Shown here piece by piece: positions 1 through 64,000 of a stretch of 64,000 nucleotides of DNA (the stretch's first letter is position 1; the number at the start of each line of letters is the position of its first letter). This stretch comes from Hydractinia symbiolongicarpus. Lineage: Eukaryota; Cnidaria; Hydrozoa; Anthoathecata; Hydractiniidae. Under the pieces are notes generated by a model, which searched no databases, was not told where the DNA came from, and worked only from the letters and a program-made list of their open reading frames with translations. A program made the position numbers and the translations under genes. Location: assembly GCF_029227915.1 (NCBI RefSeq), contig NC_079880.1, positions 23,622,501-23,686,500 on the forward strand, read 5' to 3'.

Positions 1-1223
1 TAATTGCCTATTGTTAAGAAACAATAAAGATGAATAAAAAAAATAGAGAAATAAGAATAATGAACAACCCGGGTAGAAATTTGATATTCTTATAAAAAAA
101 CGTACTTTTTTGGGAGGACGAGGGTGATTTGTGGTATTGGATTTGTGTACCTGTACACTACTGGGTTTTTCCAAGAGTTAATTAAACAACAGAATTGGGT
201 GTGTCACTATTGTGAATGTATTGTAATTACACCTTTTTGAAGCCAGATAGTTTATGTAGCTTCTACATCTGTCTTTGTTAAAGCTCCATCAATACTTCAA
301 TTCAACATTGAAAATGTCATGCAGTTAGGGCATGTGTGCAGGTCAGACTTCCATCCCTCTTTATGCGATGACAATTTTTTTTCTGGGATCGTGACGTAAT
401 ATTTTGAAATTTGGCTGAATAATGGCAGTACAGGGTCAACTTTATTTGGTCCAGGATTCCGCCCCGTCCTCACACCTGCAACACATGATGCGTGCTTTAG
501 ACATTGGCTACTACTCGAAACTACTCCTAAGAATCTCTATGAAATCCTTATAATTTGGAAAATATAATAACTTTTGTTAGGATTACCCTCAGGACTTTAT
601 TTCGGTCACGTGATTAATCCGATTACCCCATTTTTTCTGGTGATAAACGGGAAAACGGATTTCCGGACAATTTTTGGTCTTTATTCATCCGAACAATGCT
701 TTGATTTAAAATTTCAGCTGTTAATTTAGTGTTAAGTCTCCATAAAATCCCCGACTTTCATGAGAACGTACATAAAATCATAAAGTGAATCTCTAACCAA
801 CAGTTACAGCTAATGCATTGCTGAGAAAGGAATCATTCATAACCAGCATTCATTATTGGAAATAGGACACTACAATGTCGTCTAATTATTATGAAAAAGG
901 GTGGAATAGAAGTGTTTGTCTTAAAACCTATTTGTTTCTAAGTTTGTCATTTAAATGAGACATGCTTTTTCTTTCTTGCCTCACGTTTCACCATATAAAA
1001 GCATTCGGTTTTCTCGAAAGTTTCATGTTTCGACCCCTTATGTTTCAAGTTTCTAGATATTCGATTTGTGAGCCTAAACAGAATTTTCTGGATCAAGATT
1101 TTTGAATATCTTCTCTAATCTTATTTTGATTCTCTGTTTAATATAATAGCTTTAATTCTTTAATTACCCCCTTTAACCCCTCTCAATTTCTTGTGTGACG
1201 TTTCGCTAAAAAGATTACAACGA
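1..1223. other. No gene recognised
   Basis: AT-rich sequence with short unrelated open frames only. I see no splice-bounded coding exon, RNA gene or clear repeat boundary before the pogo-like element that starts at 1224. Confidence 0.5.
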
Positions 1224-1942
1224 CAGTTGACGCTCTCCAATTCTATATTCAAGGGGAATGAGCTATTCATCGAATTAGAGAGCTTATCGAATAGTGGGAA
1301 GTCCCTCTAATTCGATATTTGGGGGTAAATGTTGAATTGGAGAGCGGAATGCAAATAACAAACGAGACTATTTTGTTTTCAACGTTTTGCATTGGCAGTG
1401 CGAATATCAAATTTTTTCTTGGGAACCTAAGTTTTTGGGAAAAAATCTTCGATATTTGCCTGCTTTTTTTCATAAAATTTTTTAAATCAATTGCCCTATT
1501 TATTTATTTATTTTAAACCACTTAATACATTATCTTCAAGTTTTAAATACAAACTATAATCTTCAAGTGTATTAATTGCAGTCAACACGTCATTGAGCGA
1601 TGGTTCGTCACTATCGGAATCGTCATCACTGTGTTTGTATCGCCTCACCGTATTATTTGAAAACTTTTAGAAATCGAACGTACGAAAATTCGAAACCTGA
1701 AATTTGAAACCGTGTAAAGACCTTTTTTTTCTTTTTACGCTCTAGAAATCGAATATAGGAGCAAAATTCCTTCTCGGGACCTCAAATTCGTATCGAAAAC
1801 GAGAGCTTATCGAATAAGAGAATGTTGAATAATGGAGCTTCGTTTATGAAAGTATCTTAAGGAAATTTGACAGTGACTTTCAATTTGATCGAAAACGAGA
1901 GCTTATCGAATAAAGGAGCGTCGAATTAGAGAGCGTTAACTG
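1224..1942 (-). mobile_element. pogo/Tigger-like DNA transposon remnant
   Basis: About 719 bp bounded by inverted termini: CAGTTGACGCTCTCCAATTC at 1224 and its near-complement ending at 1942 (CAGTTAACGCTCTCTAATTC on the minus strand). The right end is followed by TA, as expected of Tc1/mariner-superfamily insertions; the left flank is not TA. The phrase gagagcttatcgaata recurs inside (near 1279, 1802 and 1895), giving subterminal repeats. The minus strand keeps the last part of a transposase frame (next entry). It is internally deleted and cannot encode a full transposase. Confidence 0.75.
1508..1670 (-). pseudogene. Tigger-like transposase C-terminal remnant
   Basis: The minus strand reads about 53 codons to a stop at 1508-1510. 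It contains an acidic stretch (HSDDDSDSDEPSLNDVL) followed by a helix-like tail (AINTLEDYSLYLKL). This acidic linker plus C-terminal helix is how many CENP-B/Tigger-type transposases end. The DDE catalytic core is absent. A comparable tail is present in the element at 8161-8805, although the two are diverged. The element is non-autonomous. Confidence 0.6.
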
Positions 1943-2095
1943 TATTTCAAGGTCACATAAGTATAAGCATAAATTCTTACAGTGGAATAAAATGGCAGGG
2001 GTAAGTAGAAGACTACACAGTCTGATCATCCTACACCTCATTTAGCTGTCATTAAAAAAGCTATAAAATAAAAATTAAGAATTAGAATATTAAAT

Positions 2096-3170
2096 AAAAT
2101 ATTAAATGTTATGTTAAATAAAAAGAAGGCGTTTAATTAATACACGTAGTTTTGTTTCAGAAGAAGACTCGTCTTTTTTACTAAGTTTGTGAAAAAAGGT
2201 ATATCTAGTTTTTGAAGTGCTAAGGGATAATTTATTCTCTTTAAACCATTTAGCTAATTCAGTCAATTCAGTGTTTGCAGTTTTAAAAAGGACGATTATA
2301 TCTTTATGAGTAGGAAATAAATTTTTATCATCAGCAAATAAATTGAATTTAAGACACTAGATGCTCTAAATATATGATTGGTATTAATAAGAAGTAATAG
2401 TGGTCCTAAAATTGACCCTTGAGGTACTCCACATGTTATAATCCTGTAGTTAGTATTTCCTTCGTCATAAGAAATTGTTTTCTTTCGAAGAGGTTTTTCT
2501 TGAACCATGCGAGATATGTATGTCTTATGCCATAATATTTTAGTTTTTCTAATAGAATCTCATGGTTGACTGTATCGAATGCCTTACTGAGATCAATAAA
2601 GACCACAATTGTAAAGTTATTCACATCGAAGGTATGAAATATCTCTTGACTCAACTGAATGATTGCGTGATCAGTTGTATGACCTACTTGAAATCCAAAT
2701 TGCTTATTATACAAAATATTTTTATTGTTCAAGAAAGAATAAACTCTGTTGTACATGATTCTCTCTAAAATCTTCGAGAAACAGGGGAGTATTGAAAATG
2801 GTCTGTAATTAGATATTTTATAAGTATTTCCTGATTTAAAAACTGGGCAACTATAGCTATTTTTAACTTTTTAGGAACAATGCCTGTAATGTGGAGTAGT
2901 GGAGATTTAAGTTCATTGAAGCAGCCTTTTAAGACATTACTGCTGATCTGATCAAAACCAGGACTTTTATTGATTTGCGAAGAATGAAATGCTGCTTCTA
3001 GTTCCTCCTCACTTCCCCTCCTCATCTTTTTTCTTCAATTCATTATCATGATATAACAAATACGATTTAAATGATTTTGCACTGTGAGCTATTTTTGATG
3101 CCCCTACTTTAGTAAAGAAATTGGTAAATTCTTCAGCTATCAAAGATGATTTCACAATTTCATTTTCGTT
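2096..3170 (-). pseudogene. Degenerate non-LTR retrotransposon reverse transcriptase (CR1/Jockey type)
   Basis: Read on the minus strand from about 3170 down to 2100, successive frames carry the landmarks of a LINE reverse transcriptase. These are a linker resembling NxFFxxVG, then NKSPGFDQISSNVLK, then FIDLSKAFDTVNHEILL (motif A), then CGVPQGSILGPLL (motif B). Next comes LFADDKN in another frame (motif C), and finally KWFKENKLSLSTSKT. The frame changes at least twice, between motifs A and B and between B and C, so the gene is dead. No endonuclease domain is visible on the upstream side. The clade assignment is from motif resemblance only. Confidence 0.85.
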
Positions 3171-3380
3171 GTTTACAAGTTATTACTTGTAATTTTTATT
3201 TCAACAATCACTTCCTTGGCATTGTAGAACAGTTTACCTGTATATGTGCACTTCACCGGGCGTTCAACCTATTAGTAAACTCTATAATTCGGTTACTCCT
3301 ATATTTGGGAAAAATAAAAAAAATGTTTCGTCATCCAGGAAGCTATCGTCAAGACATGCTTGTAATAAAACGCTGTGTCT

Positions 3381-3399
3381 TTGTGTGTGTGTGTGTGTA
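3381..3399. repeat. (TG)n microsatellite
   Basis: About nine TG dinucleotides in a row, in non-coding sequence next to the dead LINE. Confidence 0.9.
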
Positions 3400-4025
3400 T
3401 GGCTTTCCAAAGTGGATTATATCTCTCACAATTTTACTTTTCGTCTGCGAAAAGGTATCGGTTACCTTATCGTCTTGCTTTTGTGAATTAGTTTTCGTAA
3501 AAAAGGATTGTACTTATATTTTCTATGTTTTTATTAGAAATAATATCAATTTAATAAAAATACAGTAACAAATGTAAGACACAAGCCGTTAACATCATAT
3601 CAAGTTACCTTGACAACGTGTTAAGGCAAGCTTATATTTACAATTTACACAAAAAATTAAAGATATAGCAAAAATATACACAGAATCATTAAAGGCTTAA
3701 AGTTCAAATACACAATGCCCTTTTGAAACTAATTTCCATACCTTGAAATTTCATAACACGCGAGAGAAAACAACATTGCACGAAATGCTTCTCTTTAGCA
3801 ACAAATTTTCGTTTACAATTTTATGCAGTCAATGACTATAAATAACTTCAAGTTACCAAAATATTTGGTGTTTGAAAAGCGTAAGCTGCGTTTACAATAT
3901 GCATGTGCCAATTTGGATACCAATTATTTGTTACTGGCTATTTCGACTAATTAACATATTTTTTAAGTCCATAATGTATTATTTCAAAGCAAACTCAGCT
4001 AACAAACAACACTTTAAAAGCCACT
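3400..4025. other. No gene recognised
   Basis: AT-rich DNA between the dead LINE and the CYSTM-like gene. Part of it is probably the 3' untranslated region of that minus-strand gene. Nothing else is supported. Confidence 0.4.
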
Positions 4026-4241
4026 TCAATAATCATGATACACATGATCCATAGTATCACACAAGCAACAACACAACAGTGCTGCTAATGTTCCATACAA
4101 GCAACCAGTTAATATACCATTAGATGTTTGTCTTTGGTATGACTGTTGTGGAACATAATACACGGTGGCTGTTGGTTGGGTATATATTACCTGTTGGTAA
4201 GGTTGATGGTATTGTTGATACATCGGATACATTTGATACAT
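4026..4241 (-). CDS. Small Tyr/Gln-rich CYSTM-like protein
   Basis: A 71-codon minus-strand frame from ATG at 4241 to the stop at 4026. The N-terminal half is rich in Tyr, Gln and Pro (repeated MYQ and YQQ). The C-terminal half is a short Cys-rich hydrophobic segment, ILTGCLYGTLAALLCCCLCD, followed by a short polar tail. This matches the layout of CYSTM proteins, small tail-anchored, often palmitoylated membrane proteins whose low-complexity N-terminus precedes a Cys-rich transmembrane segment. The frame stays open three codons upstream of the ATG (Val-Glu-Asp), and an AG lies just before it, so an upstream exon is possible. No neighbour suggests a specific role. The assignment rests on composition and the Cys-cluster motif alone. 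Confidence 0.5.
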   Translation of the reverse strand: MYQMYPMYQQYHQPYQQVIYTQPTATVYYVPQQSYQRQTSNGILTGCLYGTLAALLCCCLCDTMDHVYHDY

Positions 4242-4259
4242 GTCTTCCACATTAAAAGA

Positions 4260-7200
4260 TCTAAATGTGAGGCATGAGAAGTAGCTTAGTACGTTGAATC
4301 TCTTCTCAAGTTGAATTATTCATATAAAATATTTTTTCAACATTATCTCAAAAAATTGAATTCGTTCAACATCCAACATTAATTTGTAATATGTTTTACT
4401 TATGTATGATTAATAAAAGAATTAAATTTTAAATTTGATGGAATATTATTTTGAGTATATCTCTATGTTTTAAGTAAATATTAATATTTTATATTAAATG
4501 TGGAGGCTGCAAACAAAACGAACTGAGATAAATTGTGATTTAAGATAATACATATGACATTCGTGCAACAGATAAATTTTATGCTTTTTGTCCTGCAGTG
4601 GTAGGGACACCCTTTCAAAATCATCCTCTAAGATGTAATAAAAATTGTTCTAAAAATTCTAAAAGTGACATCAAATTTCTTTCGACTTCTTCACTGCAAG
4701 AATGCGATCTTTCTTCTATTATTATAATTGACGAAGGTAAGGTAGTTGGAGTGGTATTTAATTTTTTAGAAGCTTTCGATATTTTAAGTCAATCAAAATC
4801 GTTTTAAAATTATCTTGCTATGGAATGGAAGTTTCTGAAAAGAAATAGGTTACAGATTATTTCTTTAATCGAACTTAATCTGTACAACACGGTAACGTTC
4901 TATCAGAAGAGAAACACGTAACATTTGGTGTTCCTCCTCAATTTTGGGCCCAGCTCTTTTCATAATGTTTTTTTAAAGAATAATTAATCTTGTTAGTTTG
5001 TGGAATAATTACATTTCAAACTGCTTCTAAATTACATCGCAAACTTTTTTTCAAACAACCCACGCTAATGACATACAAACTGAGAAACAGATATGCTAAA
5101 TTACTTTCACTGTTGTATTGGAATGTTGTAATAAAGATTCCAGTCAATTATAAATAGTTAATATTTTCCGTTCTTTCATCGATATTACAATTTAGGAAAT
5201 ATAAGGTGACTGTTCTTTCTGGAATGGGGTGATAAACTGTACCAAATGATTTTATTTGAAATTCATTGCGAGAAATTATTGTTTGAATGATTTAACAGAT
5301 AGTGGTGTAAAGTGTACCTGTACTAAGCGCTCCACGACGACGAAGTGGGACGCTGGTTCTAACTGCTAGTTTATCAAATCAAACGTAAGAGAAACAGATG
5401 CCGGTCTATATGAAAAGTTTGTCAGTGCTTTTATTTTCAGCTATCCAAAGACTCGGTCTATGATGTCTGAAGTTAAGTGATGCATAGCAAGTAAGCAATA
5501 TAAACTGTCCACTCTGTGCTGTGGATTGTTTTTTACTTCCCCTTTTATAGTTTATACAATGTGTCAACGCTTACAGCTAGTTGAAGGTACCATACGCTAC
5601 TTTTACGGTGTCCCTCCCTTAGACATTGACATATTAAGCATACCATTTCGTATTGTTGCGATTAGTTGATACGTTTAATCGACCAACAATGCGACAGTTA
5701 ATGACCGGTGAGAAGAACACCTAATGATTTGCTATACATATAAATCAATTGATGAACATGTGATTACCAGAAAAAAATATTCATTAACTCGATGTTTTAT
5801 CTCTACATTTTCGCATTTTTTTTAACAATGTCATTTCCACTGTGATAAATTTAATGAGTTTTATTAGCATAGTTAAATTATCTGAAAATTGCTTTAATTA
5901 GCACATCCGAATCTCTAAATTGTCACATTCTTTTGTTGATATGACTTTTGTCGCCTTTCCCGAGTTCATCTCACTCTCATAAAACAAATAAATTTATATA
6001 AATAAATTCATCAATTTTCTTGTAACAAATAATTTTTATTTAACACACGCACACCATGATTTAGACTGCTATATGGCCGATTGTTATTAAAACATTTATC
6101 TGATTTAGATCCATTGAAATGCTGTGACAAATTTATTGACAGAAGAAAATAGATGTTGTACTGAGATCAGCTGTTGCTACAAACTTCTTCATGTTGTAAG
6201 ATCGTAATGTTTTCCTACTTGTGATTAGAAATACTTTTGTGAAGACAAAATATTTTTCATATTTTTTGCCATACTTGTGCTCCTTTGTATTATCTTTCAG
6301 TTACTTTTAAAAAAAGAAGACTTCTCAACTATTACTTTAATCTCCACAGTTCACCACCAACTCTCAAGCCACATCTTTTCACTCAGTTCAAAATAATTAC
6401 AACCTGTAGAGGTTTAAGAAACTTGAAACACGTTTGAACGGTCTGCAATTTACACTTCAGCAAGTTGAAGAATAGTGACTAAAATGGAAGTCTGTTATTG
6501 GAATCACAACATATAGAACTCAACTAAATGTTAAACTTAGTAAGTTTTTTAAGACTTAAAATTACTGAATGAGGCTTTATTATTTTTTATTGAGAAACAA
6601 CTATGTAATCAAAGCAGAGTTGTAATAAAAACTCATAACATTATAATTGAAGTTATATAATTAATTTCCGATGCTGATTTTTATAATCATCACACGTAAT
6701 GATGACATGATGACACGATGACAACTGAAAGAATGACATCGTAGGATGATGTCAATCTCCTATTAAATACGATGGACGATGATGCCGTTGAAATAATATG
6801 ACGTCAATGTCCCATCACATGAAACCATCTCCAAAACACACTAAATAACAAAGTTAAATTTTTGGATCATCAAGTCCAGTTTGCGTCAGCAAGACACATT
6901 GTGAAGATTATTTCAACTTTTGATTTTCAAAGTTTACAACAACTAAGTTTTCAATAATTTTCTTTTAATGGCAATGTTGACAATTTTGTCCTAACACCTA
7001 CGTGATGTCAGAACAATATTCAGTAGATGCACGCGAAACTCGATACGATACGATACGATTTACTAGCTTTTTGCCTGGTAAAAACACTAGAGAATTGTTT
7101 CTTTGAAAAATTGAGGAATGAAGTTGGCCCATTGACATCTTTTCTGCAATGTCATCTTACACAAGCTTATCATTAGACATATTTTGAAGTCCATATTATG

Positions 7201-7312
7201 AGAACATCTCTAAGGAAGTAGTTAGTTAAAATTTGACCTCTGACATCCTGTCGTTATTTTTAGTTTTCTTAACTGCCTCAAAATAACCACTCTGAATGGC
7301 GTTTTAAATGGC
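4260..7312. other. No gene recognised; one copy of a dispersed repeat
   Basis: Non-coding AT-rich DNA. It contains the first copy of the repeat described at 4977-5134, GATGA-rich sequence around 6690-6790, and a short (CGATA)n run near 7039-7058. The 4598-4807 open frame lacks an ATG and resembles no family I know. Confidence 0.5.
4977..5134. repeat. Dispersed direct repeat, copy 1
   Basis: About 150 bp from taattaatcttgttagt to ggaatgttgtaa recur at 7979-8121 in the same orientation. The right half is nearly identical (for example caaacaacccacgctaatga in both). The left half is more diverged. Copy 2 ends about 40 bp before a pogo-like element. Confidence 0.8.
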
Positions 7313-7451
7313 GGATTCAAGAGGAGGATTCAAGAGAAGGATTCAAGAGACGGATTCAAGAGGCGGATTCAAGAGAAGGATTCAAGAGGCGGATTCAAGA
7401 GAAGGATTCAAGAGGAGGATTCAAGAGGAGGATTCAAGAGGAGGATTCAAG
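7313..7451. repeat. 13-bp minisatellite, about 10.7 copies
   Basis: The unit is ggattcaagagRN (13 bp), with the last two bases varying between ga, aa, ac and gc. Ten full units run from 7313 to 7442, followed by nine bases of an eleventh. Thirteen is not a multiple of three, so the 77-codon frame through it changes sense every unit and closes only every 39 bp. I take that frame to be incidental. Confidence 0.9.
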
Positions 7452-7978
7452 TTTAGCTATAAAAATAACATCAATAATAACTTCAAAAAAAGTAATCAAG
7501 ATTTCCACACTTTTTTCGACGTCATTATTAATTACATGTAGCTTTTGCCAGCACCAAAATAAAAAATGTAGTAAAAGATTTTGTTAACCTAATTTAAATT
7601 TGATACTAAAAACTTCATAGCGATAGTAAAGAAAAATCCTTCGAACGGTCACTTTATTTGGAAGGCTGTGGTACTTATGCTTTTTTCATATTTATGCATC
7701 TACGAATGCACATTTAGATTCAAAGAAAAAAATAATTCACAATCTGGCACGAAATAGAAAATCGTCCCACAACTAGTTATGACAACACTTTCGATATAAT
7801 GCTTGATTATCTTGTCAAAGTTTTTAATAGGATTCACAGTGAATCTGTTCATTATATTCGTAAACTTGGGGATGAAGGCGGCATAATCATTTCCCCAAAA
7901 CATTTAATCTTCAGAACTTTGGTAAAAATATCTTCCAAATATTATTTTTTTTCACATTTCTTGTTTTGGAAAGGACGA

Positions 7979-8121
7979 AAGAATAATTAATCTTGTTAGT
8001 ATGTGGGATATAATATTCCAAACTAATTGCTACCCTTTTTCAAACAACCCACGCTAATGACAAACAAACTGAGAAACACATATACTAAATTACTTTCACT
8101 GTTGTATTGGAATGTTGTAAA
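7979..8121. repeat. Dispersed direct repeat, copy 2
   Basis: Second copy of the 4977-5134 repeat, same orientation, about 3 kb away. It lies immediately left of the pogo-like element at 8161. Confidence 0.8.
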
Positions 8122-8160
8122 ATCTCGTATTTGATCCCCGCCCTTTAAATATCTTAGATA

Positions 8161-8805
8161 CAGTGGACTCTCTCGTTCCCTTGGACATTTCTATACGCTC
8201 TGAGCTATTTTCTTCTCTTTACTGCGAATTTTTTATCTCGAACAAAAATCCTGGTTCAAATACACCCAAAACGTTCCAAGTTTGAAAGTAGGCTTTGTTT
8301 TTCTCGCTTGTCCAGATATCAGTCGTCAAAAGATGACTTGAATTACACCAGATAATGCCAAAACCACTACATCAATGAATCTGGAAAATGATTTTATTTG
8401 TAAAGATTTGTTATATCGTTGAAGAGATAAGGAATGGGCAAGAATACAATAGAGAGGAAGAAAGCGATGACGAGTTGTTAATCAAAGAAATATTTGATCC
8501 TGTTGTGGAAAAGCCGTCAAGATCAGAAATTGAATCTGCTTTATATGTGTTGAAAGATACGGCTATGTTTAGATACGAAGGTGGGCAGATGAAAAGATTT
8601 AAATCTGTCAAGCAAAGAGATATTACAAAGTTATCTAATGTATAATATTTCATATATATAAGAAAAAAAGCCTTCTAAGCATTTGAACACATGAAGCCTT
8701 TTGCTTTAACTAAAATTTCAATTTTATAAGAATTTTCTCTATCTCGAACATTCTATATCTGGAACAAATTTTTTGGTACCTTTTCCAGACGGAAAGAGTC
8801 CACTG
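8161..8805 (+). mobile_element. Internally deleted pogo/Tigger-like transposon
   Basis: The element begins with CAGTGGACTCTC directly after TA and ends with the inverted copy GAGTCCACTG at 8805. Internal copies of tctcgaac and tatctggaac are typical of pogo-type subterminal sequence. A plus-strand open frame ends at 8645 and reads as the C-terminal end of a transposase. It has an acidic run (EEESDDELLIKEIFDP), then SEIESALYVLKD, and a basic tail. The DNA-binding and DDE domains are missing, so the 645-bp element is non-autonomous. The 3' flank is CA rather than TA, so the target duplication has decayed or the last bases have changed. Confidence 0.75.
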
Positions 8806-11180
8806 CATTCAAGTCAGCTGCCGTTCATAAATAAACAGCTACTCGCTTACCTCGAGAGCTGGGAATATCGCGAAGATTGTCGAAAAACTAGACTTTCTTC
8901 TCAGATCTTATTGTTTAGTTATAATGTCATAGATCAGGGCCTGGTAGCAAGGTGAGACATCTCAAGTACATTTCTGTAGAAAATCAAAACTCAAATCCAC
9001 AAACTATGGACCCTATGTCGACCGCTATTGGTTTTCTTTATGACAATGTTTACGATAAGATTCTCTACGATGAGATTTGAGCGACGGTCAGAAACCGAAC
9101 AGCATGAAAGTGACAGTAGGTAATTCTTAAAATGGCTGCTGAAAACTGGTGTTATTTTCTTCCTTAACAAAAAAAGATATGCTTTCTGACAAAATGTTTT
9201 GTTGTCATACCATGCATCAGTTCAATTTTACATCACAGCTTGCCATGATCATTATCATGCCAAGATTTTCTGCATCGTCATTCTGAATATTGATTTTCCG
9301 CAATTAGATGGTATCTGGTTAATTGCATGTTTCTTAACACAGCTGCAAAAGCATATTATCACACAGTCTCACAAAAGCAAGGATTATCGTTTGATTTCAA
9401 ATGCAAAAGGCTATGATCCTAATACCTTGTGTGATACTAAACTTTCCCTAACTTTGTTGCGTGGAGCGTGCATGCATATTTCACGACTAGCTTTTATGTG
9501 TAACTAACTAGTCCTTATCCCCTTGCTCCTCCCAATTATCATTTTGGCTCACAGACATTATTATTATTATTAGTTATTATTATTAGTGACAATTTGTACG
9601 GTTGGTCAAATTGGAAAAAAATGCTCATTAATTGTACATCCAGTTAATCTTAGATTTTCAGTGACAATTTGTACGGTTGGTCGAATAAGAAATTCTATGT
9701 GTCACTGATTAGAAGTTTAAAAAATTCAATCAATGGAAATTGGTGGTAAACGTGACTTACATTATTTTCGTCATTCGCAACGTTTCGCGTCATGCTGACT
9801 TCTGTGTCGGTTTTGATTATCAAGAAAGTTTACACGAGCAGCGATTAAAAATTTTCTCATTTCACTTCCACGAGATAAATATTGGGAAAATAGCTGTGGC
9901 TAATTAACACACCACAAATCAAGCATTTATATTATCACCAGAGTTTGCAATTTGAGGGTGCTGTATGTTTTGAAAATTTTACATTATAAAAATCTAGACC
10001 CGATCCTATTTTGCAACGCCCTGTGAAAAGTTTCAATAACTTCTAAGAGCGTGATTTATGTTCTTAAATTAATTTTGCGGTTGTAAATTCTTTCCTTCTT
10101 TTTTTAACAATGACACGACAAAAAATAGCAACCTTGTTCACCGGCATTTTGCCTGTTTGATTTCCGTAATAATGGTTTAGGGGATGGGGATAAAGAAATT
10201 TTTAATTGATTTATTGATTGATTCTTAATTGAGTTTTTATTGAGTTTTATATAGCAGCTATTTCTACAAAGAAGAACAACAAAATTTTAAGCAAATACAG
10301 TTTCTTTCGTCCTTTTAGCACATAGAAAGATCTCCCTCACCTTTTCCAAAAAAGCTGTGGTTACACCTTTCACGCGTTAACGTTTTCTTAAAAACGTACG
10401 GAGGAGAACGATTAGAAAGGAATGGATCTGCACTATTATCCACCATGGCTTTTTGAGTTGCGCAAAATATTTTTAAAGTTCAAACCGTCGGGAATGGGTA
10501 CTTAATAACCTCCAACAACCTATGGCTTAGCCTTGATTTTGATTTTCATAAATTCCAAACAAGGTAAAGTTGATGTTGCTTGACATCAATAAATACAATA
10601 AGTACAAGTCGTTTGTTGTGGTCAGTATTATATAAGCTTGTCCGTGAATGTTTTTTTAAACGATAGAAAGAAATTAATTTTCTTTTTTAATTGCAGGTTA
10701 ATTAACGTAGAAAGTCATCGATGTACCAAAGAAAAATATCGCTATTGGATAAGAATATTTTACTGCATCATAAGATTGTACTTATTGACAATTTTTATTT
10801 TTATTTTATTTTGTATAATTTTATGCCATACTTTCTATTTTGGAGCTACCTGATTGATCAGACCGTTTTGCAGGCCTAAAAAACATTATTTTTTGAAAAC
10901 CAGATAAAAACAAAAATGTTACTCCTCCGAAAGATTTGTTTTAAACCATATTTGGCCTGCATGTCCACAAGGAAAAGTAAGCAGTGAACGCACAAAATAG
11001 CAAATGCGATATCTATTTATCAGCTTGTTGCTATGGTTGAATTTCTCCACAGAATCACGAATAGGCGCCCGTATTCTGTTTGTTCAAAATGGTTGCGTGT
11101 AGCTCTATTTTGAACCGATGCTAAGGATGCACGAAATGCTTTGGCTTGATGGCGGTCATTACAAAAAAATTAATAGAGCA
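8806..11180. other. No gene recognised; short direct repeats
   Basis: Non-coding. The phrase gtgacaatttgtacggttgg occurs twice, at about 9587 and 9661, 74 bp apart. A (TTA)n-like stretch precedes it near 9560. The 102-codon frame ending at 9507 lacks a clear ATG and shows no family motif. Confidence 0.5.
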
Positions 11181-11181
11181 A

Positions 11182-11587
11182 CAGTTAACTCCCAATAACT
11201 CGAACCTCAAAGAGACTGCTGAAAATAGTTCGACTTAACAAATGTTTGAGTTAAACGAAGCTTCCTTTAAGTCGAATTTAGTCTAGAATGAAGATGCAAT
11301 CTTGGCGATGCAAAAGGCATGCAAGTTCCTTGTAAATTGAATTATACTTCACAGAGAACATTATTTATCTATATTACATAAAGAATCAATTAAAACTAAA
11401 AAATGAAGTTCGATTTATCCGAAGAAATTAGCCTTAGTGTGGACGAAAACTGAATCGAGTTAACGAATGTTCGAGTTATCAGAGGTTCAAGTTAACCAAA
11501 GTATTAACAAAAGTCCAAAGGACCCAAGTATATGGTTCGAGATAATGAAAATTCCAGTTATCCAGTGTTCGAGTTACCTAGAGCTGT
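11182..11587. mobile_element. Pogo-like MITE, about 400 bp
   Basis: The left end reads CAGTTAACTCCCAATAACTC and the right end, inverted, reads CAGCTCTAGGTAACTCGAAC. Both continue into copies of taactcgaac, and the interior is full of gttcgagtta and gttcgacttaa phrases. The termini resemble those of the elements at 1224 and 8161. There is no coding remnant. The inverted repeats are imperfect, suggesting an old insertion. Confidence 0.6.
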
Positions 11588-12788
11588 TACAAAGTAATTA
11601 GTAGAATTCGAGGCTATTTATGACGTAACAAAAAAATTGTTAAAGGTTTAATATTATGCACCATTCAAAAGTTATAATCTTTTTAGAGCCAGGGAAATGA
11701 AATGTATACTGGTACAGATAAGAATTGTTCGCTGATTTTTTAGTGAGGAACTAAAATTCATTGAACAACTTTCTATCATCATCTCTCCACGTGAGTTGGT
11801 TCCGAGACGAAACATTTTCCATATATTGAGAAGCGAATTAACATTAACATTAGTCTTAGCTCCCAATGTTTGTTTCTCGGCGCTCAACATGCTCAACTTC
11901 TATTATACCAAAAATGGCAGCGTAATCGAAATTTTTGATCAGTTGTTGAAACAGACGTCTATACTAAACGCCTTGAAAGTCATCTAGACTTAACTTTCAA
12001 AGTATCTACACTGAGACCAGAAGAAACTGTTACATTTCTTTCCAGATAGTGAACAGAGACATTGTCAACTACGCTTCTTCTAGCGGTGGTAATTTGAAAT
12101 AAAACTTGCATGCAAAGAAATATAATCATCCTGACTCCAAGCCTAGTGTTCTATGTCAAAGCTGCGACTGTATCTGTAAATGAATTAAATAATTGTTTAA
12201 GGCAATGACTTGCATTTCAAGCATTTCTCCGTTTCAAAATTGCTTTCCGTGTCCAATAATAAAAATTTGCAAGCGCAATGTCACGACTTCAGAGCACGGA
12301 GCGTTTGTGATGACGTTATATTCAGCCAATGAAATTATCCGTACAATGATAAAGCAAATTCTATGTAAAGTTATTCAGCAATTGAATAATACGGGGGCTT
12401 GACATACAATATTATGCAAAAAATATTCAAGAAAGGTTACAAATAAAAAATTCATATAACTGCAGTTGAAAAATTGATAATTGATTTTTGTGATAATTTA
12501 TTTATGGAAAAGTGTTAGTTCTATTTTATCATGCTTGCATGCATGCGAAAATATTTTTTTATTTTTTTTAATTATTTTACCCCCGTCTTATAAAATCTTA
12601 ATCATCGACGCTATAATTTAGTTGACAGCAACAACAATTATTAATAGCCGCCCTCCATCGCAGTGTAGCTTAAATAAATAAATACTCAGGAGCATTTAAA
12701 AGCTGAATATGATATTAACATCCAACGCAAGCTCACTACATCAAAGAGTTGAGTAGAACTTTACTGTGTCTCTTCTTCTTCTAAACAC
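11588..12788. other. No gene recognised; promoter side of the MIEN1-like gene
   Basis: AT-rich DNA with no supported coding exon. The last 100 bp before 12789 should contain the promoter and 5' UTR of the selenoprotein gene. I see no distinctive TATA box or regulatory repeat. Confidence 0.4.
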
Positions 12789-14709
12789 ATGGATAAAAAC
12801 TTTGAAGAGGAGACTATTTGTTACTACAATCCAAAGACAGTGAAAAAGTTCCAACAAAGTGAAGAAAAAGAGAAAAAACGTAAAAAGATAGTCAAAGTTT
12901 TTATAGAATATGGGTGAGTGATATAAACTTTGTTATTTATAAGCTTTTGTTACTAAGCACGAAGTATTTATGCTGAATGTTGAATGTTGAATAACTGGAA
13001 ATCGTTTTCAATACCGAAAAAAACGCGCAAAATTTATGTGAAAAAAGTGATATATTTTTGTAAAAAAATGATTTTCATCTGTAAAAAAGTTTATGTTCTT
13101 CTAAAATTTTAGCGTGAAGTTTTTCAGGCTTTCAGTAAATGCGATAGAACCTTTCCTTTGCAAGAGCATTATGATGACAGTACCATTAGGAACTAAAAAA
13201 GCCTATCGAATGTAGAATGATCGTAATAGATAGAATAAAATTATTTTGTTATTTCAGGGGAAATTAACGGAACAAGGCATATATAAAATATGCTTAATTG
13301 TATATATTAAAACCTAAAATTTCTCTATATTTTATATCGTACGCGGAAATTCTAATTGACTTTGTGATTGTTTAATTTTTCCCTGATGACGAAGGGTGAT
13401 TATCTAATACATTCAATACCTCGCCGTTACCATAAACATGGTTAGTCAGCATATTTTAAATGGCTGAGTTTAATGAGATCAAATTATCTTTTTACAATCA
13501 CAACATGGCAAAATGGAAACATCGTTTTTCTTTTGATTAGAAGTAATGCTTCCTATATATATATATATATATATTGAAAACGTGCTTCGTTTCCATAAAG
13601 GGGTTAAAAAGGAAATCTTATAGAAAGAACAGGACAAGGTTTTTTATTAAGAAAGGACTCGCATCAACAAGGAAAGAAAAGGCAGTTTTTTTTTGCTCAG
13701 TCAACGTTAAAAATCAATATTCCATCTCCCTTTTAACTTTTCCGAAATTACAGGAGCGATAGGTGATGGGTCGGTTTAAAAAGTCGCATGGAAAAGTTTT
13801 TGCATTTGTAGTAATGGTTGATTATAACAGACTTATTTTATTGTTCAATTTTATATTTCTTGTAGATCTTCTTGAGGCTACTTTGGCCGTTACATGGAAT
13901 ATGCAACCTATATCAGGAAGACAGTTCCATCGGCCGAAGTTACCGGAAAGAAAGGACGTAGAAGTAAGTTACCGTTTTTTCGTCATCTACATTTTTGCGT
14001 AAAGAGAGCTTAAAAATACTCGTAATTTTGAAAATTTTGATTTTTTGCATTTTAATGGACAGAAAGTCTCTTTTGTAAGAATTATTTGGAAACGATAACT
14101 AAAATTGCTGCGATCAATGCATTTTGCTGAATTTCCCTCTGTTCGCATCTGTACAGATTCAGCACAAGATTCTGGATTTTAAAGAATATTAGCTTTAATT
14201 TTAGCTTTCCCTTTATCTGAAAATTAAAAAAGTGTTTGTTTGAATTAAAATTTAAACCCTTTAAAGAATTTCCTGTAGTTTAGGCATTTAAAAGACACGA
14301 AAATTGTACAGTTGAACAACACCATAAAAGTTGTAATTTGCAGAACACAAAATAAGCAAAGTTGGGATGATCTCTCCTCTTATTCGTTATTGTTTATATC
14401 TTTAGATTGTTTTGAAATCAAAGTTAATAATGAAGAAATTTTTTCAAAGTTAAAACAAGAAGGATTTCCGAAAGCAAGACAGGTATGTATTTTAAGGAAC
14501 AGATATTCGTCTTGTGCAATAATGCAGACTTGCGTTATCACCGCTGTTTTGTTTCTCAGTGTAGCTATGCTATCAAACAATTATGCAATCAATTAAGCGA
14601 CAATCAATTTTTCTTTTAGCTAATCAAAGAGATAAAGAATGCTAGAGAAGGACAACAACCAAAACAAATTGAAAAGAAAGATTATAATTCCGCTTGTACT
14701 ATACTATAA
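12789..14709 (+). CDS. MIEN1/Rdx12-like selenoprotein, prenylated thioredoxin-fold protein
   Basis: Four coding exons: 12789-12913, 13866-13963, 14406-14482, 14620-14709 (129 residues). All introns are GT-AG with good consensus (GTGAGT, GTAAGT, GTATGT donors; pyrimidine-rich acceptors). Exon 1 ends in KIVKVFIEYG. Exon 2 continues SS-TGA-GYFGRYMEYATYIRK. Exons 3 and 4 give FEIKVNNEEIFSKLKQEGFP and a LIKEIKNA helix ending in the CaaX box CTIL. From memory, human MIEN1 has [37 protein letters not shown] and a CVIL tail, so each block aligns. The TGA at 13873-13875 sits on the second cysteine of the family CxxC, and the downstream frame stays homologous and open for 80 more codons, so it should encode selenocysteine. 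The first motif cysteine is Gly here (G-S-S-U). Family members are membrane-tethered redox proteins; the activity of this one is inferred. Confidence 0.85.
13556..13576. repeat. (AT)n microsatellite
   Basis: About ten AT dinucleotides inside intron 1 of the MIEN1-like gene. Confidence 0.9.
13873..13875 (+). other. In-frame UGA (selenocysteine) codon
   Basis: The UGA is the fourth codon of exon 2, counting the codon split by the preceding intron. The other two phases of exon 2 do not fit the neighbours. The phase matching exon 1 (two leftover bases GG) and exon 3 (one leftover base A) gives family-like sequence on both sides of the UGA. Confidence 0.85.
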
Positions 14710-15058
14710 ATAAAAAGTATTTATAAGTTGGAATATAAACTACAGGGGGAGCATAGAATAGAAGAACAATAGTATCTGGGGGTCTATGGTCTAACTGATG
14801 TCAAATTTATTCGATAAAAAAGCGCTGGTCGCACTTGCAAACTTTCATGTTGCTGAGTCCACTGAATTCTATTTTCTTGTCTTGGTTATATAGTAAGTGA
14901 TTAGTGTTATTAGCTAGGGATGTACATTACTGTAAAAAATATGCAAAATGAAAACGAAAAGATATTTATTATAAAAAATATATTTGTAAATATTTAGATA
15001 TTTTTTATTATTTTATACAATACTTGTTATTTTTCTTTGTTATATTTTATCATTTTTA

Positions 15059-15133
15059 AGAGCGATGTTTGTGATGAGCTGCGACTTAATCATATTTTGA
15101 TGTTGCAGCTTTGATGATGATTTTACATCTTCT
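15059..15133 (+). promoter_or_regulatory. Putative SECIS element in the 3' UTR
   Basis: Hand-folded. A lower helix pairs GATGT (15064-15068) with ACATC (15125-15129). An internal loop follows, then a non-Watson-Crick quartet made from UGAU at 15072-15075 and UGAU at 15112-15115 (U-U, G-A, A-G, U-U). Above it is a helix of ten pairs: GAGCUGCGAC (15076-15085) with GUUGCAGCUU (15102-15111), including two G-U wobbles. The 16-nt apical loop carries AA at 15088-15089, 13 nt after the UGA of the quartet. This is the arrangement of a eukaryotic type I SECIS, with GUGA in place of the commoner AUGA. It sits about 350 nt after the stop codon. Confidence 0.75.
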
Positions 15134-15141
15134 GAAATGAT

Positions 15142-15147
15142 AATAAA
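15142..15147 (+). promoter_or_regulatory. Polyadenylation signal AATAAA
   Basis: AATAAA just downstream of the SECIS-like hairpin, giving a 3' UTR of about 440 nt that includes the SECIS. An earlier AATAAA overlaps the stop codon at 14709; using it would remove the SECIS. Confidence 0.5.
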
Positions 15148-15352
15148 AAGAAAAGCAAACAAGATTTCTGTTGTTTTTTGCTCGGTGAGATGCAACCTCA
15201 TACTTCTTCTCTTTATCTTTCAATATGAAAAAAATCAGTCAAGATTTTTGGAACTGAAGCAAAAAAATTTGGTACGCGAACCTCATGTCTTAAAAATTCA
15301 AATGTCTTGCTATATTTACTAAAGGAAAGAAGAATTTGTGAGACATGTTAGA

Positions 15353-15457
15353 GCAGATGCAACAACCTCGTTCCCAGACCATTTTGCCTTGATGATGAAG
15401 TTGCCACTCTGTAACGGCTCAGGGGCCACAAAACCCTGGGAAGGAGGTTGCAGATGC
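15353..15457. mobile_element. Tiny hAT-type MITE with perfect 8-bp target duplication
   Basis: GCAGATGC at 15353-15360 is repeated exactly at 15450-15457. Between them lie 89 bp whose ends are inverted: AACAACCTCGTTCCCAG on the left and, inverted, AACCTCCTTCCCAG on the right. An 8-bp duplication and a CCTCGTTCCCAG-like terminus are typical of hAT-derived MITEs. It lies about 200 bp past the selenoprotein polyA signal. Confidence 0.8.
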
Positions 15458-15769
15458 CACGCACATTCCAAATTTTTCTACAGAATTTGATTGGCTATTA
15501 GATGGCCACTTTGACTCTCGGAAACAAGCATGGAATTAATCTTTATACACGCCTTAAAAAAATATCACTTTTGCGAAAACCATCAAATTCCGGCGAATAA
15601 GATTTGTTAGCAGCATATGTATTTGTTTTCATCTACTTCTTTTAAGCTTTCATTAAAAAAAAATAAGTTTTATACTATTTCTGCCCAATATGCAAAAAAA
15701 AGCTTTTAGGCAACGAATAAATTGAGAAAATATCAAGTAACACACAAACAAGTAAAATCACCCGACACC

Positions 15770-16030
15770 CTTGTGATAGAGTGTTCGCTTTCAATGCGGG
15801 AGGTCTTTGATTAAAACCCCGTTCGAGTGGTGCCAGAGACGATAAAAGTGTGAATCAAGCCTTTCAACTTAGTGTTCAGCATGAGAATGAGATTGGTATC
15901 TAAGGCGGTTATTTGGTTAAACGAATACAGGGACATTCGTATTTAAAATGGGAGCGTTAAATGCACTAGAACTCCTTTCTCAGGACCATCATTCATTGAT
16001 AGTAGTATTAATAAGAACTGTGATCAAAAT
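15770..16030 (+). mobile_element. tRNA-derived SINE copy
   Basis: The head reads gatagagtgttcgctttc followed by atgcgggaggtc, a decayed tRNA-like A-box/anticodon region. The tail contains gagaatgagattggtatct, then gagcgttaaatgcactag and tctcaggacc. The same tail phrases recur in the copies at 40465-40690 and 58565-58700. Confidence 0.65.
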
Positions 16031-18122
16031 TGCCGAAAGTTTAAGTATTAGTTTTTCTACCCAAGACTTACTGATTTGTTGAAAGGTTTTGTTGTGATGG
16101 TGATCTTTTGTGACGCTGTTGCTTTCATAATCGTTCCTATTGGTCTATAAAATGATAAAAAAGCATTTTAATTGGTCCATTATACTTCCATGTAAGTAAG
16201 GAGGGTGCGAGGAATTTCAGTTAAAGTTATTTTAAACTTCCACGACTTATAATTCACACAAACAAACAAGTTAGAATGAGATTAAAATCCGATTCTCCAA
16301 ATCATTAGGTTAAAATGTGCAACGCCCACGTGATCCCATTCAGTTAATCACGGGGATTTGTAAAGGGTACAAGAGACCTTCTGCCCCTTCGTCACATGGA
16401 AAACATACTAAATGGAAATAACGACAGTGTAAATGTAGCCAAAGAAAACCGAAAATTTATTTTTTTAAAAATTCTGACCTCGCTGAAGAAAAACAAAGCG
16501 GCTAGAAAACTGTTGCTACGTCGCCCGTCAAAGTAGTCGTTGCCAACGAAATGTAAAAAGTTGTTTCTTTTTTTTATGGCAACTTTGTGGAAATATTGGC
16601 AGAAGTTAGACGACACATATCACAAGATTAGAAAGTCGAGAGCAAGAAGTCCCACTCGACTAGTCTGTAGTTTTTTGCGCTTAGAAGCTAACTGCGATTC
16701 TTGTCCTGGTAAAAAGTTAGAAAATGTTAATAATGGGACTTGTGTAAAAGATGCGTTTTTACCCAATACTGAAGGTAAAATCTTAAAATTATTCTCAAGG
16801 CTCTTTGAAAATTTAAGTGCCTGATTTGATCTCCAATAACCAATTGATAACTCGGGTTCCCAGATAAATGGTTCGCACGAAAAAAATTATTGACCTTACG
16901 ATTTGATATACGGAGGCTATCTATTTGTAGCCATAGCAGAAACATAAGACGAAGCCAAGATACTATAAACAAAGTATAGTGAATACTCTACAGATAGGAC
17001 GGAATATTCCCTATTCATCATTACAGTTTCGAACCAACATCTCCATTAATAAAAATCAAAACAAAAACCGTGGTGATAAATTAGTCGTAGTGACGATACA
17101 ATGTTTAATTCCCTCACCATGGCAACTTAACATGAAGTAATTATTATACTTTCTTATTGTCACTTTGGTTTTCGTGCTTTCGCTAAACTTCTCGCTAAAT
17201 TTCTCTCTAAAGAACCAACTTCTACTAACTTATTGCTTGCTGAATTTCTACTAAGAACAAATTCATGTATTCTTAATCAGTTAAGGTTAAACAAAATCGC
17301 CAATGGAAATCAAAATTTAGCCTTATTCACATTTTGGTATTCAATTTACCTTTTAGAAAACGTTGTGTCTTGAAAATTATTTCTCTGTTTCTGTTTTACA
17401 CCATATCTTTTTCATTACTCAGTTCAGGCCGCCTTTACTTGAATTATTGTTTGTTTATTAAAATTGATTCCTTTGAATTTTTATTTTTTTAAAACCAAAT
17501 TTTAGCTAAATTTTAAAATACAATGATATTTTCAAGGCTAGTTTTTTAGAAGAATAAAATAAATATGATACATATATAAATATCCACTCGCCGTCGGCAT
17601 CATGGTTCGTATCATGTTAAAACACTTTAAAAGATCATCTCACAGCAGGGGTTCAGCCTAACTAGAAATTTCTTCATAATTTAATAAATTTTTTACAATA
17701 AATCTATAACGGGTGGACGAGAATAACGGAAAGTTTAAAAATATCCCGCTGTTATGAATAGAAAGCAACTCGTGTTTCCGTGTGTGGTTGGAGCGGTGTG
17801 GTTGTTGCGTACGGTCGATTTCTTAAATATTTTTGTCATTCACATGAAAAATAAAGGATACGATGAAATAAATACATTATTTAGAAATTTTCGACACGAA
17901 CTTAAAATATTAAAACTTTTTGAAAATCTTCTCCACATTTTCAAATAAATACCGGCAACATTTGTTTTTTGTTTTCAAAACTTTAATTTTTTTCACAACA
18001 AAATTTTCATCCAATATTATCTATAAATTCTTAATTTATCTCCAAACTACTTTTTACGTATTTTTTCATTAACATAATATTTTGTATATTTTACTGTTCA
18101 TAAATTTTAAAAAATATCAACG
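16031..18122. other. No gene recognised
   Basis: AT-rich non-coding DNA. Open frames at 16540-16824 and 17754-17948 lack homology, splice context and convincing starts. Confidence 0.45.
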
Positions 18123-21100
18123 ATGGAGTGTAAAACGGGTGACTCTATTCTTCATGCAGTGAATGAATACGTAAGCAAGCTCTCCCATTTTGTAAATGGT
18201 TCAAACGTATAGTCGCAGAGCTGAATTTAAACATCTGATGCTGCGATTTTTACATGTTTGGAGTCCAGTTTTTTTATTTGGAAAGATAATTATTTAATGG
18301 TTACAAAATTGATCATAATAAAGTGAAAAAAGAAACGAAAGAAAAGGTTTTTGTTTGAAAAGACTTTGCAGCAAGAAGCTATTTCGTTAAATTTTTTTAA
18401 AAAAAGTTTAAATATAAAGCCTACAGTCAGAGACATTTCAAGTAAAAGAAATATGACGCAAGAGAATTGATATGTCGTCTGCAGAAGAGTTTCCACTAGA
18501 TAAAATACCGCGCAACTAATCGAAGTATCGCTAAACTAATCGAAGTATCGCTAAACTAATTGAAGTATCGCTAAATTAATCGAAGTATCGCTAAATTAAT
18601 CGAAGTATCGCTAAATTAATCGAAGTATCGCTAAATTAATCGAAGTATCGCTAAATTAATCGAAGTATCGCTAAATTAATCGAAGTATCGCTAAATTAAT
18701 CGAAGTGTCGCTAAATTAATCGAAGTATCGCTAAATTAACTAAAAAAAAATATACAAGTAAACACTCAAAAAAACTGAGCACATCAACATGCCAGGTTCT
18801 ATTTTAATCAACGACGGACGTCGTTCAGCATCACCAGATCGACGAGTGACGTTTGGTAACATTGAGAGATACGATATCATGACGTCGAATGAAATCAAGA
18901 ACAACATTCAGCAAAGGGGAAGCAACAGAGATGTTATGACTGTAAATGGTAACTATCCAATGACAAGGTTGGACAATCGCATCAGAAAGGCTGTTATGCT
19001 TGGATTCGCCCATACTATAGGTCGGTACAACTTCTTACCCAGACTTCTCAGTCGAGTTGAATGAATCTAAGGAATACATAAGCTTTGGCTGTGTCAAAAC
19101 GTGATTAAAAACTGAATAATTGTTTTAGGAAAAAAAAGAAATAAAAACCCACATTTGTTGTCGCCATTACCTCGTCAGAATCAACACTTCCTCTAATTTA
19201 AACACTCTGCTTTTTAACTCTCCTTTTTCTTACAGTCTCACTTATGAGATTCGGTCCCTATTATTAAGTTTAAATTATATAAATACCTGTGATAACAAAA
19301 ATTGCATGATTCTAAAAATCGTAACACATACAACTACAAAAAAATAAAAATTAAAAAATTTCACTAAAAAAAACTATCCTTAGTTTTCTAGATTCTTAAC
19401 TTTTTATATGGTTCCAGTATAATTCTTGAGTTTCTAGGTTTTAAATATTTTAGGGCTTAAATATTTTCTTACATATATCACAGTTCCAAAATTGCTTCAC
19501 AACGCATGCGGTCACATCGTATGCGTTCACTGCTTTACAAATTATATATTTAGACGTACAGTAGTACGTGTACTGAGATGTAAATAAACTCTTCAGACGT
19601 AGGATTACACTACTCAAATGTCAGTGTATATGGCTAAAAATGCAATCTAGAGGAATAAATAAACTGTATCAAAAAAACATGCGGTCATGTTACGTGTCTA
19701 TTAAGTTCAGATGCCATATATACTATTCTATCATATCACAAAACAGACAACAAGAATAGTTACAATCAGCGTGGGTTTGTGTTTATCAATAAGCTCCTTG
19801 TTATCACAAAGCGCAATTAAAACCGGTGAAACGTACAAATTATTTTCAGCCAATGTAATTGTTTAATTTTATCACGTAATGCTCTAAGCCAATCAAAAAT
19901 GTAAACAAATATTTTACGCGATAACAAAAGTTTTAGGGATGTTTTAAACGAAACGCTTTTGCAAAAAATTGGAATCAGTGAACTCCCATTTTTTGTTGCA
20001 AGCAAACACAATACCCAACTTTCTAGATTAAAATAAATTTAAAAATAATGTAAAAAAATTCTTTAAGACGAAAGAAAAATTATACATGTTTCCAATTATC
20101 CGGATTCCCGCATAAGAGGGATATGTGTTAAAATAATACACTTTTATAAGAATCATAAAATTTAATTTGGTTTCATGTGTTTTTATTTTTTAACATAACA
20201 TTGTTCTTATTTCTGTTCTCTATCACGTACATTTGTATAAAAAACTCAAATAATTATTGTTGCACTAAAGAAAACACTAGCGAAGTGTTTTTAATTTGGT
20301 TTTAGGTGACTCTGTAGCATATGAAGAGATCATTGACTTTTTGTTGGAGTTTGACGTCATTGTCAATCCTAAAGTTTGCAACGAGCGGCAAATAACTGCG
20401 ATCGTTCAATCTTCATTCCCGAAATGCATTGTCAAATCAAGTGTTCGACATTCAGTGGTGTATTACAACCTAGAAAACCGCAGTGATGAAGTGGTGAAAG
20501 AAGAATTGGTACGTGTGACCACGGAGCCTGTAATAAACCCATACGACTCAGCCATCGCCGAAGCGCAGGCGTGGATTAAAGAAGAACCAGAAGGTTATGA
20601 ATCTGACGTTTCTGATGAAGAACTAACTTTAATCGAGGAGAAAAAAGAAGAAAATAACAACACCACATCTGCTGTCGAGTCAACAGACACTTCCTCGAAT
20701 CTTTCGACAAAAAACACAACCAAGTCTGATATGGGGCGTTTAAATAGTGATTCCTATAATGAAAACGGAACGCCCACAAAGAGGCGTAGTATTGAAATCG
20801 CTGTAACTGAAGGGCATTCGATTGAAAAAAGTATGCCTATCGCGAGGCGTTTTTATGACAGTGGAAATAACGACGAGATTAAACCTATGAGAGAATACAT
20901 TGTTGAGAGAAGTACGCCCGTCCAGGATCAAATGATACAAAGAAGTACGCCCGTCCATGATCAAATGATACAAAGAAGTACGCCTGTCCATGATCAAATG
21001 ATACAAAGAAGTACGCCTGTCCATGATCACATGGTGCAAAGAAGAACGCCCGCCCATGATCAAATGATGCAGAGGAGTACGCCCGTCCATGATCAAATAT

Positions 21101-22743
21101 TACAAAGAAATACGCCTATTAGAGATCACATGGTTGGAAGAAATACACCAATCAAAGAACAGCACATGCAAAAACCGACCGTAATGAGAGATCATGTTCT
21201 AGACAGAAATACAATAATAACAGAAAACATATCAGGACAAAATTCATCGACAATAGAACTTTCATCTCCAGTGAGAGAGCGTGCTATCGATGTACCAGAC
21301 TCTGCTGTTATCCAAAATAAAAATAAAAGAGAGATCGGAGTGAAGACGGGGGTTCACAAATCAGAAAAACAAGTTAATTTGAAAAGAACAGGTTCGTTTT
21401 CAAACGCTACTCAAAGTCACAGCGTTACCGATATGGCAAAAAAATTCGAATCGAAACCCCCTGATAGTCCATCAAAATCAAGTTTACAACGAAAACGATC
21501 ATTCACTCGCTCAACTGATCGTTCTTTTGTTGGTTCAATAAGAGATCGATTCCGTGCAAGTAAATCAAAAGAAGAAAATAAAAAAGGAGGCGACGAAAAG
21601 AAAGATAAAAAAGCTAAAAAAGGGGATGATGAAAGGAAAGATACAGATTCTGTAAATCATAACGAAGATAGCAAAACGAAGATCCCGAGCACTAGTATAA
21701 CTCGTAACACCACGCGAACAAGCAGTGTTCGTAAAAATCAAGGTTTAAGTGGAAGTTGCGTCGATGTAAGAAGTTCTTTTCGTAACAAAACCGAAACAGA
21801 GCGAGGTTTAACTCGAAACTCTTCAACAAGTGCTAGCGCTACTGATATTCGCAGCTCGTTTCGAAATAGTTCGACAAGGTCTTCAATCAATCGTTCGGTG
21901 CAACGTTTAAATAAAGAAGAAAACAGTGCTCCTAAAAGTCCGTACCTGCAAAGAGCTAACAATGCTCAAAAACCGTCACAAACGAATGAGCTACGTGCTT
22001 CATTGCGACGCACATCTGCCGAAAAACAAACAAACCGCTCTGAGTTAGTGACACGAGGGAGCATTAACAGAAGTTCGTATCGCGCAGCAAACTCATCTAG
22101 CTCTTCTCTCTTGCCAGGAAGCAATCGCTCATCTTTTAGAGATTCCAAAACTGGTGCTGTGAAAAGAACAAACTCGCGTAAAGGTTTATCATCCAAGGGT
22201 AGTTCTCAAACATCGAGCACCTCCAGTACCCCAAGTATCTCTCGCGAAAATTCAAAAACTAATATAAAAATACCCGAGAAGAAGCCGACAAAACCACAAT
22301 CAAGTCAGGAAAAAGATTTAGTTAGAATTGCAAAAGCATTTCAAAAGGCGACGAAAGAAGTCGACACTGCAAAGGATAGAATCGAGAAATTTATGATTGG
22401 AATAGCAACTGACGATCTCGAAGAAGCACCAAACGAACGATTGAAACTCGATGATTTATACAATCACATAAGACATCGAATGATACTCGCAAAAGACTCG
22501 ATATTTGAAAACCACCGATCCAACGTAACTGTAGACATGAGTCAGTATTTTGAACTCTTATTTAAAACGCTAGCATCTCATTTCGATCGAGTGGGTTGTG
22601 AAATGATCACCAACAAAACGACAAAAGAACACACGTGTTTTCTGATTCACGTCAAGCTTGTTGATTACGTCGACGACTTAGGAGATTTGACGGCGGCGAG
22701 TGTTGAAGAAGAGGACGAAAGTCCACGAGCAAGCTATGTTTGA
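18123..22743 (+). CDS. Large basic disordered protein of unknown family, about 815 residues
   Basis: The terminal exon is certain: after the acceptor ttggttttag, 20306-22743 is open for 812 codons to TGA. Residues 1-90 look globular (SVAYEEIIDFLLEFDVIVNP, then VRHSVVYYNLE). An acidic region with ESDVSDEE follows. Next come about ten copies of an 11-residue repeat (QRSTPVHDQMI-like, 20905-21240). A very basic Ser/Arg/Lys stretch follows, with a Lys-rich run and many SSFRNSS-type phrases. The end is a helical, globular-looking 130-residue domain (LVRIAKAFQKATKEVDTAKD onward). A likely first exon is ATGGAGTGTAAAACGG at 18123-18138 before GTGACT; its one leftover base restores phase and gives MECKTGDSVAYEE. 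An alternative donor, GTAAGC at 18171, would need another exon. Nucleic-acid or cytoskeletal binding is possible but not shown. An ATTAAA polyA signal lies at 22818. Confidence 0.6.
18511..18740. repeat. 20-bp tandem repeat, 11 units plus a partial
   Basis: The unit cgaagtatcgctaaattaat runs without interruption from 18521 to 18740; the last ten bases of a unit precede it. Units differ at only a few positions (ctaaac versus ctaaat, one tgaag, one gtgtcg), so amplification is recent. It ends 48 bp before the ATG of the 91-codon ORF. Confidence 0.95.
18789..19064 (+). CDS. Orphan 91-residue ORF with an RVTF motif
   Basis: Single-exon frame from ATG 18789 to the stop at 19064; I recognise no family. 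The sequence is polar and basic. It opens MPGSILINDGRRSASPDRRV, has TFGNIERYDIM next, and ends FLPRLLSRVE. RRVTFG fits the RVxF docking motif for protein phosphatase 1, and SASPDR is a plausible phosphosite next to it; both are inference from motif only. AATAAA occurs near 19140. If the candidate exon at 18123 belongs to the large gene ending at 22743, this ORF would lie inside its first intron. Confidence 0.4.
   Translation: MPGSILINDGRRSASPDRRVTFGNIERYDIMTSNEIKNNIQQRGSNRDVMTVNGNYPMTRLDNRIRKAVMLGFAHTIGRYNFLPRLLSRVE
20905..21240 (+). repeat. 33-bp coding repeat (11-residue unit)
   Basis: About ten units encoding variants of RSTPVHDQMIQ. Units 2-4 are almost identical in DNA, and later units decay (GRNTPIKEQHM, QKPTVMRDHVL). 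Each unit carries a Thr-Pro, a potential proline-directed phosphosite, every 11 residues. Confidence 0.9.
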
Positions 22744-23019
22744 AAATTATTTAAAATTATGTTTTAAAGTACATTAGGTAGCTTTTTTGTTTACTTGTAG
22801 ATTATATCAATCCTTTTATTAAAGAAGTAATAACACACTTATAAAGCTGCCTTGGTTTTCCCGCCAATCAGCTACCAGATATTGAAAAAAGTTTTATTTG
22901 CTAAAAGATCATTCACAAGTTCAAATTGAACCCAAATTTGCATGCTTATGTGTCCTTATTCCCAACGTATTTCCTGCATTTACGTATATTTTTCTGTTAT
23001 CTCTTATCTCTTTAATGAT

Positions 23020-23130
23020 AGCCGTATTCTGTCTGTTTGTTTGTGCGTGAGAGAGTGTTACGGAAACATGAAATGCGATAAATATATGACGGATGAACCC
23101 GTGGGATTTTTCCACTAGTCTTTTTATATT
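23020..23130. repeat. Repeat copy with the aacccgtgg...ccac motif
   Basis: The phrase gaacccgtgggatttttcca at about 23095-23114, followed by ctagtctttttat, is matched in inverted orientation near 56500-56535 (gtctttagcccgtggaaaaa, then tccacgggttcg). They look like two copies of one dispersed repeat. Confidence 0.55.
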
Positions 23131-26100
23131 ATTAACACTCGTCTGTTCGTGCGTCAAAATGATACCGCAGTAGCGATCTTTGATCTTGCCGTAAAGTCGT
23201 TTAAAAGCGAGGTTTATATTTAACTAAAAGCCATAAATTTGACTACATCATGTTATATATGAACCCTCGTATGCTTTTGACCTGTTCCTTTGATGAGTAC
23301 AACGTGAAGGTTCAGTTATGGTAGCATGCTTGGTTTAGCTGGCAGACAAGAGGTGGCAATCTTGAAGGCTTCTTTCGCTCTTTTTCATCTAATATTTTGA
23401 TTTGGGAATAAATTTTCTGCATAAGATTAATATCCTAACACGTGTTTTAACTATAAATCTTTAACATATACTTATTTTAAGACTTTGACTACAAACATAG
23501 ATATATTTAGAAAGCATCCTAACTGACTGGCCTTATTTCTATTCTTTTAAGGTTTTTCATAAATTTAGTATAGGAGCTTTTTATTCTAGCCGGGATTATT
23601 TTTACTAGACTGCAATTTGGGTTGTGGGTTGTTCCACCAAAATAATATTTCGGGGTGATTGTTTTAGATGAAAAAGGTAACGACAGACTTTTGGCTGCGC
23701 TTTGTTTAAACCGATAAAAATAACTTTCTTTGAAAGGGAAATTACGTTTGACGTATTGCTGTTAGCACTCCGCGCGTATCTGCAACATGTTTTCTTTGTA
23801 CTAAGCATTAATAATTAATTTTTGAACTTTCATGGGAATTTATTCTGCAAAATAAAAAAAAAATGCTTGGGGAATGTTTTTTCCTTGAGAGACAATGCAA
23901 AAATTTCCCTTGAATTTTATTTTTTAACGACATCGAACTTTAAGCGGTCCGTTGGACTAGCAATACACCGTCTAACTGTCCTGCCAGCCAAATATGCGAC
24001 ACAGTCTACCTGCACCTAAACTCAACGTGACATTTAACCCTATCGGAGAGTAAAAACTTCAAGAACAAAAATCAGAAACAACATTCAACAACGTCAACAT
24101 TTAAATTAGTCTCACCATCACTGGCGTTTAAAATTTCCTGCAACCGTACCCGTCGACAACAACTTCGATGCCCGGGAACGGTATCGACCTGTTGATTGAA
24201 TAAAATATATATCACATTCTTCAGATTGGTTTATTTAGTTGTTTGCATTTTGTTAAAATCAATTCGGGGAAAGTTCCCACTTTAAAAAGTCCTTTGTGTG
24301 TCTTCACTCTGAAACGCAGTTCTTTACGGAACTTCACATTGAATTTCAAAATAACTGTGGTTAACTTAAAGATAATAAAAAACAGGCGATATCAGAATTA
24401 ACACAACGAGGTATTCTCCATCAGTGTTTTTTTTCACTTGCGAGGGTGGAGAGCAGGCTGCAAGGAAATGTACTTGAGAGAATGCACTGACCAAACAGTT
24501 TGCTGTTAAGATACAGTTCTGTTTGGGATTCGACTACTTCTTATTCAAAAATCTTCTCTATATTTAACTAGAAAACTTTTAACAAAACATCTAAAAACTT
24601 TATTTTCGTAACCCTTTTTTTCTTCTTTTAGTATATTCATCACAAAATCATCAATTTATCTCACTACATCCAAATAGCACAGTATAAGATTTTCCATGAC
24701 GATGTTTTTCTCTTTGATAAGTTCCTTCAGTAGCATATCTCAATGAAGTATATATATGAGCAGCTTTCTTGGGAATTTAAACCTCTTGCATAGCAGCTAT
24801 TCTCGTTTTTTTTATTCTATAAAATCGACGTTGCAGAAATAGCTACCCACAACTGTATACGTCTAGGAAAGCGACTGAAGATCTTTAGGACTAACGTCTC
24901 TGTAGTAGCCGTCGTGCTAACCGTGCACAAATTTTTAAGCTAAAAAATAACAAACGCAGTATATTCTTATCGACTTTGCTGGGATGTGCGAAATTCAGTG
25001 GATTTTCTACGGGCTAACGACCAGTCTTATATATTCACTAACGCATGAAAACATTTGTTCGCGTGGTTGAGCGTGTCTATATTGTGAGATCGCAGTTCAA
25101 AGAAATACGTTTTAATAAGTTTATTATCTTTATTCTCCATAATAGAGAAGGCTAAAGAAACAAGTAGTCGATGTTATATAGACAGCTGTAACTTTATACG
25201 TTTACTTTCCCATTCTCTATAAATCCAATCAATTCGTTGATTGTCTTTTAGGTTTCTGGCGGTTTGAATTAAACGCGGAAATACACTGCAACAAAGCATG
25301 CTCAAAACACAAAAAAATAACTGGTAAAGGTTGATCTTTTACAAAGGATTTTTTTAAGCAAGTTCCTGTTTGCCACTTACTATGCATGCTTCTATCTTTT
25401 ATCAACAGAATACGCAATGTTAATATAGCATGAGGATCATGGAAACTAAGATGCTTTTCTTACTATCATTTGGGCGTTCCAATTACTAGGGTTTTAATTG
25501 AGCATGTTTTTGATTTTTCATTAATGAGAGAATAACACGAGAGAATAACACAACAAACAATTACATTCATCTTTAAACGTAAGTATTTATTAAGTAACAA
25601 ACCAATTTTATTTTTTTAGGTGGGCGGGGTAAACCTTTTTGATCAGAAGATTATTGAAAAAGATTACAAAATAATAGAATTCATGCTGAGGTTTTTGAGG
25701 GAAGGGTTTACTTATCCCAAATACTTATTTGTTCTACATTAAAATTTGCCACCTAACAGTTTGCTACAGTTGCTGCTTGCACAAGTCTCTAATATCACGT
25801 TCCATTAAAGGTGGCTTAAAGAAAAGTCCCTGTTAATAATAATAAAAAAATTTTTATACAGAAATTAGGAAAACCCTAGCCTCCTAATTTTAAAGCAATA
25901 TATTTTAGTATTACAATAAGCACCCATGTCCCCAATGCTTGTTCTTACATCGTCATGAAACATGGGGCAGGTTTTTCATGTTTTTGTACATAATTAAGAA
26001 GCCCTGAAGACGAGGTTGGGAAAATGCATTGTGTTTGGGAACCAGCCTGGTGGAGGACAAACATAATATTGTAAGTGTAGAGTATACTCGAAAGATCCAG

Positions 26101-26814
26101 GCAATAAGTAACGAGATGACGTGGAGATGACATAGACGGAACAAAGGTGACAACTGATATTGGCTTGGGTGTCGGCAGCTTAAGTTGCGACAATCATTCG
26201 ATCACAGCTGTTCATTGGTTGCTTGTTTCACGTGACTAAAATCGAGAAAATGTAAACATATTGAGAAAGATGTTAATCTATATCAACTTTATTAACATTT
26301 TTTACAGTTATTAAGATTATGTGAAAGTCCTGTGTTGTCTTCAGACAGATTGAAAAGAAGATTATTGATATTTTTAGTTAGTTGGTATATGGAATGCGTT
26401 TTCTTTTTTTAGTTGCTGAAGTTGCATATCACTTCACAGTATTTCAAAACAACTTTTTTAAAACACCTATGTTATATTCGCATACGAACAGCAATGCACG
26501 TGATTTTCCTTTTGCTTTAAAAAATAGGATAGCGCGAAACCTTCCCAAAGATCTTTGTTTCTCTCACTGTTTTTGTATAAAAAGAGGTGAAAAGTCCCTG
26601 AGACCCAGGTTTAATTCCTGTCTTGGATTGCATGTTTTCTTTATAAACAATCGCCTCCAAAATTTAGACAATCCCCCCTGAAATTTAATATCTTTGCAAA
26701 AAATCAATTGTTTATATATAACAAAGAGACATCATAAAGTTAAACGTAAACTGTCCATGTTGAAAATATTTACAGGTTTCACTGGATATGCGTAATACCA
26801 AATCAAGGTCAGAT

Positions 26815-27010
26815 CAAATCTAAGAGACCTGAAACGAGCAATAAAGTGTCATCTTGGCATTTTCGCGTTAGTTAATACGACTCGATTCATTAATAAAATA
26901 TAAATGCTTATCTCCGGACGTGACAAAAATTACTAATAACAAAAAATGTCAAAAGATCTATTTCTGAAATATATGACATCATAATTCATGCATCATAATT
27001 AAATTTTAAA
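26815..27010. repeat. Dispersed repeat, copy A
   Basis: Shares ordered phrases with 32930-33110: acctgaaacgagcaa, gtcatcttggcat, aatgtcaaaa, and aattcatgcatcataatta. The order and spacing are similar, so these are diverged copies of one element. Confidence 0.65.
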
Positions 27011-29630
27011 ATTTTACAATACGGATGTAAAAAACAAGTTTTTAATTCCACAACACAAATATTGAACATTAATTCTCAGCTCAAAATATCCATCTACCAT
27101 ATATACTTCGAGGAGTGGTTAAAATAATTTAAGAGTTGTTGACAATCTGATTGCATGATGAAACGACTTTAACTTTCCTTCAGGAAATATCTATATGACC
27201 TTTATTTTCTTCCTCGAATTAATGTTGATTTCAGAAAACAACAATTTCTCCTGTTGTGGTTTTCCATCGATACGATATCAGATCCAACGCTTTTTTGATT
27301 TTTGAAGTTACGCAGCAGAAAAAACTTCTTTAGTTAATTAAAATCCAGTAGTATGACTCAATTCGTGGGTGTTTTCTTTTTTTTATTAAAATTTTATAAC
27401 TGATAATGCATTGGTATAAAAGCATCACAAGAAGGGCGCTCCGAACGAGCGACGAAGAATACTTCTCCCCATTTAGCTATTTGGCACAAATTGACAGCAG
27501 AACTCTGTCTGGAGTGTTATATAAACAAAAAATTTCAACATAAACTATCTGATTATTTATTCATATCCATCCTCATTGTGCATACAGGCATCAAATATAA
27601 AATATAAAACAAACACAAGTCTCTGGTGCTTAATTTAATAAGTATTCACTCTTAAAGCATCGTCTCCACATTCCTAAGGACAGTACTAATTAAAAAATGC
27701 TCTTTCCACAGTGTCCTTATTATGGAACAACCTCCTCGATCCGTAAAGGTCCGAAATAAATAGACATTTGAGCGTGCTAACGCCAGCGAATCAAAAATAA
27801 GTGACTGTAAGATTTTGAATCTATCCAAAGAAATGAAAGAAGCTCAGCTGCGAAGAAATGAACGTTGTAAGGTTTGTAGTGCGTGTTATACTTACGTAGA
27901 CAGGCTTTTTAAAGTTTGTGGTTACGAACGTTGAGATTTCAATCTTCTTTGCCCAAATTTAGGTCCGGGGTTGTAGAACTTAATAATAGTCCTGGATACG
28001 AGGTCGCGTAGGTATGCGTTCCTTTTTCTCTCAGAGGCAGATATCTACTCTGGCAAATTTATCATGCTGATAAGGCTTTCGAAAGTGAAATTTTAATTAC
28101 GGAAAAAAGCAAATGTTTAAGGTACGTTCACTTCTAAAAAGTTTTCCTATATTTTGCTGAAAGCAAAAAAAAAAAAAAAACATAAAAGAAACAGCAGTTA
28201 CTATTTTGAGAATTATGCTTTATCTTTTTAAAATTGAGAAACGCATGTTATGTGGAATTTTTTGCATGATAAAAGGTCTGTACAATAATACCAGAAAGCT
28301 CTGTAATAATCGTAATGGAAAAGGGTTGCTTAAATTAGCTAATATGGCCAGAATGTATCTGATCTTGGCGCTTCAGAAAATTCTTGGTAAAATTTAGTCA
28401 TTGATACCTCGTTTCCAGGCTTGAGAAAGAGAGTATTGGGACGATGTTGATATGAGATGTGGTGCTTGAAAACTTATAAATATAAAACTAGTTATTTTGT
28501 TATCCTACTGCATGTAGAAACCCGAACTAATATTAAAATTTGTTCTGGCTAAAATTAAATGTTTTCAAAAAAAGTTATTTTTATTGAAAAAAATTACCCA
28601 CACTTGAGCGCTTCTCAACTTTATTTTACTCTCAAACAAACCCTAGGGAGAATAAAATAGTGTCGACGGAGCATTTAACTTTTAACCGTTGCTCTCAAGA
28701 GACTGTAACGCTATTAAATGCATTAGTTTCAGTGGAAAAGTTGTTGGCTGTTCTTATACCTACATTTCCACCACGGTGCTTCCATCCATTTTTATGTCTG
28801 GTAAACGATACGAGATTGCTTCCTAAAAACTTCATTCTGCGCTGTATATATTGGTTACCAGTATATATAAAAAAATTCTTAAGGTACGGACGCACTATTT
28901 TTATTTATTTTTCATGCTGGAAAGTGTAGATTTTTGAAAATGGAAAAAGTTTTGTCTTCTTTTGTGTGTTTCCCGCCATAATGAACAAGGTCGAGCTTGT
29001 TATTGTGCAAAGCATTGTGGATCTGGCATGTTCGATATCTGACCATGAAAACATGGTACCAAGATGACATCGAAGTAGATTCGAAAACACACGACCATAA
29101 TCTGGTAAATTCTAAGGAATACTTTATTCTTTTAATGTATAACATTGTTTTAATGAATGTAAAGTTACAGCTTTTTTTGAAAGTCCATGTAGTTTTTTCA
29201 TTTGCGAGGGGGTTCAGATGTAGTGCGACTTTCAAAACGAGCTTACGACCTCGCAGTAATTCTTCGTTTTTCTGTATATTCAAAGCTTAAATTTTGCATT
29301 CTCTCCTCCCAATAATCGTGCACATTTTGGATTTCTTAAAGCCAATTCTTAAAGATTAGTTTCTAAGTAGAAAAGGAGCTAGCCTAACTGACAAACATCC
29401 AAAAATCATGGGCCAGGCAATCTTACAGGTTTTGTTAAAAAAAACCTACACGTTAACTGCATTTGTAGCTAAATGAGACCAAAAAGTTCTTATGTAGTGT
29501 TAACTGAGATTAAATTTACATTCATTCATTTACATTCTATGATAGTTAGACATCACAACAAGTAAGGATTGTAGCTTTGTTAGGAATTTTCTATAGACTA
29601 AAAGGTCATGTATTTAGGTCACTTATTGTC

Positions 29631-29672
29631 TTTCACTATTATCTTGGCAGTGGTTGCTAAGATAGTAGTGAA
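29631..29672. repeat. Imperfect hairpin
   Basis: ttcactattatcttggca is followed four bases later by ttgctaagatagtagtgaa, giving a stem of about 18 bp with two or three mismatches. It lies 75 bp left of the MULE-like element and could be a foldback remnant. Confidence 0.5.
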
Positions 29673-29735
29673 AATATTTGTTCAAGCAAAATTTCATTTA
29701 TATACTTATTATCTGCAAGTCTTCAAATTCAACGA

Positions 29736-30240
29736 ATTAGGCTATGAGTGTGCCAATAAGCCGCATACGTTGTAAAAAGTGAGGGCGTTTTCAGGTGAGT
29801 TTGGTGTTTTAAAAAAATTCAGGTATTATCCCGAAAAAGCCCGCATGGTCCCGAACAATAAGAAAAAGAAAAAAAGAAAAAGACCCAAAGAAAATAAAGA
29901 TTCACCACAAATGACTCTCGAGAAATTATTTAAAAAAGTATAAAAATTGAAATAAGCTATATGGTAGCGAAGTTCTTAAAATAACTGTTTTTTTATGATT
30001 TTTGACAAGATTTACTTGATAAATAACTTATATAGCTATAAAATTCCTTTCTCTTCAAACGCATTATTTCAACTGTCGTTTGCCATGTTTATGTTACAAG
30101 GTTTTGGGAATGTTCCAGGCGTGTTCAGGAAAGTGCGGGCAGTTTCGGCAAACAACTGTCAATTTAATTCAAAAAGTCTCTAAAACTCGCCCTAAAATCA
30201 GTGGGCGTTTGCGGATTATTGGCACCCTCTCATTAGGCTA
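29736..30240. mobile_element. MULE-like MITE with 9-bp target duplication
   Basis: ATTAGGCTA at 29736-29744 is repeated at 30232-30240. The termini between them are inverted: TGAGTGTGCCAATAAGCCGC on the left and, inverted, GAGAGGGTGCCAATAATCCGC-like sequence on the right. Weaker inverted similarity continues inward for about 100 bp (for example cccgaaaaagcccgc against gtgcgggcagtttcgg). GAG-starting long inverted repeats and a 9-bp duplication are Mutator/MULE traits. There is no transposase frame. Confidence 0.75.
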
Positions 30241-31866
30241 GGAATAGACTTTTAAGACTTTGCCAAGTGGAAAATGTGCTATAAAAATTTGTCCTTTTGG
30301 CCTTAAAGCCAGGATTAAGCTTCGTTAATGCCTATTTTGGCAAGTTTCACACATCTAAGAGATATAAGCCTTAAATATAAACTTTAGAAATAACTGAAAA
30401 AAGAATGATGTAATTTAACAGATTAGAATTTAGCTACATTTACCTAGCCTTTTTGTGTTCTGTCGTCATTGTTTATTTACTCAGCAGCAGAATTCTTCTT
30501 TGTATGACTATCAAAAAATGTGCATCGCCAAGTAATAAATATTTGAAGTAACTAACCCAGAAAATAACAAAAACCTAAGTTTTACTTAAAGCCATTGAAA
30601 AAAAAATGATATACTGCTATAGCTCAATCAAACAATAACATATTTTATAATCTGTGTAAATTGAAAAAAAAGTGTTCCCCATTATAATTTGCCAAAAACA
30701 CAAGAGGTAGAAGTCTTAAATGAAAGTAGACTTGCATTACAGTCACTTGGTCGGGAAAGCTTTTTTGGCAAATTCCAGGGAAGTGTGAACCTAGTTTTAG
30801 AAGCTCCTCTTGCTTGGTACAAGGGAAATTTTTGCACATAAGTATTTTCAGTGTGCCACATTGGCCAAGTTCTTATAAAATTCAATATTTTTTATGTGCT
30901 ATTAATAAAATGGCTTAATCCATTTGCATATAAACGACTATTATACGCCTCTCCTAAAAAAGCATGCAGTTCATTCCTTCTCTTGGTTTTTTGTGGATTA
31001 AATTAAACGTTTGTTACCTATTAGACTTCACCATTCAGCTATTTAGGAGCAGTATAATAAATAAGGGGTGGAATCTTACCATAGATTTATTATGTGAAGA
31101 TCGAATCAGTTTTGCAAAAATATTTTCATTGTGAACAAATTCACCAGGACCATTGCTTCCTGTAATTTTTTTAAAAACTTATGTTTATATGCCTTTTCTA
31201 CTAAATGTTAAGAAATTTACTTGGTTTGCTACACTTTTGAAGGAAGGTAATTAGGCAGATGATGTCACAGTGACAGAAAATTGTAGCTACTATTTTGTGC
31301 CTTTTATGACATATTCAAAACCCTAATCCCTCTTACAATTTTATTTAACCACAGTGGTTTTAAACTGTTTTTAAAGGAAAAGTTTAACTGAAATTTGTTT
31401 TCATCCATCTAGTCGCGAAAAAATATAACTCAGTTCCTAATGTTTTTCGTCACAGGCTGGCTTCTGTTTGACCTCCTTCTGTTTTGCCTCAAAAGGTCTA
31501 GGGAGCACAAAAAACGTAAAGAAGTTTAAACAAAGATGGCATATAAGGGAAAGGCATAACCAACTACACACAATGTTTGTGTAGTTGGAAAAAACCATCA
31601 GCTGTCATGTTATTATGTACAGTATTTAAACATTGTGTTCAGTTTTATATGCAGTGACAAGATCTGTTTAACTATTATAAAGCCATGCAATCAAAGAATA
31701 AATTTTTTGTGAATCAAATCAATAAATTCTTCCCATTAAAATTTTCCTTTTTAAGTTAGCAATCCTGCCCTTATAGCATAGGTTGGAAAAATGAATGTAA
31801 TGTAGTTTTAAATGTTAGTCCTAATCTTTATCAGGTCATTGAACGATTTCATCGTGTGTAGTTGGT

Positions 31867-34800
31867 ATGCGCGACATCATTTGGCAACAACAAAATACAC
31901 CAGTTGATAGCAGTTATCAGAACGAACGGAAGTATAAAATTAATGAGCGAGATAGACAATATGCCACAGACCAACCGGAAAAAATTCACTTTAATGTTTC
32001 ACCGGCCGATGTAAATTCAGTGAATTCTGGTTTTTCAACTTCTAAACCTATATCTAAAATTAATAAATCTAATCAGAAAGAGTCAACAGGCATTGGAGTG
32101 TACTTGAATGGGAATAGTGATATAGCTGGTGGCAAGTGGAGTGTTGCAACCGACGATAATCAAAATCCACAGGTGCGTATTTCTCTTATGTTATTGTTGA
32201 ACAGAGTGACCGACAGTTGTTGTGATTGTTTGTTGGATTTTCTAGGAAGCCTGGGATAAAACTACTCAAGTTCGCAAGTCACACAACATGTTTACTTTTG
32301 AAAATCATTGGCAAGAATCCTCTTGGAGTATGGGTGCTGATGGAAGCAATGATAAATCAGAGCATGCCATCTCACAACCTATTACAATGGTCCAAAGAAG
32401 ACCGGAGCAGTATGGACCACCACAGCAAGTGACATCTCCCCGATCTGCAGATGGTTCTGTGTTGGGTGTGCACATGGTTGAATATGTCTTAGCATCGTCA
32501 CCGGGTGGTCATGAAATCGAAAACCACATGAAGGGAATGAATATAAATGGAAATCTAGTAGGTTTATATCAATATGACAATATGAACCAATATATTTTAC
32601 TAAAGCACGCCATGTAAAAGTTACTTTTCCAAATTTTGTGTATCTCATCATATAGAGTAAAAACTATTAGTAATACCAAACAAAACTGCGATAAAATATG
32701 TTAAATCATAGTTTTTACATCCTTGAAAAAATCTGAAAAAACACTTTTTCAAAATTTGTGTCAAGCAAATCACTTATTATTGTGGAACATATTTTAGCAG
32801 TGAATTGATAAAAATACTATGTTGGTTTGCAATCAAATTTTGTGAGTAAACATATAAGTTTACCCAGAAAAGTTATTGCAAACCAATTTGCAGATACTTA
32901 GTTTTGGATCATGAGCAAAAAATTAGGAAACCTGGGACGAGCAAATGAGGGTCATTTTGGCAAAAAGTTTATGTTAATCAACTTTATAATACCTATGCAT
33001 TAAAAAGTTTAAATGCACATTCTTTGACAGGTCTAAAATTACTGACAAATGTCAAAATTTGCTATTACTTAAATATGATTAATTCATGCAGCATAATTAA
33101 ATCTGAAATACCTTTAATTCTAAATATCTTAGAATGAAAAGAGATTTCCAAAAAATTCAAAAACACTTGTTAACCAACTTTGTCTTTATAAGTTCAGCAT
33201 CATTTTTACCTCGGGTTCCCTTTAAGGTGCAAGTTAAAGCGCATATCAGTTTGCACATCCTGAAATAAATTTCAGTGCAAAAATTTTACTTCAGGTGTAC
33301 AGGTGTCTACCTAAAGTTTGTTAGAGTGTTTAATTTCTTTCTTTCTAGGAGGTGTCCAACACGCAATTACCAAATGGAAATGTTGTGGCAAGAAAGTCTC
33401 CTTTTGAAGAAGAAGATGAAATTGAAAATAACTCCCAGCATTCTCAAAATGAATCAGAAGAACCAACTCTTTTTATGTAAGTACTGTTATTTTTTAATGT
33501 CGGGCTTGACAATAAAATTTTTTGCTCTTGCCCACTTGTGGCAGTATTGTATCACACAGTAGTTTTATTTTACTTTAAATATTTTGTCTTGCTTTGGAAT
33601 GTTTTATTATTAGTGTTACAATTCTAAAGAAATTATGATGTATCTTTTTAACCTAAACATAATATATATAAATTTTATCATTTAGGGGTGGACAACAAGC
33701 TAGTAGCAGTAGAAATGAGTCCCCTCTGCCATTAAATTCACAAGACACTGCTGCTGCATTAGGACCAATGATCTCAGGTAACAACCCATCCAGTAAACCA
33801 AGCTCTACATCATCTGGTGCTCAGGAAGATCAAGTTACATCTCCTATACCATTCGCTCAAAATGTGGACCAGAATGGCAGTACCATAGAGCCGAATCAAA
33901 TTGGTTACGAACCTAGTATACAGGAACAGACACAAGGTGTCGCTGTATCCAATGCAATGGCAGCTACTCAACAGCAGCAACAAGGTCAACCACAACATTT
34001 TGTATTTGGTCAACAACAAGCTATGGGTATGGGTAGCCCATATTTTGTTGCAAATACTGCTGGAGGCCAAGATCCATATGGTCAAAATGGTGGTATTCCT
34101 ATTGTAAATGCAAATGGACAAACAACTGTCATTCACCCTCAGTATGCAGCTGCTTATGGTATTCAGCCATATGTTTATGCCAACCAAAATGGTGGCCAAT
34201 TTGTCCAGGGACAGCCACAACCTTCACAAGATCCACGGACACCAACTACATCAACAACCTCGTCTTCACAAGGACCTCAACAAATGCAGGGTCAACAACA
34301 ACAAATTCCTGCAGGATACATGGTTCAGGCACCTATTAATTTTCCAGCTGGATCCACATTTTATGATCAACATGGCAACCCTGTTATTATTAATGGTAGA
34401 ATGACTGCACCTATGACGAACCACCTTGGACAAACTGTGCGAGTCATGTCCCCAGTCGTTTTAAATGCTAATGGACCACCAACAGTTAGTCCTGGAATAC
34501 ACAGTGGGACTTCACCTTCACTCCAGATGTATAGTCAACAACAACAACAACAGGCTAACCAGCAACAGCAACAACCTCCAAGAGGTAAACCTTTCTTCTT
34601 CATGTAAAATTTAAAAAAATTGCATATTAGACACACACAAAAATATGTTTTACATATTGCATTGTTTTTCTCAGGAATAAATTTGGGATATTTGTCTACT
34701 GGTCAACTTGGACCCCTCCCTGGTCAGAATGCAATGCAAGCTGCTCCGGTTGGTGTAATCGGAGGTCATCTTCAGTCTACTGGAACAGGACCATTGCCAT

Positions 34801-37800
34801 CTCCGGGTGGACCAAGAGATGTGTATAGTGCATTAGGGCCATCTAAACGTCCTGGTGCTCAAGTCTATACACAGGGAATGGTAGGCTCATACAATTCACT
34901 CTCTGTAAATACACCATTAGCAAATGCATTGAACATTACCAATCCAAATACTTCACCACTTCATTCACAAGGACAGACAACATTTGATATAGGATCGCCA
35001 GCAAACAGTCGACTCTCGGGCTACGCCAGTTTACTAAATCCCACTAATGATATGAGAAGAGGGTATGGCACAGCAGGTTTAGGAAGCTCCATATTTGGCT
35101 CTAGTACAGCTGGTTTATACAGAAGAGCAGGTGGCAGAGACAGTGGAAGGTCAAAGTTACTTGAAGATTTTCGTAACAACAGGTTTCCTAACCTTCAACT
35201 TCATGATCTGCAAAGACATATAGTTGAGTTTTCTCAAGATCAACATGGTTCTAGATTTATACAACAAAAACTGGAAAGAGCTAGCATATTGGAGAAAAAC
35301 ATGGTGTTTAACGAGATCTTGACAGCTGCTTACAGTTTAATGACCGATGTATTTGGAAATTATGTTATCCAAAAATTTTTCGAATTTGGCTCTCCTGAAC
35401 AAAAATTGCTGCTTGCACAAAGAATTAAAGGCCATGTACTACCATTAGCTCTGCAGATGTATGGATGCAGAGTTATACAAAAAGCATTGGAGACGATACC
35501 GCCAGAAATGACAATACATGTAGGTTCTTATTTTTTAATCAGAATTTAACGAAATGTGTGGTGTTGAGAGATTTATCAATACAGTCAATTTCTTTTTTAC
35601 TATTAACTTGTGCTTTAATTTATGAGAATGACTTTAAAATTTGTCTGCATTAATCATTAAAGCTGTAGACATTTTACATAGTTCAATAAAACTTTTAGAG
35701 TGAATTAGTACGTGAATTGGATGGGCATGTTTTGAAATGCGTAAAGGATCAAAATGGTAACCATGTTGTTCAAAAGTGTATCGAGTGTGTGGATTCAGTA
35801 CAGCTGCAGTTCATCATTGATGCTTTCCAAGGACAGGTATGTTTCTTAAGTATAGACCGATTCCTGTGTGACATAATGTTTTGATTTTGTGTTAATACAC
35901 ACTCACTAGGTAGAAAATATAAACATGAATATAGTTAAAAAAAAAATAGAATTTCAGTGCTTTTTGGATCCAAAATGTCTGTTTTGTTAAACTCATTTCT
36001 ATCTTAAACTACTGTTCTCTACTTTTAAAATTCTAATTAATGTAGGTTTTTGCATTATCCACCCACCCGTATGGATGTCGTGTTATTCAACGCATACTTG
36101 AGCATTGCACTACTGAGCAAACATCTCCAATTCTGGGAGAATTACACGAACACACTGAAAGATTGATCCAAGATCAATATGGAAATTATGTCATTCAACA
36201 TGTACTTGAACATGGAAGTGCCGATGATAAATCAACTATTGTTAATATTGTCCGTGGAAATGTATTATTGCTCAGTCAGCATAAATTTGCAAGGTTAGTG
36301 TTAAGTAAAGTTTTTTATGCTAAACATAAACTCATTGTTCTAGTTGACCATTTCTAGCAATGTATGGACATTTTCAAAATGGATGCATGTGTACCAAGAA
36401 GCCTGTTGGAATGTTATTTATTTGTTAGTCACACATTTTTACTAGGCTTTATGCTGACACAGCATATTGGATGATAGTGAAATATATTTAATATTACAAT
36501 ATATTATCTTTAGTAATGTGATTGAGAAATGTGTGTCTCATGCGTCAAGAGCTGAACGTTCCATGTTGATTGAAGAAGTTTGCAATTATGCTGATGGGTA
36601 GGTTTCTATTGTGGAACACAAGAATTTCTTAGCACTCTGGCTTCCTCTAAGATTTTGGAAATTAAAAATCCTTGCTGTGTTCGTTTTTCTTGCTGTTGTT
36701 GTTATGGGAACTGTTTACAGGGTTTTTCCCATTGAAAACTCAGTGTGTGCAACCCTCAAAATAATTTTTGGAGACTCTCAGACAAAATGTCCGCCACATC
36801 TCCAGCTTGGTCGGACATGTCTGTAGCTTGTTTCAAACTTTCGTCGGACAAAACGTCTGATTTTAATCCATAAGCAAGCCTATTCATAGCCAACCTGACC
36901 ATCCTAGCTAATTCACCGACTCCTGACTTAGTTAAAAGAACTGCGTAGACATAAATCTCTATTTCCTGGCCACTTCGTCATTGGTAACCAGGTCACACGC
37001 AAGAAATCCAGCCATGCGGTTCTTCATTAATGCCGGCCGAGGTAAACGGTGACAGAGAACGGATGAAGCAAGTCTGCAAAACTGCACTTACAGGCGAAAC
37101 AGACATTATACCATCGATTTAATTGTAGATAATTTCTTCATTTAACAAAACAATTGGAAACCATAGCAGGTCCCATTTAATTGAATTTTTTCTTTATGTC
37201 GCAAGTGTTATTTTCATTCAAACAATTTTAAAAACGAAACCCACGTGCGGTAATTTTTTTAGTTTTTTTTTAATTTGAAAACGAAGCATATTATTTCCCA
37301 TTCGCTTGTGATGAGTTTACAAATAATAATAATAATGTGAATTGATTGGTTTATTTAAATGCACAGCCTTACTTTGTTTAACGGAGCCGCCCAACAGATT
37401 TTTTAGTTGTGGTATGTGTGATCATGATTAAGAAACTTCCATGATGGCACATGGCAGATGAAAACAAAACGAAAGTGATGTGGAACGAAGATTGATTAAA
37501 AGATGCAAGATTATATTTGAATTATCTCATTATTTTGCATGTTTCAATTTTTAATTTTTGAAGTTATTAAAAGGCAGATGTAGCTACAGAAACGTGCTGG
37601 ACAAAATGACAGGCCTGTATTGATTTTCGTCTGACATATTTGCGTCTGGGTCGGACAATGTTCGCTTACCGACCGCTATTTCGAGGGCTGTTTGTGGAAA
37701 GCAATCCACAAAGGTTAAAAAACTAAGTAATTCAAATTTTGAATATACTTTTTTAGAATGTTTTTTATCAAAAAGGGGAAAAAGAAAAAAAAATTAGACC

Positions 37801-38097
37801 GAATGTATTTTACAACTCTTCCCAGTACGATAAATGTATTGTATTTTTAGACCACACGGTGCATTATACACGATGATGAAGGATCAATATGCAAATTATG
37901 TTGTGCAGAAAATGATCGATATAGCTGAACCACTTCAGCGAAAAGTTCTTATGATGAAGATCAGACCACATGTTGCTACACTGCGTAAATATACATATGG
38001 AAAACACATTCTTGCTAAACTGGAAAGCTTTGAGAAAGCTTACATGCAACCAGATTTGTTGTTTTTACCTGTGACAACACAAATTGCGCCATTTTAG
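31867..38097 (+). CDS. PUM: Pumilio-family RNA-binding translational repressor
   Basis: Nine coding exons: 31867-32172, 32246-32557, 33349-33476, 33686-34584, 34675-35519, 35699-35836, 36046-36293, 36514-36597, 37851-38097. All phases join and give 1068 residues, the usual Pumilio length. The start ATG is preceded in frame by TGA. The N-terminal region keeps animal PUM signatures: [11 protein letters not shown] (SQPIMVQRRP in human PUM1 from memory) and [15 protein letters not shown]. The middle is Gln-rich and disordered. The PUM-HD (about residues 700-1060) has eight repeats with RNA-contact motifs SRFIQ, NYVIQ, CRVIQ, NHVVQ, CRVIQ, NYVIQ, SNVIE and NYVVQ. This is the canonical order that reads UGUANAUA in 3' UTRs of target mRNAs in the cytoplasm. 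All contact residues are intact. The intron between repeats 7 and 8 is long (1.25 kb) and holds a transposon. Confidence 0.97.
32930..33110. repeat. Dispersed repeat, copy B, in a Pumilio intron
   Basis: Counterpart of 26815-27010: acctgggacgagcaaatgag, gtcattttggcaaaa, caaatgtcaaaat and aattcatgcagcataattaa. Confidence 0.65.
36750..37690. mobile_element. Candidate hAT-like DNA element in a Pumilio intron
   Basis: The ends are inverted: CAACCCTCAAAATA at 36750 and, on the other strand, CAGCCCTCGAAATAG ending at 37690. Subterminal copies of tcggacaa and gacaaaatg occur near both ends. The terminal CAGCCCTCGAAATA form resembles hAT inverted repeats. I cannot find a convincing 8-bp target duplication and there is no transposase frame. 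Confidence 0.5.
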
Positions 38098-39503
38098 TTC
38101 GAAGCTATCTTAGGGATTGTGTAGGTAAGTTGTTGTCGTTTTTGGTGATTGTAATATTAATACATATTTCTTTTTTTTCTTAGTATATATTATATATAAC
38201 ATTTTTTCTGCAGTGTGGATTTGATTTTTCCTATATACTCATAACTGTCGTATATTTAGAATTAATGCGCCTTTTAATATTTTAGAATTGTTTTTGTGTT
38301 TATATTATTTAGATTAAATTAATTATTTCAGTCATTTCGCATTTTATAGAATGCATCTTAATGTTGTTATAGCAACTAAAGGACTGGGTATTAGGTGTTG
38401 TGCAAATCAAGTCTTTTTAACTGTAGTGCAGCTCGAACAAACATCTAATATTTGACAATTTCATCAGATACGTTTTTTGTACACTCCTGCGAACTATCCT
38501 CCTTCCAAATTTAAGTATATATACAAACTCCTCGTTTTTGTTTTCTGTCAAATTATCTGTAACCAGCTCAAATTTGAGTTGGATGTAACTTGTGTTTATA
38601 TGGACATATGTACATTTCAACGTGTATATCGAGAAAGCATTTTTTACTCAAATTTTATTGCGTTCATTTAGTAATATTTGCATACCGAAAAATTGATATT
38701 TGTAAGATGAAGCTCTCGTTTTTCTTAACCGTATCGCATTCTTTTTCTATTCCAAGTGGTTTAATATGTATGTGAAAAGAATTAGCTTCTTAAAGGTCTG
38801 TATTTCCATTCTCGTGGTATTTCGCTTGTTGTTTTTTTTGCGTTGTGGCAGAGAGATTTTTATTTTGTTCTTTGATTTTATCAACGAAGTGTTTATATTA
38901 TTTAGTCCAATCAAATTGCGTTTATTTTATGATTGAATTTATTGATTTGTTGGTTTTTTACCCACGAAAGTCTGACGACGAGGACAATTTTAACTCAGCC
39001 ATCCTTTATGTAACGTCCAATATTCACAATCACGAGTAAGAATACGAATTATTTTTTACAATACAGTGTAAATTAGTGTTTTTTAAACTTGAACATACTT
39101 CAGCACTGTTATCTAAGCACTGTGTACATAGCATTTAATAATATTATGCCGTGCAACTTTACAAACAAAGCGACCTGCTTTTAGCTGTTTTAACGGTTGT
39201 TTAATTATTTCTTCAGTCTATGTTATGTACAGGATTATCTGGTGGCATCTACCGTTTCTTCACTTCATTATTAATTACTCCTGTATATGTTTTTGAAAAA
39301 GAGAGGGGTGTATAGTAAATTTGTAGGTATTGGGGCTAACTTGGTAAATATGTAATATTATATGTATATGCCTTGTAAAAAGTATCACGAAAAACGAGTT
39401 TCACGTAAAACTGTTCTTCCCGGTGTGACCGATTTATCTTTTTTCGTGGTCAGTTTTACGTGAAAATGTTTTGAGTGATACATCATAATATTGTAACAAT
39501 AAA
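38098..39503 (+). other. Pumilio 3' UTR (probable extent)
   Basis: Non-coding sequence after the stop codon. It ends at AATAAA (39498-39503), which follows a strong hairpin at 39382-39481. Further AATAAA signals occur later, for example near 40437, so longer forms are possible. Confidence 0.45.
39382..39481 (+). repeat. Long hairpin in the Pumilio 3' UTR
   Basis: gtatcacgaaaaacgagttt plus cacgtaaaactg (39382-39413) pairs with cagttttacgtgaaaatgtt plus ttgagtgatac (39451-39481). This gives a stem of about 31 bp with a few mismatches around a 37-nt loop. It ends 16 nt before AATAAA. It could be a MITE, a pre-miRNA-like hairpin or a 3'-end regulatory structure. Confidence 0.75.
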
Positions 39504-41636
39504 AAAACCATTGTATAGTCCAAGCACACAGGCACAGAACACATGTAAAACCTTGTAAATCAGTATTCTGCTTTAAAACGGTGTAAAAATGAGGATAAAA
39601 TATTGTACGTAGAATATTTTTAGAATTTGAAAAGTAATATTCTTCTTGTAGACAAACGTGTATATCAACAAAAAAAATCAAAAAAGTTTCTTTTCAAGCG
39701 AGCACTTCTAACGGAAGCTGAATTCTCATTTCCTCCGTGAACTTGCTCGCTTGGAAATTTTCTTTCTTTTTTAGTTATCTTATATGTTATGATATTGTGG
39801 GTTGTTACGTGAAGTGCTAACCATTTAGAAATAATGCATAAAAGGAATAATTCTAATACTCTTCCACCGCTGGGTGTGTTGTTGATCTATAATTTCTCGT
39901 TTTTTCATTGGCAGGTTCTAAAGTGGTCGGCGTGTTTTGTATTACGTAACTGGACTAGGGTGTTCGGGTTATTTCTAGCTATGTATGCATTTCTATAAAG
40001 CATGTAAAAAAGATCTTTATGTCTGTGTACTTAGCTGTAATTGATTTGATAAAAATCGTATTTAGTGGCAAACTTGTTTCTTTTCTTGAGCTCTTGAACC
40101 CCGAAACAGAACACATGTACAAAGGTTTGATAAAAAAAAAACTTGGACTTCGCGAAACTTTATTTGTCGCTTAGCTTAATTTTTATTTCAGGGGTTAGAT
40201 CCCAAAAAAGGTAAAAGGTTAGGATTTTTTTTAAAAAATCAAATTTTTTTGCAACATTACCACACGCGAAGAAAATTTGGCGTGGTTGGCTTTTTTTATT
40301 CTAAATATATACCAAGTATTTTTGCGAAGCATCAATATTAAAATTTATTTCTTGTATTTCTAGGTTGTAAGATCAAATTGCTTTTGTCTATCGGCTTTTA
40401 ATAATCAAGGCTGAGACTGATGATGCCTTGTTTTGTAATAAAGCGGTCTATTTGCAACACCTCACTGACTGATAGGCTTGTGGTAGAGTGTTCGCTACCG
40501 GTGCAGGAGGTCTGCTCAGCGGTCAGCAATGAGAATGGGATTGATATCTTGGGAGGTTGCCTAGTTGAGTGATTGCGTTGCTTGCACGACTTTCGTAGCT
40601 CTAATTGGAGCTTTAAATGCGTTAAGAGCCCCTTCGCAGGACCCTCGTTAATAGAAGTGCCAATAGGAAGTGAAGAGGATATCTTGGGTAAATAATTTCA
40701 ATAATAATAAACCGTTCTGTAAAAGAAGTTTACGCGTTCAGTAATAAAAATGGCTATCGTCCTGGACAAGTTCTTATATCTTTCCGCAGTGAATACTCTG
40801 TGTCTGTCCAAATGTCTCGCCTTTTTGCTCCGTTTTAATTGGTGCAATTGAGTCGACCTTTATGTGGCCTTGGATTGAGTTTGAGATGGAGAGGCAACAG
40901 CCTGCTTTGATACAAAGATGAAACTTGTACGCGACTCAAGGTTGCCTGGTTAACTGATTTCAAATTATTTGTAAAGTTTGAGATTGGTTGGGTAAGAATA
41001 ACGATTGTTAAAAGTTGTAAAATATTTTGTTTGCGAGATAGAATTAATATAAAAAATTTACAAAAGAATTTTTTTAGCTACAGGAGCTAACTCATATCGC
41101 CCTCATATCAGAGCTAATGCTTACATACCACACCGGTAGTGGGACCACTGAAAAAGGACAAAAATTGTCGAATTCAGTAGAAAAAACAAAAATCACTGAC
41201 AAGGGAAATGCGTGAAAATTAGCGGTTATCCAGTGCAGCTCCAGCTTTTTAAACAGACACTGGGAAGAAAAAGTGCGAACAAATCGGAAAATGGGTGTAT
41301 GTATTTTGATTTTGAACAAAACAATAACAGGCGCTAGTTTCAAACAACTCACCAGATACGAATATGAGCGCTATGTCAACAAAGATGTTTCCACTAATGA
41401 CCAATGTTTACAACGTCTTAAAGCGCGCGATATATGAAACATTTTGCTACTATGAACATGTATAAATTAAAATATCTTGATTTTTATCTTGTTTGCTTTC
41501 ACCTTCAACTGAAAGTCATAATTTAGAACTACTGCGTACAGTTCTTTACTATGTTCTTCTCGGTAGCAAGAGAAGAAACATTACAAAGCTCTTCCAGGTG
41601 TTCTACCTCATTCTCCTTCTTGTTGATGCGTATGTT
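39504..41636. other. Intergenic between Pumilio and MST, tail to tail
   Basis: No gene seen. It contains a SINE copy at 40465-40690. The right part should include the MST 3' UTR. Confidence 0.45.
40465..40690 (+). mobile_element. tRNA-derived SINE copy
   Basis: The head ggcttgtggtagagtgttcg, followed by ctaccggtgcaggaggtc, resembles the first half of a tRNA. The tail has gagaatgggattgatatctt, ggagctttaaatgcgtta and cttcgcaggacc, shared with the copies near 15.8 kb and 58.6 kb. Confidence 0.7.
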
Positions 41637-48889
<7,253 letters not shown>

Positions 48890-49542
48890 CTTTAGAAGGT
48901 GAGCTAACTAGCAGTCTTGCTTGAAATTGTCTTCTTTTTAAAAATTTGTGTCGTAAAAAACTTTCACTGCAGTGACAAATCAAGTATTATCCTTCAAGTT
49001 TTTTTCTCATTTCTTGATTACTGCTAATGCTGTTACTGAATGGATGTAGTCATCTTCAATTCTGAGTGAAGAATTTTTGTTTAATTGAAGGAAAGAGAGC
49101 GAATATAAAAACACTCAAAAAATCCGGCTTCTTCCGTTCGCCATTTTTTATATAGCAGCTTCGGCTACCGGACTCATAATATTCTAATCTCTTTAAATTT
49201 ACGGCCATCTTGTTCTGCATTATACACAACGTGCGCATTATTAAGTAGGAGAGGCCATAACAACAAACAAAAATGTTGAACTTTATTACTGGGTACCTAA
49301 TATAGTATTAAGCAAATCACAAGTAATGATAGCTACGTGACAATTTTTTGCCTTTAGTTATATCTGCCCAGTGATTCTTGAAAAATTTTATATGTTCTGT
49401 GTGCGTGTACAGGGAAACTAGCCAGTAGCACTAATGATCTAGAAAATGACCAAAATCAAACCTCCTACTGACTTGGCTAGATAGATCTTAATAAAGAAAA
49501 TAAGAAGAATATAATAAAAAGCAAAAGAACTTCCACCAAAGC
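48890..49542. promoter_or_regulatory. Shared upstream region of MST and ABHD genes
   Basis: The start codons of the minus-strand MST gene and plus-strand ABHD gene are 653 bp apart and point away from each other, so this stretch should hold both promoters. I see no distinctive motif. The placement depends on the inferred first MST exon. Confidence 0.4.
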
Positions 49543-52500
49543 ATGTTCAAGCAATTACTAGAAGCTGTTGAACCCTCACATGTCATCACGGGAGCAGTTT
49601 GTGGATATTTTCTATACTACTTTTATAAAGTTGTTCACCGTCCAGTGTTAATAGCTGCTGATGGAGAATTTAAATCAATTTTGTCAGATGAATTAGTTAT
49701 ATTAAAGGAACATTGGTGGCCTACTTTTTGGGCATTTAATACACATTTTCAAACCATAACACGGGTTTTATTTAAAGCAAAACCACATATCTCCTATAAA
49801 AGGTAAGTTAGAAGTGTATAGCTATAATATACTATTTGCTTTCCAAAATCATTGTAAAAAAAGTGAATGGTTGGGTGCAAAGAATTTTTCCCATTGATTT
49901 TTAGAGAAATATTGAATACACCAGACCATGGGCAATTCAGTTTGGATTGGCTTGACCCTGATGAGGACAATGATAAATTTCCTGATCCAGCAGTGAGGCC
50001 AACATTAGTTGTTCTTCCTGGTATTACAGGTGAGTATAATCTTGCAAATCTGCCATAACCTGTTGTAACTATGGAAAGAGTTATCCTCAAACAAATTTAT
50101 GTTTAAAATTAGTGTTTGGAAAGAGCTTGGAGGAAGAAAGACAGAAGGAGAAACTATTTTCTGTATGCTTTAAGTGTTTTGAATTTTCCGTGGTTTTTAA
50201 TTTCAAAAGAGTCAGAACGTGATGTGCTTGACTAAGTTTTTTAATCTAGTTCTAAAATCCCCTTTAATATAATCTGACTCTAAAACATTGCTGAGAGTAA
50301 AATTTGTATCGAGAATATATACCAAATATATTATGTTGGTAAAAATTCTATGCAAAAAGTTTAGTATTTAAAATATTTATAAAGTTGGAATAATAATCTA
50401 TTTTTACAAGCTGAATATTTACAAACAAGTACTGATAATAAGGGGCTGGCCAGGGCTGACAAAATGTTTGGAAACTTAATGTTCTTTTTTTTTGTCTACG
50501 AATGCGTAGAGCATGAGATTTTATTGCTAATTATGCGTTTGTAATAACATAATTATATATCATGATGATATTGGAAATTTGGTATACTTTTAACTAAATA
50601 CACAAATGTAGAGTTTCAATGTAAAGTAGTTGTTTCTGGAGTATATTTTAGTGTTTCAAGAAAAAAAGTGCATAGAAATTTAATTATCATTCTAAAAATA
50701 ATTTTTGTTTTTAAAGAAACCTGCCCATGTTTTATTTGTGAAAGATTAAACCCAAAAATAAAAAAAGTTCATCTTTTTTTCAAAAGTACAGAGAAGATGG
50801 TTTTGAGAAAAAAAGTAAAAGTAAATACACAGCTTGTATATTTTTTTATCATCTTTTTTATAACTTCTCATTCAGAAATTATCAACCAGAAAATACAGTA
50901 ATTGTTTACTCTAAACCAATCACAATTGCAGATTTCAATTTACGAATAATTTATTCACAAAACTGCCAAACTTTAATATTTAGTTTCTATGCAGATATCT
51001 TTGTTTCAATATAATCCAAAGATATGTTTTTCTGTCTGTCTTTCTTCCTCTGACGAAAGAGATAAAATTTATGCAAACAGAAAGTCTTCAAAAACTCAAA
51101 AATTATTATTGGAATACTCAAATAAATTTTTCTGAAAAACTTGTTGGTGGAAAATTTTTGCTACAAGTTATTATTATTCCATATAGGGATGTATGGATTT
51201 TGTTACATTTGTGATTTTACCGCTGTCCTTATCAATAAAATAGTCTTGTTACGTAATAAATAATTTCTCCTAACTTATTATGTTTAGGCTGTAGCGATGC
51301 AAGTTATGTTAGAACTGTAATCATTGAAGCAGAGAAAATGGGCTTTCGGTTGGTAAATATTTGTTTCACAAGTTATGCTGGTAGGGGATCAGTTCCTAAA
51401 ATAGTGTGACATTTTTATGTTTTAAAAAAGGAAGTGAGGAAAAATATGAACAACCTATCAAGTATTTTGTCTGCTATGGAAAATAGAAAGTAAGTCATAT
51501 TTTGGCACATATAACCTTAAAAGTAAGTCAAAAATGATCACTCACTATTCACTTTAAGCCTTCCATGATAAAATGACAACATTTCTTCCCCCAAAAAACT
51601 AAAGTAATATCCTATATTGTCCATCCCCTGGCACAGTTATGTGGTAAGTCAAATCCAAAAGTAAGTCAGAAATTCACCTACATCATCTATGCATAAAATG
51701 AAGTAGAGCAAGTCAATTTTTATTGTTTTTTCACAGCCTTATAGCTAAAGGCCGTTTCTAAGTTTAACTTCAACCAAAGTTCGAGAAGTCAAAAATTGTC
51801 AATTCCGACCTATTTTTACAGACAAACGGTAATAGGAAATTATTATTACTGTGGAAAGTTTATCATTTCTTGAACATGATAGTTTAGTAGCCGACGTTTC
51901 GGGAGATCCTTCACCCATCATCAGGCAAAGTAAAATGATGTTGCGCATGTATTTATATAATTGCAGAGGATCAAAATTCATAAAAATTAACCAATATCAG
52001 AAACGAGCTGATAATTACAGTTAATTATGGTCATTAACATTTTCGGACCTAGATGTAGGTAACTACTTCTTCTGTAGGGCTGGTAACCAAATCTCAGGAA
52101 GTTGATACGAGATTCTGTTTATGTGTTTGTTACATTCTACACTGTTGATGGTTTCTTTAATCTTCCTGGCTGTTTTTCTGGATTCTCTGTCAATGATTTT
52201 ATTCTCATCCCAATTAAACTAATGACATCTGCTCCAGCTGTGGTCCGCAATTCCGTTTTTCTTCACATCTCCGTTTCTCACTGCGTACATATGTTCTTGT
52301 ACTCGTTGTTTAAACTTTCTTTTTGTTTCGCCTATATACACTGCATCACAATCTTTACACGGGATTTCGTAAACAACATTGCTTTGTTCTTCCAGGTTTA
52401 TTTTGTCTTTTGGTTTAGACAAAGTGCTTCTTAGGGTGTCTTTAGAGTTAAGATTGCATTTGATCTTGTGTTCCCTAAAACTTGACGAAGGATCTCGCTG

Positions 52501-52665
52501 GTACCTGGTACGAAGGGTAGGAATGCTGATGCGATAAATTCCTCTGATGTTTCCTTGTTGTCTCTGTTGCATCCTCTCTTCATTTTATTTTCTACTTGCG
52601 TGATGACTTTATGACTGTATCCATTTGCGATTAATGCATTTCTTACACGTCACGAAAATTATTAA

Positions 52666-52743
<78 letters not shown>

Positions 52744-55700
52744 AATTTCAAGTGATATATAATATATACTATTATATACTCTATCAGTTGTTTCAAAAAG
52801 ACCACAAAGGCAGTTAGATTGGAGCTATAGAAAACAATTTTTTATCAAAAAAAGTATTTTGGTAAAGTGTTTTTTTACCGGAAAACGGCAAGCCTGCAAT
52901 TTAAATGTGTTTGGAAGAACAAGTTTTCTGGACTAAATTTGTAGGGAATGCTATACTCATCTACAATCATGTTCATAAATTATTGGAAAAACGGCTTTTG
53001 AGGCTTTTTTCAGAGTTTGCCCCCTCTCCCCCTACAGTCAGTGTTGATTTTGTGTTGATTTGTGCCCCAAAGTACTGCCAGTGACTCTGGAAAAGACCTC
53101 CAACCAACACTGAAGAGTGGGGGGAGGGGAAGGAGTAGTTTTTCCAAAACTATTATGAACATGATTGTATTTTTGTTAATTGTTTATTAGAGTCAACTAA
53201 TGAAGTGAACCCCATAGCTGTGTTTCAAACTGCACTTGATGCGAGATAATTTTATTTTTATTTTTTAGTGCATTAGTTTTTAACAACCGCGGTATGGGAA
53301 AAACTGATTTAAAGGTAGATCCTTTTTTTAGTTTTTTTTTAACTTGACCCAATGTTTGATCTCCAACCTTTTATGGCAGACTTTCAAAACTCTTGTTAAT
53401 TGACTCATGCTTTTTTATAATATCATGTATAAACAACTATTTACATATGAACACTAACTAGGAGAGGGTAAATTCCTAAATTCCTAAACATATTTCCTCT
53501 ATATAGACTCCTCGTACTTTCTGTGCTTGTAATGGGGAAGATTTAGAATTTGTTTTGGAGCATGTTGCAAAGAAATATCCAGAAAGCCCACTCATTATTT
53601 TTGCTGTTTCACTTGGAGGGTAAGTGGTTAAAGTGAATAACAGGCTACCAAAATTGATTGTCTTAGTATTGGTAAAAAATTTACCCTTTTACCTTTTTTG
53701 GTCCCGTGGAATGCAATAATTTTTTATTTAACCTTTGACCTAGTGCAAAACCTAGTAAATGTGCAAAAATGTTTTGGAGCTATGTCATCACCATTAATTG
53801 TGATAGCATGGCAAAAAAATATTTACAATTTTTTTTTTAACTTAAAAAAATCATTTTGATATGTTGGTTTTGCACAACGTACAGAATTGTCTGGAATATC
53901 TAATAGCATAGGTGTGAAGTGTCTTTTCTTTCTCTATGTAGTGTTATTTTTACAAACTACCTCTCTGAAAATGGTGGCAACTGCAAGGCAAATATAGCAG
54001 CAGCTTTGTTGATCTCTGTTCCATGGGATGGTGCAAAGACAACGAGCTCGTTAGAAAAGCCTGTCAATTGGTTTTTGTACAACCGATTCATATTGAATAA
54101 ATTAAAAGTCTTAATAAGACAGTAAGTGTTATTTATTTTTTTTTTTTTTTTTTTTGCACTGGATAGGATGGTGTTGACCAATTATATGGCACAAGTCGGC
54201 TCACCAAAAGCACGTGTTGTAGGAGCGCTAGTGATTTCAGCTCCCTGGGATAGCTTCAAATCCACCGCATCACTTGAAAAACCACTTAACTGGCTCATTT
54301 ATAACCGTCATTTGGCTAACAATTTGAAAAATATTGTTACAGAGTAAGAATGTGATACATCTGTTTCGTCCAGCTATTTGTTTGTGTTGCACTATATTGA
54401 GGGAAAGGGTGTTGTCTAGCTTTGCATGCATGTCTTTTTCCAACTCGCCAAGTTTAATTATACGCTCAACTTCCAAATAGTTTGAAAATAGGATGAGGCG
54501 AACTTGGAAATACACATAGGCTTAGAAAATTGCAAAACAAAACAACAAATGGGGAAAAGGTTAAAAGTGAATTTCTACAGTTCATTATTCCAAAACATAA
54601 CCTTATCAAGAATCATCAAGTTAGTTTACTTGCTTAAGCTTTCGCAGAATTAGTTCTGTAAGATTTTATCAAAATTTTTAAAAATTATTTAACATGATAT
54701 TTGAATTTTCAATTACACTTTTTCCAGTATTTTGTTCTCAACTTTTTTTCCTTACCAATTCACTGGTCAAGCAAAACATGTAGTTTCTTAAGTTAACCAT
54801 CGGTCTGTAAAGTTAGTTTATTTGCAAACCTTTGTATTTATTTGCAATTTATTTTTCTGTTCTGTTAAGGCATAAATCACAAATCGAAAAGTGTACGCTT
54901 AATTTAAATCCAATGAATTGATTTATCTCTCCCTCCCTTCCTTCTTGCGAGTGCCCTCCTATGAAATGTGCGCACGACTTCTTATACTGATGGATTTAAC
55001 TCTGTCCCTCTCTCCCTGACGTCGTTTTAAAGTTTAATGTACACTTCTCGATTTCAAGTGTGGCACAAAATAGAAGATCGCACATTTGTGATTCTTTGTT
55101 TAGAAATTTAGATGTCTTTCAAGAAGACGATCAACTTCCGTACAAATTAGAGGACGTGATGAAGGTATTTTGTTTACAATAAATCAGTTTTCTTGTTTAC
55201 TTGCATTATTTGTTTACTAATATTTGAAATTAATTATTTAAAGACTATTTGGAAAGGAAAATACAAAAGAAAAAATGAGATTGACCTTAAATGTTAATTC
55301 AAATTTACTTCACTTTTTACTATCATTAAAATAAGTTGTGCGAGATAATTACTAAGGAATTATGCTTTTTAAAAATCCATGAATAACTTTGTTTATGTCA
55401 CGGTCCAGTTTTTATGTTGTTTTTTTTTCATCGCGATGGAAGCCAGGCCTTACGTAAGGCCTTGTTTCTATGTAATTTCTGTTCTAAAATTTCTAACCTA
55501 GAATGTTTGTTTACACCTTTAGGCAACAAGTATTCGTGAATTTGATGAGCAGTTTACATCGAAAACGTTTGGATTTCCTTCTTGTCATGACTATTACACA
55601 GAATCATCTTTATCGTTAAAACCTCTAGAAAAAATACAAATCCCAATGTTGTTTTTAAACGCGAGAGATGACCCTTTTGCACCGGAGGAGTGTAAGTTTC

Positions 55701-56095
55701 ACTTTGTTTATGTTCGAACGGGTATTGTGTCAGTTTTTGCACCAGATAAGTGAGGTCTTAAACCGGTGGGATTTAAACAAACCGGATCTTTTTTGCAATG
55801 TAAGTTTGGTCCTGTTTGCACCGGTGCAATGTAAGGTTTGTTAGTTTTTGTAACAGATAAGTTTAAGTTTTATTTGTTTATGTTTGTTTTTTATATTATT
55901 TGTTTTTTCAATGATTACATTCCTATTTTAGCAATTCCACTGGATGCAATTAAAAAGAATCCGAATATGGCTATCATTTTAACAGATTATGGCGGCCATA
56001 TTGGTTTTGTTGAAGGACCTACGATTAGAAGTCGATCTTTCGTGGAACGCTTATTTCACCAATATGCATCATGCATGCTAAATGTTAAACATTAA
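49543..56095 (+). CDS. ABHD3: ABHD1/ABHD3-type alpha/beta hydrolase with alternative exon 6
   Basis: Exons: 49543-49802, 49905-50029, 51288-51348, 53269-53314, 53507-53619, then 53942-54121 or 54167-54343, then 55104-55164, 55523-55691, 55932-56095. Using one version of exon 6 gives 392 or 391 residues, matching the family. Residues 12-32 form a membrane anchor (HVITGAVCGYFLYYFYKVV). Core motifs: TLVVLPGITG, ALVFNNRGMG (NNRG is family-typical), nucleophile elbow AVSLGG (Ser about 198), LEKPxNW in exon 6, IREFDEQFTS, acid residue in NARDDPFAP (about 330), and His in YGGHIGFVEG (about 361). The catalytic triad is therefore intact. Family members are ER/membrane phospholipases or acylglycerol lipases; ABHD3 cleaves medium-chain and oxidised phosphatidylcholines. 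Exon 3 appears to use the weak donor GTTGGT. ABHD1 is equally possible as the orthologue. Confidence 0.93.
51831..52655 (-). pseudogene. 5'-truncated Penelope-like element, GIY-YIG end
   Basis: Minus strand inside ABHD intron 3. It starts ALIANGYSHKVITQVENKMK, then FLPFVPGTSEILRQVLG, the thumb region of Penelope-like reverse transcriptase. A frameshift leads into YEIPCKDCDAVYIGETKRKF and KQRVQEH, the GIY-YIG nuclease core with Cys pair. After another frame change it ends NWDENKIIDRESRKTARKIK then PEIWLPALQKK. The RT fingers and palm are missing, so only the 3' part was inserted. The 3' flank carries a hammerhead motif and the 5' edge abuts a long (AT)n tract. Confidence 0.88.
51891..51926 (-). 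ncRNA. Hammerhead ribozyme-like motif of the Penelope-like element
   Basis: Minus strand reads GCCTGATGATGGG, then an 8-10-nt loop, CTCCCGAAACGTCGGC. This contains the hammerhead core boxes CUGAUGA, GAAAC and GUC in the right order, with a GGG/CCC stem II between the first two and almost no stem III. Minimal hammerheads of this kind are known in the terminal repeats of Penelope-like elements, matching its position just 3' of the GIY-YIG remnant. Stem I is weak, so self-cleavage is uncertain. Confidence 0.65.
52669..52740. repeat. (AT)n microsatellite, about 36 units
   Basis: Uninterrupted AT dinucleotides at the 5' edge of the Penelope-like fragment; possibly its insertion target. Confidence 0.95.
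53942..54121 (+). other. ABHD exon 6a (alternative)
   Basis: 180 nt, entered after two leftover bases (GG) and leaving two (CA). It encodes VIFTNYLSENGG, ALLISVPWDGAKTTSSLEKP and NWFLYNRF. Homologous to exon 6b in every block. Confidence 0.85.
54167..54343 (+). other. ABHD exon 6b (alternative)
   Basis: 177 nt, same entry and exit phase as 6a (enters with GG, leaves GA). It encodes MVLTNYMAQVGSPKA, ALVISAPWDSFKSTASLEKP and LNWLIYNRH. It has its own AG acceptor after a T-rich tract and a GTAAGA donor. Confidence 0.85.
55680..55870. repeat. Degenerate tandem copies of the exon 8 splice-donor region
   Basis: The exon 8 end (ttttgcaccggaggagtgta, then agtttc) is echoed downstream in the intron at least four times: tttttgcaccagataagtga, ttttttgcaatgtaagtttg, gtttgcaccggtgcaatgta, and tttttgtaacagataagttt. 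Several copies retain GTAAGT- or GTAAGG-like donors. Confidence 0.65.
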
Positions 56096-58083
56096 ACATA
56101 TTTACTAAATAGCCGGCAGACGACGTGCCCGCTAAAATTTCACGTTTCCCGAATTGCATTTTTTTTAAAAATTTTGGACGACATGTCATGTACATCATGT
56201 ACAAATTAGCCCAGCATTCATTTAATTGAAGCTTGGATTTCCAGAGCTAAAATACTTTTGCTAAGATAATCTGTTTTGTTTGTACATATTGTATTTATTT
56301 TTATGCTTGATCAGTCATTTCTTGAAATGTTTCTTGAAATGTTTCTTGAAGGGATACGAGGGTATTAAAATCGAACAAATTATTTACGTGTAACTAAATC
56401 CGGAATGCTAACCTGCTTGGTTGAAAATTATTCTTAAAGTTCTGCAAAACTAGAATGATTCGTAAACGTATCACTTTCTACTCGGTAAATTTCGTAGTGC
56501 TAGTCTTTAGCCCGTGGAAAAATCCACGGGTTCGCCCGTCGCAGCTAAGCTACCATTTTGCGTGACATCATTTACCCTCAAAAAACTATTTTTGCGACAG
56601 TTGTTGAATGTTTGCGAATCAACGGGAAATAATTTCATGAATTGCAATAATAAACGTTCTAAAAAAGCATTCGCGAAATCGCGAAGTTATATTCTCTTTA
56701 TGAATCTCAAATATCTCAATAAGGACAATCGGACACAAAACTCTCTTTTTGGAACATTTTAGTCCCAATGCATAAAACAGTGCGTTTATCTTGTCAAAAG
56801 TTGAGTCACACTAAAGTCCATTGATTATTTAAAATGAAAATATCGCTGGTATGTATTTTTTCTTCCTGTTGTGTTTCCTCCCGTGTCATCAATAATATTA
56901 AATTAATCGATTAAATCAATTTAGGACAAACAACTGAAACATTTTAATAAAAGATAGGCTCGTAGTAAAATTCTCTAAAGGTTTTTGGTCGAAGAAAATT
57001 GTAAATCGGAGATGCGATTTTTTTACTGACAAGGTGATGGATAAAGCAACGACATTGTGGGTTTGTGAACGGGATTCCAAATCTTTAAAATAATTCCCCT
57101 AAAGTATTTCAGGGAATCAACTTTGGCAAATCAGGAATTAATGTTGGATCGCAAAAACGACTGCTTGGTTATTACATTTTTAAAACATTTCTGTTTATCT
57201 TCTCAGTCCAGCTTTTCTTGCAGAAGTCGATAAAATGTGCTTACATTAAAAAAATGTGTGTTGTGCAGAAGTGGAACGCGCGTATCAAACTCACATCCAT
57301 GACTATTACCCTGGAAACGAGGTTGTTCTCTGTCCGGACAGTGTTATGCACACCGACATACATACGGTGAAAGGGAATGAAATAAGTATGTTATTGAAAG
57401 AGAAAAACAACGTCAGTAAGTTATATACAATATATTTAAATAAAAACTACAATCATATGCACCATAGTATGTGAAAAAAAATTGGAAAGCCGAACCATAA
57501 AAGGATAAAATACATTTTTATACGACAATACAAACAGTTAGGTAAACAAAGAGGTAAGTAAGAGATTGTAATTGGGAGGTCGGTTGATTGCAGCACGAAG
57601 GAAAGTTTTCACTAAGCAGTGTGTTTACATCTACCATTTTACTCAGCAGTGTGTGTACATCTACCATTTTGAATTCAGAGTCTACCTAATCCATACGAAT
57701 TTTGAATTAAATTAAACTTTCCACTTACAACAAGGTTGAAGTTACTAATAATCCAGACAAGGTTTAGATGAGTTAAAAACAATCAGTTTCTGCTATCATC
57801 AGTTTTGTTTTATGAAAAAAAAAAAAAATAGGATATTTTTGCGCAATAAATTTATGCGTGTTTTCTGTGGTAAATTTTTGTACAAATACGCGAAAACTCA
57901 TACTAATGAGCTTTTTCTGCTTCTATTATTATAATGTCAAAACAGAGTCGCCACAGAGTACATTATTTAATTCACCTCATAAAAAACTACTTTATTATAC
58001 AACTATCTGTATCTTGGCTTAAATATGTGGAAAAGATAAACGACTGTTAAAATACGAACATGAAGACAGGAAATATTTTTTCT
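56096..58083. other. Intergenic between ABHD and OGDH, tail to tail
   Basis: No certain gene. It holds the repeat with aacccgtgg (56500-56760) and short tandem copies of gaaatgtttctt near 56330. A 26-bp duplicated phrase (agcagtgtgtttacatctac and variant) occurs at 57615-57671. A possible orphan exon lies at 57277-57386. TTTATT at 57991-57996 is AATAAA on the minus strand, a likely OGDH polyA signal. Confidence 0.5.
57277..57386 (+). CDS. Possible orphan coding exon
   Basis: Open on the plus strand between an AG at 57276 (weak pyrimidine tract) and the donor AAGTATGT. It reads EVERAYQTHIHDYYPGNEVV and LCPDSVMHTDIHTVKGNEI, with more balanced base composition than the flanks. No family is recognised and no partner exons are found, so it may be chance. 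Confidence 0.2.
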
Positions 58084-61000
58084 CTACTTTATATTAAATA
58101 TACTATCAATAAGATTTGTCTGCTCGTCAAGATGTTGACGTTTATTGCCAGTAGCTGGAGATGCTGACGTCGGACGACCAGCGTACCTGAGAAAAGACGA
58201 AAGCACAAAATAATAATCCAGATTTTTTTTACAATGTGATTTTATTTAGGTGATTTTGACCGTAAACGTTGAAAAAATATCAATATAGACATAAAAAAGC
58301 CAATGTGGTATAACCAACAACGTATAAATGGCTGACAGGGTATCGACAACCTAAGGGTCACTTTCTTTATAGAAAAGACGCCTTCGTAGCAGCTTTTATC
58401 AAGAAAATCTGTAGAACTAAGAATTTATAACCTGATGATTTCTTATGATTTGTTTTTTAATTTTGAAAACACTTGCACGATATAATTTTTTATCTAAGTG
58501 ATAACATCAGATTTAGCAATGTAAAAACAAAGTTTTCGAATGTAGAATGTTTTCTGTATAGAACATAAGAATAGAATTGGTATCTAAGCGATTACTATGA
58601 TGGCACGCTCAAATGGAGCTTCTTCGCAGGACCTTGCCGATAACAGGACCTTGTCGATAGCAGTACAAGTACGAACTGAAGACTACCCTGGGTTAATGAT
58701 CATAAGAATAACAACAATATAGAAAAAAGATCGCTTTCATTTTCAGTTGATCGACTAAACACGGTCGTACTTACGTTGCCCGTCTGGTTTTTCCAGTAGC
58801 CGTTTCAATGCGAGGCTGAACGTGTTGCCAGTAACCGTGGTTTTTATGTTCTTCCTGCGCCCATTGTATTTCAGCGTTTGGATATTTGGCGCACTCGTCT
58901 CTCACCAAATCGAAGGGGAATGGTGACAACTAAAATTTAAAAAAAATGGTAGACGTTTCTTATTTAAAAAATCAAATTATAAATAAAAAAATACTATTTA
59001 CCAGACTTTGCCATTTTCATAACAACGCAGTTAAACTTCCTGCGTGGGTTTATTACTACGCCGAAAAAAACACGTCATCGACAATTAATTTTCATTAGGC
59101 ATTTTTCTGAAAATTTCAACCTTTTAAATTTTATATCTTTATCTAAACACATTTATGACGTCAGCAAGGTCATCAACACGTTCACCACAAATAAACAATT
59201 CAACAACAAGAAAACTTTCGAATACAAATTTAACCATTGACCAAATTATTCCTATTAATTATTTAAAATGATAGCATTGATTTTTTGAGTTAGATGTATT
59301 ATTTAAGGTTGTATTTTACAAAACAGTTTCGATTATTACCATCTCTTACGGCAGCCGAAGCACACTTAAACGAGCAATAAAAATGAGAACGACATTAAGG
59401 TGTCACAAAAAGAGCGCCATAAATATTGGATATGTTGTGTCAGTTTCGATTGAAAATTGTTTAAAACGAACTGTAGATAGTTTGAAAAATGAAAAAGTAG
59501 AAATGGGTGCGTCTACTTCTGTCGTTTTGAAGACTTCAACGAATCAAGCAAGCATAATTTTAATTTTCCAGCCTCTTCATATCAACTACAGAAAGTGCGT
59601 GCAACATGATTGACAGTTTCAATAGATTCTTTTTGCACTTCAAGCTGAAATACTTGCTGCTTCAGTTATAAAGAGTGCAGTAATGCCTTCGTTTGTTTAG
59701 TGATAGATGGGAATAAAAATCGCATAGCCGTAAGTGGAATGTTAAATAGATATCCTTGGGAGAAAGTGTTGATTGAATATCCTGGGATGAGACTTTTAAA
59801 TATAATCCATGGGAGGGAGTGCTTAATATACATCCCTGGAAGGGGCGGTAAATAGACATCCCGGGACCGCTGAATAGAAATTCCAAGAAGGGAGTGCTAA
59901 ATAGACATTCCTGCATGAGAGTCCTAAATAGATATCCCTGGGTGAGAGCACTAAACAGACAACCCCATGTGGGAGTGCTAAATAAAACCTTTATATAGTT
60001 TTCATAACAGTTGGTCGTACCTGCTCAATTCTTGAAATTGCGATGTCATCGTCCAATTCAAACTGCGTTCTTGCTTTCACCAAATCGTAATATATCTTCC
60101 CTGTGCACAAGACCAGTTTTTTCACCTTATCCGGATTAGTCGTGCATGGTCCTTCCTCTGGTATCAAACGAATGAAGCTCGTTCCTTCCGCCATTTCCTC
60201 GAGGTTAGATCGTGCCGCTTCGAGACGCAACAAACTTTTCGGTGTCATAACAATCAACTACAAAAGAAAAACTTTAGCACTTACTTTTTGCGTATGTATT
60301 GGTCAAGATTTCCTTTTTTTTGATACTGTAACAGAAAAAAAACATGGTTTACGAAAAAAAAATAGAATTCATAAACAGGTTATAACCTACTGGTTTTCTA
60401 AAATCCAGATAAACTTGTCGTCTCAGTGCATGAAAGAGATTTGCTGGCGTGGTTATGTTGCAGATCTAAAATGAAAGAAATATTTTATGTGAAACCACCA
60501 GTAGTTGCTATCAGCAACATGCAAACGTCACATTAGTAGTTATCCATGCAACTGAGGGCTCATTTCCACAAGAACGGAGTAACCGTCCATCTGTGCAACC
60601 AATCTGTCTGTACACTTCCGAAAGTACGCTAACCCTTTTTCTTCGCCGATAGTTAATTTGATCAAAAGAAAACAAACAAGAGATCAGTCACTTACAAACC
60701 AATTGATGTTGTAGTTCTGACGTAGCTCGAACTCATCTGGAGGATAATCCTGCATAGAAAAGAAATGACAATGAAATGTAACACCAATGACAACGGCAAC
60801 AACTCATAGACAAAACATCACAAACACAATAGAAACCAACTGAAGACTTACTGGGAATGTGTCGGAATCCTCTTTAGTCATTTGTAAAAATCTCTCAGGT
60901 CGCGCACTCGAATGTTCCGGTCCCTACATTCACACCAAAAATTGGTTAAAAACACACACAAATGAAACAAACTGTCGCCTTTTACAACAAGAAATTGAAA

Positions 61001-62802
61001 AACATGCTAAAACGTACCATTCCTTCCATACCATGTGGAAGCAACATCACCAGTCCGCTTTGACGAACCCATTTATCTTGACCGCTTGATATAAACTGAT
61101 CAATGATACACTGCAAATAAAAAATTAGTTATCCACTTTCGACTTCCGCAGAATACAGATATCATAGGTTCCATTTCCAGTAGAGAAATGGCTTTCAGTG
61201 AAGCTTGTGGGTTAATTACTGACCGAGTTACAAACAGTTGACAATATTAACCAAAAATTACTGGCATTTTCCCAACATATAAAAAATATGTACAAGCAAA
61301 CTTAGCACTGACATACTTTATGTGCAACCGAACACAGCACTAACATACTTCATAAACAAGAAAAACAAACGAACGAACCTGTGCAGTGTTCATGAAGTCA
61401 CCAAACTGTGCTTCCCATATCACCAAGGAATATGGGTTGGTCATGCTGTAACCTAATTCAAATCCTGAAAAGAATAATAAGCTTTTTTTCTATCAGTTGT
61501 CGAAGAGAGTAATAACGGAGGTTTTTCAATGCATTTCTCTTCAGACGTCAAATACTCAAATGCACAAGTTATAATGCTCAAACACTTTAAAGCTCACCCA
61601 ACACTGCGTACTCTGATAACGAACTGTTGCAGACATGATACTCAGCTTGATCTTCATAAAGGTTGTTCAATACGTTATAACATTTCTGATCAATTTTTTG
61701 GTCGTTCAACACATGATGGCGATGACTGTAGAAAATAAAAACAAAATTGTTATAACAAACTAGCTGAACAAAACACAAGCACAACAAGTGGTGTCCAACA
61801 TTTAAACGGTTTGAGGTGAAGGTGGATTTTTTAACTGCTAGTTTGTTTTCCTAAACTGATACTTGATATTTTCGCTAAAAATAATTTTTACATACTTTAC
61901 CTAACAGATTTTATAGATATAAAAAAAATAAAGAATCTTAAAATGAAGCTAGATATGGAATATCACTATAGGTTAAAATCAAAACAATGAAATTTGAAAT
62001 TAATAAATCCTATAGCAATAATTTTTTGTGAGTAAAATTTTGTTTAACATTGTTCCTTATTATCATACCATTGAAAAATATTTTCCCTTACTTATAATCC
62101 TCTATTTCGAACAAAGAATTCTTCACAGAGTCAAACGAAAATAAAAACGACCCTGATGTTGTTAGATTTGTGTGGCTTATAATAAATGTAAGTGTATTTT
62201 TTAGCATGGTACAAATCTAGCAACTTAATCCTTTTCTCGATTAACCAAAAAGAATAACAAGCTTGTGAGGATGACATTACCATTTACCATGAAGAATATC
62301 AAAAAAAGTAATGAAATAATATAGTTTGACCTAATCAAAGAATTCAACATTCTATTCGATCATGTAGGTAGAGAAAAAAAAATAGGTTATCAATTTTACC
62401 TGAATGTTCCTCGTTCAACATCCTGACCGCTCAGTCTGACATGTATTCCTTCTTTCAGTAACGTACCAAATGCTAACGCTTCTCCAATTGCCCAATCTGC
62501 AATACCGTTTTTTAACATTTCACTTCTTCCTTTCAGAACTCTCTTCAGTCCTAAAAAATATAGTTAATGAGATCCCTAAATTGACTACCACTTCAGAGCA
62601 AACAAGGTCCAGTCAAACATTACTACCTGCCCATCTTTTAACTTATATATACTTATATACTATATATATAAAAAAATGACAACACAAACATACCATTATG
62701 CAAATTGAAATTCTCAGGTGGTGTTGAAAATTTATTTCCGATAGCAAGCAATGTATCCATACTGGTGCCAGTAGGAAGTAATTCCCCAAGCAAATCATGT
62801 TT
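58084..62802 (-). CDS. OGDH: 2-oxoglutarate dehydrogenase E1 component, C-terminal part
   Basis: Eleven exons, minus strand, from 5': 62694-62802, 62400-62550, 61598-61725, 61379-61464, 61018-61110, 60852-60923, 60696-60749, 60391-60465, 60021-60257, 58775-58929, 58084-58186. All phases join, giving 420 residues and the stop; the family has about 1000, so the N-terminal 60% lies right of the window. Motifs: [164 protein letters not shown] and ending [20 protein letters not shown]. This thiamine-diphosphate enzyme decarboxylates 2-oxoglutarate in the mitochondrial TCA-cycle complex. The pyrimidine-domain GxGxEGP region in this half is largely conserved. OGDHL is an alternative name; DHTKD1 fits less well. 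Confidence 0.97.
58565..58700 (+). mobile_element. SINE tail fragment in an OGDH intron
   Basis: gaattggtatctaagcgatt, aatggagcttcttcgcagga and the duplicated ccttgccgataacagga / ccttgtcgatagcag match the tail of the SINE copies at 15.8 and 40.5 kb. The tRNA-like head is missing. Confidence 0.6.
59735..59992. repeat. Diverged minisatellite in an OGDH intron
   Basis: About eight diverged units of roughly 30-36 bp with the consensus gggagtgctaaatagacatccctg. Both unit length and sequence vary. Confidence 0.75.
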
Positions 62803-64000
62803 CTGAAAAAAACCTTAAAAAAAGAATATTTACCATTTTAACAAAATCTAAAACAGCAATCGGTGAATAATCTTATTTTCGTTAAAAACATATTGATTAT
62901 TCGTCAACACAAGACACATAACATACCTCCTTAATGAGGACTGAATAAGAAAACAGGCTTGGGGACGTTATTTTATATAATAGGACATGATCAAAAATAT
63001 AAGGCCTCATTGTGGACATTACAAATTTGTAAAAAAAAAAATTTTTTTTCATAACTCACTTAATTTTTAGTTTAGTCTAATAAAAATTTCTCGATGATGG
63101 GTACTATTGTACTTTACAAGATTCCGTTGAAAAGAAATTAAAAAATATAATATTTGAGCTTTGATTATACATAAAGAATGAGGATTTGCCAGTACTAGTT
63201 CTTCTATTGGTAAAAATTTAACATACACATTTGTTCCATAACATTTTAGTGTAGCTATTTCGTTAATGTTTCATCGTTATTTGTTTACATTTGACATTTC
63301 TAGGTGTCTTTAATTGTTATACGAGACTTGCTCTGAATGAAATATCCAAGAATGTGTAGTTTAACTTTTTTTCGTGATAAAAATTACCAAAATCTGAACA
63401 TTAGGCTGTTATATTTTTATAACTTTTTTGTTTTTCAAGTCAAAAATCATTAATTGTGTTTTAATACGATCCTGTTAGTATTATGTAACAAGGGGAAGTG
63501 ATTAGAAAATCTTAAAAAGATTCTATGCCATTTTTTATCAAACAACACTTGTTAAATTTTTTATCATTTTTTTGTTTCCTAGTTTCGTGCTTGATCCTAC
63601 CGATATGGTTTCTTCAAAACGTTAAAATTTTATCTTTTTTTAAAGACAACACAAAATCTGTTTTTTACCAAACTTAAAGTAATTTCATAAATGATAAAAA
63701 CTTAACACTGCATGTCAATTTTAATGTCCACAATTCAGCCAAAAAGAGCCTCGCGTAAAGCTCAAGGTAGATGGAGGAATGTTTGTCAGAAAATAATAAG
63801 ATTTTAGAACTAACACAGTCTAAATCAGACCGGAAGGTCATTAACAAACCACGCCCATGGAACCAAAACAGACATTAGGCCAACACCGATGATGACTCCT
63901 CTAGCAATCTCATATATGAATGTGCATCTTAACCCTTGTTTTGAATTACGATTAACATTTAGTGCATCATATTAAAGGCTTCAAGCATATTGATGTAACA
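62803..64000 (-). other. OGDH intron, running off the window
   Basis: No coding exon is recognised on either strand. The next upstream OGDH exon must lie beyond 64000, making this intron at least 1.2 kb. Confidence 0.6.

Follow-up and report, generated by a model that had tools for sequence, protein, structure and literature searches.

A probable selenocysteine-decoding SelW2-type gene with a GxxU motif and a CaaX box in Hydractinia symbiolongicarpus

The stretch of DNA analysed here (the window) comprises 64,000 nucleotides of the genome of the hydroid Hydractinia symbiolongicarpus and contains, on its forward strand, a four-exon gene of the Rdx family that is interrupted by an in-frame TGA (Table 1). 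A SECIS element candidate and a possible poly(A) signal follow the gene. Among the other features of the window, the Pumilio-repeat open frame is preceded, just upstream, by a Gln-rich frame (33672-34607) with no Pfam match, and the two frames may belong to one gene. The reverse transcriptase fragment is probably the remnant of a retroelement.

Table 1. Features identified in the 64-kb window (positions are those of the window)
Feature	Position	Strand	Remarks
Reverse transcriptase fragment	2436-2870	-	PF00078, 60.7 bits
Exon 1	12789-12913	+	Met1 to the first two bases of codon 42
Exon 2	13866-13963	+	Last base of codon 42 (Gly), then SSUGYFGRY...; contains the putative Sec TGA
In-frame TGA	13873-13875	+	Codon 45; predicted Sec
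Exon 3	14406-14482	+	Encodes CFEIKVNNEEIFSKLKQEGFPKARQ; Cys76 codon at 14408-14410
Exon 4	14620-14709	+	Stop codon TAA at 14707-14709
CTIL CaaX box	14695-14706	+	Predicted geranylgeranylation site
SECIS element candidate	15064-15129	+	Rfam RF00031 (SECIS_1), 25.4 bits
AATAAA, possible poly(A) signal	15142-15147	+	12 nt after the SECIS candidate
820-codon open frame	20281-22743	+	No Pfam match; repeated units like MIQRSTPVHDQ
Pumilio-repeat open frame	34608-35549	+	PF00806, 113.5 bits
tRNA-Arg, anticodon TCT	48634-48707	-	
Marginal GIY-YIG frame	52219-52584	-	22.3 bits (cut-off, 22.6)

The four exons, all of which have GT..AG borders, join into a 390-nt frame with a single internal stop, the TGA, and encode a conceptual protein of 129 aa, MDKNFEEETICYYNPKTVKKFQQSEEKEKKRKKIVKVFIEYGSS[TGA]GYFGRYMEYATYIRKTVPSAEVTGKKGRRNCFEIKVNNEEIFSKLKQEGFPKARQLIKEIKNAREGQQPKQIEKKDYNSACTIL. 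The original prediction of four phase-consistent exons with a CTIL end, interrupted only by this TGA, was thus borne out. Exon 1 encodes a Lys-rich N-terminal extension followed by KIVKVFIEY, of which KVFIEY aligns with VKVHIEYC of the relatives, and ends at the donor G/GTGAGT; the acceptor of exon 2 (13866) has 12 pyrimidines out of 15. Codon 42, which encodes Gly at the first position of the active-site motif, is split by intron 1 (12912-12913 and 13866). As originally stated, 44 codons precede the TGA, but only 41 of them and two further bases lie in exon 1, the rest being located in exon 2. The Gly at the first motif position had also been printed correctly, although without comment on the lost Cys.

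In profile searches, in which Cys was substituted for the TGA-encoded residue, the protein scored 61.1 bits against Pfam Rdx (PF10262; cut-off, 22.6) and 55.8 bits against NCBIfam TIGR02174 (CXXU_selWTH; cut-off, 34.2), placing it in the Rdx family. Among PDB chains, human MIEN1 (2ljk; E 3.1e-14) was the sole solved chain matched at E <= 0.001, and the next Rdx-type chain (3dex) had an E value of 0.4. The nine PDB matches obtained up to E 10 include bacterial SelW-type chains with E values of 0.4 and 2.3, and mouse SelW (2npb) is absent from them; human MIEN1, used as the query, matches mouse SelW at E 5.3e-05. In the alignment with human MIEN1 (a sequence identical to residues 3-117 of 2ljk), the TGA occupies the column of the second Cys in the human CEPC motif, as had been proposed. 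A structure model was made of the carp relative P0119 (pLDDT 86) rather than of the spliced window protein; its best PDB match is also 2ljk, and by this model position 45 would lie in the loop that follows strand 1 in a thioredoxin-like fold.

Several features point to SelW2, namely a UGA at the Sec column that has conserved sequence to either side of it, a closer relationship to MIEN1 than to SelW1 as judged by pairwise scores and not by a tree, and the CaaX box (CTIL here and CVIL or CIIL in P0119, P0105, and P0120), which is a feature of the relatives found in this analysis and not one given as defining SelW2 in the cited literature. The motif is GxxU and not the CxxC of MIEN1/Rdx12. Because the first position of the motif, GSSU, is occupied by Gly, the gene was filed as a SelW2 variant and not as a standard member.

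The 78 residues of the window protein from Met52 are identical to the NCBI record P0001 of H. symbiolongicarpus, annotated as 'migration and invasion enhancer 1-like' and located on a 33.9-Mb contig. Because this record begins past the TGA, standard annotation has indeed truncated the gene as foreseen, but at its front and not at its back. A Pocillopora coral record (P0155) starts exactly after the Sec column. P0002, another record of 78 aa (97% identical), originates from contigs no longer than 985 bases and reads exons 2 to 4, which together with two introns span 844 bases in the window, without a break; we infer that it was derived from spliced RNA. In P0003, which reads exon 3 in its genomic frame, all 25 exon 3 residues are identical to those of the window, whereas in its intron-encoded flanks an ungapped comparison gives 32 matches in 43 residues on the upstream side and 12 in 37 on the downstream side. 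This contrast, together with the identity of P0002, argues that the region past the TGA is under selection.

Three protein searches were carried out, the third of which was directed at invertebrates and started from the core of the window protein together with four invented rows. Relatives were counted in the best 120 of the 160 rows of the third search and the best 120 of the 292 rows of the second, the latter providing 118 further rows, largely of vertebrate MIEN1. Rows in which the site was missing or did not fit the pattern were left out (80 of 120 and 32 of 118, respectively), and the counted relatives include some bacterial or unnamed sequences. In the 40 readable motifs from the third search, the Sec column, which the original prediction had proposed to inspect for U or C, is occupied by W in 34 and C in 6; 39 of the motifs have Cys at the first position, and one, that of P0150, has Gly. 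The 86 readable motifs from the second search consist of 84 CxxC and two CxxW (the fish-like P0105 and P0120), so that the first Cys is kept in 125 of 126 readable relatives among the best rows of both searches. To judge from these protein records, and not from DNA, W at the Sec column most likely represents a UGA that the source records translated as Trp; U was passed as C in the search data, and some of the C rows may thus also be Sec. Cys at position -4 was found in 82 of the best 120 rows of the third search, including 23 of the 34 rows with W. UGA at the Sec column combined with a CaaX tail therefore appears, from these records, to be widespread, possibly forming a broad selenoprotein group with a predicted lipid anchor. 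P0105 and P0120, unnamed rows that share 66 and 82% identity, respectively, with carp P0119, combine W at the Sec column with a CaaX ending. P0150 (EYGGGWGY) carries the same Gly change as the Hydractinia gene. A fish SelW2-like record from Sebastes fasciatus (P0144) has CGGG at the motif, which suggests that Sec was lost to Gly, and P0157 (EYDGAGY) likewise departs from CxxU; both are outside the counted rows.

The SECIS candidate, which the original prediction had not looked for, was first spotted by eye, and a short stretch was then searched with Rfam. At this site the SECIS_1 model is matched over its whole length with the GA/GA quartet in register (E 0.0023 in a search of 111 bases), at a score that does not reach the gathering score of 35. 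The core, GUGA...AA...UGAU (15071-15115), begins 361 nt past the stop codon and 617 nt past the TGA. The candidate comprises helix I (GAUGU/ACAUC), a GUGA/GA quartet, 13 nt to the AA, and a 10-bp helix II. The UGA..GA quartet, the AA spacing, and the register of helix II are thus those of a SECIS element, but the quartet is preceded by G and not by A (AUGA). According to the available text of PMC3473315, GUGA is found in 12 of 21 sponge SECIS elements and in most elements of some green algae, whereas nearly all of the invertebrate elements that it covers from outside the sponges have AUGA. An alternative core that begins with the AUGA at 15074 (spacing, 10 nt) was considered and rejected, as its quartet is out of register with helix II. 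For the segment 15050-15150, the folding energy is -28.7 kcal/mol (z -4.23), and the stem is also present when the complete 3' UTR is folded (z -3.07). SECIS_1 was not listed in a scan of the 64-kb window at the gathering score or in a 4.8-kb scan up to E 10. Two control stretches of SECIS-like sequence elsewhere in the window, subjected to the same search, returned 15.0 bits and no SECIS match, respectively.

A simple SECIS consensus is useless alone, because it matches the window 56 times against 50.4 expected by chance, and a loose descriptor with mismatches allowed gave five candidates on both strands (1.26 expected per strand), so that shape alone is weak evidence. A strict descriptor (R-UGA-N, AA after 11-14 nt, NGAN in register, and helix II without mismatch) with at least 8 pairs gave three matches at two places in the window. 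Among these, 15071-15115 is the sole match with at least 10 pairs including 5 G-C, a cut-off picked after the candidate had been seen and reached by no match in 25.6 Mb of sequence simulated with the dinucleotides of the window. A second AATAAA at 14709 overlaps the stop codon, and its use for polyadenylation could produce a message without the SECIS candidate.

The sequence, its conservation, and the SECIS candidate together make it very likely that the UGA is decoded as Sec, and we assign a probability of roughly 0.88 to a Sec-decoded SelW2-type gene. The best explanation is that the gene is a hydrozoan SelW2, the sister form of MIEN1/Rdx12 that contains Sec. A SECIS element in the 3' UTR of the spliced mRNA would allow the UGA to be read as Sec, and the product, 129 aa long, would be an Rdx protein of thioredoxin fold that carries Sec in the loop following its first strand. 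The C-terminal CTIL box, which ends in Leu and thus fits GGTase-I, would be geranylgeranylated and tether the protein to a membrane. For MIEN1, the available text of PMC6738349 reports that geranylgeranylation of the CaaX Cys promotes membrane anchoring and filopodia. The gene model and the SECIS candidate support, as probable, the Sec-containing CaaX-box relative of MIEN1 envisaged by the original prediction.

The TGA might instead be a nonsense mutation of the Cys codon in a decayed MIEN1 gene, leaving a short downstream product or none; the NCBI model does correspond to the 78-aa part past the TGA. Such a product would, however, be without strand 1 and the active site, and the constraint past the TGA seen in P0002 and in exon 3 of P0003, as well as the presence of the SECIS candidate, makes this explanation very improbable. 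Pseudogene decay was rejected on the exon 3 versus intron-flank identity of P0003. A marginally smaller chance is given to alternative splicing to an acceptor at 13917, which would remove the TGA and yield an in-frame protein without the active site. With the exon 1 donor fixed, this is the sole acceptor in 12960-13954 that gives an open frame, but its pyrimidine tract is weaker (9 of 15 versus 12 of 15), the 17 codons removed include those for the active-site loop and a portion of helix 1, and the spliced P0002 still encodes MEYATYIR, residues that this acceptor would skip. Skipping exon 2 altogether breaks the frame. Splicing around the TGA was rejected on these grounds.

The Gly at the first motif position could also be an artefact of the assembly or gene model, with Sec used in a real CxxU motif; this explanation overlaps with the SelW2-type reading, and the odds of the two are not exclusive. 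The splitting of codon 42 across intron 1 and the near-universal Cys in the relatives with a readable motif are in its favour, but the two splice sites have a canonical appearance, the alignment of exon 1 extends through codon 41, and P0150 has the same change, so that we regard an artefact as improbable.

In a GxxU motif, Sec is without its CxxU partner, and no Sec-S bond can form within the motif. Much less certainty attaches to the redox mechanism than to the assignment to a Sec-decoded SelW2-type gene; most likely, the protein would act as a one-selenol enzyme with glutathione or another thiol as its partner. This is a simpler reading than a relocation of the redox partner, in which the CxxU Cys has become Gly and Cys76 would pair with Sec, a rather doubtful proposal that, if it fails, leaves a one-selenol SelW2. 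Cys76 is the residue preceding FE. This residue is readable in 234 of the 238 returned proteins and is A in 112, S in 108, and C in 5, the last being P0001-P0003 and the salamander records P0126 and P0153. Neither salamander record has a visible active-site motif. In the predicted structure (carp P0119 numbering), Cys76 is situated just before strand 3 and, by analogy with the cis-Pro loop of thioredoxin, may be near the active site. P0150, the other GxxU row, has Ser at this position, which speaks against the Cys swap as a general rule. If the swap were true, the gene would encode a selenoprotein tethered to the membrane in which Sec pairs with a non-adjacent Cys. The GxxU form allows one to ask which thiol resolves Sec in the family.

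SelW2 itself has been described previously. According to the available text of PMC3316567, bony fish, frog, and elephant shark have it in selenoprotein form, and SelW2c of pufferfish carries CxxR; the paper treats Rdx12 (MIEN1) as a remote SelW2 homologue with Cys at the Sec position that is hypothesized to have arisen from a SelW2 duplicate, in which case Sec would be the older state. SelW2 is also recorded in planarian, schistosome, and Trichoplax in the available text of PMC3828610, and a table in PMC3473315 gives two SelW for Nematostella. On these sources, the suggestion that such a form may be undescribed is not supported, and the novelty is modest because SelW2 was already known. Literature searches found papers pairing selenoprotein and Hydractinia, none of which concerns this gene by title, and, among the papers searched, none with both SelW2 and CaaX; GxxU was not found among the matches listed, and none of the matches listed in a broader search, which combined prenylation with SelW2 under its various names, mentioned SelW2. 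The unusual part is the lost first Cys (GxxU), which makes the gene a variant. In addition, a truncated public annotation in a hydroid is corrected.

Compared with known systems, the protein shares with SelW1 (SelW) the Rdx family and the location of Sec, but differs in the absence of mouse SelW from its PDB matches and the weak matches to bacterial SelW-type chains described above; SelW1 is not known to have a CaaX box. With MIEN1 (Rdx12, C17orf37), its closest solved structure by sequence, it shares the Rdx thioredoxin-like fold and the CaaX box (CVIL in human and CTIL in Hydractinia), whereas MIEN1 has CxxC without Sec and, according to the available text of PMC3527542, is strongly acidic around the active site, a further difference from the Hydractinia protein. 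With SelW2 (SelW2a/b/c in fish), it shares the TGA at the second active-site position, the Rdx domain, and a SECIS candidate in the 3' UTR, and it is distinguished by GxxU instead of CxxU, the Lys-rich N-terminal extension, and a GUGA-type SECIS candidate.
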